A stretch of 64,000 nt of DNA from positions 1 through 64,000 of the forward strand of contig JANWWA010000013.1 in assembly GCA_025056565.1 (NCBI GenBank), read 5' to 3'. Below are positions 1-64,000 of this stretch, in pieces. The notes beneath the pieces are model-generated. The model was given only the letters and a program-made list of their open reading frames with translations, was not told where the DNA came from and did not search any database. Every line of letters begins with the position of its first letter. Position 1 is the stretch's first letter. Both the position numbers and the translations under genes were made by a program. This DNA is from Chloroherpetonaceae bacterium (GTDB lineage Bacteria > Bacteroidota > Chlorobiia > Chlorobiales > Thermochlorobacteraceae).

Positions 1-276
1 AACTTTCTTTTCAGTTCTTCGCCGAGCGCCGTGTAACCTTCAGGCTGCGCGTTAGCGCGCGCTCTGAGGTAGTCGTCAAGATTGCTGATTTCTCTAATGC
101 CTACGATTGGGCTGCTTTGAGACGCAGCAGCGGCTGTTTGCGGTGAAGAGGGCGTAGTCAGGTCTGATGCGTCGGGCGTGGTAGGCGCGTTGTCGTTACA
201 CCCTGCCGCTGCCAGAAGCGCGGCAAAGAGCGCAACATAGATTATATTATAGACGATTTGCGATTTGCGTGTTCAT
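1..276 (-). CDS. Lipoprotein N-terminus, cut by window edge; start codon disrupted or non-standard
   Basis: The minus strand has an open frame running off the left edge. It begins with a lipoprotein signal, YVALFAALLAAAGC, whose lipobox Cys codon is at 198-200. A Thr/Pro/Ser/Ala-rich linker follows, then a segment containing ISNLDDYLRARA. The frame is closed by a TGA at 273-275 and has no ATG, GTG or TTG before the hydrophobic core. An ATG at 274-276 lies in another frame; removing one base near 252 would join it into the ideal signal MNTQIANRLYNIIYVALF. So either an indel (real or sequencing error) or a rare start codon is present. Function is unknown; the C-terminal part lies outside the window. 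Confidence 0.5.
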
Positions 277-489
277 AGTTGCAATAGTTTAAGTTAGCAA
301 GACTAAAAAAAGAAACAGGGCAGCAGGAGCGAAAAGTCATCACAGCGGGCGATTCAGGCAAGCTAAGGAGACCTCTTGCGCCCAAAGATCCCCGATTTTG
401 CAGGGATTAGTAAAAATTTAATAACGGCTTAACACTTACAGCACAGAAGGCAGCCCGGAGAACATTGCCGAGTAGAAACTGTGGAGAGA

Positions 490-514
490 GCCTTTGCTCA
501 ATCTAAGCAAAGGC
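490..514. other. Perfect 9-bp stem-loop downstream of trpC
   Basis: GCCTTTGCT (490-498) pairs perfectly with AGCAAAGGC (506-514) around a 7-nt loop. It lies about 50 bases beyond the trpC stop on the transcribed minus strand and could end that transcript. The sequence after it on the minus strand is TCTCTCC rather than a clean T-tract, so calling it a terminator is tentative. A weaker 5-bp hairpin (388-392 with 403-407) lies further on in the same gap, and no gene is visible in 277-565. Confidence 0.4.
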
Positions 515-565
515 ATTCATAGACACTTACCGCTCCCTGCTCATTCCTGCGTCTAAAGAATCAAA

Positions 566-1342
566 CTACTGCCACTGGTAGTTAAAGTTTTCCTTTTGCA
601 GCAAGCCTTCACCGATGAGCACTGCGTCGAAGCCTGCTTCTTCGATGCGCCGCAGGTCGTCGGTCGTGCGCATTCCGCTTTCTGACACGGTAACCACATT
701 CGGCGGAATTGCTGGCCTCAGGCGTAGCGAAGTTTGAATATCTACCGTGAAGTCCGCTAAGTTGCGGTTGTTAATGCCAATGATTTTGGCACCGCAGTCA
801 AGGGCAAGTTGCAGTTCCGCTTCGGTGTGCACTTCTACCAGTGTTTCCATTGAAAGCGAATGCGCCAGAAACATTAGCTCCTGCAAGCGCAGGCGAGAGA
901 GCGCTGCGACAATCAGCAGAATCGCATCTGCCCCTATCAAGCGCGATTCATACACTTGCGCTTCATCAATAATGAAATCTTTGCGCAACACCGGTCGGTC
1001 AAAGGCCTGACGCACGCTACTTAGGTAATCTATGCTGCCTTGAAAAAATTGTTGGTCTGTCAGCACGGAAAAGGCTTTTGCACCCAAAGCATAATAGGTT
1101 TGCGCTAAATCCATTGGGTTGAAATTTTCAACCATTACACCACGCGAGGGCGAGGCTTTTTTCAGCTCCGCAATCAGCCGCAATGGCGAGGCAGGTGCAC
1201 GACGCAGCGCCGCATAGAAACGACGCGTTGCAGGCAACTCTGATGATAGTGCCTTGTAGCGCGCTTCAATGTTTGCAGCTTTCAGCAGTGCGACCTCTGT
1301 GCGCTTAACTTCCAGGATTTTATGCAAAATGTTTTCGGCCAT
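566..1342 (-). CDS. trpC: Indole-3-glycerol phosphate synthase
   Basis: This cytoplasmic TIM-barrel enzyme closes CdRP to indole-3-glycerol phosphate in tryptophan synthesis. Family motifs are all present in order: ELKKASPSRG near residue 60, LTDQQFFQGS, LRKDFIIDEAQVYESR, the strand LVEVHTEAEL, IGINNRNL and VSESGM near the end. The length of about 258 residues is normal. I chose the ATG at 1342 because MAENILHKI aligns with usual TrpC starts. A GTG at 1360 preceded by AAAGGAG is the alternative and adds six residues. The gene stands alone here, without other trp genes. Confidence 0.95.
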   Translation of the reverse strand: MAENILHKILEVKRTEVALLKAANIEARYKALSSELPATRRFYAALRRAPASPLRLIAELKKASPSRGVMVENFNPMDLAQTYYALGAKAFSVLTDQQFFQGSIDYLSSVRQAFDRPVLRKDFIIDEAQVYESRLIGADAILLIVAALSRLRLQELMFLAHSLSMETLVEVHTEAELQLALDCGAKIIGINNRNLADFTVDIQTSLRLRPAIPPNVVTVSESGMRTTDDLRRIEEAGFDAVLIGEGLLQKENFNYQWQ

Positions 1343-1522
1343 ACTGGCTCTTTGCAGCACTGTGCGATAGCTCCTTTGGCTTGAAATCTTCCCCTTCTTT
1401 CAAGGGGTCGCTGTCCTTACTAGTGCATCTTTTGCGAAAATTCAAAGATTCATAAATTTTGCCACTCCGCCAAAAGACAGCCGTAAGTTTTGTGAGGCAC
1501 AACCTGACAATCGTTAGGCACT

Positions 1523-1810
1523 ATGAGTCATCACACTGTTCCCAAAGAGTACATTGAGAAAGTTTTTTTGCAATACTACGCAGACGGGCGGAAGGGCGAG
1601 TTTTTCCTTGCTGACAACTACAACAACCTCAAAGGCTTTCGCCCGATGATCGAGACTAACACAAAGAAAATCAAAGATGTAGCGGTCAGTTTGGTGCGTG
1701 CAGGTTTTCTAACTGGTAAAATCAACCGCGACGACCGCGAAATTACCGTTACCATCTCAGGCATCACGCCAGAGGGACTTAAATACCTCCGCTCGATTTC
1801 TAACTACTAA
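1523..1810 (+). CDS. Small winged-helix-like hypothetical protein (YjcQ-like)
   Basis: This is a 95-residue soluble protein of unknown function. It starts MSHHTVPKEYIEKVFLQYY and ends in ITPEGLKYLRSISNY, a 'G-I-T-x-x-G-x-x-Y-L' pattern typical of winged-helix proteins of the YjcQ/DUF2513-like type, where the wing precedes a last helix. The internal basic stretch (NTKKIKDVAVSLVRAGFLTGKI) fits a helix-turn-helix. That assignment is by pattern only. Its 3' end overlaps the convergent glycosyltransferase gene by 11 bp. It is divergent from trpC. Confidence 0.6.
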   Translation: MSHHTVPKEYIEKVFLQYYADGRKGEFFLADNYNNLKGFRPMIETNTKKIKDVAVSLVRAGFLTGKINRDDREITVTISGITPEGLKYLRSISNY

Positions 1811-3011
1811 CACGTTCCATCGTTTTCTTGGGTTGTGCTGCTTTCTGAAGCATCGCAACTGGGTAGAATGTGCCTCGCCACTCTACCCCACCTTGCAGTG
1901 TGATTTTGACAGCGGAGCGAATGAGTGCGTAAAGAAACAACAAGGCTGCAATTGGGTGCAGCAGCGTAATGCGTGCGGCTTTTTGCCAACTTCTGCCAAG
2001 CGTCCAGTAGATTAGAAAAATCATCAGCACGGAGCCTAGTGCGCAGGCTTTGATCCACCTGCTTTCTGAGAAAAAAAGCCAATACGGCGCCACAAGACCA
2101 AATAGCGTCCCGATAACGCCCAGTCCTACCCAAAGCCAAGAAAAGTTGATGCCCGGAAATGCACTGCGTTCTACGCCACGCAGATTATCCCAAAGCCCTT
2201 CGCGCCAGCGCACGCTAATTAAGCGATTCGCTCGCACCACATGCGTGCACTCGCCCAGCTGCTTGACCCAGTAGCCGAGTTTTACATCGTCATCAACCGT
2301 TGCTTTTAGCACATCGTGTGTGCCAATTTTTTCATACAGCGCACGCTCAATAAAGTTGAACGCACCTACCCCAATGTAGGCTTTGCGATTCTTCGGGTTG
2401 CGTGCACCGCTTGGACTGAATTTCCAAGTAAAGAGAAAGCCAAAGAGTGCTATGAAGGCTTCTTCCATTGCATGTTCCGTCTCCATTTTGGGATAGGCGA
2501 CAATGTGCTTTGCCCCTGTGCTACGAGCATACTGCACCGTGCGCGCAATCATCTCAGGATGAAAGAAAATGTCGGCATCGGTGAACAGCAGATACTCGCC
2601 CGATGCTTGCTCATAGCCCAGCTTGTTAGCATAATTTTTGCCTAGCCAACCCTCAGGTAAGTGCGACACCTGAACGAACTTCAGGTGTGGATGCTGCGCC
2701 GCCAGCTCACGCAGAATATCGCCTGTTGCATCACTGGAGCGATCATCTATTGCAATGATTTCTAAGTGTGGATAGGTCTGCCTTAGCAAAGTTTGCATAG
2801 CTGCGCGCAGCCTTTTTGCTTCGTTGCGTGCTGGCACAATCACGCTTACCATCGGCAAGTCAGTGCGTGCTTCACAAGGCGGCAAGGCGTGGAGGTCGGG
2901 CATATCGCGGCGCATTTTTAGAGCACGAACCCAAAAGCCTACCCACGCAAGAAAAATAGTGAGCGAGAATACTTCCCAGAAGTGAAGCGGCAAAGCAGCG
3001 CTGAGGTTCAT
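1800..3011 (-). CDS. Membrane-bound family 2 glycosyltransferase (CruC/CrtQ/HpnB-like)
   Basis: This is a 403-residue inner-membrane glycosyltransferase. One N-terminal membrane helix (about residues 10-30) precedes a GT-A domain with VSVIVPARNEAKRL, AIDDRSSD and the metal-binding LFTDADIF motif. An acceptor-side VDDDVKLGYWVKQLG follows, then about three C-terminal membrane helices ending in a GGVEWRGTFYP motif. The architecture is shared with carotenoid glycosyltransferases (CrtQ; CruC of green sulfur bacteria) and the hopanoid-associated HpnB. In a phototroph a carotenoid acceptor is attractive, but no carotenoid gene lies nearby, so the substrate is inference. Confidence 0.8.
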   Translation of the reverse strand: MNLSAALPLHFWEVFSLTIFLAWVGFWVRALKMRRDMPDLHALPPCEARTDLPMVSVIVPARNEAKRLRAAMQTLLRQTYPHLEIIAIDDRSSDATGDILRELAAQHPHLKFVQVSHLPEGWLGKNYANKLGYEQASGEYLLFTDADIFFHPEMIARTVQYARSTGAKHIVAYPKMETEHAMEEAFIALFGFLFTWKFSPSGARNPKNRKAYIGVGAFNFIERALYEKIGTHDVLKATVDDDVKLGYWVKQLGECTHVVRANRLISVRWREGLWDNLRGVERSAFPGINFSWLWVGLGVIGTLFGLVAPYWLFFSESRWIKACALGSVLMIFLIYWTLGRSWQKAARITLLHPIAALLFLYALIRSAVKITLQGGVEWRGTFYPVAMLQKAAQPKKTMERVSS

Positions 3012-3168
3012 TTGTGCGTCGCTCTCAAAATTTACTTGCGCACCTACTAACGCCTATTCTGCCTACCAAATTTCCAGCGCAAGAATGACTTGAAAACGAT
3101 TAGCCAAAGTCGTAGGTTTCCCTCAGTGAGCGCTTCCCAGAGGCTTTGAGAACGGAGCTAAGCACTCT

Positions 3169-5001
3169 ATGCATGACTTTGAGTTTCTACGCGAGTTGGT
3201 CATTATCAGCGCCGCTGCCTTAGTGATTGTGCTCATTTTCCAGCGCCTCAAAATTCCTTCGGTTATTGGGCTGATTGTAACTGGTATTTTGTTAGGGCAG
3301 TCAGGTTTGAAGGTGATAGAAGATGTCTCGCTGATTAGCACGCTTGCAGAACTTGGCGTGATACTTCTGCTTTTTGCAATTGGCTTAGAATTTTCCATTG
3401 AAGAGCTGAGGCGACTCTCCCGCATTGTCGTCTTTGGCGGACTTTTCCAAGTGCTGCTTACAGGCGTCATTGTCGGTAGCTTGGCATATTGGCTCCTATC
3501 CACGATTGGCGTTCAGATGAGTTGGCAAGCCGCTGCGCTCATTGGTATGTCGCTGGCGGTGAGCAGCACGGCTATCTGTCTGAAGCTGCTTTCTGACCGC
3601 AATGAGCTTTTTCTGCCACACGGCAAAATTGCTTTGGGCATTCTCATCTTTCAGGATATTGCGATTGTGCCGATGATGATTGGCGTGAGCTTTCTTTCTC
3701 CTTACAGCGAGCAATCATTTGAGAAGATTTTGCGAGAGTTAGGCTTGCTTGTGCTTTTCTCGCTTGGCATTGTGGGGGCTTTTCGCTTAGTTATGCCACG
3801 CCTGACACGGCTACTGGCTTCTATCAATGCCAAAGAGGTTTTGGTGCTCGGTGCACTTTTGCTTTGCTTTGGCTCAGCCTACCTCACTTCGCTTGCTGGG
3901 CTATCGCTAGCGCTAGGCGCGTTTATCGCTGGCGTGATTATTTCCAGCACCGACGAAAGCCATGCGATTGCTGAAGCGATTGAACCTATGCGCGATGCGC
4001 TGACCAGTCTTTTTTTCGTCTCGGTTGGCTTGCTGCTCAATGTGGAACTAAGTGAGCTGCCGCTTTATCTGCTTTTAGCTGCAGCTGTTCTGATTGTCAA
4101 TGCTACACTGGCGACGTTGGTTGGGCTGGCTCTAGGTTACTCGCTCCAAGTCAGTATGATGGCTGGCATGGTGCTTGCGCAGGTCGGCGAGTTTTCCTTC
4201 GTTCTTGCCAAAATCGGGAAAGTGGAAGGCATCATTAGCAATGAAGTCTATCAAGGAATGTTGGCGGTAATTGTTGTGACGATGATTGTCACGCCTGCCT
4301 TGATTGCTTTGGCGCCACGTGTGGCGGAGCGACTTGCACCGTCGCTGGAGTTTATTCCACTGCATGCCGACGGCACTCACCCTGAAGCCGACCGCTTGCT
4401 TCAAGCGCAACCTCAGAGCGAAACGGAGGTCTTGAATCCACATGTGGTCATCATTGGTTACGGTGAAAATGGTCGGAATATCGCCAGCGTGCTCCAAGCC
4501 ACAAATGTGCGACACACCATTCTGGACAACGACAAAGACAATGTCGAGCGTGCAAAGCAAGCGGGTTTAAACAACATCTTCTACGGCGAGGCGACTTCAC
4601 GGCAAGCGCTCACGCGTGCTGGCGTTCGTGTCGCACAAGCTGTCGTTATCGGCATCTCAGATTACAGCGATGTTGGAAAGGTTATCAAAACTGTGCGAGA
4701 GCTTAATCCCAAAGCTTTCGTTATTGTGCGCACCCGCAGCCTTGCTAATGTGCCTAAGCTCTACGCAGCTGGCGCTAGTGAGGTGGTAACGGAGAAATTT
4801 GAAACGTCCATTCAGATTTTCACGCTGCTTTTGCGTCAGTTCGACCTGCCGAGCGAGGTCATCATGGAGCAGCAAGAAATCATTCGTCGTGAGTGTTGCA
4901 AGATTTTCACAGAACAGCAGACTGCTGAGAGCCGAAAAAAGTCGCCCGAAACACCTGCTACGCTACAAACCGAGCTGCATACTTCTCGCCTTCAATCCTA
5001 A
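3169..5001 (+). CDS. CPA2-family cation/proton antiporter with TrkA-N (RCK) domain, KefB-like
   Basis: This 610-residue integral membrane protein probably exchanges K+ or Na+ for H+. About residues 5-390 form the 12-helix Na_H_exchanger domain, with the family stretches LIVTGILLGQSGLKVI, LFAIGLEFSIEEL and FVSVGLLLN. A cytoplasmic TrkA-N Rossmann domain begins near residue 425 (HVVIIGYGENGRNIASVL), expected to bind NAD(H) or nucleotides and gate transport. A GGAG lies about 11 bases before the ATG. There is no KefG/KefF-like partner next to it. The ion specificity cannot be read from the sequence. Confidence 0.9.
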   Translation: MHDFEFLRELVIISAAALVIVLIFQRLKIPSVIGLIVTGILLGQSGLKVIEDVSLISTLAELGVILLLFAIGLEFSIEELRRLSRIVVFGGLFQVLLTGVIVGSLAYWLLSTIGVQMSWQAAALIGMSLAVSSTAICLKLLSDRNELFLPHGKIALGILIFQDIAIVPMMIGVSFLSPYSEQSFEKILRELGLLVLFSLGIVGAFRLVMPRLTRLLASINAKEVLVLGALLLCFGSAYLTSLAGLSLALGAFIAGVIISSTDESHAIAEAIEPMRDALTSLFFVSVGLLLNVELSELPLYLLLAAAVLIVNATLATLVGLALGYSLQVSMMAGMVLAQVGEFSFVLAKIGKVEGIISNEVYQGMLAVIVVTMIVTPALIALAPRVAERLAPSLEFIPLHADGTHPEADRLLQAQPQSETEVLNPHVVIIGYGENGRNIASVLQATNVRHTILDNDKDNVERAKQAGLNNIFYGEATSRQALTRAGVRVAQAVVIGISDYSDVGKVIKTVRELNPKAFVIVRTRSLANVPKLYAAGASEVVTEKFETSIQIFTLLLRQFDLPSEVIMEQQEIIRRECCKIFTEQQTAESRKKSPETPATLQTELHTSRLQS

Positions 5002-5046
5002 GTAAATGCGCCCTATGCAGTGTCCTAAATGCTTTGCTTCTCCTCT

Positions 5047-6231
5047 TTAGCTTAGAGGGAAGCCCGCTGGCAGCGTGAGCTTTCCCAAAATAGCGGGGGT
5101 CGTGAGCGCTGCACTTTGGCACGAAAGGAAGGCATCACCCAAGACAGCAAACAGTACGGCTTCCTTTGCTTTAGCTGGGATTGAACTTACCGCATTGCTT
5201 TTCTTCAGCGTAGCGATTTCAGGCAACGCTTCTCTGAGAAAGCGCATCAAAGTTGGATTTTCTGCTCCACCCCCCGACACCAGCATTTCATCTACTGCAC
5301 AGCGTGACAAGACAAATGCTCGCACTTGCTTTGCAACGCTTTCAGCTGTTAGTGCGGTCAGCGTAGCCAAGATATCGTAGTTGCTTAAACCGTTACGCTG
5401 GCACAGTGATAGAATGCGTTCCAGATAGGCTTCGCTGAAGTATTCGCGTCCAGTTGATTTCGGTGGTGCTTTGCGGTAGTAAGGGTCTTGCAGAAGTTCG
5501 GTTAGCACTTTTCGAGCAGGGGTGCCTTGCGCGGCAAGGTTTCCTCCTTTATCGAAGGGCTTTCCAAAAAGCCGCTGCGAGGCAGCGTCCAGAAACACAT
5601 TGCCTGGACCGCAGTCAAAGAAAATGAGGTCTTGTTTGTCGGCGAAGGGCTTGAGTGCAGTCAAGTTTGCGATACCGCCAATGTTTAGCAGCACACGGCC
5701 GATAGGCTGTTTGCCGTAGAGCAACCAGTCTAAGTATGGGGCAAGCGGCGCCCCTTCACCGCCCATTGCGACATCGGCGACACGAAAGTCGGAAATAACA
5801 GGCACGCCGACGCGATTGGCAATGACCGCCGCTTCGCCCAACTGCAAAGTTGAGCGCACCTTATGCTTCCCAATGCGCTGCTGCTCAGGTTGATGCCAGA
5901 AAGTTTGCCCATGCGATGCCACAAAATCCAGCTTCTCTACTTTGAAAGCCGTCTTGAACGTCAAAATTGCTTCTGCAAAAAGCTCACCGATGAGAAAATT
6001 TAACTGAGACAGTTCTGGCAAGCGTGCGGCGTCAGGTGAAAAGTTCTTTATGATGCGCTGGCGCAAGGCAGGTGCAATTGGATATGTCTCAAAGCTTAGC
6101 AACTCTATTTTCAGCGACCCTGAGCGGCGTACAAGGTGCACATAACCGACATCAATGCCATCCACTGATGTGCCTGATAAGACGCCTATCCCGAATCGCT
6201 CTTTTTGGCGAAGCAGCGACAAAAGGCTCAT
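5047..6231 (-). CDS. anmK: Anhydro-N-acetylmuramic acid kinase
   Basis: AnmK phosphorylates and opens 1,6-anhydro-MurNAc in peptidoglycan recycling, giving MurNAc-6-phosphate. The ASKHA-fold protein of 394 residues shows the N-terminal phosphate loop GVLSGTSVDGIDVG, the SHGQTFWHQP motif, the sugar-binding stretch SDFRVADVAMGGEGAPL, and a C-terminal VSGGGAENPTL. It overlaps the upstream amidohydrolase gene by 4 bp (ATGA), so the two are likely co-transcribed and translationally coupled. No MurQ etherase is visible in the window. Confidence 0.95.
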   Translation of the reverse strand: MSLLSLLRQKERFGIGVLSGTSVDGIDVGYVHLVRRSGSLKIELLSFETYPIAPALRQRIIKNFSPDAARLPELSQLNFLIGELFAEAILTFKTAFKVEKLDFVASHGQTFWHQPEQQRIGKHKVRSTLQLGEAAVIANRVGVPVISDFRVADVAMGGEGAPLAPYLDWLLYGKQPIGRVLLNIGGIANLTALKPFADKQDLIFFDCGPGNVFLDAASQRLFGKPFDKGGNLAAQGTPARKVLTELLQDPYYRKAPPKSTGREYFSEAYLERILSLCQRNGLSNYDILATLTALTAESVAKQVRAFVLSRCAVDEMLVSGGGAENPTLMRFLREALPEIATLKKSNAVSSIPAKAKEAVLFAVLGDAFLSCQSAALTTPAILGKLTLPAGFPLS

Positions 6232-7931
6232 TGCAGCCCGTTCTCATAGACGACTTTGCCGCCCACGATAGTGCAAAGCACTTTTGTAGAGAGGATTTCC
6301 TCATCAGGAATCGTGAGCAGGTTTTTGGAGAGCACCACCACATCAGCCAGCTTGCCCACCTTCAGTGAGCCTTTTAAGTGCTCCTCAAAGGCGGCGTAAG
6401 CTGGAGCGAGGGTATAGGAGCGCAAGGCTTCCAAGCGCGTCATTGCTTGGTCGCCGAAGAACACGCTGCCATCTTTCAATTTGCGCGTTACAGCTGCGTA
6501 AAAGCATGCAATTGGGTTAATGTCCTCAACAGGTGCATCTGTGCCGTTGGAGACGACCGCACCTGTTTGCAGAAGCTTTTTCCAAACATATGCACCCGCT
6601 TGCGCCCGCAGTTCAGAGAGCCGCTTTAGCACAAACGGTGCATCGGAGGTTGCATGCACGGCTTGCATTGATGCAATCACGCCCAGCTTGGCAAAGCGTG
6701 GAATGTCGGCTTCATCGAGATGTTGTGCGTGTTCAATGCGCCAGCGTAAGTTCTGACCGTTTTGACCGAAGGTCTGCTCGTAGATGTTGAGTACCTCTCG
6801 ATTTGCGCGATCTCCGATTGCATGCGTGCATAGCTGAAAGCCATTTTTCAAGGCAAGTGCTGCAGTTGCACGAATCTCCTCAATAGAACGCACTGCCTGA
6901 CCTGTGCTGCTTGGCAAATCGCTGTAGGGCTGCAATAGCCATGCACCATGCGAGCCTAATGCTCCGTCCATATACTCTTTGATAGCGCGCACCGTCAAAT
7001 GATGCTTGGCGTAGCCAATCAGGCGATACTGCGGCAAGCGTTCAGCCAGCTTCGTTTCACGAGCACTCACCATTACCCAAAGTCGAATTGGCAGCTCGCC
7101 CTTGTCAGCCATATCTTTCAGGCGGTCAATCGTCTCAAACGAAGAGCCTGCGTCTTGAAAGCTGGTTACACCTTTGGAGAGTGCTTCAGCAATTGCAAGG
7201 CGAATTGCTTGGCGCTCAGCAGAATCAATTTCTGCAGGGGTGCGGCGTGCAAGGTCGGCTTGATAGGCCTGCTCAATTAGACTCTGTGCAGTTTCCTGAA
7301 AAATGCCAATTGCGTTGCCGTTTCGGTCGCGCCAGATAGTTCCGCCTACGGGGCTTGGCGTCTCTTTGCTGATGCGTGCCAGCTCCATGGCTTTTTTATT
7401 CGCAAAGAGCAAATGACCACTGGCGTGGCGCAAGAGCACAGGGTGATTAGGCGAGACAGCACTAATTAGGTCATGCGTAGGGTAGCCATCCACATTTGGC
7501 TCTGGCATGCGTTCAAACTTTTCTTGATGCCAACCCCGCCCTATAATCCAAGTGCCTGCTGGCAGTTTCTCTGCTGCGGCTTTCACCATCTCTGCCACCT
7601 CTTGCCAATCTTTGACTCGACTTAGCTTCAGAATAGTCTGTGCTTGCCCCAGTCCCACCAGATGTGCATGCCCCTCGATGAAGCCGGGCATTGCAAACTT
7701 GCCTTGCAGGTCTATTACTCGAGTGCGCGCCCCGATAAACTTTCGAATCTCATCATTTTTTCCCAACGCCAGAATTGTGTCACCTGCGGCGGCTAAAGCC
7801 TCTACCTCTGGCTGAGTTTCTTCCAGCGTAATGATTTTGCCATTTAGCAAGACTAACTCTGCTGATGGTGGAGATGCGTGACAAGCAGCCAGCAGCAGCA
7901 CTGTCATGTAAGCAAGCAGCGAAGGCTTCAT
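6228..7931 (-). CDS. Lipoprotein amidohydrolase (YtcJ / Amidohydro_3 family)
   Basis: This is a predicted metal-dependent hydrolase of 567 residues. The chosen ATG at 7931 opens a lipoprotein signal, MKPSLLAYMTVLLLAACHA, with the lipobox LAAC; upstream in-frame codons add no recognisable sequence. The mature part has the beta-sandwich strand LVLLNGKIITLEE, the metal motif GFIEGHAHLVGLG (HxH), the internal RWRIEHAQHLDEADI, and NGTDAPVEDINPI near the C-terminus, all as in YtcJ-type amidases. Family members hydrolyse varied N-acyl or formamide substrates, so the substrate is unknown. It is expected to face the periplasm and is coupled to anmK. Confidence 0.88.
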   Translation of the reverse strand: MKPSLLAYMTVLLLAACHASPPSAELVLLNGKIITLEETQPEVEALAAAGDTILALGKNDEIRKFIGARTRVIDLQGKFAMPGFIEGHAHLVGLGQAQTILKLSRVKDWQEVAEMVKAAAEKLPAGTWIIGRGWHQEKFERMPEPNVDGYPTHDLISAVSPNHPVLLRHASGHLLFANKKAMELARISKETPSPVGGTIWRDRNGNAIGIFQETAQSLIEQAYQADLARRTPAEIDSAERQAIRLAIAEALSKGVTSFQDAGSSFETIDRLKDMADKGELPIRLWVMVSARETKLAERLPQYRLIGYAKHHLTVRAIKEYMDGALGSHGAWLLQPYSDLPSSTGQAVRSIEEIRATAALALKNGFQLCTHAIGDRANREVLNIYEQTFGQNGQNLRWRIEHAQHLDEADIPRFAKLGVIASMQAVHATSDAPFVLKRLSELRAQAGAYVWKKLLQTGAVVSNGTDAPVEDINPIACFYAAVTRKLKDGSVFFGDQAMTRLEALRSYTLAPAYAAFEEHLKGSLKVGKLADVVVLSKNLLTIPDEEILSTKVLCTIVGGKVVYENGLQ

Positions 7932-8180
7932 TTGCTTCAAAAGGTTTGATAGGTTAAGAGTTGCCACACCAGTGACTATGCAGAGAACGCAAAAGTGCTC
8001 CTTTACCCTACTTTTAGTAGCGCTTTGCGTTAGCGACAAGATTTATTTAACTTTGTGCTTTGTTGCGCATAAAGAGACGCTCTCAGCCTCACGAACAGAG
8101 CTTTTAGAGCGACACAAAACGCGTAGGCGAAATTTGCATCATTTTTCAACTCAAATCAACGCCTTTAACTCTAAACGACA

Positions 8181-9800
8181 ATGACCACTACAGCAGTCCG
8201 ACCCGATGAGGTCTCCGCAATTCTTCGCCGGCAGCTCTCTGGCTTCGAATCCGAAGCCGATCTATACGAAGTCGGCACCGTCTTGCAAGTTGGCGACGGT
8301 ATTGCGCGCATCTATGGGCTTTCTAAAGTGATGGCTGGCGAACTGGTAGAGTTTCCCAACAATGTGATGGGAATGGTGCTTAATCTCGAGGAAGACAATG
8401 TCGGTGCCGTTTTGTTTGGCGATTCGGAGCTGGTGCGAGAGGGAGACATTGTCAAGCGCACACGCATTTTGGCATCGATTCCGGTTGGCGAGGCAATGTT
8501 GGGTCGTGTGATTAACCCACTGGGTCAGCCTATTGATGGCAAAGGTCCGATTGAAACCAAACTGCGCCTTCCTTTGGAGCGTCGTGCGCCGGGCGTTATC
8601 TACCGCGAACCTGTAAAAGAGCCTTTGCAAACCGGCATTAAGGCGATCGACTCAATGATTCCAATTGGGCGTGGGCAGCGCGAGCTAATTATCGGCGACC
8701 GTCAAACTGGTAAAACTGCCGTTGCAATTGATACCATCATCAATCAAGCGCGCATCAATCGCAGCCTGCCCCCTGAACGCAAAAATGAAACTATGCACTG
8801 CATTTATGTAGCGGTCGGTCAGAAAGGTTCATCCGTCGCTCAAGTGGTTGGCACGCTCGAGAAGTATGGCGCAATGGAATACACGACGGTAATTTCAGCG
8901 ACCGCCTCTGACCCTGCACCAATGCAGTTCATCGCTCCATTTGCTGGCGCAGCGCTAGGCGAGTATTTTCGAGATACTGGTCGGCACGCCTTAGTGATTT
9001 ACGATGACCTCTCTAAACAAGCCGTTGCCTACCGTCAAGTTTCTTTGCTTCTGCGCCGTCCTCCAGGGCGCGAAGCCTATCCGGGTGATGTTTTCTACCT
9101 GCACTCGCGGCTCTTGGAACGCGCCGCTAAAATTCACCGTGATGACAAAATTGCTCAAGCGATGAACGACCTGCCTGAAGCGATTCGCCCCTTTGTCAAA
9201 GGTGGCGGTTCGCTCACAGCGTTGCCCATCATTGAAACTCAAGCAGGCGATGTCTCAGCATATATCCCGACAAATGTGATCTCTATCACCGATGGGCAAA
9301 TCTATCTGGAATCCAATCTCTTCAACGCAGGCGTTCGTCCTGCTATCAACGTTGGCATCTCGGTCTCGCGCGTGGGTGGCAATGCGCAAATCAAAGCAAT
9401 GAAAAAAGTCGCAGGCACTTTGCGCTTGGATTTGGCACAGTATCGCTCGCTGGAAGCTTTTGCAAAATTTGGTTCTGACCTCGATAAGGCGACGCAAGCG
9501 CAATTGACACGCGGCGCTCGTTTGGTTGAAATCTTAAAGCAGGGGCAGTATTCACCTGTGCCTGTTGAGGAGCAAGTCGTCTCCATTTTCGTTGGCACCA
9601 GTGGCTTTCTGGACAGCCTACCCCTCAATCTGGTGCGGCGCTTTGAGGCAGAGTTTCTGCAAAATGTGCGCGACACGCACCCTGAAATTTTGCAGACTAT
9701 TGTGGAAAAGAAGGAACTAACCGATGATATTGCTAAGCAAATTAAGGACCTCGCAAAGAGTTACGTGGAAGTCTTCAAAACAAAGTATCAAGTCAAGTAG
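8181..9800 (+). CDS. atpA: F1 ATP synthase subunit alpha
   Basis: AtpA is a structural, nucleotide-binding subunit of the F1 head. The 539-residue protein carries the beta-barrel domain ([23 protein letters not shown]), the P-loop GDRQTGKT at residues 172-179, the [13 protein letters not shown] stretch, and the alpha-subunit signature [17 protein letters not shown]. It is slightly longer than the usual 500-515 residues, mostly at the C-terminus. It lies 6 bp before atpG. The delta, beta and epsilon genes are not in this window, so the ATP synthase genes are split. Confidence 0.98.
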
Positions 9801-9806
9801 TCTGAT

Positions 9807-10685
9807 ATGGCCACGCTTAGAGAACTTCGCACGCGCATTAAGGGCATTCGCAACACGCAGCAGGTAACTAAGGCAATGCGAATGGTTGCCGCTGCTAAGC
9901 TCCGTCGCTCGCAAGACCGGGCGATTGCTGCCCGCCCATATGCCAACGCCCTAAAGAAAATGTTGGCTTCAATTGTCGCAAAAATCGATGTCTCCGAATT
10001 CTCGCTGCTCACCCCGCGTCCAGTTACCAAACGCATTCTGGCAGTTGTCGTCGCAGCCGATAGAGGGCTATGCGGCGCCTTTAATGCCAACTTGCTCAAA
10101 ATGGCTCGGGAGACCTTTCAAGGTGAGTATCAAGAATGGGCGGCTAAGAACAACTTGCTGGTTATGCCCGTTGGACGCCGAAGTGTGGATTTCTTTGCCA
10201 AGCAACCGTATCCAGTCGTTGAGCGTTTTTCGGGTGTTTTCCAGAAGCTGGAGTTTGAGACAGCCAAAGCGATTGCTGACAAAGCAACTGCGCTCTACGC
10301 CAGTGGGGAGGTCGATCGCGTGGTGCTTTTCTACAATGAGTTCAAAACCGTGCTTGCACCACAGTTGCGAAAGGAGGTCTTTTTGCCGATTGAACCGCCT
10401 AAGACCCAGCCCACTTTATCGGGTGATTATATCTTTGAACCAGACCCAACAGAAATTATCGGACAACTTTTGCCGCTCTATCTTGCCAATCAAATTTGGC
10501 GGATGCTGCTTGAATCCAACGCTGCTGAACAAGCCGCACGGATGACTGCAATGGATGCTGCCTCTAACAATGCTAAAGAGCTACTGCGCATCTTAGGCAT
10601 TACTTACAACCGCGTGCGTCAAGCCTCTATCACCAAAGAAATCATTGAAATCATCAGCGGCGCTGATGCCTTGCAGAACAAATAG
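9807..10685 (+). CDS. atpG: F1 ATP synthase subunit gamma
   Basis: This is the central rotary stalk of F1F0 ATP synthase, 292 residues. The N-terminal coiled-coil helix (LRELRTRIKGIRNTQQVTKA) and the C-terminal helix (NNAKELLRILGITYNRVRQA) are both intact. The central Rossmann-like part has AVVVAADRGLCGAFN, a family signature. It follows atpA by 6 bp and is closed by a hairpin terminator at 10700-10725. These two genes therefore appear to form a complete two-gene transcription unit. Confidence 0.97.
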   Translation: MATLRELRTRIKGIRNTQQVTKAMRMVAAAKLRRSQDRAIAARPYANALKKMLASIVAKIDVSEFSLLTPRPVTKRILAVVVAADRGLCGAFNANLLKMARETFQGEYQEWAAKNNLLVMPVGRRSVDFFAKQPYPVVERFSGVFQKLEFETAKAIADKATALYASGEVDRVVLFYNEFKTVLAPQLRKEVFLPIEPPKTQPTLSGDYIFEPDPTEIIGQLLPLYLANQIWRMLLESNAAEQAARMTAMDAASNNAKELLRILGITYNRVRQASITKEIIEIISGADALQNK

Positions 10686-10699
10686 CGACCTTGCCGCAA

Positions 10700-10725
10700 A
10701 GAAGGGCAGCGGTCTCTGCCCTTCT
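10700..10725 (+). terminator. Terminator after atpG
   Basis: AGAAGGGCAG (10700-10709) pairs with CTGCCCTTCT (10716-10725) around a 6-nt loop, 14 bases after the atpG stop. The following sequence is TCTCCCTCTCTC, pyrimidine-rich but not a pure T-run. It is a probable intrinsic terminator for atpAG. Confidence 0.75.
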
Positions 10726-10815
10726 TCTCCCTCTCTCATTTGCACCAAGCCGAAACGGTTTAAGCAAGTCTAAGTGTTGCAGCGTTTAGACATTCATTAA
10801 CCCAAGTGATAGGTT

Positions 10816-11295
10816 ATGCACACATATCAACGCTCTATCGTTATTGATGCGCCGATTGAGGTGGTCTTTCACTTTCACGACGACCCAGCCAATCTTCTTA
10901 AAATCACGCCGAAAGATGTCAAGGTTGAGCTTTTAGGTGCAACACCTGCAGGTAAGGGACAGCGTGTGAGTATTATGGTAGTGCAGTTTGGGTTTTTCAA
11001 GAGTCGCTGGGATGTGGAAATTACGGAGTATGAACCACCCTATCGAATGGTAGATGTGGCTCACCACAGTCCTTTTCGAAAGTGGCGGCAAGAGCGGCGC
11101 TTTGAGAAACTAGGTGACCGCAAAACCAAAATGACCGACTACATTGAGTATGAGCTTCCCGTAGAAGCCCTTGCAAATATTTTTGCAGGCAAGCTAATTG
11201 AGCACGAAGTCGACAAAATGTTCCGATTCCGACAAGCCCGCACCAAAGCCCTCATCGAAGAAAGTATGCAAGCTCGCACCGCTATTGCGATTTAA
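10816..11295 (+). CDS. SRPBCC (START/Bet v1-like) family protein
   Basis: This is a 159-residue soluble protein with the SRPBCC ligand-cavity fold. It opens YQRSIVIDAPIEVVFHFHDD, the usual 'I-x-A-P-x-E-x-V-F' first strand and helix. Strands such as WDVEITEYEPPYRMVDV follow, and a long C-terminal helix (FAGKLIEHEVDKMFRFRQARTK) should cover the pocket. It resembles the cyclase/dehydrase-type members sometimes annotated as cell-division inhibitors. The ligand is unknown. It stands alone after the atpAG terminator. Confidence 0.8.
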   Translation: MHTYQRSIVIDAPIEVVFHFHDDPANLLKITPKDVKVELLGATPAGKGQRVSIMVVQFGFFKSRWDVEITEYEPPYRMVDVAHHSPFRKWRQERRFEKLGDRKTKMTDYIEYELPVEALANIFAGKLIEHEVDKMFRFRQARTKALIEESMQARTAIAI

Positions 11296-11315
11296 GTGAA
11301 ACGATTTCTTAACGC

Positions 11316-11351
11316 TCAGGACTTGAAAACTAATCAGGACTTGAAAACTAA
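11316..11351. repeat. Perfect tandem duplication of an 18-bp unit, probable operator
   Basis: The unit TCAGGACTTGAAAACTAA occurs twice with no gap (11316-11333 and 11334-11351). It lies 46 bases before the start of the next gene. The pair is enclosed by an 8-bp inverted repeat, TTAACGCT at 11309-11316 and AGCGTTAA at 11360-11367. This nested arrangement is what a DNA-binding site could look like; a recent slippage duplication is the simpler alternative. Confidence 0.7.
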
Positions 11352-11397
11352 CCCCAAGAAGCGTTAAATTTTGGCACAACTTACCTCGCAAAGGACT

Positions 11398-11766
11398 ATG
11401 TCTGACACACAGGAAAGAGGTGGCCTCACGCCACAAGAGTGGAAAGACTTGCAGATTCAAATTGCGGAACTCTTTGACATCACGCTTAAATACTCTGAAA
11501 TTGTAGCCAAAGAAAGCGACAAAGTTTGGGACAAAGACCGACCCAAATTTGTCAAGCGAAAAGACGTCTCGGTCGACGAAGCACTGGCTGAATACCAGCG
11601 CAAGCTCAAGCAATTTGAAGATGAACGCCAGCAAGCCTACGCCAAAAACTATAGCCGCGTCAAAGCCGATAGCTTCGACCGTGTCGTGAAGATTGAAAAA
11701 TATGTAGAGCGGCTGGCAGCAGCGGTTGGCGTAAATTTCTCCGTTGACCCCGAGCGCAAAAAGTAA
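11398..11766 (+). CDS. Small acidic/basic helical hypothetical protein
   Basis: This is a 122-residue soluble protein of unknown function. The ATG at 11398 is preceded by AAGGA and is preferred over an upstream non-ATG extension. The sequence is charged and helix-rich (YQRKLKQFEDERQQAYAKNY, DSFDRVVKIEKYVERLA), so a coiled-coil or helical bundle is likely. It has no signal peptide, membrane segment or cysteine. A tandem 18-bp repeat lies just upstream and may control it. It converges on glcF with a gap of only 6 bp. Confidence 0.7.
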   Translation: MSDTQERGGLTPQEWKDLQIQIAELFDITLKYSEIVAKESDKVWDKDRPKFVKRKDVSVDEALAEYQRKLKQFEDERQQAYAKNYSRVKADSFDRVVKIEKYVERLAAAVGVNFSVDPERKK

Positions 11767-11772
11767 GTTTCC

Positions 11773-13050
11773 TCAGAGCCGCAGTGCTGAGGCAAGGTGC
11801 ATTGCTCTAACTTTGCTGCTGATTTGCCGTAGCCCGTATTGCAACTGTAGAAGGCAGCCTGGGTTTGCCGTTACCACAATTTCAGCACCTGTGCGTGCAA
11901 TTGCTCGTAGCTTTTCTTCCAAAAGTTGCTCAGATAGTTTCGGCTGCAGCAGGTTGTAGATACCTGCACTACCACAGCATTGTGGCGAGTTCAGTTCAAC
12001 AATGCGTCCAAATTTTCGCTGCAATAGCTCGCGCGGTTCACGGCGGATTTTCTGCCCATGCTCCAAGTGGCAAGCATCTTGATAGGTAATGCTCGCTCTA
12101 ACCTGCTTTGGCTCAAAATTTCGCGCCAGCAACACTTCTGACATGTCGCGCACGCGGCGTGCGAGGGCAGTTGCCTTGGCATATTCTGGCTCATCTGGTG
12201 AAAAAAGCTGAGCATAATGCTTCATCATTGCGCCGCAGCCTGCAGAATTCACCACAATTAGTTCCTCGCCCGCAAATGCGTGCAGATTTGCTCTTGCCAT
12301 CGCTTTTGCTTCCTCGAGAAAGCCATTGTGCGCATTTAGTGCTCCACAGCACACTTGCGACTTTGGTACAATCACGCTAAGCCCCACACTCTGCAGCAGC
12401 GCTACGGTGTCCCAATGCACATCGGCAAACGCTGTGTTCATAATGCAGCCCGAAAGAAAGAGCACGCGCTCGCCCTTCGCTGGCTCTGGATTTCGGTAGC
12501 TTTCATCGAAAAACTGCAGCGAGAAAGTGGGTGCAAGTCGGTAGAGCCGTCGCAAGTTTTTGGGCAGGAGTTTTTCTACTGGCCAGCGTTGTGTCAGCGC
12601 TATCAAACGCGAGATGCGCTTGAAGCGAGTAGGGTATGGGAAAAGCCACTTCATTGCCAGCGCAAGCAAGCGCACTTCGAGCATGGGTCGCTTCATTTGC
12701 GTCTTCAGCACCAGCGTCTTTGCGGACTCAAAAATTTTCTCATACTCTACGCCTGCTGGGCACGCTGTCTGACAAGCCAGACACCCTAAGCAGGTATTAA
12801 TGGCTTCGGCAATATCGGCTATCGATTCACTTGGCAAAAGCTGACCCTCAAAGAGTGCACGCGTTAGCTGAATGCGACCACGTGGCGAATAACGCTCAAG
12901 TTCAGTCAGGCTGTATGTAGGACAGTGTGGCAGACAAAAGCCACATTGCATACAGTTTAAGAGCATTTCATCGGTAACCAGTGGCAAGGTAGGCAAGGCG
13001 ATTCTTGCTCCGCTATCATTCGTGTCGTCATCTGTCTCTGGCATATTCAT
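11773..13050 (-). CDS. glcF: Glycolate oxidase iron-sulfur subunit-like (Fe-S)-binding protein
   Basis: This 425-residue protein should pass electrons from a FAD-dependent 2-hydroxyacid dehydrogenase to the quinone pool. Two ferredoxin-type 4Fe-4S motifs lie near the N-terminus (CMQCGFCLPHCP and CLGCLACQTACP). The C-terminal half has two CCG domains with LSGCIMN, CCGALNAHNG, YQDACHLEHGQ and CCGSAGIYN. This matches GlcF more than LutA, which is shorter and lacks the N-terminal ferredoxin domain. The GlcD/GlcE flavin partner is not adjacent, so the real donor is uncertain. Confidence 0.88.
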   Translation of the reverse strand: MNMPETDDDTNDSGARIALPTLPLVTDEMLLNCMQCGFCLPHCPTYSLTELERYSPRGRIQLTRALFEGQLLPSESIADIAEAINTCLGCLACQTACPAGVEYEKIFESAKTLVLKTQMKRPMLEVRLLALAMKWLFPYPTRFKRISRLIALTQRWPVEKLLPKNLRRLYRLAPTFSLQFFDESYRNPEPAKGERVLFLSGCIMNTAFADVHWDTVALLQSVGLSVIVPKSQVCCGALNAHNGFLEEAKAMARANLHAFAGEELIVVNSAGCGAMMKHYAQLFSPDEPEYAKATALARRVRDMSEVLLARNFEPKQVRASITYQDACHLEHGQKIRREPRELLQRKFGRIVELNSPQCCGSAGIYNLLQPKLSEQLLEEKLRAIARTGAEIVVTANPGCLLQLQYGLRQISSKVRAMHLASALRL

Positions 13051-13094
13051 TGCGAAGCATTTAACAGAGTGATTTGATGCACTTTCGGTATACC

Positions 13095-14687
13095 CTAAAA
13101 TGAGCGAAGCACCGTGTTGCGTAGGTAGTGCTTGTCGTCTCGGTAAGGATAGTCAGTGGTATAATGCAAGCCTCTTGATTCACGGCGTTTGATTGCGCTT
13201 TCAATGATGAGTTTTGCTACTTTGATAATGTTACGCAGTTCCAATAAGCCTTCAGAGACTTTGGTGCGCTTGTAGTAGGCTTCGGTTTCTTCTTTGAGAA
13301 ATTCAATCCGTCGGCGTGCCCGCTCCAAGCGCAAGTCGCTGCGCACAATCCCTACATAATCATTCATTACTTGCTGCACTTCTTTTCGGTTATGTGAAAT
13401 GAGCACCCATTCTTCAGGTGATTCTGTACCACTTTCGTCCCAGTCGGGAAAATCGCTACGAATTGAGACAGACTTGAAATTCTGGCATAAGTCTAAGTAC
13501 GCACGATGTGAAAACACCAGTGCTTCCAGCAGCGAATTGCTTGCAAGCCGATTTGCGCCATGCACGCCTGTGCATGCTGCTTCTCCAGAGGCATAGAGGC
13601 GGTTGAGTGTGGTGCGAGCAAACAGGTCAGTTGCCACGCCACCGCACGAATAATGCATTGCCGGTACGACGGGAATAAGCTCCTGCGTGATGTCAATGCC
13701 ATACATCAAGCAGCGCTCATAAATGTTTGGGAAGTGCTCCTTGATAGCGCTGGCGGGCTTGTGTGTGATGTCCAAATAGACGCATTCATCGCCCAGCTTT
13801 TTCATTTCGCTGTCAATTGCACGAGCAACGATATCGCGTGGTGCCAATTCCTTACGCGCATCATACCGCGCCATAAAGGCTTCGCCTTTGGAGTTGCGTA
13901 AAATGCCGCCAAATCCGCGCACGGCTTCGCTAATCAAAAATGACTTGGCTTTTGGGTGATAGAGCGAGGTAGGGTGAAATTGAATGAACTCCATATTGTG
14001 AATCTCTGCACCTGCTCGATACGCCATGGCGATGCCGTCGCCTGTTGCAATCTCTGGATTGGTCGTATGCTGATAGACTTGCCCGCACCCGCCTGTTGCC
14101 AGCATTGTAAAGCGCGAGAGAATTTTCTTGAACCGCCCTGTCTTAGTATCCAGCGCATATGCACCATAGCAAGTGATGTCGTTGGTTTTCCTGCGCAGGT
14201 GATGCTCTGTAATCAGCTCAATTGCGATATGGTGTTCCCAGAGTGTAATATTGGGGGTCTCAGCGACCTTCGCCAGTAGAGCACGCTCAATTTCACGTCC
14301 AGTTAAGTCGGCTGCATGCAGAATTCTATTCTTGGAATGCCCACCTTCCCGCACAAGGTGAGGCTCACCATCTTTCATTGTAAATTGCACGCCCATCGCA
14401 ATCAGTTCTCTGACATGCTCCGGTCCTTCCTTGACGAGCACTTCCACGGCTTCACGATTGCACAGCCCCGCTCCTGCTTCAAGCGTATCTGCAATGTGCA
14501 GTTCATATCGATCATCTGGTGCTAGAACTGCTGCAATGCCTCCTTGCGCCCAATTCGTATTGGAATCGGATTGCTCTTTCTTGGTGATTATCAGCACGCT
14601 ACCAAGCCTTGCAGCACGGAGTGCAAAGAATAGACCTGCAATGCCACTACCAATAACCAGCGTGTCAACCTTGACTTCTTCTGTCAT
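13095..14687 (-). CDS. nadB: L-aspartate oxidase
   Basis: NadB oxidises L-aspartate to iminoaspartate, the first step of de novo NAD synthesis. The 530-residue flavoprotein has the FAD dinucleotide motif [16 protein letters not shown] near residues 11-26, [31 protein letters not shown], the active-site segment [14 protein letters not shown], and [21 protein letters not shown]. The C-terminal helical domain is complete, including the R[13 protein letters not shown] motif ([16 protein letters not shown]). Fumarate-reductase and SdhA paralogues lack that ending. It lies 44 bp upstream of glcF in the same direction. nadA and nadC are not nearby. Confidence 0.96.
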
Positions 14688-14748
14688 TGCAAGCTATCAG
14701 AGAGTGGGTATTTGCAAGTGTGTGCGCCACCGTATTGTGCCTTTGCTC

Positions 14749-15390
14749 CTATTCTGCTGGTGTTTCAGCTGGAGCTGGCGCCATGTAGCGCTCTCTAATC
14801 AGGTGCCAGACTACAGGCAAGAGTGAGATAGCCACTACGACAATGATGACTTTGTCGATATCCTTTGCGATGGTTGGGAAACTCTTGCCTAAGAAGTAGC
14901 CCGTGAGTGTCATACTCATTACCCAGAAAATACCCCCGAAGATGTTGTAAGCCGCAAACTTTGGATAGTGCATCTTTGCCACACCTGCCATAGTGGGTGC
15001 AAAGGTGCGCACGATTGGCACAAAGCGCGCAAGGATAATTGTTTTGCCGCCGTGCTTGTCGTAAAAGGCTTGAGTTTGCTCCACATACTTGCGTTTGAAG
15101 AAGCGGGAGTCTGGTCGGTCAAATAGTGCTGCGCCCGCTCGCCGACCAATGAAATAGCCAGTTGCATCACCCACGATGGCACAGAGTGTCAGCAATCCAT
15201 TCAGCCACAGGAGGTCAAGGTCGCCACGTGCTGCAAAAATGCCTGCTGTAACCAGAAGCGAGTCGCCGGGTAGAAAGAAACCTGCAAGTAAGCCAGTTTC
15301 GGCAAAAATCACGAGCGCCATAATTGCGTAGCCAGCGCTCACAATTGTCTCTGGGGCAATCCAGTGACGCAGCGTAGTTAGAACATCCAT
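14749..15390 (-). CDS. DedA / SNARE-associated family membrane protein
   Basis: This is a 213-residue inner-membrane protein of the DedA family, whose members flip or distribute phospholipids and undecaprenyl phosphate and need the proton gradient. The ATG at 15390 starts MDVLTTLRHWI just before the first re-entrant segment; the longer frame adds no conserved residues. Family marks are FAETGLLAGFFLPGDSLL, GRRAG, and the arginine motif ARFVPIVRTFAPTMAGVAKM. About five membrane segments are seen. It sits 62 bp after the DUF427 gene in the same direction. Confidence 0.9.
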   Translation of the reverse strand: MDVLTTLRHWIAPETIVSAGYAIMALVIFAETGLLAGFFLPGDSLLVTAGIFAARGDLDLLWLNGLLTLCAIVGDATGYFIGRRAGAALFDRPDSRFFKRKYVEQTQAFYDKHGGKTIILARFVPIVRTFAPTMAGVAKMHYPKFAAYNIFGGIFWVMSMTLTGYFLGKSFPTIAKDIDKVIIVVVAISLLPVVWHLIRERYMAPAPAETPAE

Positions 15391-15452
15391 TGCTTGAAGC
15401 GTTGGTTTAGCGAAACGCAAGATACACAAAACTTTGGATTGCGTGGTGTCTG

Positions 15453-15944
15453 CTACCACCCCCATGTATCTCTGCCGCCTTTGAAAGGCCCGATGAGGTC
15501 ACTTGTAATCCATCCACCGTAAAAATCACCAGCTTGAGGGATTACTCTTTCATCATCCACATAACATTCATCTACACGGCTAGCGTAGAATGCAATGTGA
15601 TTTTTTAGGTCGGCGTAGCGCGGCGTCGGATTTGGATAACTCCACGCTGCATTAGGAGAACTTCTCTTGCCAACCTGCACTGTCCAGTATGCTGCCTCAC
15701 CTTTAAACTCGCAAAATGACCAATGCGTCGAAGGCTGAAGGTATTGCATCTTAATATCTTCAACCGGAATGTAGTAAGTAGGCGGGTGGCTGGTCTCTAA
15801 CACTCTAAGGGCACGAGTAGTATCAGCTATTTTCTCGCCTGCAAAGAAGACACGCAGTCTTCGTGCCGTTGGCTCTAAGCGTGGCGGGCGTGGATAGTTC
15901 CAAACGCTTTCTTTTTTCACAGTGTCCGTTAATTTTGTGCTCAC
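15453..15944 (-). CDS. DUF427 domain protein
   Basis: This is a 163-residue soluble protein. The whole length matches the DUF427 pattern: WNYPRPPRLEPTARRLRV, ADTTRALRVLETSHPPTYYI, a WSFCEFKGEAAYWTV core strand pair, and AFYASRVDECYVDDERV. The family forms a small beta-barrel of unknown biochemical role. Its start is only 24 bp from the divergent outer-membrane protein gene, so at least one of the two promoters must lie inside the neighbour. Confidence 0.88.
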   Translation of the reverse strand: MSTKLTDTVKKESVWNYPRPPRLEPTARRLRVFFAGEKIADTTRALRVLETSHPPTYYIPVEDIKMQYLQPSTHWSFCEFKGEAAYWTVQVGKRSSPNAAWSYPNPTPRYADLKNHIAFYASRVDECYVDDERVIPQAGDFYGGWITSDLIGPFKGGRDTWGW

Positions 15945-15968
15945 GACGCATTAGAAAACCAGCAAAGT

Positions 15969-17474
15969 ATGCGGAACGTTTTTTTGAGCTTGATGTGCCT
16001 GCTGCTATGCCTGAGCACCACCTCACGCACTTTCGCCCACTGCTGCTCCGCTTTTCCTTTAAGTCTAACATCCTGCCCTATAGCCGTCGCTGACTCACTT
16101 CGCAAAAGCAAATTAGCAAAAGATTTCGCCCCATTCTACGCCGAAATAGACCGCATCTACGCTGACGCCCTGACACGCTGGCAGCAGTTCGAGAAACCTT
16201 TGCTTGAAAGAACAGCATGCTTAACAGAGCCTGCAATGAAGCGATACATCTATCGCCGTACGGCTGAGGCGAAATCCACACTGGATTCGCTGGTGCGAGC
16301 TTTCAAGAAACAGCAACTGGCGCACTTGGATTCCTTGCTGCACACCCTCTCAATGCTGCCGCCACCTATTCAGGAAAAGCAGCTGATTATCCAGAAAGCA
16401 GCGGAATTCGAGCGCTTAGAACAATTCCGCGCTCAGTTAGACGCAGAACTGGACACGCTAACTCGCACACTGGCTAGCCATCTTGAAAACCTTATGGCAG
16501 TTGAGTTAGCGTTGCAGTCAGCAGCTTTTGGTGCTACTCCGAAGAGCAGTGCTGCCTTACGCACATCTGCGACCGCTGCTTCTGCTGAAGATTCACTTCT
16601 TAGCAGTGCCCCTTTGTCGCCACCTACCACTCCTTTGGGCTTCAATTTCAATGTTTCGTTTAGTAGCCAATCTGTATGGTATGGCATTCAGCAAAATGTC
16701 ATCGCACAAGGTGAAGCAGATGCCATCAGTGGCAGCATCGCAAGCATTTCAGGCACATACACACATCCGACAGGGCTTTGGGGCAGCATAGAGGTAACAG
16801 GGCTGTTCGGACAATCTCCATTTGTAGACCAGCTGACGCTCTCAGTTGGTGCAGAACGCACTTTCTTTGAATTCCTCACCGTGGGAGTGCTTTACTCACG
16901 CTACTTTTACTCTGCAAACAGTGTGCAGTTTAGCGCTGCCATCTCGGATAATTTAGGGCTGTATTTGACGCTCACTAATCCCATTGTAACGCCCAGCGTG
17001 AACTTCAATTACGGCTTTGCACAAGGACCAGATATGACTTTTCTCACCCTAAGCGGTTCGCACACCTTCGTGCTGGAACAATTTTTCGGCGGCCTGCTCT
17101 TCATTTCGCCCAGCGCGTATGTTGATTTTGGCTCGCTAGCGCAATACACCATTCAACTGGAACGTCAGAATCGCCCCTTGCCACGCTCCACCTTGCGTAA
17201 CCAACGGCTTCCTGAATTAACTGCACGGCACTCCGTGAGCTATGCTTTTATGCCACTTAGTGCAACCCTTTCCCTCTCGCTCAGCTATGCGCTCGGCAGT
17301 TTTAGCTTTACGCCTGCTATTTCCTATACGCTGCCACTTAATACACCAACCTATACGCTCGAGTTTGTCTTTCCTGCACCGTCTTTCCCGATACGCCCTC
17401 CTGCAATTGACTTTCTGAGCGAGCCGCGCACACCACTTTTCTACTTTTCACTTGCCGCTAGCGTCACGCTGTAA
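15969..17474 (+). CDS. Outer-membrane beta-barrel protein with helical N-terminal domain
   Basis: This is a 501-residue exported protein of unknown function. A signal peptide (MRNVFLSLMCLLLCLSTTSRTFA) is followed by about 150 residues of charged helix (LDSLVRAFKKQQLAHLDSLL, ERLEQFRAQLDAELDTLTRT), probably coiled coil. From about residue 215 to the end there are alternating aromatic beta strands (FNVSFSSQSVWYGIQQNVI, FLTVGVLYSRYFYSANSVQF), typical of a 10-14 strand barrel. It ends in FYFSLAASVTL rather than an aromatic residue. A helical periplasmic stalk plus barrel is reminiscent of surface or envelope-spanning proteins, but no family was recognised. Confidence 0.75.
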   Translation: MRNVFLSLMCLLLCLSTTSRTFAHCCSAFPLSLTSCPIAVADSLRKSKLAKDFAPFYAEIDRIYADALTRWQQFEKPLLERTACLTEPAMKRYIYRRTAEAKSTLDSLVRAFKKQQLAHLDSLLHTLSMLPPPIQEKQLIIQKAAEFERLEQFRAQLDAELDTLTRTLASHLENLMAVELALQSAAFGATPKSSAALRTSATAASAEDSLLSSAPLSPPTTPLGFNFNVSFSSQSVWYGIQQNVIAQGEADAISGSIASISGTYTHPTGLWGSIEVTGLFGQSPFVDQLTLSVGAERTFFEFLTVGVLYSRYFYSANSVQFSAAISDNLGLYLTLTNPIVTPSVNFNYGFAQGPDMTFLTLSGSHTFVLEQFFGGLLFISPSAYVDFGSLAQYTIQLERQNRPLPRSTLRNQRLPELTARHSVSYAFMPLSATLSLSLSYALGSFSFTPAISYTLPLNTPTYTLEFVFPAPSFPIRPPAIDFLSEPRTPLFYFSLAASVTL

Positions 17475-17526
17475 GCCACTGGCAGCGAAAGCGGGGTGTT
17501 TTCCCACGCGACCTTTAATCGCAGGC

Positions 17527-18282
17527 TCATACCGCATAGCTGAATCCGATAACTCCGATGGGAATAAGGAAGTTGTCTATTTCCTTCGGGCTAACTGCTT
17601 CGACCAGCGTCGCTATCGCACCCAGTGCCATTAAACGCGCAAAGTTCAATTCCTGTGGAATGACCACCCAGACAAAAAAAGCAGCGCCAATGATACCTGC
17701 CACAAGCATCGTCAGACTTCCTTCTATGCTCTTCTGACTGAGCAGATGATACTTCAGTTTCCCCATTCGCGTGCCAATTACTGGTGCCAGTCCATCGCCA
17801 AAAGTTAGGAAACCCATTGCCGCCACCCCCGCAAAGGTTTTGTAGAACACAGTAGCGCAGATGATTGAAACGATGACGAAGTAAAACGGTCCTTTTAGTA
17901 ACTCAGTGCGGTCACCTGTGCGGGTCATAATCTTTACCGCTTCATCGTTTTCATCTGCAAAAAAGCCCTTCTGAATTAAGAGGAAGAACCAAATCACTAA
18001 AATTGTAATGTTGAGATACTTCGACCAATGTGAATCATCAAGCAGGGCTAAGAATAGCACAAGGCAACCTGCGCCAATGTGCGTGATTTTTCGGCTCAAA
18101 TCAGGTGCCAGCCCCAGCCGCACTACGCAAAAATTTAACAGCGCAACTAAACTGAACACATACACAACCATTATGGCGGAAATGAGCACGTTGTTCCAAA
18201 ATGGGGAGAGTCCGAAAAGCGCCAGAAGTGCTGTCATTCTCATTGTCTGTTTCGTTGCAGTTGATAGAAATGTTCTAAGCAC
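17527..18282 (-). CDS. Phytol/farnesol/dolichol kinase-like membrane protein (VTE5/SEC59-type)
   Basis: This is a 251-residue polytopic membrane protein of the CTP-transferase/isoprenoid-alcohol-kinase group. Diagnostic segments are DLSRKITHIGAGCLVLFLAL (the R-K-x-x-H-x-G motif of VTE5-type kinases), MGFLTFGDGLAPVIGTRMGK (nucleotide/phosphate-binding G-D-G), and KSIEGSLTMLVAG. Phytol kinases use CTP to make phytyl phosphate from free phytol. It lies 36 bp downstream of a (bacterio)chlorophyll synthase gene in the same direction, so a role in supplying the prenyl tail (phytol, farnesol or geranylgeraniol) is a strong inference. A phosphatidate cytidylyltransferase role is the alternative. Confidence 0.75.
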   Translation of the reverse strand: MLRTFLSTATKQTMRMTALLALFGLSPFWNNVLISAIMVVYVFSLVALLNFCVVRLGLAPDLSRKITHIGAGCLVLFLALLDDSHWSKYLNITILVIWFFLLIQKGFFADENDEAVKIMTRTGDRTELLKGPFYFVIVSIICATVFYKTFAGVAAMGFLTFGDGLAPVIGTRMGKLKYHLLSQKSIEGSLTMLVAGIIGAAFFVWVVIPQELNFARLMALGAIATLVEAVSPKEIDNFLIPIGVIGFSYAV

Positions 18283-18318
18283 GCCGTCAGAGGTGTGCCT
18301 ACGTGCGTTTGCATCTTG

Positions 18319-19329
18319 CTATCCGACCGGCTTTTGTGCAATCAGCAGTGATGCAATTACCACATTCAAGACATAGAGACCGTTGTTCACAACGAGGTAA
18401 CGCAGGTATGCACGGTGGGCTTTAGTGTCGCTTTGCCCCACTACGTTTTTCAAGCCAGTTTGTTGAATTGCCACATCTAAGGCATGCGCACCGTCCTCAG
18501 GGTCAAGGTAGAGCAAGACCTGCATCGCCATAATGATTAGGAGCGAGACCAGCGAGAAATAAAACATCACCTCGAAGCCCCAGCTATGCATCAGATACAC
18601 AAACCATATTAGCGGCACATCAATGATAAGGAATGAAACAAGGTAGGTATTGCGCACGCCAATCATTACTGGCAAAGACTTCAGCCCCTTAGCTTTGTCA
18701 CCCTCTATCGACTTGAAGTCGTTAAGAAAGATCAGCCCGATTGCTACGAGCGCATTGATAATACCCATTGCCAGCACCTCTGGGCGCAAGTCTGCATAGA
18801 CGATATTGCCTGCAATCCATGTTACCAAGCTGTAGCTAATACCGACTGCCGGTGCAGAGAGCAGCACATTTGATTTAAGTTTAATAGGCGGCGCCGAATA
18901 GATGTAGCCTAAAATCAAGCCAAAGGCGGTCAGCCCTAACAGAATGAGTGCCCGCTCTTGCTCTAAAGTGCTGCTAAGCAAGACACTGACTCCGATAGCT
19001 AGCAGCCCTACCAAAATCCAGTTCCAACGTGCTTCTTGCGGACTGAGTCGTCCAGATGGAATCGGGCGTGTGGGTTCATTGATGCGGTCAAGTTCACGGT
19101 CGAAGTAATCGTTCACCGATTGTGAATAGCCTGTTCCTAAGGGGCCAAAGAGTAAGGTTAGCAATCCAAACTTGCCGAGGCTTTCTAGACTCCACGTCAA
19201 TCCACCTGATGCAATCGCTCCGCACACAATCCCCTGCAACACACCCAGCCACGTAATTGGGTCAAGTAGCTCAATGTGTGCCTTGAGTTTCTCTAAGAGC
19301 GGAATGTTTGCTGGTCGAGCCTCGGTCAT
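18319..19329 (-). CDS. bchG/bchK: (Bacterio)chlorophyll synthase, UbiA prenyltransferase (BchG/BchK/ChlG family)
   Basis: This 336-residue integral membrane enzyme attaches an isoprenoid alcohol to the propionate of a (bacterio)chlorophyllide. It shows WLGVLQGIVCGAIASGG in the first helix, the first Asp-rich motif NDYFDRELDRINEPTRPIPS, which is essentially invariant in chlorophyll synthases, and the second motif LNDFKSIEGDKAKGLKSLPV. About nine membrane helices are seen. Green sulfur bacteria have three paralogues: BchG (BChl a), BchK (BChl c/d/e) and ChlG (Chl a). I cannot tell by eye which this is. A phytol-kinase-like gene follows it. Confidence 0.9.
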   Translation of the reverse strand: MTEARPANIPLLEKLKAHIELLDPITWLGVLQGIVCGAIASGGLTWSLESLGKFGLLTLLFGPLGTGYSQSVNDYFDRELDRINEPTRPIPSGRLSPQEARWNWILVGLLAIGVSVLLSSTLEQERALILLGLTAFGLILGYIYSAPPIKLKSNVLLSAPAVGISYSLVTWIAGNIVYADLRPEVLAMGIINALVAIGLIFLNDFKSIEGDKAKGLKSLPVMIGVRNTYLVSFLIIDVPLIWFVYLMHSWGFEVMFYFSLVSLLIIMAMQVLLYLDPEDGAHALDVAIQQTGLKNVVGQSDTKAHRAYLRYLVVNNGLYVLNVVIASLLIAQKPVG

Positions 19330-19635
19330 TGTTCGAGCAAGCGGAATAGTTTTCTTTCTTCTCCGCTTAATGTGCGGTTTTGCGCAAAGTTACGCAATCT
19401 GCTATGCAATCAAAATTGCTTTCTCGAGAAAGAAAACTTCCCGTTTGTCTCGATTGGGTCAGACCTACCTTCGCGTCAGTGCGGCGCCAGATTATGTTAC
19501 ATGTGATAACAACAGTGCACCAATGAACACTGCATGCCTGCTCGAGTCCCTCATCCTGACTCTGACACAGTCGAGCCACTCTTCTCTCTCTGCAAGGGAA
19601 GAAGCATCGGGGAGAGATAAAAATGCAGGTATCGC
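19330..19635 (-). promoter_or_regulatory. Intergenic leader of the chlorophyll synthase gene with three dyads
   Basis: No credible gene is seen in these 306 bases. Three dyads lie upstream of the chlorophyll synthase start. One is a 14-bp perfect palindrome CTTTCTCGAGAAAG (19419-19432). The second, touching it at base 19419, is the hairpin GCAAT-CAAA-ATTGC (19406-19419). The third, further out, is the partial dyad TGTTA-N7-TAACA (19495-19511). They could be operator sites or leader structure for pigment regulation. The start codon itself has no clear Shine-Dalgarno sequence. Confidence 0.45.
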
Positions 19636-20457
19636 TCAATGCGATATCACATCACTCAAGGAAAAGCGCAGGTTTGAGACTACTCCTGAACGTTTCGGCA
19701 GCTCAATTGACTTTCCGTTCAGCCAGACCTCTGCTACCTCAGCCTTGCCTAACGTAAGTTTCACAAGGCTGTCAGCCTCAAACTGTGAGCTCTCGTTTGC
19801 ACGCAGGTAAGCTTCTTGCATCTTACGCTCGTCCGCCACTACACCGACCCAACAATCGGATTTGGCGCGCACAACCAGCGTGAGCTTTCGCGGACTTGCA
19901 GTTGACAATCCCGACGCCTGCGTTGCAGGTAAAGAGACTGCATCTACTGTTGGGAGTGGCAGCGTCGGCTTAGACTTAGGTGAATTCGTTATCGCCTCAA
20001 CCTTGCTGACAGATGATACCCACCCTTTGACTGTGCGTACCACTTTCGCTTCTTCTGGCGATGTACAAGTATAGATGCCTATTCCAAGACTCATCAATAC
20101 CAGCGTGCCACTAGCTACCATCAGTCGCGAAGGTGACAGGAAGCGAGCAAGCCACTCAAGACGCGTCGTAGAGGGAGGCGCGGGCGTCTGCTCTGCCGCA
20201 GCTGCTTGCCTTGCCGCATAATGCGCTTCAAGCGCTGCCAAATAAAGATTCACTGTATCTACCGACAGCCCTAAACACTCTGCATACTTGCGAACAATTT
20301 GGCGCACATAGAACGAGGGCAGAAAGTCGTAGCAACCACTTTCCAGCTTTTGAAGATGCTCTACCTGAATTTTGGTGCGCTGGCTAATGTCGTGGAGGGA
20401 GAGTTGTTGTTCAGTGCGTGCGTCTGCCAGTTCTCTGGCAAGGTTAAGGTGCTCCAT
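19636..20457 (-). CDS. RodZ-like helix-turn-helix membrane protein
   Basis: This is a 273-residue protein with the RodZ layout. An HTH_25 domain comes first (LSLHDISQRTKIQVEHLQKLESG ... FYVRQIVRKYAECLGL, residues about 18-65). A single membrane helix follows near residues 110-128 (LMVASGTLVLMSLGIGIYTC), then a Pro/Ser/Thr-rich periplasmic linker and a DUF4115-type C-terminal beta domain (KLTLVVRAKSDCWVGVVADE ... AEVWLNGKSIELPKRSGVV). RodZ links MreB filaments to the elongasome, and related proteins in this phylum may serve other envelope roles. mreB is not nearby. Confidence 0.82.
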   Translation of the reverse strand: MEHLNLARELADARTEQQLSLHDISQRTKIQVEHLQKLESGCYDFLPSFYVRQIVRKYAECLGLSVDTVNLYLAALEAHYAARQAAAAEQTPAPPSTTRLEWLARFLSPSRLMVASGTLVLMSLGIGIYTCTSPEEAKVVRTVKGWVSSVSKVEAITNSPKSKPTLPLPTVDAVSLPATQASGLSTASPRKLTLVVRAKSDCWVGVVADERKMQEAYLRANESSQFEADSLVKLTLGKAEVAEVWLNGKSIELPKRSGVVSNLRFSLSDVISH

Positions 20458-20701
20458 ATCTTGACTTTATCCCCCTTCCGCGGTGTTGTGTTGTTGCTTG
20501 GTGATTTGGCATGAAGATGCTTCACGGCGTTGCCGAAGGTAAGCAGAAAAAAGGTATCAGTCAAGAGTTTAATAAAAATTTAACATTAGGAAAATCTTAG
20601 TCGCATTTTCAAGATACAACTCGTTGCGCGGTTTGCACCATAGATTGTAGCGACGCTATGCAAAGTAAGAATCATTTCTGCATAACTATCCTGTAATAGA
20701 C

Positions 20702-22093
20702 TCAGAATTGCAGACGGAGTAATACACGTGGCTCAATGCGCTGTACAGGCTCATATCGCACAATAGCATTGTTACTACTGCGCACTGGAAGAAACGTCCA
20801 TTGATAGACGAGCGACAGCAAGAGATAGGGATAGGGCGAGTAGCCGAACTCTACTTGCGCTAGACTGCGTTCATCGAGCGTAAAGAGGTCAGTTTCTGCA
20901 CCAATGTCGCGCTTAAAGTAGTCTGCACGCAGCACAATAGCAGGAATGAGGTCTTCCAACCGTGCTGAAAGTTGCAGAATACCACCACGAGGCGTGCGAT
21001 ACAGGCGTTGATAAGATCCAAAGAACTGGAACTTACCTAAAATTGCTCCTCCTAACTCACCATAGATGCCTGCACCTCCCGACACCGTATTTCGCAGTTG
21101 ATTCGCTCGCGAGATAATACGCTCTCCTTGCTCACGGTAACGCTCTTGTTCGTAGAGTGCATCAAAGTAGGCAAATTGAAAGCGGTCAGTCAGAAAACGC
21201 TGCTCCAGCTTGGCTGAGAGCACTACTAACCCCAGCAAATTTTTGAGTGAGCCTGATACCCCTAATGCCAGTCCGGCTCCGTAGCCAATAATCCCCGCTG
21301 CATCAAGATACGCATCGGCATTGAGCAGAGGAAGGCGCGCCAGTGGTAGACTTGCATCTATGCCCAACGCAATGAGTGCACCACCTCGTGCTGCAATGCG
21401 TTCAGTCCTTCCACTCAAATGGGTCGTGTCTTCCAGCTGGACATTTGCATTTTCGTTCACATCACCAACTACTGTTGCTCCAAGTTCTAAGCCTGAAAGT
21501 AGCGGCAGCCCTAATTCACGCAGCGGTCTCCAAAAAGGTCTCACGCCTATCACATTGAAGGTGCTCACGTCGCTGACCATTGACTCAAACCCATAATTGC
21601 CAAAGTCCATATCCCACTCCACGCCAATACGACGAGCATCATAGCTGGCATTATTTCGGTATAGAAAGAGGATTGTTCCGTGCCCCAGACGCGCTGCATC
21701 CAGTTGACCTATTCGGAAGTATAGGCTGTCACGCTTAACACCATACCGAACATACCGTACTAGTCGCAAGTAGCTTGACACCCCATCTTCCCAATCCTCT
21801 CGGCGGAGCTGCCCTTGCTGTGAGATGCGCAGGTTGACATCTAAGCCGACTCCCCAATTTCCCAGCGCCAACTCGGGAGCAAGGCTAATTGTGTAGAACA
21901 CTTGGTTACCAAATACGCTAATGCCAATTCCACCTCCAAAGAAACTGCCAGACTCGCGATGGAAAAAGATTGAATACGCATCGTAGCTACTTGGCGGCAG
22001 GATAGGTTGTGTAGAAGCTTGCGCAAACACTGCGGAGGCAGAAGCCAGTTGAAAGCAAAGAGCAAAAACAGTCTGCCGCAACCACTTCATCAT
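20702..22093 (-). CDS. Outer-membrane beta-barrel hypothetical protein
   Basis: This is a 463-residue exported protein. The signal peptide is MMKWLRQTVFALCFQLASAS with cleavage after VFAQ. The rest is repeated amphipathic strands rich in Tyr/Gly/Leu (LRLVRYVRYGVKRDSLYFRI, LLLSLVYQWTFLP), and the protein ends RVLLRLQF, the C-terminal Phe signal read by the BAM complex. Pieces such as LDAARLGHGTILFLYRNN resemble uncharacterised Bacteroidota/Chlorobiota barrel proteins. The function is unknown. It lies about 240 bp upstream of rodZ in the same direction but is probably a separate unit. Confidence 0.78.
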   Translation of the reverse strand: MMKWLRQTVFALCFQLASASAVFAQASTQPILPPSSYDAYSIFFHRESGSFFGGGIGISVFGNQVFYTISLAPELALGNWGVGLDVNLRISQQGQLRREDWEDGVSSYLRLVRYVRYGVKRDSLYFRIGQLDAARLGHGTILFLYRNNASYDARRIGVEWDMDFGNYGFESMVSDVSTFNVIGVRPFWRPLRELGLPLLSGLELGATVVGDVNENANVQLEDTTHLSGRTERIAARGGALIALGIDASLPLARLPLLNADAYLDAAGIIGYGAGLALGVSGSLKNLLGLVVLSAKLEQRFLTDRFQFAYFDALYEQERYREQGERIISRANQLRNTVSGGAGIYGELGGAILGKFQFFGSYQRLYRTPRGGILQLSARLEDLIPAIVLRADYFKRDIGAETDLFTLDERSLAQVEFGYSPYPYLLLSLVYQWTFLPVRSSNNAIVRYEPVQRIEPRVLLRLQF

Positions 22094-22248
22094 TTTCTGA
22101 TTTGGTGATGCGCAAAGTTACGGAATTTCTGCTGCCTCAATGACAGACCATCACCCCGGCTTGCTGCATAATATGCTTCTCTGGGCTGATGTAGACTGGT
22201 AGGTATTTACTCCGTCCTCACTTGATATGTCTGCAGCGCACTTTTCAC

Positions 22249-22620
22249 TCACTTTACAAATCGCTTGAAGTATTCCACTTCATATGCTGCAATCAGTGCC
22301 TCCAGCTCCGCCCGCCGCTCTGGTGTCTGTTGCGCTAAGAATGCCTGCCACTCTTCTTCGAGGTGAATGGGACAGTCGTTAATAAAGTCGCAGATGCGGC
22401 AGTAACGGCGGTTATACATCTGCTCCATCCAGCAACCTGTCTCACTCTTTTTTACTTCATCCACATAATTGGGGTTCTCTTCAATGAGACGGTCACCAGT
22501 TTCAATTAAATCTTTGAGATAGCCATGCTGCTTTTCCTCCTCTATCATTTTCATCAGCTCGTTGTGCTCTTCGGAGTAACGGTCCAGCAGGCTTTGAATC
22601 ATCTGGCGCAGGATAGACAT
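22249..22620 (-). CDS. Small four-cysteine hypothetical protein
   Basis: This is a 123-residue soluble protein of unknown function. The ATG at 22620 has a strong AAAGGAG seven bases upstream, which decides the start. The protein is mostly charged helix, with a central cluster C63-x10-C74-x2-C77-x5-C83 (CRICDFINDCP), a spacing able to hold a zinc ion or Fe-S cluster. There are no membrane segments or signal. The gene lies 150 bp downstream of a glycosyltransferase gene on the same strand. Confidence 0.75.
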   Translation of the reverse strand: MSILRQMIQSLLDRYSEEHNELMKMIEEEKQHGYLKDLIETGDRLIEENPNYVDEVKKSETGCWMEQMYNRRYCRICDFINDCPIHLEEEWQAFLAQQTPERRAELEALIAAYEVEYFKRFVK

Positions 22621-22770
22621 AGTTATTCTCCTTTCAAATGTTTTATGCCCATTATGGAGACTCTCCACTTGGCAATATTTCTGTCTGAAAGTTACACAAT
22701 TGCGTTGGCAAATGCCAACCAGCACGCCTGAGCGGTCTAGACTTATCATACCGCTAAGCAGCAAGAGAGC

Positions 22771-23948
22771 CTAAGGCACTTTTGTCTGCAACTTTTCCAC
22801 AAGCTGCTCGAGGCTCTTTGCGAAGTGCTCCCAAGAGTATCGCATTTTCTCGTAGCGAATGTAGTGCGCAAAGTCTGTCTGTTTCTGGAAAAAGGCACGA
22901 ATGCCCTCGGCAATTGCTTGTGATGTGGCGGCTGTCAGCACGATGCCAGTTTGACCATCTTTTACTGCTTCAGCTAGCCCACCTACGTTTGTAACCACTA
23001 CAGGGCGTTCAAAGTGGTAGGCAATCGGCACTATGCCCGATTGCGTCGCTGAGCGATACGGCAATACAACACAATCTGCTGCGCAGAAATACTTTGCCAC
23101 TTGGTCAATAGGAATATAGTGGGTGGCAAGCAAAAGGTGCTTGCGAATTCCTAACGACTCAATGCGCGCTTGATACTCTGACTCCTCACCATAGAACTCG
23201 CCCGCAATAATTAGCACTATGTCTGGGAAAGTTTTGATTAGTTCAGGCATTGCATTGAGCAGCAGGTCAAGTCCTTTGTATCGGCGAATGTAACCGAAGA
23301 ACAGCATCACCTTTTGCGTCTCTGATAGTCCTAACAACGCACGGGCTTGTGCTTTCGGTATGGCTGCCCCGAACAAGTCATACACAGGGTGTGGCACCAC
23401 CTCAGCAAGCGCACGAGGCTGGAGCTGCAGCAAATCTGCCTTCACTTTTTCAGATAGTGCAAGGTAGCCATCTGGATGACGTGTCAGCAGCCGTAGCAGC
23501 CACCCATCACCAGCGTGCGCTTCGTGCGGCAAAAAGTTATGCAGCAGTGCCACTATTTTTGCCGATGAATGGCGCTTGAGCCAGCCCATCATCGCGGCGT
23601 AACATGGCACAAAAAAAGTTAGCCAATGCGTAAAAATGACTGCATCAGGCTGCCACCGATGGATGCGCTGCGCTGCCTTGTACCACGAGAGTGGGTTTAG
23701 CGAATCTATTAGCGGCTCAGCATAGATAGCATATGCGGTGGTATCTGCTGCACTCTCTTCTTGCGATTTTCCCGGAAAAAACAGCTTGGGATAGAGGCGC
23801 GAGAACGAAACCGCATAAACATTATGACCACGTGCTTGCAATGCACGTGCTAGCGAAGCGCCAAAATGAGCAATTCCTCCACGCAGAGGGTAAAACGGAC
23901 CAACGATTGCGATATTCACAGAATTGGAAAATCGAGTAGACAGCGACT

Positions 23949-23952
<4 letters not shown>
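22771..23952 (-). CDS. Family 4 glycosyltransferase (group 1)
   Basis: This is a 393-residue GT-B enzyme acting in the cytoplasm on a lipid or polysaccharide acceptor. The N-terminal domain has IVGPFYPLRGGIAHFGASLA. The C-terminal nucleotide-sugar domain has MLFFGYIRRYKGLDLLLNAM, the E-x7-E region ADCVVLPYRSATQSGIVPIA and PVVVTNVGGLAEAVKDGQTG. It overlaps ptsH by 4 bp (ATGA) and belongs to the obg-ptsH-GT unit. The acceptor is unknown; other envelope-polysaccharide genes are absent here. Confidence 0.88.
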
Positions 23953-25306
<1,354 letters not shown>

Positions 25307-25327
25307 CTAAATTAGATTAAGTCTAAA

Positions 25328-25358
25328 CAGGGATTCAAGCCCTGACGCTAGTGTCAGG
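25328..25358 (+). promoter_or_regulatory. Two overlapping, mutually exclusive dyads upstream of a small gene
   Basis: CAGGG (25328-25332) can pair with CCCTG (25340-25344). CCTGAC (25341-25346) can pair with GTCAGG (25353-25358). The middle strand is shared, so only one hairpin can form at a time. The second dyad, CCTGAC-N6-GTCAGG, would also do as a repressor operator. It lies 30 bases before the ATG at 25389. No T-tract follows. Confidence 0.45.
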
Positions 25359-25388
25359 TTCTTGATATCATCAAAACAATTTAGGGCT

Positions 25389-25748
25389 ATGCGGAATCAG
25401 CAGCATACAAAGACGACTATTCACAAGACTGCACACGGCTGCATTCTCAGCGATGCAGGTTGCAATGTTATTCAATTGGAGTTTGGGAATCTTTTCTTAC
25501 GCTTTGATCTCAAAGGTCTTGAGGGCTTCAAGGGCTGTATTGATCAACTTGACCTCGACCGATACGAGGCTGCAAACCACGCCAAGCCATACCACCGAAA
25601 GGTCTTTGTCGCCTTGCAGCCAGCCGGCATAACGATGGCATTCACACGCGAAGAGGTGCTCGAGCTTCGTCAACTTCTCAGCGCTGCTGAAGCAATTCTG
25701 ACGCAGAAGCGTCTCTCGCACGAAGCACTTCACTATCCGCAGAATTGA
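25389..25748 (+). CDS. Small hypothetical protein (DUF6686-like)
   Basis: This is a 119-residue soluble protein. Its core TIHKTAHGCILSDAGCNVIQ followed by LEFGNLFLRFDLKGLEGFKG resembles a small Bacteroidota family annotated DUF6686, in which 'H/N-G-x-x-L-x-x-C-x-x-x-Q-x-x-F-G-N-x-x-L-x-F' recurs. A second half with KVFVALQPAGITMAFTREEVLELRQLLS completes it. Two Cys residues remain from a possible metal site. The role is unknown. The start at 25389 is chosen over one nine codons upstream because the latter would include the leader dyads. Confidence 0.6.
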   Translation: MRNQQHTKTTIHKTAHGCILSDAGCNVIQLEFGNLFLRFDLKGLEGFKGCIDQLDLDRYEAANHAKPYHRKVFVALQPAGITMAFTREEVLELRQLLSAAEAILTQKRLSHEALHYPQN

Positions 25749-25751
25749 CAC

Positions 25752-25785
25752 AAAAAACGCCGCTCTGCTCAAACAGCAGAGCGGC
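25752..25785 (-). terminator. Strong intrinsic terminator for the lipoprotein gene at 25813-26763
   Basis: GCCGCTCTGCT (25759-25769) pairs perfectly with AGCAGAGCGGC (25775-25785) around a 5-nt loop. Read on the minus strand the 11-bp stem is followed by GTTTTTTG, a T-tract at 25752-25758. It also lies just after the convergent small gene and may block read-through both ways. Confidence 0.9.
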
Positions 25786-25812
25786 ACCCTTACAGTTCGT
25801 TAGGACAGCTTC

Positions 25813-26763
25813 TTAGCGCATAAAGAGGCCTGGCACCCACTCAAAGAAACCCCTGAATTCACCACGTCGCCCCCGCAGCGATAGTGGCAGACGACCATTG
25901 CGCTCCTGCGAGAGGTCAATCGTAAACTCGCGGTTGACTTGGCTCTCTTCATACTGCTCGCCGCGCACGAATGTGATGTTTGCCGTGTATGTGCCGCTAA
26001 TCGTTCCCGATGTGGCACGGGCATAAATGTTCTGGAAGCGGCGTGCACGACTTAGTGGCACAACTACATCACGCAGTGTTGCGGTCACAGTGTGGTTGCT
26101 CACGCGCAGTGCTTCACCGATTTTCAGTGAGTCAATTGCAGCTCGACGATAGGGCGCTGTAGAGTTAATTGTCATAATTGGATTCGCCGTATCGGCAACG
26201 GAAATTGTGCCACGCACAGCCCCTTCAAGACGCGTTAAGCGATGCGAAATGCGTGGGCTCTTGAAACTGCCCGAGCAAGAGTCAGGCACAATCTCAAATG
26301 TCACAAGGTCGGCATATTGATTGTTGGTGCGGAAAAATTGCTGCCCAACTCCATTGCGAGAAAAGCGCAAGCGATACTGGCGCATCCAACTGCCTTGCAC
26401 CACTGGTGAATTCATCGTGCGTTGCACTGTAATTGTCCAAGTCTGGGTGTTCGGGTCATATTCACGGCGACGGACTACTCCGCCACGGCTGAGCATTGGT
26501 CCTGGACGATTGTCCATCAAATTTGGTTCATCTGGCACAGCTACCAGCCCCAGCACGCCGTCGAGCGAAAGTTCGACAATATCAGTCAGTTGGTCGTGCA
26601 AGCCGCCATTGTCAGAGCCTATAGCTCCTGCAATGACCTCAGCAGCATCTATTGTTGCCAGTAGGCTGTCGTCTTGAACAGGCCCTGTTGCATTCTGGCA
26701 ACCTGCAGCAGCAAAGGCAATAAAGCCAGCTAAAAGCAGCGGAAAGAATGATAGGCGTTTCAT
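25813..26763 (-). CDS. Hypothetical lipoprotein
   Basis: This is a 316-residue lipoprotein with signal MKRLSFFPLLLAGFIAFAAA and lipobox AAAGC (Cys 22). The mature part is beta-rich and soluble, with TWTITVQRTMNSPVVQGSWM, YRLRFSRNGVGQQFF and repeated TISGTYTANITFVRG-type strands. It reads like an outer-membrane-anchored beta-sandwich protein. No family was recognised and no catalytic motif is visible. It is transcribed alone, with a strong terminator at 25752-25785, and is divergent from mutS2. Confidence 0.75.
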   Translation of the reverse strand: MKRLSFFPLLLAGFIAFAAAGCQNATGPVQDDSLLATIDAAEVIAGAIGSDNGGLHDQLTDIVELSLDGVLGLVAVPDEPNLMDNRPGPMLSRGGVVRRREYDPNTQTWTITVQRTMNSPVVQGSWMRQYRLRFSRNGVGQQFFRTNNQYADLVTFEIVPDSCSGSFKSPRISHRLTRLEGAVRGTISVADTANPIMTINSTAPYRRAAIDSLKIGEALRVSNHTVTATLRDVVVPLSRARRFQNIYARATSGTISGTYTANITFVRGEQYEESQVNREFTIDLSQERNGRLPLSLRGRRGEFRGFFEWVPGLFMR

Positions 26764-26981
26764 AGTTTGTTATGGCTGTTTTGCGTTAATGGTTTCCGTT
26801 TAATTTGTGCCCATACAGGCACTTTCCGCTATAAAAGACAGATAGGTGCTGCGAAAGGTTTAAGGCTCGCCTGTGGCTCGAGTTAAAAACGATTGCACAA
26901 GCCGACTTGTTCTGCAGTATCTTTGCAAGTGACAGTTGCAGCAACGCAAATCACAAGCACGCTATTCATCGTAGTTTTGCA

Positions 26982-29351
26982 ATGACGCTATCAGAAAAAC
27001 TCGATTTTGACAAGATTCTTCGCTATGCTGAGCGGCTTTGTCTCTCGGATATGGGGCGAGCGCGTCTCTCCGAGGCAATGCCCATTCTTTCACTTGCGGC
27101 ACTGGAGTTAGAACTCCGCAAGGCTCTGGAGCTGAAGCGTCTTTTGGAATCAGGTGAAGAGCTACCGATTCCGTCGCTACCTGATACACGCGAGCTGTAT
27201 CGCAAACTTGCAATTGAAGAAAATTTCTTGCAGCCGAAAGAGCTTCTGCAAGTTGCCATTTCACTGCGGATTGCGTCGCAACTCAAAAAGTTCATCTTTG
27301 CGCGCCGTGAGACATATCCGAACCTCAACTTACTTACGGAAAATCTCTGGATGGAAAAATCCCTGCAGTATGAAATTAGCCGTGTAGTTGATGAGTTCGG
27401 TGAAGTGCGCACTTCCGCCAGCGATGCTTTGACCTTCATTCGCCACTCTCTTGAGCAGAAACGCAGTGCACTTAGGCGGAAAATGGAGTCGCTCTTGCGT
27501 CGCTACGCTGAAGCAGGTATGCTCATGGAAGAGACCATCACAATTCGCAATGGGCGAATGGTCTTAGGGTTTCGTGTGGAGCACAAGTATCAAGTGCCGG
27601 GCTTTATTCACGATTTTTCGCAGTCTGGGCAAACTGTGTTCATTGAGCCGGCTGAAACTCTGATGCTCTCGAATGAAATCCGCGACTTAGAAATTCAAGA
27701 GCAGCGAGAAATTGAACGCATCTTGCGTGAGACGGCTCGCCTTCTGCGTCATGAGCTTGAGCACTTGCTCAGCAATCAAGAAATTCTCTCTGAGTTTGAT
27801 GCGCTCTACGCCAAAGCGCGCTTTGCAATTGAGATCGGCGGAGTGATGCCTGAACTTTCCGAAGAAAAATCACTTCGTCTCATTGAGGCATACAACCCTT
27901 GGCTTTTGCTGACGCATAGGAAACTGGGTAAGCCTGTCGTGCCGCTGTCGCTTACTTTGGACGCTAATACGCGCACGCTTGTTATCACTGGTCCAAATGC
28001 AGGCGGCAAATCCGTTGCCATGAAAACTGTCGGGCTGCTTGCTTACATGCTACAGTTTGGTTTTCTCCTGCCGTGCAAAGAAGGTTCGCGTCTTACGCTC
28101 TTCGACCGCATCTTTGTGGAAATCGGCGATGAGCAGTCGATTGAAAATGACCTCTCTACATTCAGCTCACATCTAAAAAATTTGAAAGAGATTTTGGAGA
28201 ACGCCACAAGTGACAGCCTTGTCTTAATTGACGAAATCTGCTCGGGCACTGACCCTGAAGAAGGCGCCGCAATTGCCACAGCTGTGTTGGAGAGCCTCAT
28301 TACGCGCAAGGCGCTCACAATCGTTACCACACATCAAGGTATGCTAAAAGCATATGCGCATCGTCGTGAAGGGGCTGTAAATGGCTCCATGCAATTCGAT
28401 GCGGCTGAGCTTCGCCCCACCTATCAGTTTCAGATGGGCGTGCCGGGCAGCAGCTTTGCTTTGGAAATGGCTCGGCGAATGGGCTTTGCACCGCACATCT
28501 TGGACAATGCAGAGCGCTTTATGGGCGAAAACAAACATGCGCTTGAAGACCTTATTGCCAAATTGAGCTTCGAGCTGCAAGCTGTGCAAGCCGAGCGCAC
28601 TGCTTTACTGCGCGAGCAAACCGAGCTAAAACGCCTAACTGAATCATACCAGCAAAAACTTCGTGCACTTGAGCAGGAGAGAAAAGAGCTGCGTCGTCAA
28701 AGTTTGCAAGAAGCCAAGCGCTTACTAGCGCAAGCCAACAGCATTATTGAGAAAGCTGTCAAGGATATCAGACAAACTCAAGCTGATAGCGATACGGTCA
28801 AACAAGCCCGCAAAGAGCTCGAGAAGTTCCGCAAAGAGCTGGCAGCCGAAGAAGCTGTGACCCTTCCTAATCAGCCCTCGAGTGATACGCCAGATGCTAC
28901 CTTGCGTGTGGGCGATAAGGTGAAGTTGCTCGACACCAATGCAGTAGGTGAGGTACTAGAACTTGACGGTGAAGACGCTGTCGTTGGCTTCGGCAACTTT
29001 CGAATGAAAACACAAGTGCGCAACCTGCAAAAGCTCTCAAACAAGGAAGCTCGTGAAGCTGAGCGGAAGGAGCAAAAAGTCAACTCTGCGCCACATCTGG
29101 ATATCAAAGAGGTGCCCACACGCTTGGATTTGCGCGGCTTGATGGGCGATGAAGCGATTCTCCGTGTTGAAAAATTTCTCGATGAATCTATCTCGCACGG
29201 TTTGCACAAGGTTGATCTTATTCACGGCAAAGGCACAGGTGCACTTCGCAAACGTATTATGGAATACTTGAAGAACGATAAGCGCGTAAAGTCGTTTCGT
29301 TTAGGCAATTGGGACGAAGGCGGGGCTGGCGTTACAATTGTGGAAATGTAG
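26982..29351 (+). CDS. mutS2: Endonuclease MutS2
   Basis: MutS2 is a 789-residue ATPase that suppresses recombination and, in some species, rescues collided ribosomes. Order of domains: MutS-like core helices; ATPase with Walker A GPNAGGKSVAMKTVG, the signature STFSSHLKNLKEIL and Walker B SLVLIDEICSGTDPEEG; a long coiled coil (about residues 520-640); a KOW/SH3-like GDKVKLLDTNAVGEVLEL; and a C-terminal Smr nuclease domain (LDLRGLMGDEAI ... LIHGKGTGALRKRI). The ATG at 26982 gives MTLSEKLDFDKI, the usual start. Confidence 0.96.
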   Translation: MTLSEKLDFDKILRYAERLCLSDMGRARLSEAMPILSLAALELELRKALELKRLLESGEELPIPSLPDTRELYRKLAIEENFLQPKELLQVAISLRIASQLKKFIFARRETYPNLNLLTENLWMEKSLQYEISRVVDEFGEVRTSASDALTFIRHSLEQKRSALRRKMESLLRRYAEAGMLMEETITIRNGRMVLGFRVEHKYQVPGFIHDFSQSGQTVFIEPAETLMLSNEIRDLEIQEQREIERILRETARLLRHELEHLLSNQEILSEFDALYAKARFAIEIGGVMPELSEEKSLRLIEAYNPWLLLTHRKLGKPVVPLSLTLDANTRTLVITGPNAGGKSVAMKTVGLLAYMLQFGFLLPCKEGSRLTLFDRIFVEIGDEQSIENDLSTFSSHLKNLKEILENATSDSLVLIDEICSGTDPEEGAAIATAVLESLITRKALTIVTTHQGMLKAYAHRREGAVNGSMQFDAAELRPTYQFQMGVPGSSFALEMARRMGFAPHILDNAERFMGENKHALEDLIAKLSFELQAVQAERTALLREQTELKRLTESYQQKLRALEQERKELRRQSLQEAKRLLAQANSIIEKAVKDIRQTQADSDTVKQARKELEKFRKELAAEEAVTLPNQPSSDTPDATLRVGDKVKLLDTNAVGEVLELDGEDAVVGFGNFRMKTQVRNLQKLSNKEAREAERKEQKVNSAPHLDIKEVPTRLDLRGLMGDEAILRVEKFLDESISHGLHKVDLIHGKGTGALRKRIMEYLKNDKRVKSFRLGNWDEGGAGVTIVEM

Positions 29352-29363
29352 ATTCGTACTGCT

Positions 29364-29804
29364 TCACCGAAACAGTGCTTTGATGCTGCCCCATGTGCGC
29401 CGCGTGGTCGAGGTCTGATAGACTAGTGAAGTTTGCATTTCGTCAGTGCGTGTAGTGCCTACAATGCGCAAGATGTAGGTGTAGCGCGTTGAAGCCAGCA
29501 CAGCCGGCACAGGCGCTGTCGACGCCGCTGGAGCTACGCGAGCTACATTTACATCTGCTACTTCGTAGCTGCTACCCGGCCCTGTTGGCTGCACCGTTGC
29601 AATCAGCAGCAGCGAAGGATCGTTGTCAGTGCGGCGATAGACCTCGTAGCGCAGCAGATTGACTTCTACCGATGCTGACCAGCGCACATAGATGCGGTCA
29701 ATGGCTGGTACTGCTACAAACCGTGTAATAGCTGTATTGGCTAAGGCAATCCCTGAGACAAGCAGCAGGACAGAGTAGAGCGCAGTAATTTTTTTCATAG
29801 ACAT
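29364..29804 (-). CDS. Secreted fibronectin-type-III-like small protein
   Basis: This is a 146-residue exported protein. A signal peptide (MSMKKITALYSVLLLVSGIALA) precedes one Ig-like/Fn3 domain: ITRFVAVPAIDRIYVRWSAS, LLRYEVYRRTDNDPSLLLIA and RYTYILRIVGTTRTDE follow the Fn3 strand pattern. It lacks an obvious T9SS C-terminal domain. It may be a short surface or periplasmic adhesin-like protein; the function is unknown. It ends 12 bp from the convergent mutS2 stop. Confidence 0.72.
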   Translation of the reverse strand: MSMKKITALYSVLLLVSGIALANTAITRFVAVPAIDRIYVRWSASVEVNLLRYEVYRRTDNDPSLLLIATVQPTGPGSSYEVADVNVARVAPAASTAPVPAVLASTRYTYILRIVGTTRTDEMQTSLVYQTSTTRRTWGSIKALFR

Positions 29805-29930
29805 CGCGCATGGAGCGCTAAGTTACGAAGCAGGCAAGCAGTAAGCAAGCACCTTTGATGGCAGTCTCACTTGCTCCTTTTGCCTCTGCTTGTGGGAATG
29901 GCGTCCTCTTTTGCCTATATGTGCGCCAGG

Positions 29931-30383
29931 CTATTCTGCAGCTTCGGGTTCAACTTCCAGCTGCAATTTTGCAATCACGTCAGAGTAGAGCTTCAGAGAT
30001 GCTTCGTGCTTACCGATTTGCTTAATAGGTGGGTCAATAGTGATCTGTTTGCGGTCAATCTCAAAGCCTTTCGCCTTCAGGGCATCTGCAACCATTTGTG
30101 TCGTTACTGTGCCATACAGCCGCCCCCCTTCGCCTGCTTTGGCTTTGATATGCAATGTAAGGCGCTCGAGTGTTGCTGCAAGGTCACGTGCAGCTTTACG
30201 CTCACGTTCAATCTTAAACGCCTTTTGCTTTTTTTCTTCTTCCAGTGCTCTCAGCATTCCTTCGGTGGCACGCACGGCAAGCCCACGCGGGATAAGAAAG
30301 TTCCGAGCGTAGCCATCCTTGACCTTGACGACTTGACCAGCTTCACCCAGCTTCTCTACATCTTTCCTCAGAATAACCTGCAT
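29931..30383 (-). CDS. rplI: 50S ribosomal protein bL9
   Basis: This is a large-subunit protein of 150 residues. The N-terminal domain MQVILRKDVEKLGEAGQVVK and the signature GYARNFLIPRGLAVRAT are clear; a long helix joins the C-terminal domain (HIKAKAGEGGRLYGTVTTQM). The ATG at 30383 has AAGGAG seven bases upstream and matches usual bL9 starts; a GTG two codons earlier is less likely. It is the last gene of rpsF-ssb-rpsR-rplI. Confidence 0.97.
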   Translation of the reverse strand: MQVILRKDVEKLGEAGQVVKVKDGYARNFLIPRGLAVRATEGMLRALEEEKKQKAFKIERERKAARDLAATLERLTLHIKAKAGEGGRLYGTVTTQMVADALKAKGFEIDRKQITIDPPIKQIGKHEASLKLYSDVIAKLQLEVEPEAAE

Positions 30384-30395
30384 TGCCACGCTCCT

Positions 30396-30665
30396 TTACT
30401 TAATTTGGTCTGAGACAAATGGAATGATAGCTAAGTGGCGCGCCCACTTGATAGACTTGGTCAGTAGGCGCTGCTCTTTTGCAGAAAGTCCTGTAATGCG
30501 GCGAGGAATGATTTTACCCTGCTCGTTGATAAAGCGCCGCAGTTTGCGCTCATCACGGTAGTCGAAGAAAACAACCTGATTTTTAGCTGCGGCTGCAGCA
30601 TTGCGGCTGCGCAGCGCTGAGATGCGCTGCGCAGGACGCACAACACTGGAACTCTTGGCTGCCAT
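30396..30665 (-). CDS. rpsR: 30S ribosomal protein bS18
   Basis: bS18 is a small-subunit platform protein that binds next to bS6. The 89-residue sequence has the core [40 protein letters not shown] and [11 protein letters not shown], which is diagnostic. It is preceded by a basic Ala-rich N-terminal extension. It sits 12 bp before rplI and 17 bp after ssb in the usual cluster order. Confidence 0.97.
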
Positions 30666-30682
30666 TGTTTTTTCTTCCAGTC

Positions 30683-31156
30683 TTAGCGGTTGTTATCGAC
30701 GGTCACTTCACCGTCTCCATTGAGATACTTGTATTCGTAGAGATCTTTGCTACTGACCTGTGAGTCGTCGCTATACTCCTCGACAACGCCAGAATCCTCA
30801 TCGTTGCGGCGACGCTTGTTGAGGAATTGAATTCGCCGTGCCTTGATTTCAACGACAGTGCGGGTGGTGTTGTCCTGCAGTTTCCAAGTGCGGCTTTGAA
30901 GCTCTCCATCGACGAGCACAGCACTGCTCTTGTGCAAGTTATCACGGCACGATTCAGCTAGCTTATTCCAAGCAACCACACCGACGTAGCATACATCTTC
31001 TTGCCACTGGTTATTGCTGTCGCGAAATCTACGATTGCATGCAATCGTAAAGTTTACTACAGGCGTACCCGTTGTCGTTTGCCTAAAAATCGGGTCTTTG
31101 GTGAGGTTGCCTGCAATAACCACGCTATTGATTTCTGGCATTTTCAGGTCTGCCAT
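30683..31156 (-). CDS. ssb: Single-stranded DNA-binding protein
   Basis: This is a 157-residue OB-fold protein that coats ssDNA. The N-terminal fold has [36 protein letters not shown], the strand [20 protein letters not shown] and the [18 protein letters not shown] region. The C-terminal tail is acidic ([13 protein letters not shown]) but ends in GEVTVDNNR rather than the DDxPF-type tip that recruits repair partners in other bacteria. It lies between rpsF and rpsR as usual. Confidence 0.95.
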
Positions 31157-31222
31157 TGCTCTCCTCCAATGAGTTGGTTTTATTACAAGACAAATACAAA
31201 CATAGAAGTAAAAAAGAACCCT

Positions 31223-31606
31223 TCATGCCTGCGCGGTTTCAGGCTTCGGCTCTGCGGCAGGTTGTGCCGTGCCGTATTTGCTGACGCGCTCGCGAATCTC
31301 TAAGAGCGGCTTGTCGAGAGTAATTGTGAGGAAACGAATTATCTGCTCATTGAGCCGATACTGACGGTCAAGTTCCGCAAGCGCAGTTGGGGGAGCTTGG
31401 AACTCAATATGCACATAATATCCAACTGTATGCTTCTGAATCTTGTATGCTAACTTCTTGCGTCCGTTGTCCAACACATTTTTTATCTCTCCACCTAATG
31501 AGACAATCAGATGCTTGACTTTCTCTATTGCTGCCTGAATGGTTTCATCATCTAAGTTTCCATCAAAAACGACCGATGTCTCGTAGAGCTTTACCTTTCC
31601 TGCCAT
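31223..31606 (-). CDS. rpsF: 30S ribosomal protein bS6
   Basis: This is a small-subunit protein of 127 residues that pairs with bS18. The ferredoxin-like fold is visible in [40 protein letters not shown] and [19 protein letters not shown]. The C-terminal tail ([13 protein letters not shown]) is disordered, as is common for bS6. It is the first gene of the rpsF-ssb-rpsR-rplI operon; the promoter should lie in 31607-31869. Confidence 0.97.
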
Positions 31607-31869
31607 ACTTGTTTTTTCTGATAAGACAACCTTTCTAAATCAGTTGTGTTAAGAAATCGTTGATTGTAAAAGTTGGACTGCAAAAATAATTGTTGCTCAC
31701 AATTTTCCAAAGATTTTCTGCAGATTTTTTGCCGTCAAGTGCTGAGCTGAGATGCCGCTTTGCCTTAACCAGTGGTCTTACCTTTGATGCTTCGTCGGTT
31801 GCTGCTTATACTTACTTGCGCTTAGTGCGTCTATGCTTCACCAATTACATAGCACATCAGCCCAGTGCA

Positions 31870-32265
31870 ATGAAACTCTTTGTGTATGGCACGCTGCGCC
31901 GTGGCTTAGAACGACACTGGCTATTGCAGAACAGTTCTTACTTAGGTGATGGCACTATTCGAGCCAGACTCTATGATTTGGGCGACTATCCAGGTATCAA
32001 AAAGGGGAATGGTACGGTCTATGGTGAACTTTACGAGGTCGATGCGCCTACGCTTGCCCGCCTTGATGAGGAAGAAGACTATATGCCAAGCTGCGAGTCA
32101 CAGTCGCTTTACCTTCGGCGGTGGGTTACTGTGCGAGATAGAAACGGCAAACGCCAGCGTGCCTTTGCTTATTTCTACAACGGCACAGTCTGCGAGTCCC
32201 GCCGTATTGTGCACGGCGATTACTGCCGCTACCGACACGAGAAGATGCTTTCCAGTCAATCTTGA
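31870..32265 (+). CDS. Gamma-glutamylcyclotransferase-like (AIG2/GGCT) protein
   Basis: This is a 131-residue protein of the GGCT-like fold. It begins with the nucleotide-like loop [19 protein letters not shown] (the Y-G-T-L-R signature), then [20 protein letters not shown] and the catalytic-acid region [10 protein letters not shown]. Family members cyclise gamma-glutamyl amines or glutathione (5-oxoproline formation). The ATG at 31870 starts exactly at the fold; an upstream in-frame extension has no homology. Its 3' end overlaps the convergent ribH by 10 bp. Confidence 0.88.
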
Positions 32266-32723
32266 AGATGCCGATACAGGTTTGCCATCTCGATTGCTGC
32301 GGCTGCTGCTTCCCAACCTTTGTTACCTGCTTTAGTGCCAGCGCGCTCAATAGCCTGCTCAATTGTGTCCGTTGTAAGTACTCCAAATGTAACTGGTATG
32401 CCCGCATCAATCGCTGCTTGTGCAATGCCTTTAGTGGTTTCGGCAGCAATGAGTTCGAAATGCGGTGTTGCGCCGCGAATTAGCACACCGATTGCAATCA
32501 CCGCATCATATTGCTTGGCGAGTGCGACCTTCCTTACCACCATCGGCAGTTCAAAAGATCCTGGGCAGCGATACAGTGAAATGTGGTTAGGGTCTCCTCC
32601 GTGTCGCACAATGCAATCCACTGCGCCTTCCACTAAGCGCGAGCCAATAAAGTCATTCCAGCGCGACGCAACAATTGCAAATCGAAGCCCTTGCGCAGAA
32701 AGGTGCCCTTCAATCGTGTTCAT
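32256..32723 (-). CDS. ribH: 6,7-dimethyl-8-ribityllumazine synthase
   Basis: RibH condenses 5-amino-6-ribitylaminouracil with dihydroxybutanone phosphate, the penultimate step of riboflavin synthesis. The 155-residue protein has [20 protein letters not shown], the substrate loop [32 protein letters not shown] with the catalytic His, and [20 protein letters not shown]. The start overlaps the gmhA stop by 4 bp, so the pair is translationally coupled, an unusual combination of cofactor and envelope genes. Confidence 0.96.
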
Positions 32724-33355
32724 CTGGCTGTGTCGGTGTAGCCAAAGTTTTCTTCTACAAGCTGAATGATAATGTGCGCAATGGCGATGTGGCTTTCTTG
32801 GATTCTGTCTGCGGCGCCCTGATGCGGCACGACGACTTCAATATCTGCTAACCCCTTCATCTTGCCACCCGTATTGCCGAGCAGAGCCAGTGTGCTTAGG
32901 CTGTGCTCTTTGGCATATTTGATTGCACGAATGACGCTCTCTGAGTTGCCGCTTGTCGAAATGCCCAAGAGCACATCGCCGGGTTTGCCCCATGCTTCCA
33001 CAAGGCGTGCAAAGACATTATCGTAGCCAAGGTCATTGGCCCCACCAGTCAGCGCCGAGCTATCGGTGGTAAGCGCAATTGCTGGCATAGCTGGACGATT
33101 AACGGTGCTGCGGTAGCGAATGGTAAATTCTGTTGCGATGTGTTGTGCGTCAGCGGCACTGCCACCGTTGCCACATATCAAAAGCTTGTTGCCTCGCTTG
33201 AAGGCTTCAGTAATACACTCTGCCATTCGGAAAATCTCTTCGGCATTTTCTCGTGCCAAGCGGCGCTTTAGCTCCGCACTGTATTCAAGCGTTTCGCGAA
33301 TGTAGGCAAGCTGCAAAGTTTTGCGGTCTAAGACTGTATCCAGCATAGTCATCAC
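32720..33355 (-). CDS. gmhA: Phosphoheptose isomerase (SIS domain)
   Basis: GmhA converts sedoheptulose-7-phosphate to heptose-7-phosphate for LPS core synthesis. The 211-residue SIS protein shows the N-terminal helices, [20 protein letters not shown] (the G-N-G-G-S-A-A-x-A-Q-H motif specific to GmhA/DiaA), [35 protein letters not shown] and the C-terminal [16 protein letters not shown]. DiaA-type proteins share most of these, so its exact role is slightly uncertain. It is coupled to ribH. Confidence 0.9.
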
Positions 33356-33375
33356 GCAATTGAGGTGAATTGAGC

Positions 33376-34572
33376 CTAAACTTGTTCTAAGGCCTGTGCA
33401 AAGTCACGCAGAAGGTCGTCGGCGTGCTCCAGACCTACTGAGACGCGAACCAGTCCTGAGGGAATGCCTGCAGCGACCAGCTGTTCGGGCGTATACTGTG
33501 CGCTCCACATACTTGCTGGGTGCACCACTAACGACTCTACGCCTCCCAAACTTACAGCATTCGTTGCAAGTTTCATCGCTCCAATTACCGCTTGTGCCTT
33601 TCGAAACCTTTCCTGTTCTGAGCGACCTCTCAGCTCAAAGCTGAGCATCGCCGTAAAGCCCTGCATTTGCTTGCACGCCAGAGCATGCTGCGGATGTGAG
33701 GGCAATGATGGATGATAGACGCATGCAACTTTCGGGTGCGAATGCAGATACGCAGCGAGCTTGGCAGCGGTCTCGTTAGCTTGGCGAACACGTAGCGAGA
33801 GGGTGCGCAAGCCTCGCAGCAACAGCCACGCATCAAATGCAGAGAGTGCACAGCCCAGTATGACAGTCTTCTTCCAGACTGCTTCTATGAAGGCTTTACT
33901 GCCACATACCACCCCTGCTGTCAGGTCGGAGTGTCCGCCTAAAAATTTTGTAGCGCTATGCACCACTGCATCAATGCCCCATTGCAAAGGCTGCTGCACC
34001 AGCGGCGTTGCAAATGTATTGTCGCACAGCGTAAAAATGCCTTTTGATTTTGCGATCGTAGCTACTGCCTGCAAATCCGTTAGTTTCATTAGCGGATTCG
34101 CAGGTGTTTCTACATAGAGAAGTTGCGTATTTGGACGAATAGCTTGTTCAAATGCTTGTGCATCTGTCTGTTCCACAAAGGTGGTCTCAATACCCAGTGC
34201 TGGCAATACATCACGAAAAAGCGTCAGGGTGCCTGCGTAGAGAGAGGTTTGCGAGACAATATGCCCACCTGCTTTGACAACCGCCAGAACTGCGGAGGAG
34301 ATTGCTCCCATTCCAGATGCTGTCAGCACAGCTGCTTCTGCCCCTTCCAGTTGGGCTAAAATTTCTTGCACCTGTGCGCTGGTCGGGTTACCGTAGCGTG
34401 AGTAAAATTCTTTTGGGTTCGGCGAGCGTGCCAGTTCTGCAAAAGCATCGGCATCGTCAGGCGCTTTGTAAGTCGAAGTCTGCCAAATTGGTGGCACGAC
34501 TGCACGGGTCGTATTGTGCCACTCGCCACCGTGAATGAGCAGCGTTTCAATGTGCCAATTGCGTACGTTCAT
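33376..34572 (-). CDS. Trans-sulfuration PLP enzyme (cystathionine gamma-synthase/lyase or methionine gamma-lyase family)
   Basis: This is a 398-residue fold-type I PLP enzyme of cysteine/methionine metabolism. It starts with [56 protein letters not shown] and the PLP lysine in [20 protein letters not shown] follow, with [15 protein letters not shown] near the C-terminus. These mark the Cys/Met_Meta_PP family, but motifs alone do not separate MetB, MetC, CGL, MegL or MetY. It is a single gene 20 bp upstream of gmhA on the same strand. Confidence 0.92.
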
Positions 34573-34629
34573 AGAGTGGAATGAATCAGGTGGCGCACTG
34601 CACTCCTGTTAGCTTTTTATGCACTTGTT

Positions 34630-35430
34630 TTACAGCTTGCCAAAGAGCTGACGCATCTTTAGCACCCAAACCATATAGATAGCCTCAAAGATAATTTTGC
34701 GCGACATTTTGGACTTACCGACGGTGCGGTCTGTAAAGACAATCGGAATTTCTTTAATCCTGAAGCCTTTTGCCCATGCCTTAAAGTTCATCTCTATCTG
34801 GAAGGAATACCCACCTGAGTGAATTTCATCAAGGTTCAGCGACTCCAGCACGCAGCGTCGAAAACACTTAAAGCCGCCTGTCGGGTCCTGCACTGGCATT
34901 CCTGTAATAATGCGAGTGTAGAGGCTTGCGCCTTTTGAGAGAATCAGTCGAGAGAGCGGCCAGTTGACCACATTGGCCACATCGCCCAAATAGCGTGAGC
35001 CAATGACGAGGTCTGCATCTTTAATAGCCACCAAAAAGTGCGGGATCATAAAGGGGTCGTGTGAAAGGTCTGCGTCCATTTCCATGATGAAGTCATAGCC
35101 ACGCTCGAGAGCAAACTTGAAACCCCGCACATATGCTGTGCCCAGACCGAGCTTACCTTCGCGCTGAATAAGATGCAAACGCTTATAGCTCTTTTGAAGT
35201 GAGCGCACCACCTCTGCGGTGCCATCAGGCGAATTGTCGTCGACAACCAGCATTTCTAAGTCAGGCACTTCCAAACCCATCACACGGCGAACCAAGAGCG
35301 AAATGTTTTCAGCTTCATTGTAGGTCGGCACAATTACTAAGGTTCGTCCGACAGCAAGGTCTTGCACAGGTGGCAATGTCAGCGGCAGACCAGCTAATTG
35401 CTCTACAGCGGCGTTTGTTACTTTTATCAT
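34630..35430 (-). CDS. Dolichyl/polyprenyl-phosphate mannosyltransferase-like GT2 (DPM1 family)
   Basis: This is a 266-residue GT2 enzyme that likely transfers a hexose from a nucleotide sugar to a polyprenyl phosphate at the inner membrane. The sequence has LVIVPTYNEAENISLLVRRV, VVDDNSPDGTAEVV, YDFIMEMDADLSHDPFMIP, SRYLGDVANVVNWPLSRLILSKGAS and FKCFRRCVLESLNLDEIHSGG, all DPM1 landmarks, and has no C-terminal membrane domain. The ATG at 35430 is preferred; a longer frame upstream is unconserved. An AAGGAG abuts the ATG directly, too close to act normally, so the exact start is uncertain. Confidence 0.88.
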   Translation of the reverse strand: MIKVTNAAVEQLAGLPLTLPPVQDLAVGRTLVIVPTYNEAENISLLVRRVMGLEVPDLEMLVVDDNSPDGTAEVVRSLQKSYKRLHLIQREGKLGLGTAYVRGFKFALERGYDFIMEMDADLSHDPFMIPHFLVAIKDADLVIGSRYLGDVANVVNWPLSRLILSKGASLYTRIITGMPVQDPTGGFKCFRRCVLESLNLDEIHSGGYSFQIEMNFKAWAKGFRIKEIPIVFTDRTVGKSKMSRKIIFEAIYMVWVLKMRQLFGKL

Positions 35431-35722
35431 CTCCTTGTCATAGATGTTTTGTGGCGACGAAGGCGCAATCAAAAAGAAATGTTTGAATATAGTGTGAAAG
35501 TTGTAATGTAACCAAGTCGCTTGCTCACTGATTCTGCCATTTTTCTCCTTCGTGGGTCGACGCTCTTTTCTTAGAGAGTAAAAAGTATCCTCCCCAATTC
35601 GTCTTTTCCTGACAGAGAACGGCGTGAGTGTCGTTTCCACATCGTTCTTACTGTTTTGCTCTGGTTTATGTATCTTAGGCGCACTTCTTTCAACAAAGCA
35701 ACTAAAACAACCAGTTGGAGCT

Positions 35723-36823
35723 ATGAGACTTGCGCTTCCTATCGGTATCATTTGCATTTTTCTCTTTGCATCATGCGGTGGCAACCCCCAATCAGGTAGC
35801 TCAGGCGGTGCAGCAGCGACGGCTACGCAAGTCTACAGGTGGAAACTGGTCACATCGTGGGCGCCTAAGTTTCCCGTGCTGGGTGAAGGCGCAGAACGAC
35901 TGGCTCAGTATATCGATAGCGCCTCTAACGGTCGCCTTAAAATTCAAGTCTATGGTGCAGGAGAGTTGGTGCCCGGCTTAGAAGTCTTCAATGCAGTCAG
36001 TCAAGGCACAGCCGAGATGGGACACAGTGCGGCATATTATTGGGTTGGCAAAGTGCCAGCTGCACCACTCTTTGCGTCTATCCCCTTCGGTCTCAATGCA
36101 CAGCAGTTTAATGCATGGTACTACTGGGGCGGCGGCAAAGAACTCTGGGAGGAAGCATATGCGCCGCACGGGGTCATACCGTTTCTCTGTGGCAATACAG
36201 GGGTGCAAATGGCTGGCTGGTTCAATAAAGAAATTAAGTCTGTAGCTGACCTCAAGGGGCTTAAAATGCGCATTCCCGGTTGGGGTGGCAAAGTTATTGC
36301 CAAAGCTGGCGGCTCATCAGTTACTTTGGCAGCGAATGAAATCTACACCAGCTTAGAACGTGGCGTAGTTGATGCTGCAGAGTGGATCGGCCCCTATCAC
36401 GATTACAAGCTGGGGCTTCACAAAGCCGCAAAGTATTACTATTATCCCGGCTGGCATGAACCTGGCACAGCCTTCGAGCTAATTGTCAACAAAAAAGCGT
36501 TTGATGCCTTGCCCGCCGACCTTAAGCAAATTATTCGTGATGCTGCAGCTCACAGCAACATCAGCATTCTCTCTGAATTTGAAGCGAAGAATAATCTTTA
36601 CCTGCAAAAACTTATCAGTGAAGAAAAGGTGCAACTGAGAGAGTTGCCAAAAGAGGTGTTGCAGGAGCTTAAGCGCTTAGCCAAAGAAGTTGCCGAAGAA
36701 GAGACTGCCAAAGATCCGCTGGCAAAGCGCGCCTACGAAAGTATGATGGCATTCAAGAAAAACATCTTGGAGTGGAACAAAAAATCTGAAGATGCTATTC
36801 GTCCATACTTAGACTTGCCATAA
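35723..36823 (+). CDS. dctP: TRAP transporter solute-binding protein, lipoprotein form (TakP/COG4663-like)
   Basis: This is a 366-residue periplasmic receptor for a tripartite (TRAP) transporter. It has WKLVTSWAPKFPVLGEGAER, GRLKIQVYGAGELVPGLEVF, FNKEIKSVADLKGLKMRIPG (with the ligand arginine region) and TSLERGVVDAAEWIGPYHDY. The last matches the alpha-keto-acid/mannitol-chloroaromatic TRAP group represented by TakP. The ATG at 35723 (GGAG two bases upstream) opens a lipoprotein signal, MRLALPIGIICIFLFASC, so the receptor is lipid-anchored rather than free. It starts the dctPQM operon. Confidence 0.9.
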   Translation: MRLALPIGIICIFLFASCGGNPQSGSSGGAAATATQVYRWKLVTSWAPKFPVLGEGAERLAQYIDSASNGRLKIQVYGAGELVPGLEVFNAVSQGTAEMGHSAAYYWVGKVPAAPLFASIPFGLNAQQFNAWYYWGGGKELWEEAYAPHGVIPFLCGNTGVQMAGWFNKEIKSVADLKGLKMRIPGWGGKVIAKAGGSSVTLAANEIYTSLERGVVDAAEWIGPYHDYKLGLHKAAKYYYYPGWHEPGTAFELIVNKKAFDALPADLKQIIRDAAAHSNISILSEFEAKNNLYLQKLISEEKVQLRELPKEVLQELKRLAKEVAEEETAKDPLAKRAYESMMAFKKNILEWNKKSEDAIRPYLDLP

Positions 36824-36871
36824 CGGTTCTTCCACTGCATACTTTACAGCCAACGCGTTTTCACCAAAACA

Positions 36872-37387
36872 GTGATGAAGGCTTACATCCGATTCGTTAG
36901 CGCAATCAATGACGCAATTGGCAAAGCCGCAGCACTTCTCAACCTTGCTATCGTGGCACTGGTCTCCATTGATGTAGTGGTGCGGTATTTCTTCAAGCAA
37001 ACCAGTGCCTTTTTCTATGAAATGGAGTGGCATCTTTTCTCCTTGCTTTTTCTTCTCTCGGCAGGTTGGACGCTGCGCCACGATCGACATGTGCGGGTTG
37101 ATATTTTCTACGCAAAACTTTCAGACCAGCGAAAGGCACTTGTTAATCTTCTTGGCACACTCATTTTCCTTTTGCCTTTCTGCATCGTGATTATTGCGAC
37201 TGGCGTGCCCTACACCCTCAATGCCTTCGTCTCGAATGAAGCGTCTCCTGACTCAGGGGGCCTGCCATTTCGCTGGATTATTAAATCGTCTATCGTCGTT
37301 GGAACGGGTTTGCTTTTATTGCAAGGCATTGGGCTGCTCTTGGAAAGCCTCTCTATGCTGAGACAAACAAAGGAGAATTCTAACTAA
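36872..37387 (+). CDS. dctQ: TRAP transporter small membrane subunit
   Basis: This is a 171-residue four-helix membrane protein, the small subunit that joins receptor and permease. The DctQ signature is visible in LLNLAIVALVSIDVVVRYFF, the YEMEWHLFSLLFLLSAGWTL helix and the RHVRVDIFYAKLSDQRKALV loop. It lies 48 bp after dctP, and its stop codon shares one base with the dctM start, so dctQ and dctM are translationally coupled. Confidence 0.93.
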   Translation: MMKAYIRFVSAINDAIGKAAALLNLAIVALVSIDVVVRYFFKQTSAFFYEMEWHLFSLLFLLSAGWTLRHDRHVRVDIFYAKLSDQRKALVNLLGTLIFLLPFCIVIIATGVPYTLNAFVSNEASPDSGGLPFRWIIKSSIVVGTGLLLLQGIGLLLESLSMLRQTKENSN

Positions 37388-38718
37388 TGTCAAGCGAGCT
37401 ACTCACACTGCTACTGTTTCTCCTGCTTTTTGCGGGTCTGCTTTTGGGTTTTCCTGTTGCTTTTACGCTGGGCGGGCTATCGGTGATATTCGGGCTGTTT
37501 GCATTTGGCTTTGACTTTTTCAACCTCCTGCCGCTGCGGATTTACGGGATTATGAACAACTATGTGCTCATTGCCGTGCCACTTTTCGTCTTTATGGGCA
37601 GTATGCTGGAAAAATCTGGCATTGCAGAGCGACTGCTCGACACGATGGCGCTTATAATGGGTCGACTACGCGGCGGCTTGGCGCTGTCGGTGGTGATTGT
37701 TGGCGCAATGTTGGGCGCAACCACAGGGGTTGTCGGCGCAACGGTTACGACAATGGGGCTACTTAGTCTGCCAACCATGCTCAGGCGAGGATTCAGCAAG
37801 AGCTTGGCTACTGGCACAATTGCTGCAGCTGGCACACTGGGACAGTTGGTGCCACCCAGCGTGGTCATGGTCTTGCTTGGGAGCGTGATGAATGTCTCTG
37901 TTGGCGACCTTTTTGCAGCTGCCTTGATTCCAAGCGGGTTGCTGGTCGGCGGGTATCTGCTGTACATTATCTTTCTTGCCTATCTCAGGCCCCAAGAAGC
38001 ACCCTCGGTTGATGCCGCAGAACTTAAAGAGTTTTGGAGTGAGGGTATTGTGCGGCGCATTGTGCGTGCGCTTGTGCTGCCTTTTCTTTTGGTATTAGCG
38101 GTGCTTGGCTCAATCTATGCAGGGATTGCGACCCCGACTGAAGCAGCAGCCGTTGGCGCAGCCGTCTCTATGGTGCTTACCGCAATTGAAGGCAAACTCA
38201 ATTGGCAAGTCGTGTTGGAAACTTGCAAGCAGACCACTTTTTTGACCTCAATGGTCTTCATCATCTTGGTCGGTGCCACTGCATTTGGGCTTGTGTTTCG
38301 CGGCATCGGAGGTGATTCAGTGATGGTCAGCCTCATTGAAAGGTCAAACCTTAGCCCAATGCTCTTCCTTGCCCTTGTGTTAGCGGGAATCTTTCTGGCT
38401 GGCTGCTTCATTGACTTTATTGAAATCATCTTCATTTTCGTGCCTGTCATCACACCGCTGCTGGTCAAGTATGAAATGAACCTTGTTTGGGTTGCCATTC
38501 TCATCACGGTGATGCTGCAGACATCGTTCCTGACACCCCCGTTTGGCTTTACGCTCTTCTACCTTAAAGGCGTAGCGCCAGCCAGTGTGCAAACTGCCGA
38601 TATCTATCGCGGCGTTGTGCCTTTCATCATTATTCAAATCATCGTAGTCGCTGTGATTCTTGCTGTGCCAGAGCTGGGCTCATTTGTGCCCAAATCTACG
38701 CGGGCTGCTCTGCCTTGA
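37387..38718 (+). CDS. dctM: TRAP transporter large permease
   Basis: This is a 443-residue permease of about 12 helices that moves the substrate with Na+ or H+. The DctM landmarks are LLLFAGLLLGFPVAFTLGGL, FMGSMLEKSGIAERLLDTM, TTMGLLSLPTMLRRGFSKSL, GTLGQLVPPSVVMVLLGSVM and ATPTEAAAVGA. It ends the dctPQM operon. Its stop is only 3 bp from the stop of the convergent rnc gene, and no hairpin terminator is seen between them. Confidence 0.94.
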   Translation: MSSELLTLLLFLLLFAGLLLGFPVAFTLGGLSVIFGLFAFGFDFFNLLPLRIYGIMNNYVLIAVPLFVFMGSMLEKSGIAERLLDTMALIMGRLRGGLALSVVIVGAMLGATTGVVGATVTTMGLLSLPTMLRRGFSKSLATGTIAAAGTLGQLVPPSVVMVLLGSVMNVSVGDLFAAALIPSGLLVGGYLLYIIFLAYLRPQEAPSVDAAELKEFWSEGIVRRIVRALVLPFLLVLAVLGSIYAGIATPTEAAAVGAAVSMVLTAIEGKLNWQVVLETCKQTTFLTSMVFIILVGATAFGLVFRGIGGDSVMVSLIERSNLSPMLFLALVLAGIFLAGCFIDFIEIIFIFVPVITPLLVKYEMNLVWVAILITVMLQTSFLTPPFGFTLFYLKGVAPASVQTADIYRGVVPFIIIQIIVVAVILAVPELGSFVPKSTRAALP

Positions 38719-38721
38719 TAC

Positions 38722-39534
38722 CTACCGCTCCAGAGAAACTGAGTGGGTTTCTGCTTGCAAATTGAGCTTACAGGCTGCCTCCTTTGCTGCACGCTGTTCT
38801 GCTTCTTTCTTGCTTTTACCTGTGCCTTGTCCCAAAATCTCCTCACCGAGTTTAACTGCTACGGTGAAAGTCTTGTTGTGTGAAGGACCATCTTCACTCA
38901 TCACGACATAGACTGGCAACGGCAGCCGCTGTGCTTGCGCATACTCCAAAAGCACGCTTTTGTAGTTCTGCTCTTTGCGAAGCAGTTCGTCAAAGTTGGT
39001 TTTGTCAAGAATGTGAGTGCGCAAGAAGGCTTGTGCCCGCTCATAGCCTCCGTCAAGGTATATTGCTCCAATCAGGGCTTCAAAGGCATCGGATAGTGCC
39101 GTGTCGCTCTCCCGAACCTTCATCATTTCAGCCGATTCGCTGATAATTAGCAGAGCACCTAAAGAGAGGGCACGCGCATAGCTTGCCAGCGTTTTGGCAT
39201 TTACGACCAGCGAGCGCAGCTTGGTGAGCTTCCCCTCGTCGAGGTCTGGGTAAGCATTGTAGAGGTATTCTGCTGCCACTAAATCGAGCACCGCATCACC
39301 CAAAAACTCCAGCCGCTCATTAGACACAAAGGTTGTGCGGTCTGAAAAGTCAATTGCGGAGCGGTGTGTCAGTGCTACCTTAAACAAATTGAGATTTTTA
39401 ATCGGATACTGCGTGAGGGCTTCAAGGCGAGGGCGCAGTGCAGCTAATTCTGGGTCATCGGTTGGAGTGGAAGCAGCGGGTGGAGCAGGTGGCTTATGCG
39501 CAAAAAGCTTTTCGAGAAATTTCCATCGCCACAT
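38722..39534 (-). CDS. rnc: Ribonuclease III
   Basis: RNase III cuts double-stranded RNA in rRNA and mRNA processing. The 270-residue protein has a Pro/Ala-rich N-terminal extension, then the catalytic domain with ALTHRSA, the signature NERLEFLGDAVLDLVAAEYL and the second acidic motif DTALSDAFEALIGAIYLDGG. It ends in a dsRBD (KSVLLEYAQAQRLPLPVYVV ... LGQGTGKSKKEAEQRAAKEA). It is the last gene of the fatty-acid operon, 98 bp after fabF. Confidence 0.96.
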   Translation of the reverse strand: MWRWKFLEKLFAHKPPAPPAASTPTDDPELAALRPRLEALTQYPIKNLNLFKVALTHRSAIDFSDRTTFVSNERLEFLGDAVLDLVAAEYLYNAYPDLDEGKLTKLRSLVVNAKTLASYARALSLGALLIISESAEMMKVRESDTALSDAFEALIGAIYLDGGYERAQAFLRTHILDKTNFDELLRKEQNYKSVLLEYAQAQRLPLPVYVVMSEDGPSHNKTFTVAVKLGEEILGQGTGKSKKEAEQRAAKEAACKLNLQAETHSVSLER

Positions 39535-39632
39535 CGTGCACCAGAGCGGTTTTTTGGTTCACATCAATTTTCTCTCCTTTGCTGACAAAAGGCGGCGTGT
39601 AAGCCAAACTGATAGAAAACTGCAGGAAAATA

Positions 39633-40886
39633 CTACTTTCCTGTGAATTTCTTAAAGATGACCGTGCAGTTATGACCACCGAATCCAAAGCCGTTGTTGA
39701 GCACGTAGTTAATCTCACGTGGTTTCGGTTTGTTTGGCGTTACATCGACATCGACAGCTGGGTCTAAGTTGAAAATATTGATGGTAGGTGGCACGCACTG
39801 GTGCTGCAGTGCCAAGATGCATGCCACTGACTCTACGGCGCCAGCTGCACCCAAGAGATGGCCAATCATTGATTTGGTAGAGCTAATGCTCACACCACGG
39901 ATATCCTCGCCGAAGAGTTTTTTTATAGCTAAAAGTTCAGCTACATCACCCAGTGGCGTGGAAGTGCCGTGCGTGTTGATGTATTCAATCTGCGCTGGTT
40001 GGATACCCGCATCTTCCAGTGCACGCTGCATTGAGAGCATTGCGCCTGTGCCCTCAGGATGTGGTGCGGTAAGATGATACGCATCGGCACTCATTCCAAC
40101 ACCTGCCAGCTCGGCGTAGATGTGTGCTCCACGCTTCTCTGCCAGCTCCCAAGCCTCCAAGACTAATGCCGCTGCCCCCTCACCCATTACAAATCCATCA
40201 CGATCTCGGTCATATGGACGCGACGCATGTTCAGGGTCGTCGTTGCGGGTCGAGAGTGCTCGTGCTGCGTTAAAGCCTGCAACAGCTAATGGTGTGATGA
40301 CGGCTTCAGCACCACCACAAATCATCATATCCGCATAGCCCATTTGAATGAGCATATAGGCATCTATGATGGCATTGAGCGAGGTTGCGCATGCCGAGAC
40401 CGTCGCATAGTTTGGGCCTTGTAGCTTATGCCGAATGGAGATATGCCCTGCCGCAATGTCGGGAATCATCATCGGGATGAAGAATGGACTAATGCGGCTG
40501 GCCCCCCCTTGAAGAAAGGTGCGAAACTGCTGGTCGTAGGTAATCATACCGCCGATACCAGTGCCGAATACTACCCCTACGCGTGTGCGGTCAATGTTTA
40601 AGCTCTCGAATCGGATGTCAGCCAGCGCCATCTCTGCTGCAGAGACCCCCATTTGGCAATAGCGATCCATTCTTAGCACGGTCTTGCGGTCAAGGTATGT
40701 GTGTGGGTCAAAACCCTTGACTTCGCAAGCAAATTTGGTCTCAGTCTGAGACGCATCATACTGCGTGATAGGGCCGGCGCCACTTTTACCAGCCATCATT
40801 GCGTCCCAGAATTCCTGCAGGCCGATTCCAATAGGCGTAATGACACCGATACCCGTAACTGCAATTCGTCGGCGGTTGGGTTTCAT
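39633..40886 (-). CDS. fabF: Beta-ketoacyl-ACP synthase II
   Basis: FabF elongates fatty acids by condensing acyl groups with malonyl-ACP. The 417-residue thiolase-fold protein shows [20 protein letters not shown], the nucleophile Cys in [13 protein letters not shown], the first His in [16 protein letters not shown], and [20 protein letters not shown] with the second His. The [16 protein letters not shown] ending is typical. It is preceded by acpP by about 100 bp. Confidence 0.97.
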
Positions 40887-40987
40887 ACTGAGTTAAAGTT
40901 TAGCCCAACTTTGCACTGAGTGAGAAGATTGCTCTGCCAAAGTTGGGCTGGTATGACGTGAATTTTTTTGATGTGTCAGCCGTTCCG

Positions 40988-41230
40988 CTACTTTTTCTTC
41001 TGCATAATGTAGTCAATCGCATTCTTGACAGTCGAGATATTCTGGGCATCTTCGTCTGGAATCTGAATGCCGAATTGGTTTTCAAACTCCATAACCAGCT
41101 CGACATTATCCAGCGAGTCGGCGCCCAGGTCGTCTGTAAACTTAGCATCGTCTCGAATCTGGTCACGGCTGACGCCCATTTTTGACACGATGATGTTATA
41201 GACTTTCTCTCTTACTTCATCGACGGTCAT
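40988..41230 (-). CDS. acpP: Acyl carrier protein
   Basis: This is an 80-residue acidic carrier of acyl chains. The 4'-phosphopantetheine serine lies in [20 protein letters not shown], followed by [20 protein letters not shown]. The ATG at 41230 is preceded by GGAGG at five bases, which decides it against a long upstream in-frame extension. Confidence 0.97.
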
Positions 41231-41345
41231 TTGTGCCTCCGAAAAAAGGGTTGATTGAGAAAATTGATGAACAGTTTTTGAAAAACGCTCTTTTGTCGCA
41301 AAATAAACGGGGCGAATATACAACTCGACCGCGCCTCTGACAAAC

Positions 41346-42095
41346 TCACATTGCCAGTCCTCCATCGACACGCAGCGTCTCCCCAGTAATGTAACTTGCT
41401 AGTGGGCTGCAGAGAAACAGCACCACATCGGCTACTTCTTTTGCAGACCCTGTGCGCTTCATTGGAATTGCCGCCTCCATGCTTTTGCGCTGCTCTTCAG
41501 AGAGTGCACCTGTCATTTCAGTGTCAATGAATCCGGGCGCTACGGCATTTACCAACACATTACGCGATGCAATTTCCTTAGCGACCGCTTTCGTAAAGCC
41601 GATAATTCCTGCCTTCGATGCAGCATAATTGGCTTGTCCTGCATTGCCCGTTAGCCCCACAACCGATGTGATGCTCACAATGCGCCCACTGCGTTGCGCT
41701 AGCATGGGTCTGAGAGCAGCCTTTGTGTAGTTAAAGACGCTTTTAAGGTTACTTGCAATCACCTCGTCCCATTGTGTCTCGCTCATTCGCATCAGGAGCG
41801 TATCTCGTGTGATACCTGCATTATTGACCAGAATATGCAAGCCGCCTAAGGTTTGCTGGGTTTGCAAGACTGCCTCCTCTGCCGCTTGATAACTTTCTGC
41901 ACTGGCTTGAATTGCAAGGGCTGGGCGCCCCATCTCCATCAGTTCAGCCTTGAGCGATTCGGCTTTATCGACCGACGACTTGTAGGTAAAAGCGATAGCT
42001 GCGCCTGCCTCAGCAAGGCGCAGGCAAATTGCCCTGCCGATACCGCGTGTGCCGCCCGTAACCAGTGCAACTTGCCCGCTTAGTGAAATTTCCAT
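41346..42095 (-). CDS. fabG: 3-oxoacyl-ACP reductase
   Basis: FabG is an NADPH-dependent short-chain dehydrogenase of 249 residues that reduces beta-ketoacyl-ACP. The nucleotide motif is [20 protein letters not shown]; the structural [14 protein letters not shown] and the catalytic [18 protein letters not shown] (Tyr-x3-Lys) are present, with [17 protein letters not shown] and the C-terminal [15 protein letters not shown]. It lies 11 bp after fabD. Confidence 0.97.
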
Positions 42096-42106
42096 TGCCC
42101 GAAGTG

Positions 42107-43048
42107 TTATGCCGCTCGCTCCACACCAGAGAGCTCGCAGAGCTTTTCAACATCTTGCAGCGTGTCAATACCATAGACACTCACTGCGGGTTCAATGCGT
42201 TTAATTAGACCTTGCAAGACACGCTGCGGTCCGACCTCAATAAACTCGGTTACGCCGTGTGCAATCATCTCCTTGATTGATTGCTCCCAGAGCACAGAGT
42301 TGGTCAGCTGTCGAATGAGCTTTTCGCGAATTTCGTCAGCATTTGTGGTTAGCGTGGCATCGACATTCATACAAACCGGAATGCGTGCATCACGAATTTC
42401 TACCTCGTTCAGGGCGCGCGCCAATTCCTCTTTGGCTGGCTTCATTAGCGGCGAGTGAAATGCACCTGACACGCTTAGTTCTTTGGCTAATTTCGCACCG
42501 CTGGCTTTGGCAATTTGGATAGCCGCTTTGATCGCTGGCACCTCACCCGAAAGCACAACCTGACCGGGCGAATTAAAATTGGCTGCTTGAATGATACCGT
42601 GTGCCGAGGCTTGTTCTAGCACCGTCAGTAACTTCTTTTCTGGAAGCCCGATGACTGCTGCCATTGTCCCGGGTATGCGTTCCCCTGCTTGTTGCATCAG
42701 TTCACCGCGCTTTGCCACCAAGCGTAGCGCATCTTCAAATGACAGGGCTCCGGCATAGCAAAGTGCCGTGTATTCCCCGAGGCTATGTCCAGCTGTCATT
42801 GCAACATCGTAGCCTTCAAGAAACCGAAAGAGCAGATAGCTGTGGAGAAAGATGGCGGGTTGCGTGTGGCGGGTTTGGCGGAGCAAACTTTCATCGCCAT
42901 CGAACATAATGTCTGTGAGGGAATAGCCGAGTATCTGATTGGCTTCTTCAGCCAGCTCGGCGCACTCTGGATAGCGCTCACAGAGTGACTTTGCCATGCC
43001 CACATACTGTGAGCCTTGTCCTGGAAAAACAAGAGCAGTCATCTTCAT
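42107..43048 (-). CDS. fabD: Malonyl-CoA:ACP transacylase
   Basis: FabD charges ACP with malonate. The 313-residue protein has the N-terminal [18 protein letters not shown], the nucleophile serine in [20 protein letters not shown], and the catalytic His region in [20 protein letters not shown]. Two possible ATGs (43048 and 43042) precede the same fold. An unusually long 270-bp gap separates it from fabH, so it may have its own promoter. Confidence 0.96.
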
Positions 43049-43318
43049 AATTTTATTTGTTTTTAGCTAGCAGCGCAAGAGAGGTTTTGTGTTTGTTTTG
43101 GTTTGAAAAACGCTGCCAGCAGTTAAACAAAATAAAATTCATAGTGCAGTGCTCCTGCGGCGCTAAGGTTAGCGGGCAATTGCCCCACGCCTGGTCATCG
43201 TTGAGCTTCCTAACCATTCGGGACAGTTTCATTCCGTCATCCAAAGAACAGCGGGGATTTTCAAAGAACACTCTGGGAAAAGACTTATAGCAGCAAGTTT
43301 AGCAAATTGTGCGCTAAA
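43049..43318 (-). other. Unexplained 270-bp gap inside the fatty-acid operon
   Basis: Elsewhere the operon is compact, yet 270 bases separate fabH from fabD. Reading frames of 72-77 codons exist on both strands but have no ribosome-binding site or protein-like composition. A 12-bp perfect palindrome GGGCAATTGCCC and a GGTTAG/CTAACC pair are visible on the minus strand in the 43170-43220 region. An internal promoter or an RNA element is possible; nothing specific was recognised. Confidence 0.35.
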
Positions 43319-44308
43319 TCACAACTGCCACCTGACATACACGCCTCCCCAAGTGTAACCCGCACCGTAGCTCACCAAAATGAGGTTCGCACCGTCTCTT
43401 AGCTTTTTCTGCTCGTCCAGCTCCGCAAGGCAGATGGGCAGTGTGCCTGCGGTTGTATTGCCGTATCGGTCAATGTTGACCATGACTTTTTCCATTCCGA
43501 TTCCCATCCGCTCCGCCGTCGCTGTGATGATGCGTAAATTGGCTTGATGCGGCACAAGATAGTCCACGTCCTCGCTACCCAAGCGGTTACGCTGCATCAT
43601 CTCGACGGCAACCTCTGCCATTCCAATTACTGCCGACTTGAAGACCGTTCTGCCATCCTGCACGACGTAGTGCATTTTCTTTGCCACTGTCTCGTGGGTT
43701 GGCGGGTTAAGGCTGCCGCCGCCAGGCATATAGAGGTGATCTTTGCCAGCGGTGCCATCGGCATAAAGCCTCGCATCCAAAATGCCGTAGCCATCTCTGG
43801 CTGGCTCAAGCAACACCCCCCCTGCACCATCGCCAAATAGAACGGCAGTGTTACGGTCGGTGTAATCCACGATTGATGACATTTTATCGCCGCCCAAGAC
43901 CAAGACCTTTTTGTGCATACCCGTTTCAATAAACTGTGCACCCACCACAAGGGCATACAGGAAGCCTGAGCATGCAGCAGAGAGGTCGAACCCCCACGCT
44001 CGTTTTGCGCCAATCATATCCTGTACAAGGCAGGCAGTAGAAGGGAAGAACATATCAGGCGAAATTGTGGCCACTACAATCAAGTCTATTTCGGCTGCAT
44101 CGAGCTGGCGCTTTCTCAAAATCTCCTTTGCGGTTTCGGCGCACATAAAGGCAGTTGCTTTGGTCTTGTCCCTTAGAATGCGCCGCTCACAAATACCCGT
44201 CCGTGTGCGAATCCACTCGTCGCTGGTGTCGAGCATTTTCTCGAAATCGTGGTTTGTGAGCACATCGGGCGGCAAATACTTTGCCGTTGCAGTGATTGCA
44301 GCTTTCAT
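43319..44308 (-). CDS. fabH: Beta-ketoacyl-ACP synthase III
   Basis: FabH starts fatty-acid synthesis by condensing acyl-CoA with malonyl-ACP. The 329-residue protein has [20 protein letters not shown], the Cys nucleophile in [20 protein letters not shown], the His in [20 protein letters not shown] and the Asn in [20 protein letters not shown]. It lies 24 bp after rpmF; plsX, often found between these two genes in other bacteria, is absent. Confidence 0.97.
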
Positions 44309-44332
44309 AACCTCTGGCTGCCAGTGTGCGTC

Positions 44333-44530
44333 TTACTGAGCGGCTTGTTCGTTCTTTTTGAAGAGAATGCGCCCGCGATAGTAACCGCAGTTGTAACAAG
44401 CGCGATGCATAATGGTAGTTGCACCGCAGTTTGGGCAAGTTATCATCGTCGCAGGTTTGGTGCGTGCATTAAACTGCGCTCGGCGCTTTGCCGTGCGCGA
44501 GCTTGACATTCTGCGTTTCGGGTTTGGCAT
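44333..44530 (-). CDS. rpmF: 50S ribosomal protein bL32
   Basis: This is a 65-residue large-subunit protein. The N-terminus [20 protein letters not shown] is typical. A zinc-ribbon form is shown by four cysteines in [20 protein letters not shown] (C-x2-C and C-x2-C). It lies between yceD and fabH in the conserved order. Confidence 0.97.
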
Positions 44531-44567
44531 AATTAGGTGGTTTTGCTCATTTCAACTTCAAAAGTTT

Positions 44568-45098
44568 CTACGAGTTAGAGCGTCTTAGCTTCTGACTTAG
44601 CTGGCTTAGTGCGCGCTGCCACTCGGTTTCCTCTGGCTCTGTCTTGGTGGTCGAATCACGAAACCATAGATGCTGGCAAGTTGGCTCGCAGACGTTTTTC
44701 ATTGGCACGGCAAGCACCAGCGTGTCGCGCACATCATCAGTCAGGTCAATCTCAAAATCGTTCTTACCCAGCCAGCGCACTTCATCTTGCTCCAGCTCTT
44801 CTGCTACACGAGTTCCACTTTGGGTGTAGAAAATGCGATACATGCCAGTGATGCGCTTCTCAATCGCTGCAAGGCAACGGTCGCACTCAAACGTCGCAAC
44901 TGTCTCCAGCTCAATTGCCACCGCCATCTCCGACAGCCCCTTTCGGAGCGTAACCCTCACCTCCACAGGGCGCGGAAACATCGTCTCACTTACCGCCACG
45001 CTTTGAAAATCTTTCGCCTGCAAGTGAAATCGATATTGATGCACCCCTTGCGTGAGATGAGACACTTTTATTTTCACCAGCGACTCGCCTTTGTGCAT
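44568..45098 (-). CDS. yceD: YceD/DUF177 family protein
   Basis: This 176-residue protein belongs to the YceD (DUF177) family, long found next to rpmF and linked to 23S rRNA accumulation. The family core is the ATFECDRCLAAIEKRITGMY region (C-D-R-C) with VRWLGKNDFEIDLTDDVRDT and a C-terminal VCEPTCQHLWFRDS pair of cysteines. The start is uncertain: ATG 45098 is used here, but a GTG about seven codons later is possible. It heads the rpmF-fab operon. Confidence 0.85.
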   Translation of the reverse strand: MHKGESLVKIKVSHLTQGVHQYRFHLQAKDFQSVAVSETMFPRPVEVRVTLRKGLSEMAVAIELETVATFECDRCLAAIEKRITGMYRIFYTQSGTRVAEELEQDEVRWLGKNDFEIDLTDDVRDTLVLAVPMKNVCEPTCQHLWFRDSTTKTEPEETEWQRALSQLSQKLRRSNS

Positions 45099-45323
45099 AG
45101 CCTTATGTGCGTGGCTTATCCAACAAAAAGAGCGGCAAATATAAGCGATGAAAGAGAGAAACGAAAATTGCACTCACCTCTGCATCGGCGAAAGCGGTTA
45201 GCACGCAGTAATTATAGAGCGCTTCACACTGGCTAGTCAGCTGAGGCTATCTTTAGCAAGCCTAATTTTTGGTGTATCTTTGAAAAATTTACCTTTTAAT
45301 CTTTTCAAACACAGGCGAAAAAG

Positions 45324-46973
45324 TTGAATCCACAAGACACTCCAAGTTCATCTTTTGATGCGGGCGCAGGGGTTATTAATGTTCGAAAGTATAAACCCGA
45401 ATTAGCAAGCAAGACCGTCAAAGTAGAACTGGAGAGCTTTCCTGACCACATTTTGCCGTCCCAACCCCCTCCGCATCGCTCACTAAACGAAGAAATTGGT
45501 GCAGCCATTGCAGAAATTTTAGCCATCGTCAAGGAGTCTGTTCAAGCGCGCACGGTCGCATTTTGTTGGGCTAACAAAGCAAAAAGGAAATTTGTCATCT
45601 CAGCGGTGCAGACAGACTCGGCAGATTTTACGCAAGAAAAGTCTCTGCCCTTTCGCAGCGATGCCGTCACGCAAGTTTTCATTGCACAAAAAGCGCAGCT
45701 TTACACCGAAATTAGTGCCGCTGATGAGCCAAACCTTATTACCTACTACATTGCCCCCAATGGCATCAAGGCGTTTATGGGCGTGCCGATTTTCTACCGC
45801 GATGAAATTCTTGCCGTGCTTTTTGCGGATAGCCTCGCCAAAGGAGCATTTGGACACGACGATGTGTGGCTGCTGAGTCGATTCGGCAAACTCTGTTCTG
45901 CCTTCATTGAGAAGTATGACCTGAAGTCTCTCTACATTGACACGATGCGTTTCGCCGAGGGTGCACAGGCTTTGATACATCGTCTATACAAAACGCTGGA
46001 GCTTGACGACATTATTCAGCATTTTTGCGACAGCCTTTCTCAAGCGATAGAGTTCGACCATCTAGTGCTGGCACTACTGAACCGGAAGGCAGAATTGGTC
46101 GTGCGAAAGGTTATCAGCAAAGGCGCCTACATTAGCGAAGGTAGCGTGATTGATCTTGAGCGTTCTGCCGTTGGACATGCGGTGATGAAAGGAGAATATG
46201 GTGCGATAGATGACCTTGCTCAGCTTGGGGACACACCCTGCTTTTTTGTTGGCGAAAACAAAAACCCTGCTACTTCGGGCAGTGCTTCAGCACCGCCCAG
46301 CGGCTCTATGCTCATTTTGCCGATTCGCTTGGGCGAGCTCACGGCTGGCGTTCTGACCATTGGGCATGAGCAACCTCGCTTTTTTGACACGGAAAGTTTC
46401 AAGAAGGCGCGCTTCTTCGTAGAGTCGCTAGCATTAGCCTTACACCGTCTTCTACTTGACGACCAGCGCCGCTCCACCATGCCACTTGACGAGGAGACAG
46501 GCACCCTTTCGCTCCGCACCTTTTACGCCCGGCTCAGCGCAGACATCAACCGCTGTTTGCGCCAGCAGCAGGAGCTTGTGTTGATTCTCATTGCATTCGA
46601 TCAGCCCGAAGTGCTCCGACAGCGGCACGGTTCAACTGCGCTTTCAATGATGATGCGTCAGGCAGCACGGCTTATTGCCGCTAACACGCGCAGTTACGAC
46701 CTTGTCGCACGCTTCGGGGAGTTAGGTTTTGCCGTTTGCTTAACTGGCATCTCTGAAATTCATGCACGTGGTTGGGCTGAGAAAATTCGAGAACAGGTTC
46801 TGAACTTTCCGTTTGAGACGGATAACAAATTGCGAACCATTCTTGCCACAGTTAGCATCGGTATTGCTCGTCTGCGCGAAAGCCAACCTGACTTAGAATC
46901 ACTTGTTGAGAATGCAAAGAAAGCCTTAGAGCATGCCCAAGCATCGGGTGGTAATGTCGTGAAAATTTTTTAG
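45324..46973 (+). CDS. GAF-GAF-degenerate GGDEF protein
   Basis: This is a 549-residue cytoplasmic signalling protein with no membrane segment. The start is TTG at 45324; no nearby ATG covers the first domain. Two GAF-like sensor domains cover about residues 55-205 and 215-385. A GGDEF-fold domain follows (about 395-549). In it the catalytic GG[DE]EF is replaced by GELGF (residues 465-469), so diguanylate cyclase activity should be lost. The allosteric I-site RxxD is kept as RSYD five residues upstream, and the later VSIGIARLR strand is intact. It could be a c-di-GMP receptor. It is transcribed alone, divergent from yceD. Confidence 0.85.
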   Translation: MNPQDTPSSSFDAGAGVINVRKYKPELASKTVKVELESFPDHILPSQPPPHRSLNEEIGAAIAEILAIVKESVQARTVAFCWANKAKRKFVISAVQTDSADFTQEKSLPFRSDAVTQVFIAQKAQLYTEISAADEPNLITYYIAPNGIKAFMGVPIFYRDEILAVLFADSLAKGAFGHDDVWLLSRFGKLCSAFIEKYDLKSLYIDTMRFAEGAQALIHRLYKTLELDDIIQHFCDSLSQAIEFDHLVLALLNRKAELVVRKVISKGAYISEGSVIDLERSAVGHAVMKGEYGAIDDLAQLGDTPCFFVGENKNPATSGSASAPPSGSMLILPIRLGELTAGVLTIGHEQPRFFDTESFKKARFFVESLALALHRLLLDDQRRSTMPLDEETGTLSLRTFYARLSADINRCLRQQQELVLILIAFDQPEVLRQRHGSTALSMMMRQAARLIAANTRSYDLVARFGELGFAVCLTGISEIHARGWAEKIREQVLNFPFETDNKLRTILATVSIGIARLRESQPDLESLVENAKKALEHAQASGGNVVKIF

Positions 46974-47116
46974 CGTGGGGAATGAATTGACAGCAAATTG
47001 CGTTTTCAAGCGATGCTTTGCCAGAGTAAACCCCAGTTCAGCTTCTTTCGCTATAAGAAGCCAAAAAGAGGAGCGTCACTGAACTTTAACGCAACATAAA
47101 GACAGCGTAAAGCGAT

Positions 47117-48016
47117 ATGCGACAACTCAAAATTAGCCGACAGATTACAAATCGCGAGAGCGCCTCGCTAGACCGATATCTCCAAGAAATTGGAAAGTTC
47201 GAGCTTCTCACGGCACAAGATGAGATTGAGCTAACACGGAAAATCAAGCGTGGCGAGGGGAAGCCTGTGGACTCCAAGGAGTATAAGGAAGCTCGGCGCG
47301 CCTTAGAAAAGCTTATCAAGGCGAACTTGCGCTTTGTGGTGTCGGTTGCAAAGCAGTATCAAAATCAAGGTCTGTCGCTGGGCGACCTTATCAATGAAGG
47401 TAACCTCGGTCTCATCAAGGCTGCAAAGCGCTTCGATGAAACTCGTGGGTTCAAATTCATCTCATATGCGGTGTGGTGGATTCGTCAATCTATCCTGCAA
47501 GCCTTAGCCGAGCAGTCACGCATTGTACGCCTACCGCTGAACCGCGTAGGCACTCTCAACAAAATCGGCAAGGCATTTAGCCAGCTGGAGCAAGAATTTG
47601 AACGTGACCCCAGCACCGAAGAACTGGCGCAGATTCTGGATATGAATGCGGGCGAAATTACCGACACGCTGAAGATTGCTGGGCGACATATCTCGGTCGA
47701 TGCACCGTTTGCACAGGGCGACGACAATCGCCTGCTCGACGTGCTGCAAAATGACTCGCATCGCCCTGACCACGCACTCATTCGGGAATCACTTTCTATT
47801 GAAGTGGAGCGCTCGCTTTCGGCACTCTCGCCTCGTGAAGCCGATGTTATTCGCTCCTACTTCGGTATCGGAATGGAGAACCCCCTGACGCTGGAAGAAA
47901 TCGGCGAAAAGTTCAAGCTGACACGTGAGCGCGTGCGTCAAATCAAGGAAAAAGCCATTCGCCGTCTGCGCCATTCACCCTATGCAAATGTGCTGAAAGA
48001 GTATATCGGCGAGTAG
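47117..48016 (+). CDS. rpoD: Primary sigma factor (RpoD/SigA)
   Basis: This 299-residue sigma-70 factor is the short form used in Bacteroidota/Chlorobiota, lacking most of region 1.1. Region 1.2 is [20 protein letters not shown]; region 2 has [40 protein letters not shown] and [11 protein letters not shown]. Region 4 is complete with [21 protein letters not shown] strong terminator follows the stop. It is probably the housekeeping sigma factor. Confidence 0.95.
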
Positions 48017-48035
48017 CCTTGTCTCAATACATCAG

Positions 48036-48065
48036 AGGAGCCAGCAGCCCGCTGGCTCCTTTTTT
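48036..48065 (+). terminator. Strong intrinsic terminator after rpoD
   Basis: AGGAGCCAGC (48036-48045) pairs perfectly with GCTGGCTCCT (48051-48060) around the 5-nt loop AGCCC, followed directly by TTTTT (48061-48065). It lies 20 bases after the rpoD stop. Confidence 0.93.
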
Positions 48066-48195
48066 ACCTACTCTGCGCAAAAATAGGCTGCAAAAAATTT
48101 CCCGCTTCCGTATTTTTGAGAAAACCACCTTGTTTTTCGGCGCACAAAGAGGCTGAGTCAATTTCGGCTTTGCGCTGCCTAATTAAACACTTTGC

Positions 48196-49680
48196 GTGGT
48201 GTCCAAGCTCTATTCATCTTATCGCACGCTCCGTGAAAAGCTGCTGGCTGGAGCAACAAGCTGCAAGCAGGTTGTGCAGCAATATCTTGCGCAGATTGAA
48301 CAGCAAGCGCATCTCAATGCTTTTATCTCGGTCTTCAAGGACCAAGCGCTTGAGCGAGCCAGAGCGCTGGATGAAAAACTCAGCTCTGGTGCCAGCGTCG
48401 GTAAGCTATTTGGTCTGCCTATTGCCATTAAGGACAACATCGCAGTTGCCAATGAACGGCTCACTTGCGCCTCCAAAATTCTCTCTAACTTTGTCAGCAT
48501 TTACCATGCCACTGCCGTCGAGCGACTGCTTTCTGAGGATGCCATCATCTTAGGCAAGACCAACTTGGACGAGTTTGCGATGGGCAGCTCGAATGAAAAC
48601 TCCTACTTTGGCGCCGCAAAAAACCCCATCAACCCTGAATATGTAACTGGCGGCAGTTCAGGTGGCTCTGCCGCAGCAGTTGCTGCAGAGTGCGCACTGG
48701 TTGCATTAGGTTCTGACACTGGCGGCTCTGTGCGTCAGCCCGCTTCGTTCTGCAACGTGGTGGGCATTAAGCCGACATATGGCAGGGTTTCGCGCTATGG
48801 CTTGGTTGCATTTGCTTCATCATTCGACCAGATTGGCGTTTTTTCAAGGACGGTGGAAGATGCCGCACTGGTCTTAGAGGTCATTGCAGGCGAAGACCCT
48901 AAAGATGCGACTTCTTCTAATCAGCCCGTGCCGCACTATGCTGGCGAGATGAAATTTGGTGATACCATTTCCCGAATTGCGGAATTGGCGCCTCGTGTGA
49001 AAGGCTTAGAGCTTAGGGGCTTAAAAATTGGTGTCCCTAAGGAGTTCTTTACAGATGCCTTAGACAAAGAAGTTGCGGGGATAATTAGAGCTGCCTTAGA
49101 CAAACTGGTTGAGAAGGGTGCGACCTTAGTTGATATTTCATTGCCTTACTCGGAGTATGCGCTTGCAGCTTACTACATTCTTGCCACGGCTGAGGCTTCG
49201 TCGAATTTAGCGCGCTATGATGGCGCACGCTACGGATACCGCAGCGAAAATGCTAGTGATGTCAGCGAGATGTATGTGCGCTCCCGTAGTGAGGGCTTTG
49301 GCGTGGAAGTCAAGCGGCGTATTATGCTCGGCACATATGTGCTCTCTGCTGGATACTACGACGCTTACTACAAGAAAGCCCAGAAGGTGCGTCGCCTTAT
49401 CCGAGAGGACTACCGCAACGCCTTCAAGGAAGTCGATGTGATTGTCTCGCCTACTTCGCCTTTTCCACCGTTCAAGCTGGGCGAAAAATTGAGCGACCCC
49501 TTGCAGATGTATTTAGCTGACATCTACACTGTGCCGATGAACTTAGCGGGCGTGCCCGCTATCAGTGTGCCTGCTGGTTTTACGGCACAGGGCTTGCCAG
49601 TCGGCATACAGTTTGTCGCAGATCTTTTTGCCGAAACCACCTTGTTTCAAGTGGCGCACGCATTGGAGACGCTTGCCTGA
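48196..49680 (+). CDS. gatA: Aspartyl/glutamyl-tRNA amidotransferase subunit A
   Basis: GatA is the amidase that supplies ammonia to convert Glu-tRNA(Gln) (and Asp-tRNA(Asn)). The 494-residue amidase-signature protein has the Ser-cisSer-Lys triad: [14 protein letters not shown] (Lys), [14 protein letters not shown] and [20 protein letters not shown]. It opens with consecutive GTG codons (48196, 48199); no ATG fits. gatB and gatC are not nearby, so the genes are dispersed, as in many species. sucD follows 41 bp later. Confidence 0.95.
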
Positions 49681-49721
49681 GCCTTCGGTGCCGTGCCCAA
49701 TCAATTAAAAAACACCCAACC

Positions 49722-50636
49722 ATGAGCATCTTAGTCAGCAGAGAAACCCGACTTGTGGTGCAAGGCATCACTGGTAATGAAGGCACTTTTCATGCCTCGC
49801 AAATGCTGGAGTATGGCAGACAGTTTGGGGTGGATTACCTCGTGGCTGGCGTTACGCCGGGCAAAGGTGGAATGATGTATGCGGGCAATGAAAAAGATCG
49901 ATTCATTCGTGAAGTGCCTGTCTACAACACGGTGCGCGAGGCTGTTGCAGCGCAGAAGGTCAACACTTCTATCATCTATGTGCCTGCACCCTTTGCAGCT
50001 GATGCGATTATGGAAGCTGCTGAAGCGGGCATTGAGCTGATTGTGTGTATCACCGAAGGCATTCCCACTGCCGATATGATGAAAGCATATTGGTTTGTCA
50101 AGGAAAAAGGCGCCGTGTTAGTCGGCCCCAATTGCCCGGGCGTGATTACCCCAGAGGAAGCAAAGGTAGGTATTATGCCCGGTTTTATTTTCAAGAAAGG
50201 TCACATTGGCGTGATTTCTCGCAGCGGCACCCTTACTTACGAATCTGTCTCGCAACTGACGAAACTTGGTTTAGGGCAGTCGACTTGCATCGGCATTGGC
50301 GGCGACCCAATTATCGGGACGCGCTTTATTGATGCGGTTAAGATGTTTGCCAAAGATAGGGACACTGAAGCACTGGTCATTATTGGTGAAATTGGCGGCA
50401 ATGCCGAAGAAGAAGCGGCTGCTTACATCAAGCGTCATTACAAAAAGCCTGTTGTCGGCTTCATTGCAGGACGCACTGCACCGCCCGGCAGACGAATGGG
50501 ACACGCAGGCGCAATTGTCTCAGGTGGGAAAGGCACAGCTGCCGAAAAATTCGAGGCAATGAGAAAAGCTGGTATCCACATTGTGGAAAACCCTGCGGAC
50601 ATCGGTGAGACAATGCGCCATGTCTTGGGTCGCTAA
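49722..50636 (+). CDS. sucD: Succinyl-CoA synthetase alpha subunit
   Basis: SucD is a 304-residue subunit of succinyl-CoA synthetase, which interconverts succinyl-CoA and succinate in the oxidative or reductive TCA cycle. The CoA-binding fold has [52 protein letters not shown] and [15 protein letters not shown], and the phosphohistidine is in [20 protein letters not shown]. The beta subunit sucC is not adjacent. A highly structured sequence begins a few bases after the stop. Confidence 0.96.
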
Positions 50637-50646
50637 TTCCCACTCT

Positions 50647-50733
50647 CGAACAAGAAAAGGAGGCATCGCCCCCTTGTTCGTGCAAGTGCCTCTGGGGGTA
50701 AGGCACGTTGCGAACCAATGCCCCCTTTTCTTG
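50647..50733. ncRNA. Candidate structured RNA element after sucD
   Basis: An outer stem pairs 50651-50666 with 50718-50733 (16 bp, one mismatch). Inside it 50676-50691 pairs with 50701-50715, with a 2-nt bulge at 50681-50682 and a 1-nt bulge at 50707, closing a 9-nt loop. Five G's in that loop (50694-50698) are complementary to CCCCC at 50669-50673, which could form a pseudoknot. A competing hairpin, CGAACAAG (50647-50654) with CTTGTTCG (50673-50680), uses strands of both stems. It may be a riboswitch-like or attenuator element, a terminator of sucD, or a repeat element; the orientation is unknown. Confidence 0.5.
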
Positions 50734-50765
50734 GCTGCGAAGATAGAAACGCACCCTTAGCCTAG

Positions 50766-50795
50766 ACCTAAGAAAAACCTAAGACAAAGCTAAGC
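50766..50795. promoter_or_regulatory. Three direct repeats at 11-bp spacing (Pho-box/OmpR-like operator)
   Basis: ACCTAAGA at 50766, ACCTAAGA at 50777 and AGCTAAGC at 50788 repeat with an exact 11-bp period (8-bp unit plus 3-bp spacer), about one helix turn. A degenerate fourth copy may lie at 50755. This geometry is known for binding sites of PhoB/OmpR-type response regulators, including the cyanobacterial Pho box. It is about 100 bases upstream of the permease gene at 50899. No promoter was assigned with confidence. Confidence 0.5.
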
Positions 50796-50898
50796 AAGTG
50801 AGCGCGCTCTCTCGTTGCTGTGAAACTTCCTTACTCGGAACATCTTTTCAGAGCTTGGCGTTAGGGCAGCGTCCTGCGGGAAAAGGTCGTTGCATAAT

Positions 50899-53475
50899 AT
50901 GATGCTTCTTAAAATTTTCTGGCAAGTCAGTTTGCGCCACGCTCGGAACGAGTGGGGCAAGTTTCTGCTCTCTGTTTTTGGCATTGCTGTTGGCGTTGCA
51001 GTGTTTCTCTCCATTCGCCTCTCGAATCATTCCGCATATAAGTCATTTGAAAGCACAATCGATCAAGTCAATGGCAAAGCCAATGCGCAGGTGCAGTCCA
51101 AAAGTGGCACGGAATTTTCCCAGAGCGTTTTTCGGCAGATTATTGCGCTAAAAGACCGCCTGCCAGCTCTAAAAGCGGCTACGCCTGTTACGGAACAGAC
51201 GACGCGCCCTAAGGGCATTAGCGAAACGCTCATTGTGCTGGGCATAGATATCTTCTCCGACCGTGCCTTCCGCACCTACGAAGACCTTGACGGCGCTGAT
51301 AGCGATACCTTTCTTCGCTTTTTGCTCGAGCCGAATACGCTCATCGTCTCGCAGCAATTTGCTGCACGCAACCACCTAAAAAAGGGCGATACTCTTGAGC
51401 TTTTGGCAAATGGCGTGCTGAAGCCCGTGAAGATTATCGGCGTGTTCAAAACTGATAGACCCACGAGTGAAGTCGCAAACTCCTTCGCCGTGATGGATAT
51501 TGAACAAGCGCAGCGTCTCTTTGGCAAGGAAGGCAAACTTGACAAGATTGACTTAATCATCAGCGAGGCTGAAAGCGCACGCCTCAAAGCCTACCTCTCA
51601 GAAGTCTTGCCGCCTGATGTGGAAGTAGTTTCAGCGAAAAATCGTGGTGAGCAAGTTGCCAAAATGCTGGCGGCTTTTGAAATGAACTTAGCTGCATTGG
51701 CATTCATCAGCCTGCTGGTGGCAATGTTTCTCATCTACAACACGATTACAACCAACGCAATTCGCCGCCGCCGTGAAATCGGTATTTTGCGTGCTTTGGG
51801 GCTTAGCGCATGGGAGGTCTTTTCGCTCTTCCTGCTGGAAGCAGCACTCATCGGCATTCTTGGCAGCGCAGTTGGGCTTGCACTTGGGATTGCGCTGGCT
51901 CACTATACCCTGCAAAGCATTGCTGAGACCATTTCGGCCCTTTACATCTATGTCGCCGCAACGGCTGTGCGCGTCGAACCGTCGCTGCTTCTTGCGGCAT
52001 TCAGCGTCGGGGTGATGGCCTCTATTGTCTCTGCACTTTTTCCTGCGTGGGAAGTCTTCAAAGTGCACCCACGAGAGACCTTTCACATTCAAGCTTTTGA
52101 GCAGCGCACGACACTTAATCTCAAGCGCATTTTAGCCATCAGCCTCGTGCTTCTGATGATGGGCATTGTGCTTGCTCAGTTGCCGAGCGTAGGTGGCAAA
52201 CCCATTTTTGGCTATGCATCGGCTATTTGTGCTATTCTCGGCTTTGCGCTGCTTTCACCAGAGTTTATTGCACTATCGCGCCCGTTCTTTGAGCGCATAG
52301 CGTATCGCATTTTCGGCATTGAAGGCAAGCTGGCTGCCAGTAACCTTGCCGACTCATTGAACCGTGCGGCTACTGCAGTGAGCGCATTGATGGTTGCAGT
52401 GGCGATGCTTATCGGGATTAGCGTGATGGTCGGCAGTTTTCGCCAAACAGTGATTTACTGGGTGGAGCAAACACTGAAAGCCGATGTGTTCATTGCGCCT
52501 GCTGAGCGATTTGGCGTTGGGGCTCAGGCTCCGATTTCACGGGAGGTTTTAGAATATGTGGCAGCGCTTCCTGAAACCAAAGCAGTTGACGCTTTCTCTT
52601 CCCGAGCGATTCGACTCAATGGCGAACCCACTGTGCTTTGTGCGCCAAACTTTGAGACCGTCCTGAAGTGCACGCAACTGCTTTTTCGCAAGGGCGACGG
52701 CAAAGCAATTTTGAAGGAAGTGGTTGAAAACGAGCATTCGCTTGTGGTTACAGAGGTCTTCTCCAACCGATTTGGATACAAGGAAGGCGACTCGCTTACG
52801 CTGGTTTCACCTACGGGAGTGCATAAGTTTCGCATCGCTGGTGTCTATTACGACTATGCGTCTGATAGGGGGCTAATTGCCTTGCATCGCCCGCATTTTG
52901 AAAAATTCTGGCGCGATGAAAAAATCAATAGCATCGGCGTCTACCTGCATAACCCCTCGCAGGCTGAGCGTATTGTGCAGCGCATTCGTGAAGCGTTTGC
53001 AGAGCGTGCGCCAATTTTGGTCTACTCCAACTCGGGTCTGCGCGCCCGTGTGCTAAATGTCTTTGACCAAACTTTCGCTATCACCTACGCCCTGCAATTT
53101 GTGGCCATGGCTGTAGCCGCAATGGGGGTGATTAGTGCGCTAACCGCTATCATTTTTGAGCGGCGGCGAGAAATCGGGGTTTTGCGTTCCATTGGTGCCA
53201 GCGCTGAGCAAGTGCGCAACATCACCTTGATAGAAGCCTTCCTGATGGGAATTTTGGCATCGGCGTTGGGAATTGCTTGTGGGTTTGTGCTGGCGCTGAT
53301 TTTGATTTACGTCATCAACTTGCAATCGTTTGGCTGGACGATTCAAGTGCATTTGCCTACCAATACAATTCTTGCCGCTACGGCACTGGTTATATGCACC
53401 GCGCTGCTTTCGGGCTGGATTCCTGCGCGCTATGCTATGCGTCTTGCGATTGCTGAACAAGTGCGCTTCGAGTGA
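50899..53475 (+). CDS. FtsX-like ABC transporter permease (two FtsX domains)
   Basis: This is an 858-residue inner-membrane permease. An N-terminal helix (WGKFLLSVFGIAVGVAVFLS) is followed by a MacB-type periplasmic domain, a first FtsX domain near residues 260-385 (FLIYNTITTNAIRRRREIGI, LRALGLSAWEVFSLFLLEAA), middle helices, a second periplasmic domain and a C-terminal FtsX domain (IIFERRREIGVLRSIGASAE). This is the ten-helix layout of YbbP-like permeases that export lipids or lipoprotein-related substrates with a LolD-type ATPase. That ATPase is not in the window. The ATG at 50899 is preferred over a TTG three codons earlier. It overlaps the convergent Uma2 gene by 46 bp. Confidence 0.9.
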   Translation: MMLLKIFWQVSLRHARNEWGKFLLSVFGIAVGVAVFLSIRLSNHSAYKSFESTIDQVNGKANAQVQSKSGTEFSQSVFRQIIALKDRLPALKAATPVTEQTTRPKGISETLIVLGIDIFSDRAFRTYEDLDGADSDTFLRFLLEPNTLIVSQQFAARNHLKKGDTLELLANGVLKPVKIIGVFKTDRPTSEVANSFAVMDIEQAQRLFGKEGKLDKIDLIISEAESARLKAYLSEVLPPDVEVVSAKNRGEQVAKMLAAFEMNLAALAFISLLVAMFLIYNTITTNAIRRRREIGILRALGLSAWEVFSLFLLEAALIGILGSAVGLALGIALAHYTLQSIAETISALYIYVAATAVRVEPSLLLAAFSVGVMASIVSALFPAWEVFKVHPRETFHIQAFEQRTTLNLKRILAISLVLLMMGIVLAQLPSVGGKPIFGYASAICAILGFALLSPEFIALSRPFFERIAYRIFGIEGKLAASNLADSLNRAATAVSALMVAVAMLIGISVMVGSFRQTVIYWVEQTLKADVFIAPAERFGVGAQAPISREVLEYVAALPETKAVDAFSSRAIRLNGEPTVLCAPNFETVLKCTQLLFRKGDGKAILKEVVENEHSLVVTEVFSNRFGYKEGDSLTLVSPTGVHKFRIAGVYYDYASDRGLIALHRPHFEKFWRDEKINSIGVYLHNPSQAERIVQRIREAFAERAPILVYSNSGLRARVLNVFDQTFAITYALQFVAMAVAAMGVISALTAIIFERRREIGVLRSIGASAEQVRNITLIEAFLMGILASALGIACGFVLALILIYVINLQSFGWTIQVHLPTNTILAATALVICTALLSGWIPARYAMRLAIAEQVRFE

Positions 53476-54038
53476 GACATTAGGAAGCCAAACAAGGCTT
53501 TAAGCTCTACGAAGAAGCCTTGCAAGAGGGCGGAAGCGACGGTGCCTTCTACAGCTGCTGCTGAGTAAAGCTCATAGCCTTTTGCTGTGAGCTGATAGAC
53601 TTCTACTGTTGTGTTCTGCGCATCAGTTAGCCAGTATTCGGCAATGCCTGCGCGCTCATAAAGTTTGAGCTTGCTGGTGCGGTCGCGCACGGCGGTGGTC
53701 GGCAAGAGAATCTCTGCCACAAGGTCTGGCGCACCGACAATGCCATCATTGGTAATTAGCGAGCGCTTGGCATCGGAGAGAAAAAGCACATCGGGCTGCA
53801 CCAAGTTGTAGTCATCAAGAAAGACATCAACGGGAGCGTAGAGCACGACTCCCAAGCCCTTCTCTCGCACAAACTGGTTAAGCGCACTAAAGAAGTTTGC
53901 AGAGACAATCTGGTGTTTTGGTGCTGGAGCTGCTTTTTTCACAATTTCTCCGTCAATCAGTTCGTAGTAAGTGGGGTCTTCGGGGAAGTCCATTTCCAGA
54001 AATTCTCGCCATGTAATGCGTTGCGTCAGTGTATCCAT
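53430..54038 (-). CDS. Uma2-family nuclease-fold protein (DUF820)
   Basis: This is a 202-residue protein of the Uma2/DUF820 family with a PD-(D/E)XK restriction-like fold. Key segments are TWREFLEMDFPEDPTYYELI, DGEIVKKAAPAPKHQIVSAN, VFLDDYNLVQPDVLFLSD and the catalytic core APDLVAEILLPTTAVRD ... KLKLYERAGIAEYWLTD, with the Asp/Glu/Lys residues present. The family is greatly expanded in cyanobacteria and other phototrophs, and its biological role is unknown. The ATG at 54038 is chosen; the longer upstream frame is shadow sequence over bchZ. It is divergent from bchZ with 78 bp between starts. Confidence 0.88.
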   Translation of the reverse strand: MDTLTQRITWREFLEMDFPEDPTYYELIDGEIVKKAAPAPKHQIVSANFFSALNQFVREKGLGVVLYAPVDVFLDDYNLVQPDVLFLSDAKRSLITNDGIVGAPDLVAEILLPTTAVRDRTSKLKLYERAGIAEYWLTDAQNTTVEVYQLTAKGYELYSAAAVEGTVASALLQGFFVELKALFGFLMSHSKRTCSAIARRIA

Positions 54039-54116
54039 CGCTGTGAAAAGTTTTCTTCTCTGGCGTATCTTTTCATTGAAGATAGTGCTTTCAACAACAT
54101 TTCCAACTTTTGCAGT

Positions 54117-55526
54117 ATGCCGAAAATTATTCGTGATGAATCGACCACCAGCTCTTACTGGGCGGCTGTCAATACGCTGGGGGCTTTGCCTGATGTGCAC
54201 ATTATTGCGGACGCACCGATTGGCTGCTACAATCTTGTCGGCGTTGCCGTTATTGACTACACCGATGCGATTCCATATCTGCGGAATTTTACGCCCACCG
54301 ACCTTACTGAAAAGGCTATCTCTACCAGCGGCACTGCCAGCATCACTAAAGAGACGATTGAAAAATTGCGTGGCACAGGCAAAACGCTGATTGTCATGTC
54401 CACTGCAGAAAGTGAAATGGTAGGCGCTGACCATACACAGATGCTCGCTGCACATTACCCTGACATCAAGTTTTTTCCCTCAAACTCTTTGCTCGAGGAC
54501 GAGTGGCAAGGGCGAGACCGTGTGTTAGCGTGGTGCTTTGACAACTACGATGATGGCAAACCTGCCAGTGTAGAAAAAGGCACAGTTAGCATTATCGGTC
54601 CCACCTACGGGTGCTTCAACTCTCCGTCAGATTTAGCTGAAGTGAAGCGTCTGATTCAAGGCGCAGGCGGCACAGTAAAGAAAGTCTTCCCAATGGAATC
54701 GCGCCTTGCAGACATTTCTGAACTGAAGCATAGTGATGTGATTGTGGTCATGTATGAGGAATTTGGTAAAAGCCTTGCAGAGAAATTAAATCGCCCCATT
54801 CTTTACGCACCGTTTGGGCTGTATGCCACTGAGCAATTTATCCGTGATTTAGGCAAACTCTTGGGCACCTCTGACCAAGCTGAGCGCTTCATTAAGCAAG
54901 AAAAGCACACCACACTGAAACTGATTTGGGACTTGTGGCGCGGCCCACAGTCGGAGTGGTTTCCAACTGTGAATTTTGCTGTGTGTGCTGCTCGCACTTA
55001 CGCCAAAGGCTTAAAGACTTTGCTGGCTGATGAATTAGGAATGACATGTGTCTTTGCCGAAGAGTCTGCCAAGGCGGATAACACTGAAATTCGAAGACGC
55101 CTGCACGAAGCACCACCGCAAATTATGTTCGGCAGAATTGTCGATAAGATGTATCTCGCCGAAGTGAATGCGAAGACATACTTCATTCAGTCAGCGTATC
55201 CGGGACCGTTCGTGCGGCGCGCATTAGGCACACCGTATATGGGCTTTTCAGGTGCTACCTATCTTGTGCAAGAAATTGTCAATATCCTTTACGATGTGCT
55301 CTTCCAGTTCTTGCCTTCGCACAAGCAAGGTGCGGAGTTTGTGCAGCCTGACAAGAAATTCATCTGGACAAAGGAAGCCAGTGAGATGCTGGCAGAACGC
55401 ACTCGACGGGCTCCCTTCATTTCGCAGATTTCTTTTAGCCGTGAGCTAAAAACGAAAGCGGAGCTTTACGCACAAAAGCACGGATTGGACACTATCACGC
55501 CTGAGATTCTTGCCCAGATTAGCTAA
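54117..55526 (+). CDS. bchZ: Chlorophyllide a reductase subunit Z
   Basis: BchZ with BchY forms the catalytic NifDK-like part of chlorophyllide oxidoreductase (COR), which makes 3-vinyl bacteriochlorophyllide for bacteriochlorophyll a. The 469-residue protein has the N-terminal SSYWAAVNTLGALPDVHIIA, the cluster-ligand segment DAPIGCYNLVGVAVIDYTDA (Cys 37), GTVSIIGPTYGCFNSPSDL and the late TPYMGFSGATYLVQEIVN, matching BchZ and not BchB/ChlB. The ATG at 54117 begins MPKIIRDES. bchX and bchY are not in the window, so the COR genes are dispersed. Confidence 0.93.
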   Translation: MPKIIRDESTTSSYWAAVNTLGALPDVHIIADAPIGCYNLVGVAVIDYTDAIPYLRNFTPTDLTEKAISTSGTASITKETIEKLRGTGKTLIVMSTAESEMVGADHTQMLAAHYPDIKFFPSNSLLEDEWQGRDRVLAWCFDNYDDGKPASVEKGTVSIIGPTYGCFNSPSDLAEVKRLIQGAGGTVKKVFPMESRLADISELKHSDVIVVMYEEFGKSLAEKLNRPILYAPFGLYATEQFIRDLGKLLGTSDQAERFIKQEKHTTLKLIWDLWRGPQSEWFPTVNFAVCAARTYAKGLKTLLADELGMTCVFAEESAKADNTEIRRRLHEAPPQIMFGRIVDKMYLAEVNAKTYFIQSAYPGPFVRRALGTPYMGFSGATYLVQEIVNILYDVLFQFLPSHKQGAEFVQPDKKFIWTKEASEMLAERTRRAPFISQISFSRELKTKAELYAQKHGLDTITPEILAQIS

Positions 55527-55679
55527 GCGATTTCGGCTTAGGCATTCTCGCCTACTGTCTCTCTTATGAGGGCTTACTTAGCGCATTCTGCCCGTCTACT
55601 CTCTGGGCTAAACCTGTGTTTGCTAATGCTCGTAATTTTCTTTTGCTGTCTTCTGCTGAAAACAAACGGATGGTACAGT

Positions 55680-56855
55680 ATGCCTTACCAAAAGTTAGCG
55701 CTTGGCACCAAAAGTCCTATCCTGTCGTGGGTGAACCACGCGTTGGATTCAGATGAACAAAAGATGCTAAAAAATATGGCTTCGCTGCCCTGTGTGTTTC
55801 GGCATATTGCCTTAATGCCTGACGCACACTTAGGCAAAGGCGCCATGGTTGGCTCTGTGATTGCCACAAAAGATGCCGTGATTCCTGCTGCCGTAGGCGT
55901 GGACATCGGTTGCGGTATGATAGCTGTTCAAACACCTTTCAAGGCAGGGCAATTAGACGGCAAGCTACGCCATATTCGTCTGGAAATTGAACGTGCAATT
56001 CCTGTTGGGTTTGACCAGCATAAAAGCATCTTAGATGAAGCAGCTCGCTGGAGCGGCTGGAAATCGTTTGACCGCTTGCACCCCAAGGTGCAAGATTTAC
56101 GCAAAAAGGCAGCTCTTCAACTTGGCACGCTCGGCGGGGGCAACCATTTCATTGAGGTTTGTCTCGACACGGATGAAAATGTGTGGCTGATGTTGCACTC
56201 TGGCTCTCGCAACATTGGCAATGAACTTGCCACGCGCCACATCGAAACCGCTAAACATCTTCATCGCCTCTCAGAACTGCCTGATAAAGACCTTGCTTAC
56301 TTTGTCGCAGGCACGCCAGAGTTCGAGTCCTACTGGCATGATTTGCAGTGGGCACAAGCCTACGCAATGAAAAACCGTGAGCTGATGATGAAGACGCTAA
56401 CGCATATCCTTGCGAAGGTCTTAAACGACGGTGAGCCCTTTGAACCAACCCTTTCGGTCAACTGTCATCACAATTACGCTGCGGTTGAGACGCATTACGG
56501 TGAAGAAGTTATCGTTACGCGCAAAGGTGCAGTACGCGCTCGCAAAGATGATTACGGCATCATTCCGGGTTCTATGGGTGCAAAGTCGTATATCGTGAGG
56601 GGTAAAGGGGTAGCGGAAAGCTATATGTCCTGTTCGCACGGTGCAGGCCGCCGACTCTCGCGCAACCAAGCTAAAAAACATTTTACTGTTGCAGATTTGG
56701 CACGCGAAACTGCAGGCGTAGAGTGTCGCAAAGATGCAGGTGTCTTAGATGAGATTCCCAGCGCATACAAAAACATTGACGAGGTGATGGCTGCACAAAG
56801 CGATTTAGTTGAAGTTGTTGCAGAACTGAAACAAGTCGTGTGCGTCAAAGGATAA
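55680..56855 (+). CDS. rtcB: RtcB-family RNA ligase
   Basis: RtcB joins 2',3'-cyclic phosphate (or 3'-phosphate) and 5'-OH RNA ends using GTP and Mn2+. The 391-residue protein has MPDAHLGKGAMVGSVIATKD, the metal Cys in AVGVDIGCGMIAVQT, LGTLGGGNHFIEVCLDTDEN, LMLHSGSRNIGNELATRHIE, VNCHHNYAAVETHYGEEV and the guanylylated His in SYMSCSHGAGRRLSRNQAKK. The ATG at 55680 starts at the fold; the longer upstream frame would add an unrelated hydrophobic tail. No archease or RtcA gene is adjacent. It lies about 150 bp after bchZ. Confidence 0.93.
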   Translation: MPYQKLALGTKSPILSWVNHALDSDEQKMLKNMASLPCVFRHIALMPDAHLGKGAMVGSVIATKDAVIPAAVGVDIGCGMIAVQTPFKAGQLDGKLRHIRLEIERAIPVGFDQHKSILDEAARWSGWKSFDRLHPKVQDLRKKAALQLGTLGGGNHFIEVCLDTDENVWLMLHSGSRNIGNELATRHIETAKHLHRLSELPDKDLAYFVAGTPEFESYWHDLQWAQAYAMKNRELMMKTLTHILAKVLNDGEPFEPTLSVNCHHNYAAVETHYGEEVIVTRKGAVRARKDDYGIIPGSMGAKSYIVRGKGVAESYMSCSHGAGRRLSRNQAKKHFTVADLARETAGVECRKDAGVLDEIPSAYKNIDEVMAAQSDLVEVVAELKQVVCVKG

Positions 56856-56946
56856 GCTCTGCAGCCGCCCAGTACTTGTGCTTTTTTTCACTTGCTGGGC
56901 TTCGGTGTTGCGTCCGTCTATAATGCGGGCTTACATCGCTTAGAGA

Positions 56947-57960
56947 TTATGCCAGTGGACTTTTCGGCTCTGGCACTTTTGCCAGTAGCTCTTTTGTTAC
57001 AAGGTCTGCAGTAATTTGTTCAGCTTCAGCTTTGAAATTCACAATGATGCGGTGCCGCAGCACGGGTAATGCCAACGCCCGCAGGTCATCCAGCGTCACT
57101 GCAAAGCGCCCGTGAAGCAACGCTCGGGCTTTTGCCGTTAGAATCATTGCTTGACCAGCTCGCGGTCCAGCGCCCCAGCTTACCCACTCTTTGACAAAGG
57201 TTACTTCTGAACTTGTCGGACGTGAAGCACGAATCAACTTAGCCACATATTGCACCAATGCGTCACTGATTGCGACTTCGCGCACAAGACGCTGTAAATC
57301 AAGGATTTCTTGCGCCGTTATGACAGGCGAGACAGGAACTTTATGGCTACCTGTAGTGCGCGTTAGCACTTCTACTTCCTCTGTTTCAGTCGGGTAACCC
57401 ATTTTGACATACAGCAGAAAGCGGTCCAGTTGAGCCTCAGGCAAAGGATATGTGCCTGCCTGCTCAATCGGGTTTTGTGTTGCCAGCACAAAGAAAGGGC
57501 GATCGAGTTGGTAAGTAATGCCGCCTTGCGTGACGGCAAATTCTTGCATCGCTTCGAGGAGTGCGGCTTGAGTTTTGGGCGGCGTGCGGTTAATTTCATC
57601 GGCGAGCACAATGTTTGCAAAAATCGGTCCCCTATTGAACTTGAAAAAGCGCTTGCCAGTGGTGTGGTCTTCTTCCAGAATTTCAGTGCCGATAATGTCT
57701 GTGGGCATCAAATCAGGCGTGAATTGAATGCGGCGAAATTGCAGGGTAACCGCTTCGGCTAAGGTGCGAATCATTAGGGTCTTGGCAAGCCCTGGAACAC
57801 CTTCCAAAAGGCAATGACCACCAGCCAGAAATGCAGTGAGCAACTGTTCTATTGCCTCGTATTGTCCGACAATTACCTTTTGAATCTCCTGCCGCAGTGC
57901 CGATAGCTTGCCCAAAAGCTGCTCCACATCGGCTTCAGCCAGCGTAGATGGTATGCTCAT
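56947..57960 (-). CDS. moxR: MoxR-family AAA+ ATPase
   Basis: This is a 337-residue AAA+ chaperone-like ATPase. It has Walker A CLLEGVPGLAKTLMIRTLAE, Walker B FANIVLADEINRTPPKTQAA, sensor 1 FFVLATQNPIEQAGTYPLPE, the arginine-finger region AQLDRFLLYVKMGYPTETEE, and the winged C-terminal part with RALALPVLRHRIIVNFKAEA. MoxR proteins usually act with neighbouring DUF58 and VWA-domain proteins to mature metalloenzymes or envelope complexes; none is adjacent here on either side. Confidence 0.93.
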   Translation of the reverse strand: MSIPSTLAEADVEQLLGKLSALRQEIQKVIVGQYEAIEQLLTAFLAGGHCLLEGVPGLAKTLMIRTLAEAVTLQFRRIQFTPDLMPTDIIGTEILEEDHTTGKRFFKFNRGPIFANIVLADEINRTPPKTQAALLEAMQEFAVTQGGITYQLDRPFFVLATQNPIEQAGTYPLPEAQLDRFLLYVKMGYPTETEEVEVLTRTTGSHKVPVSPVITAQEILDLQRLVREVAISDALVQYVAKLIRASRPTSSEVTFVKEWVSWGAGPRAGQAMILTAKARALLHGRFAVTLDDLRALALPVLRHRIIVNFKAEAEQITADLVTKELLAKVPEPKSPLA

Positions 57961-58045
57961 TGATTGAGTGTTTCTAAATTAGTTTCTGCCTCAAAATACA
58001 TTTTTTAGCGCTCTGACCACGCAGTACGGAAATAAGTGCAATGGC

Positions 58046-58079
58046 AAATAAAAAGGCGTCCTGATGGGGAGGACGCCTT
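58046..58079 (-). terminator. Intrinsic terminator after the Oar-like receptor gene
   Basis: AAGGCGTCCT (58053-58062) pairs with AGGACGCCTT (58070-58079) around a 7-nt loop. On the minus strand the stem runs into TTTATTT (58046-58052). It lies 45 bases past the stop of the receptor gene and separates it from moxR. Confidence 0.88.
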
Positions 58080-58123
58080 CCTTTATGGTTTCTGCGGCTT
58101 GCTCTTACTCTCTTTCAGGCTTT

Positions 58124-61100
58124 TTAGTTGAAAGTGTAGCGAATGCTAAACTGTGCTGACCAGAGGTCACTGATGCTGGCTGTGCGGGTGAAAGACTCGC
58201 GCAGCAGTTCAGGACCAGTGGGCGTATTCACGAACCGCATTCTATACACTGGCACGCCATCTGGATCTACTCTCACGAAGTTAAGTGGGAAAGGCTCCAC
58301 ACGCTGCCAGCCGACCCCCCATTCGCTGTTGAGCAAGTTACCCACATTGAAGATGTCTAGACGCAGCTGCAGATTGTTGCGCTTACCTGCAACTTCAAGA
58401 TAGAAGTCCTGAATGATGTTGAGGTCTGCGCGGAAGACCCATGGGAAAAGTGCACCATTGCGTTCCGCGTACTGGCCGCGGCGGGTCCTTAGGTACTCGT
58501 CTTGGTCGATAAAGGCATCAAACGCGCGCTGCTGCTCTTCTACCGTGAAGGTGCGTCCTGCTTGTGTGAATTGCTCAAAGCGCAAGTCACTTGCACGGTT
58601 TGGCACGAAGATAAGGTCGTTGCCGACAACCCCATCTTGGTTCATATCACCGCTGTAGACATAGCTGAAGCGACCTTGTGGTGCCCCTGACCAGAAGAGT
58701 GAGATCGTTGTTGCTCCAAAACCGTAGTCAAAGCGGTAGCTGCCGCTTGCAATGACGCGGTGTGGCACCGCAGCCGATGAAAAGCCCAGCTCAGGCTTAT
58801 TCGGATTGTCTGCCACAGGATTGCCTGTCCAAGAGCCTAACGCAATAGAACCCGGATTGTTGTTGTTGCGTGCATCGGTGTAGGTATAGGCAAGAAGGGC
58901 GAACCAGTTATCGCCAAATGCCTTTTGCAACTGTGCTGTGAGCGACAGAGCATAGTCCTCGCCCGAGTTTTGCAGCACCACATTGCTGGTTACATTCGCA
59001 TTCAAGCGGTTGGCATTTCCAGCCGTGCCATCATAGCGCAAGCGTTGGTCAGGACCAGAGAAGCGGCGCGTTGCAGGACGCAGGTTAGCATTGATGTAAG
59101 AAATGCCCGCAAGTGTCTTGGTGTAAATGCCATCAAAGGTTGCCACAATACCCAGCGGCAGTTGGTAGTCAATCCCGAGATTGGTGCGCCACACTTGCGG
59201 GAAGCGGAAATTCGGGTCAGTGGTTGCCAGCTCAATTGAAGTCGGCAGTTGTGGGTTTGCTGGGCGATACGCATTTGGGTCGGGGTTAAATGGGCGATTG
59301 CGCGTGTTGTTCAGTTCTTCAAAACCTGTTAGCACGCCGTTGTTACCCACTTGGTTGGAAATCCACACGAAGGCTGGCTGCCCAGTAAAGATGCCCGTTC
59401 CACCACGTACTTGCAAGCTGTTGTCTTCCAATACATTCCAGTTGAAGCCCAAGCGTGGCGAAAAGAGCGGTGTTGCACGTGGCAAGCGTTCTGTGCGCGA
59501 TTCAATGCGGTTTCCATCGCCATCACGGAACTCCAGCGTGGGCACGAGTGGATTCTCGTATGCGGTATTTTCAAAGAAGGGGATATCGACCCGCACACCT
59601 GCCGTGATGCGCAGATTGTTCAGCACCTGCCACTCATCTTGCACATAAATGCCCGGATTCCAAGCACGCGTGGGTTGCACAGGTTCAGCGCCGCCGGGCA
59701 GTGCCGAATAGCGATATTGGAAGCGACGCAGCGTAACAGGTGAGGTCGTGCGGTTCGGGTTACGCAGGTAATCATTTGCGTCGGTGTACCAATCCGCCAG
59801 CGAGTTATACACATACACGCTCTGCGAGCCAGGGAAGAACACATTGCGGAAGCTGTAATAGACTAAGTTCAAACCTGCCGTAATCGTATGCGCGCCAGCG
59901 TAGTAGCTGAAGTTATCTTGAAATTGCCAAGTGGTATAGCTTAGCTGGTTGTTGGGCGTAAATGGTTCAAAGCCGAATGAGATAAGCGTCGTCCCACCCT
60001 CCTGAATTTCTACAAGCGGGAAGAGCGTACCGCGAGAGCCGCGGTCTTCATTCTGGTACGTAAAGCCCGCGATGATTTGGTTGGAAAACTTACCGCCAAA
60101 AGTGGAGTTCAGCTCTGCAATAACGGACTGGATGCGGTCAAATTGAATGTAGTTGGAGTTCTGGTAACTTAGCGCATTGGTGCCTACGCGGTTACCAAAG
60201 CCCAGCGATGCGCTATTGCTGATATTCACATCTTGACGAGCGTCCAGCGCATTGTATCGAAGGCTGAGCTTATTGTTTTCATCAATGTTGTAGTTGAGCT
60301 TCAGCAGCCAATTGAGCGAGCTGGGCCGTTGCTGTGTGTAGTCTTGGAACGGTCCTGTTTCATAGCGGAAATTTTCGCGCAGGAATCGGCTAAGCGAGTC
60401 CATCTGCCCGAAGGTTGGGCGCGAGATATTGCCGCCTTGCACTTCACCGGGCTGCCTTGGACGCAGCGTAAAGGGCGTCGAGTTTTGTTCGGTTTCTACA
60501 GCTGCAAAGAAGAAGAGCTTGTCTTGAATGATGGGCCCGCTGAAGCGAAATCCGCCCTGCAGGTTGCTAAAATCGTTGGTTGCGCCCGAGACATCGACGC
60601 CTGCAGCTTTTCTGCCTAGCAGGGTTTGGTTACGCAGGTTGAAAAAGGCTGAGCCTTGAAATTCATTGTTGCCGCTGCGCGTAACAAGGTTAATACCTGC
60701 TCCGACAAACAGTCCTTGCCGCACATCGTAAGGTGCAAGCGACACTGCAACTTCTTCAACCGCCTCTAAGCTAATTGGCGCTACATTTGCGCGGCCGCCT
60801 GGCAGATCTGCCAAACCAAAACTATTGTTTAGGTAGGAGCCATCAACGGTGATGTTATTCAGGCGTCCGTCTTGACCCGCAAACGAGTTTCCGTTGGCTT
60901 GGGGCGTCAGACGCGTAAAGTCCGTAAAGTTGCGACGAATGGTCGGTAGCGTGGTAATCGCTTCCTTCGGCACACTGGTTACTGCACCTGTGCGGTCTGG
61001 GCTAATTGCCGCACTGCGTGCCGCAGTTACGGTTACTTCTTGTGTGGTCGCGGCTTCTTCAGCCAGCTTCACGCTTATATTGCCTGCAGAGCCCAAGCTC

Positions 61101-61405
61101 AGGTAGACATCTTCTACGGTCTGCGACTTATAGCCGACATAGCTCACTACGATTCGGTATGGACCGCCTACTCGCATACCCGGAATCGTGTAGCGCCCAT
61201 CGGCTTGCGTAATTGCGCCGTAGCGTGTGCCCGATGGCAAGTGAGTCGCCACCACTGTTGCTCCTACCAGCGGTTCGCCTTTCGTATCCGTAACAAGCCC
61301 GATAATCGACGAGGTCGTTACACCTTGTGCCCATACACTACTCTGGAGCAACATGAATATTATGAGCGTCGCTAATGAAAGCGCAGTCAGGTATCTTGGC
61401 TTCAT
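58124..61405 (-). CDS. Oar-like TonB-dependent outer-membrane receptor
   Basis: This is a 1093-residue outer-membrane protein. A signal peptide (MKPRYLTALSLATLIIFMLLQSSVWAQ) leads to a carboxypeptidase-regulatory-like domain (IIGLVTDTKGEPLVGATVVA ... YTIPGMRVGGPYRIVVSYVG). A plug domain (ITTLPTIRRNFTDFTRLTPQ) and a long beta-barrel follow, ending WSAQFSIRYTFN. The LPGGRANVAPISLEAVEEVA and RSGNNEFQGSAFFNLRNQTL stretches are typical of the Oar (OmpA-related) receptor group of this phylum. The substrate is unknown. It is a single gene ended by a terminator at 58046-58079. Confidence 0.92.
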   Translation of the reverse strand: MKPRYLTALSLATLIIFMLLQSSVWAQGVTTSSIIGLVTDTKGEPLVGATVVATHLPSGTRYGAITQADGRYTIPGMRVGGPYRIVVSYVGYKSQTVEDVYLSLGSAGNISVKLAEEAATTQEVTVTAARSAAISPDRTGAVTSVPKEAITTLPTIRRNFTDFTRLTPQANGNSFAGQDGRLNNITVDGSYLNNSFGLADLPGGRANVAPISLEAVEEVAVSLAPYDVRQGLFVGAGINLVTRSGNNEFQGSAFFNLRNQTLLGRKAAGVDVSGATNDFSNLQGGFRFSGPIIQDKLFFFAAVETEQNSTPFTLRPRQPGEVQGGNISRPTFGQMDSLSRFLRENFRYETGPFQDYTQQRPSSLNWLLKLNYNIDENNKLSLRYNALDARQDVNISNSASLGFGNRVGTNALSYQNSNYIQFDRIQSVIAELNSTFGGKFSNQIIAGFTYQNEDRGSRGTLFPLVEIQEGGTTLISFGFEPFTPNNQLSYTTWQFQDNFSYYAGAHTITAGLNLVYYSFRNVFFPGSQSVYVYNSLADWYTDANDYLRNPNRTTSPVTLRRFQYRYSALPGGAEPVQPTRAWNPGIYVQDEWQVLNNLRITAGVRVDIPFFENTAYENPLVPTLEFRDGDGNRIESRTERLPRATPLFSPRLGFNWNVLEDNSLQVRGGTGIFTGQPAFVWISNQVGNNGVLTGFEELNNTRNRPFNPDPNAYRPANPQLPTSIELATTDPNFRFPQVWRTNLGIDYQLPLGIVATFDGIYTKTLAGISYINANLRPATRRFSGPDQRLRYDGTAGNANRLNANVTSNVVLQNSGEDYALSLTAQLQKAFGDNWFALLAYTYTDARNNNNPGSIALGSWTGNPVADNPNKPELGFSSAAVPHRVIASGSYRFDYGFGATTISLFWSGAPQGRFSYVYSGDMNQDGVVGNDLIFVPNRASDLRFEQFTQAGRTFTVEEQQRAFDAFIDQDEYLRTRRGQYAERNGALFPWVFRADLNIIQDFYLEVAGKRNNLQLRLDIFNVGNLLNSEWGVGWQRVEPFPLNFVRVDPDGVPVYRMRFVNTPTGPELLRESFTRTASISDLWSAQFSIRYTFN

Positions 61406-61585
61406 TATTACAAAGAATTTGGTTGCGAAGAAGTTAAGACGAGATAAAGTCGGCGCAAATTTAGTTCAGCAAACGCAAAATTTGCATTAAAGAAGTGTTG
61501 CGCTTGTGTTAAATTTCTGTTAAGTCTGTGCAGTGCAGCAAACAAAACAGTGGCAGTCGCCCTGAAAGTGATGAAAATCACCCAA

Positions 61586-61981
61586 CTATGTGCTGTCTGG
61601 CTTTGCGCGTGCAGTAAAGTAATCCGCTTCGGCAAAATCGCAGACGCCCCCTACAGGCGGGTTGCGTTTTCGCACTCTGATATGCACGGCTTCCAAAATA
61701 GGGAAATCCTCCATCAGCTCATCGGCAATTTTTTTAGCGACTGCTTCAATAAGGTAGAATTTTCGTGAGGTAATGACGCGAGAGATTTTTGCATAGACTT
61801 GCTCGTAGTCTACTGTTTTTTTCAGGGAGTCTGTTTGCCCTGCGGCTGAAAAATCAAAGTATAGCTCTGCGTCCACTTCGTATCGCGCACCAACTTTATG
61901 TTCTGCTTTGCCGACCCCGTGATAGGCATAAAAAATTGCATTGGAGAGCCGGACGCAACTGCGTGCGTAGTTTGAACCCAT
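61586..61981 (-). CDS. folB: Dihydroneopterin aldolase
   Basis: FolB cleaves dihydroneopterin in folate synthesis. The 131-residue protein has VRLSNAIFYAYHGVGKAEHK (the F-x-A-x-H-G-V signature), VDAELYFDFSAAGQTDSLKK, TVDYEQVYAKISRVITSRKF and FYLIEAVAKKIADELMEDFP with the active-site Glu, then the VHIRVRKRNPPVGG strand. The ATG at 61981 begins MGSNYARSC; the upstream extension is not conserved. No other folate genes are near. Confidence 0.93.
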   Translation of the reverse strand: MGSNYARSCVRLSNAIFYAYHGVGKAEHKVGARYEVDAELYFDFSAAGQTDSLKKTVDYEQVYAKISRVITSRKFYLIEAVAKKIADELMEDFPILEAVHIRVRKRNPPVGGVCDFAEADYFTARAKPDST

Positions 61982-62153
61982 ACTTTGCAAGCGGCATTGT
62001 GTGTTTAGCACAAATATAGGGAGACCTATTCGGCTGCAGCGATGCTTTGCATAAGCAGGCGGTTACACAAAACTCATACAATTTCACTTATTTTGCTTGA
62101 CAAAGATGCACCGCATTTTGCTATGCAAGAAGTGTGTGTTTTAGGCAGCCGTA

Positions 62154-62924
62154 GTGAGCACATTATCTTTGACCATTAAACTCTGCACTATGAGCCTTTT
62201 GGCTTCACTTATTTTGCACACTACGCTCCTGCAGTCCATTGCAGCTGGCGACGCCGCATTTCTTAAAATTGATTACCCCAGCGCTATCTCGATTTATGAA
62301 TCGCTCTTAGAAAAATCGCCTGATAATGCGGAACTGCTTTGGCGGCTGGCACGTGTTTATGTATGCCAAGGTGATGTGGTCTCTTTTTCCGAGAAGGAAA
62401 ACTTTTACCGTAAGGCAGAGCATTATGCACGGCGTGCGATTCGTGCCGACCCCAACAAGGGCGAGGCTTATACATGGCTGGCGGCTGCCTTAGGCAACCT
62501 TGCGATGTATTACGGCGGCGGTGCAAAGGTGCAACTTGCCACCGAAATCAAGCAAGCCTTAGATAAGGCGATTGCACTGAATCCCAGAGACGATGTGGCT
62601 TACTCAATCCTTGGTTCATTTTATCGCTCACTTGCCAGCGTAGGTTGGTTTGAGCGGCAAGTTGCCAACGTTTTTCTTGGCGGTTTGCCTGAGGGAGGTT
62701 TCGCCGAAGCGGAAAAGGCTTTAAAAAAGGCGATTGAGCTATCTCCCAAAACAATGCGCCACTACTTTGAATTGGGCTTGCTATATTTGGACCACAACCG
62801 CTTAAAAGAAGCACAAGCGGCGCTCGAGCAAGCACAGCAGCAACCTATCTTGGTTGCCAGCGACCGCCAGCGCCTTATACAAATCAAAAAGATGCTGGAA
62901 CACATCAATGCGCAACTGCGCTAA
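62154..62924 (+). CDS. Tetratricopeptide-repeat protein, exported
   Basis: This is a 256-residue protein starting with GTG at 62154. An N-terminal hydrophobic segment (LCTMSLLASLILHTTLLQSI) acts as a signal or anchor. About five TPR-type helix pairs follow: ISIYESLLEKSPDNAELLWR, AEHYARRAIRADPNKGEAYT, LDKAIALNPRDDVAYSILGS, AEKALKKAIELSPKTMRHYF and KEAQAALEQAQQQPILVA. It is probably periplasmic and a scaffold for other proteins. It resembles RMDN-type (regulator of microtubule dynamics-like) TPR proteins common in Bacteroidota. The partner is unknown. Confidence 0.83.
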   Translation: MSTLSLTIKLCTMSLLASLILHTTLLQSIAAGDAAFLKIDYPSAISIYESLLEKSPDNAELLWRLARVYVCQGDVVSFSEKENFYRKAEHYARRAIRADPNKGEAYTWLAAALGNLAMYYGGGAKVQLATEIKQALDKAIALNPRDDVAYSILGSFYRSLASVGWFERQVANVFLGGLPEGGFAEAEKALKKAIELSPKTMRHYFELGLLYLDHNRLKEAQAALEQAQQQPILVASDRQRLIQIKKMLEHINAQLR

Positions 62925-63212
62925 TGTTCACATACCCACAACCAAATGGCATTAGCATGCAACACTGAGACCGCATTTTGACCAACACTGGTGCAAGTGC
63001 TTCACCAAGCTGTCTTAAGAGGAGACTCTACGCTTTTCTGTCGGGTGGCTGAACTGCCTGATAAGCCTGAGTGCACAAGGCTCGCAGGAGCGCTCAGCAG
63101 CTGTTCAGTTTGCTCCACTGCTCCTTCATTGAAGGAGGATGGGCGGGTCGTTTTGGCTTTTCGGTGCAAGCACGATGCACATAACTAAAACTTTTGGCGA
63201 ACATACGCACCA

Positions 63213-64000
63213 ATGAAGCAATACCTTGTCAGAGATATTGCTTACTGGGTTGTTTGTGCAGTGCGCCGGCTAGTTGGGCGCATACTGCAGGGTGGGTTAG
63301 CCGTGCTTGCGTGTGCTTTGCCACTCACCAATGCACTTGCCTTTCACAGCTGTGCAGCGGCGCTGTTGGTGCTTTGGCTACCCAGCCTTTTTGCTTCATC
63401 GGAGCGCCACTCTGCGGCGAGCGCCCCAGCTATGCCTCCCAAGACGGCGACCGCGCTACCCATCGATGCTGTCTCTTTGCCCGATACGAATGCGGAGCGG
63501 TTGGTGCTTGACACGACTGCTCTGCCCGCCAGCTTGCGCATGCACGTGCCTGATAGCCTTCAGCAAAGTCCGACTTTTGCTTCATCCACCGATTCGCTCT
63601 TTGCTCTGCCCTTTGACTCGACGGCGCGCCTTGAGCAATTTCGCTATCAGCGCCGCGACTTGCCCTCACCTTCGCTTTCAGAGCCGTTTGTTTCTCCACT
63701 TTTTTTGCCGCAAAGTGCTATCAAGCGCGAGGTTAGTTTGGATTCGTTAGGAGAGACCATCACCATTTCTGAGACGGTCGGGGGCTATCCCGTGAAGCCT
63801 GTGCTGCGTGTGCCGTTTGAGCTTTACAAGAAACTGCGCTTTGAAGCAGCGCTCAAACAAAACTTTCGAGAAATTTCGGGACGGCAGTTTAAGCTACAAT
63901 CTCAAGATGCATTCTCCGAAGTCATTGGCAAAATCACCAAGCTGCAGATTTTAGTGCCTGGTGGCGAAAGTTCCTTTTTTGCCACGCTCTTCGGTCCTCC
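63213..64000 (+). CDS. sprA: Putative SprA (T9SS outer-membrane translocon) N-terminus, cut by window edge
   Basis: An ATG at 63213 opens a frame that stays open to the last base (262 codons). It has two hydrophobic stretches near the start (LAVLACALPLTNALAFH and AAALLVLWLPSLFAS), a long Ser/Pro/Asp-rich region, then the conserved-looking block VLRVPFELYKKLRFEAALKQ ... GKITKLQILVPGGESSFFAT and LFGPP at the edge. The 'P-F-E-x-Y', 'I-P-G-G-x-x-S-x-F-x-x-x-F-G-P-P' pattern is what I expect before the first repeats of SprA, the giant T9SS barrel. It is only the first ~10% of a typical SprA, so the call is tentative. Confidence 0.6.
   Translation, partial: MKQYLVRDIAYWVVCAVRRLVGRILQGGLAVLACALPLTNALAFHSCAAALLVLWLPSLFASSERHSAASAPAMPPKTATALPIDAVSLPDTNAERLVLDTTALPASLRMHVPDSLQQSPTFASSTDSLFALPFDSTARLEQFRYQRRDLPSPSLSEPFVSPLFLPQSAIKREVSLDSLGETITISETVGGYPVKPVLRVPFELYKKLRFEAALKQNFREISGRQFKLQSQDAFSEVIGKITKLQILVPGGESSFFATLFGP

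Follow-up and report, generated by a model that had tools for sequence, protein, structure and literature searches.

In the analysed window, a stretch of 64,000 nucleotides from a Chloroherpetonaceae genome, a long inverted repeat lies between sucD and an FtsX-type permease gene, which raises the question of whether this element acts on a neighbouring transcript or encodes an RNA of its own. The initial annotation had described a bulged hairpin on the plus strand, consisting of an outer stem, an inner stem with a GGGGG loop (50694–50698) and a CCCCC flank (50669–50673), together with a competing second hairpin, and had favoured a switch. The stems, the loop and the flank are present in the sequence, the outer arms being 16 nt long and 94% complementary. 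Nevertheless, our analysis leads us to consider it likely that the element is the gene for a small regulatory RNA, which would be read from the minus strand and have its own promoter and terminator (Table 1). This small RNA is new as a family and ordinary as a kind.

Table 1. Predicted features of the element between sucD and the FtsX-type permease gene (window positions)
Feature	Position	Strand	Basis and remarks
Proposed small RNA gene, ~85 nt	50648–50735	minus	between promoter element and terminator tail; both ends estimated
5' arm of outer stem	50718–50733	minus	inverted repeat, 94%; 7/20 combined-stem pairs changed on both sides, three species
3' arm of outer stem, doubling as 3' half of the terminator	50651–50666	minus	inverted repeat, covariation, terminator match
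Core hairpin GUGCCU-UACCCCCAG-AGGCAC with C-rich loop	50686–50706	minus	near invariant in four genomes; strong covariance-model matches confined to these
Conserved UUGC, 3' flank of core hairpin	50682–50685	minus	YUGC in 4/4 copies
Intrinsic terminator AAGGGGGC-GAU-GCCUCCUU, then UUCUUGUU	50657–50675 (alternative end 50656)	minus	sole terminator-like stem in 50600–50920
Promoter element TATCTTCG (TAnnTTYG)	50738–50745	minus	minus strand only within the gap, three species
Three direct repeats (C/A)TTAG(G/C), 11 bp apart, candidate activator site	50767–50794	minus	exact spacing, three species

The window's own genome (G000; 2.92 Mb, 75 contigs), which harbours the element as a single copy, was compared with two genomes of the same genus, Thermochlorobacter (G001, corresponding to Candidatus Thermochlorobacter aerophilum OS, and G002), and with the MAG GBChlB (G003) from another genus of the family. 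In contrast to the initial annotation, which had folded the plus strand, we assign the element to the minus strand because the promoter element, the terminator and the wobble pairs all point there. The minus-strand fold of the 91-nt element reached −47.0 kcal/mol (z-score −4.3; 0/200 shuffles as good), compared to −37.3 kcal/mol (z-score −2.1) for the plus strand, and none of the 5,114 91-nt stretches taken in 25-base steps on both strands across the whole window had an equally low energy. The second strongest fold of the window, at 30551–30690, was found on both strands and falls within or next to a short reading frame on the minus strand.

Among trimmed copies, the energy of the minus strand was the lower one in each of the four, and its z-score was the stronger in all but G002, where the minimum-energy fold differs and the minus-strand z-score is no better than that of the plus strand. 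On the minus strand, the A-C mismatch seen in the outer stem of the plus strand becomes a G-U pair. Visual inspection revealed further such pairs in GBChlB (two beside the core stem) and in G002 (one at the base of the terminator), and no wobble pairs favouring the plus strand in the copies compared.

All three Thermochlorobacter genomes compared show the same arrangement at the sucD/FtsX locus, and, of 30 sucD loci read, only these three have sucD followed by this FtsX gene. Across the gap, the three species share 66–72% overall identity, while the core is nearly invariant in all four of these hot-spring green bacteria. The fourth copy, in GBChlB, is situated at another locus, where (L110, 1894–2646) it lies ahead of a PAS-domain-like frame in the same direction and not beside sucD, and it retains the core (GYGCCUURCCCCCASAGGCRCYUGC) along with the promoter element and a terminator. 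Compensatory changes in the relatives support the hairpin: the sequence of the outer stem varies, all 60 cells of the comparison are paired, and the changes on both sides (Table 1) were matched by 0/500 shuffles, with slid controls scoring far lower. We regard this covariation as supportive, not conclusive, since the set comprised three sequences that were aligned by hand, with bulges and spacers removed. Two MAFFT alignments were unreliable outside the core, and pairing was not judged from them.

A covariance model of the core yielded four strong matches (48.6–55.5 bits) across 98 genomes of the order, followed by a match of 22.6 bits that we took as noise. As the four copies went into the model, the informative result is not how high they score but how far the next match lies below them. 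When 198 genomes of the phylum were searched with the core pattern, allowing one mismatch, exact matches were obtained in G000 and G003 only, and the other matches were about as frequent as those of the reversed control. Within genome collections, the 25-nt core retrieved two records, T. aerophilum OS and GBChlB. Rfam 15 contributed no family match at gathering score in the window, and the matches at loose thresholds were at chance level. This includes the structured RNA motifs Chlorobi-1 (RF01696) and Chlorobi-RRM (RF01697) of Chlorobi (PMC2864571), named for checking in the initial annotation, which gave no match with E values of up to 10 allowed in the window and of up to 5 for the four copies. 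At the level of sequence comparison, conservation, pairing, strand signals and single-copy occurrence are supported.

The motif TAnnTTTG is the −7 promoter element of Bacteroidetes and is named in papers on that phylum. Inside the sucD/FtsX gap, TAnnTTY(G/A) occurs on the minus strand only, near the hairpin, in all three species, with two overlapping candidates in G001. At the other locus in GBChlB, TACATTTG precedes the copy of the element (listed as TACATTTGCG ahead of the core); by sequence, a TAnnTTYG-type candidate promoter element is present on the minus strand in 4/4 copies. Between the crude gene calls of the window, TAnnTTYGC was counted 11 times versus 2.0 ± 1.4 expected from mononucleotide shuffles, an enrichment that makes it probable that promoter elements of the Bacteroidetes type are in use in this Chlorobiota lineage.

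The third TTAGG repeat of the candidate activator site is separated from the promoter TA by 27 nt in all three species. OmpR/PhoB-type regulators typically bind repeats that are spaced by one helical turn. Outside the locus, no further site with at most one mismatch was found in the three genomes; a single site with two mismatches, before a TonB-receptor-like gene in G000 only, is at chance level. The repeats could also serve the divergent FtsX gene. On the plus strand, a motif GGAAC-N17-YGTTARG (50837–50865) is located 32–33 nt before the likely FtsX start codon, with the spacing kept in three species, and looks like an ECF-sigma promoter for the permease. As one match with up to one mismatch is fairly often expected by chance in the window, it is the conservation of the motif, not its rarity, that leads to this reading.

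At the other end of the proposed gene, the terminator also sheds light on the second hairpin of the initial annotation. Its pairing stands as a perfect 8-bp match between CGAACAAG (50647–50654) and CTTGTTCG (50673–50680), whereas its role changes, as on the minus strand it forms the base of the terminator stem. A terminator-like hairpin is present in GBChlB and weak in G001. The intrinsic-terminator match on the minus strand, the T runs that end the arms on both strands and the position directly behind sucD in three species would also fit a long hairpin that simply ends the sucD transcript, and perhaps minus-strand ones, with no function as a free RNA. We consider this unlikely: a terminator does not need the sequence of loop and core stem, which is conserved here, GBChlB has the core at a place other than sucD, and the plus strand between 50600 and 50920 yielded no terminator-like site.

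A short coding or leader-peptide RNA appears very unlikely. One frame of the core would read ALPP(E/Q)A(L/P)A, two core changes are silent in this frame, and ATG-started short frames exist in G002 and GBChlB. However, no in-frame ATG, GTG or TTG precedes the core in G000 and G001, the C-terminal parts are entirely different, and the core changes are equally explained by conserved pairing. The cis-acting switch or attenuator preferred at first is highly improbable, even if G000 could adopt either of two mutually exclusive structures and the PAS-domain-like frame in GBChlB lies downstream in sense, so that such control is conceivable there. In the window, the next crude gene call on the minus strand follows only 5.6 kb beyond the element; with no sense gene behind it, a ligand switch is unlikely here, and the product would likely be a free RNA of about 85 nt. 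Moreover, the downstream neighbour in GBChlB is unlike that of the three other genomes, and the alternative outer stem is missing there. A palindromic repeat or the remnant of a mobile element, suggested by the long intergenic inverted repeat and the different place in GBChlB, can practically be dismissed given one copy per genome, the same locus in three species and the absence of exact matches to the 25-nt core in a viral contig collection.

For the small regulatory RNA, we infer transcription, exact ends, refolding and target pairing from sequence. Transcription would start just downstream of TATCTTCG (50745–50738), near position 50735, perhaps with an activator bound at the three TTAGG repeats, and would end at the G-rich terminator (50675–50657), placing the end of the RNA near 50650. 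The C-loop hairpin would fold first and the terminator second; once free, the molecule may rearrange into a single long rod through pairing of its 5' arm with the 3' arm of the terminator, which would protect both RNA ends. Such an exchange between terminator hairpin and long rod during transcription is plausible because the competing hairpin makes up the lower part of the terminator stem. For G000 and G001, the long rod is the optimal fold. The GBChlB copy has neither outer stem nor rod, and therefore the C-loop hairpin and the terminator alone are common to all four copies. The C5:G5 pseudoknot proposed in the initial annotation is possible; this pairing could form in G000, G002 and GBChlB (in another register), with only 3 bp in G001.

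Most likely, the candidate small RNA is confined to one lineage, and would act by base pairing of its C5 loop, with ACCCCCA as the exposed loop sequence, to G-rich segments in other RNAs. Exact complements of the loop, the only type of target considered, were few, and none was a convincing target. The best case, a complement of 12 nt within a TonB-receptor gene of G001, was rejected because it is not conserved in the G000 orthologue. The window contains a large TonB-receptor-like gene (58124–61405, minus strand) with orthologues in G001, G002 and G003 and 80% identity to that of G001 over the part compared. Hfq was not found in the four genomes, while the control search worked, and Shine-Dalgarno-like sites at the crude gene starts were few.

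Several known small RNAs offer points of comparison. Yfr1 of cyanobacteria (54–69 nt) combines an ultraconserved C-rich motif with a 3' terminator hairpin (PMC2190773) and resembles the proposed RNA as a short molecule with a conserved C-rich motif and a terminator at its 3' end; we view it as an analogue that works alike, not as a relative. In Yfr1, ACUCCUCACAC is unpaired between two hairpins (PMC2190773), whereas here ACCCCCA lies in a hairpin loop and the Yfr1 motif ACUCCUCACAC is absent from the element. The rhizobial SmelA075/SmelA099 RNAs carry CCUCCUCCC loops with proposed pairing to G-rich ribosome-binding sites (PMC3927594) and likewise present a conserved C-rich hairpin loop on variable stems. 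These, too, are analogues and not relatives, differing by three or four hairpins with CCUCCUCCC compared to one hairpin with CUUACCCCCA, and by their unrelated hosts. In Bacteroides, where no Hfq or ProQ homologue is known, GibS is a largely unstructured RNA of 145 nt with a single-stranded 5' seed (PMC7366714). GibS and other Bacteroides small RNAs are intergenic, with their own promoter and a probable terminator, as predicted for the element described here, in whose genomes Hfq was likewise not found.

In the open-licence literature, we found no description of a small regulatory RNA from this bacterial group. Taking the proposal further, the element could represent an Hfq-free small RNA family of Thermochlorobacter and close relatives, a group with few Shine-Dalgarno sites, with a dedicated activator at the 11-bp repeats and a C5 loop to which access is controlled by competition between two G-rich arms, one at the 5' end and one in the terminator; this extended picture is speculative and rather doubtful in its entirety. 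If transcribed, the element would provide a defined starting point for studying RNA regulation in an aerobic photoheterotroph from a lineage without detectable Hfq.
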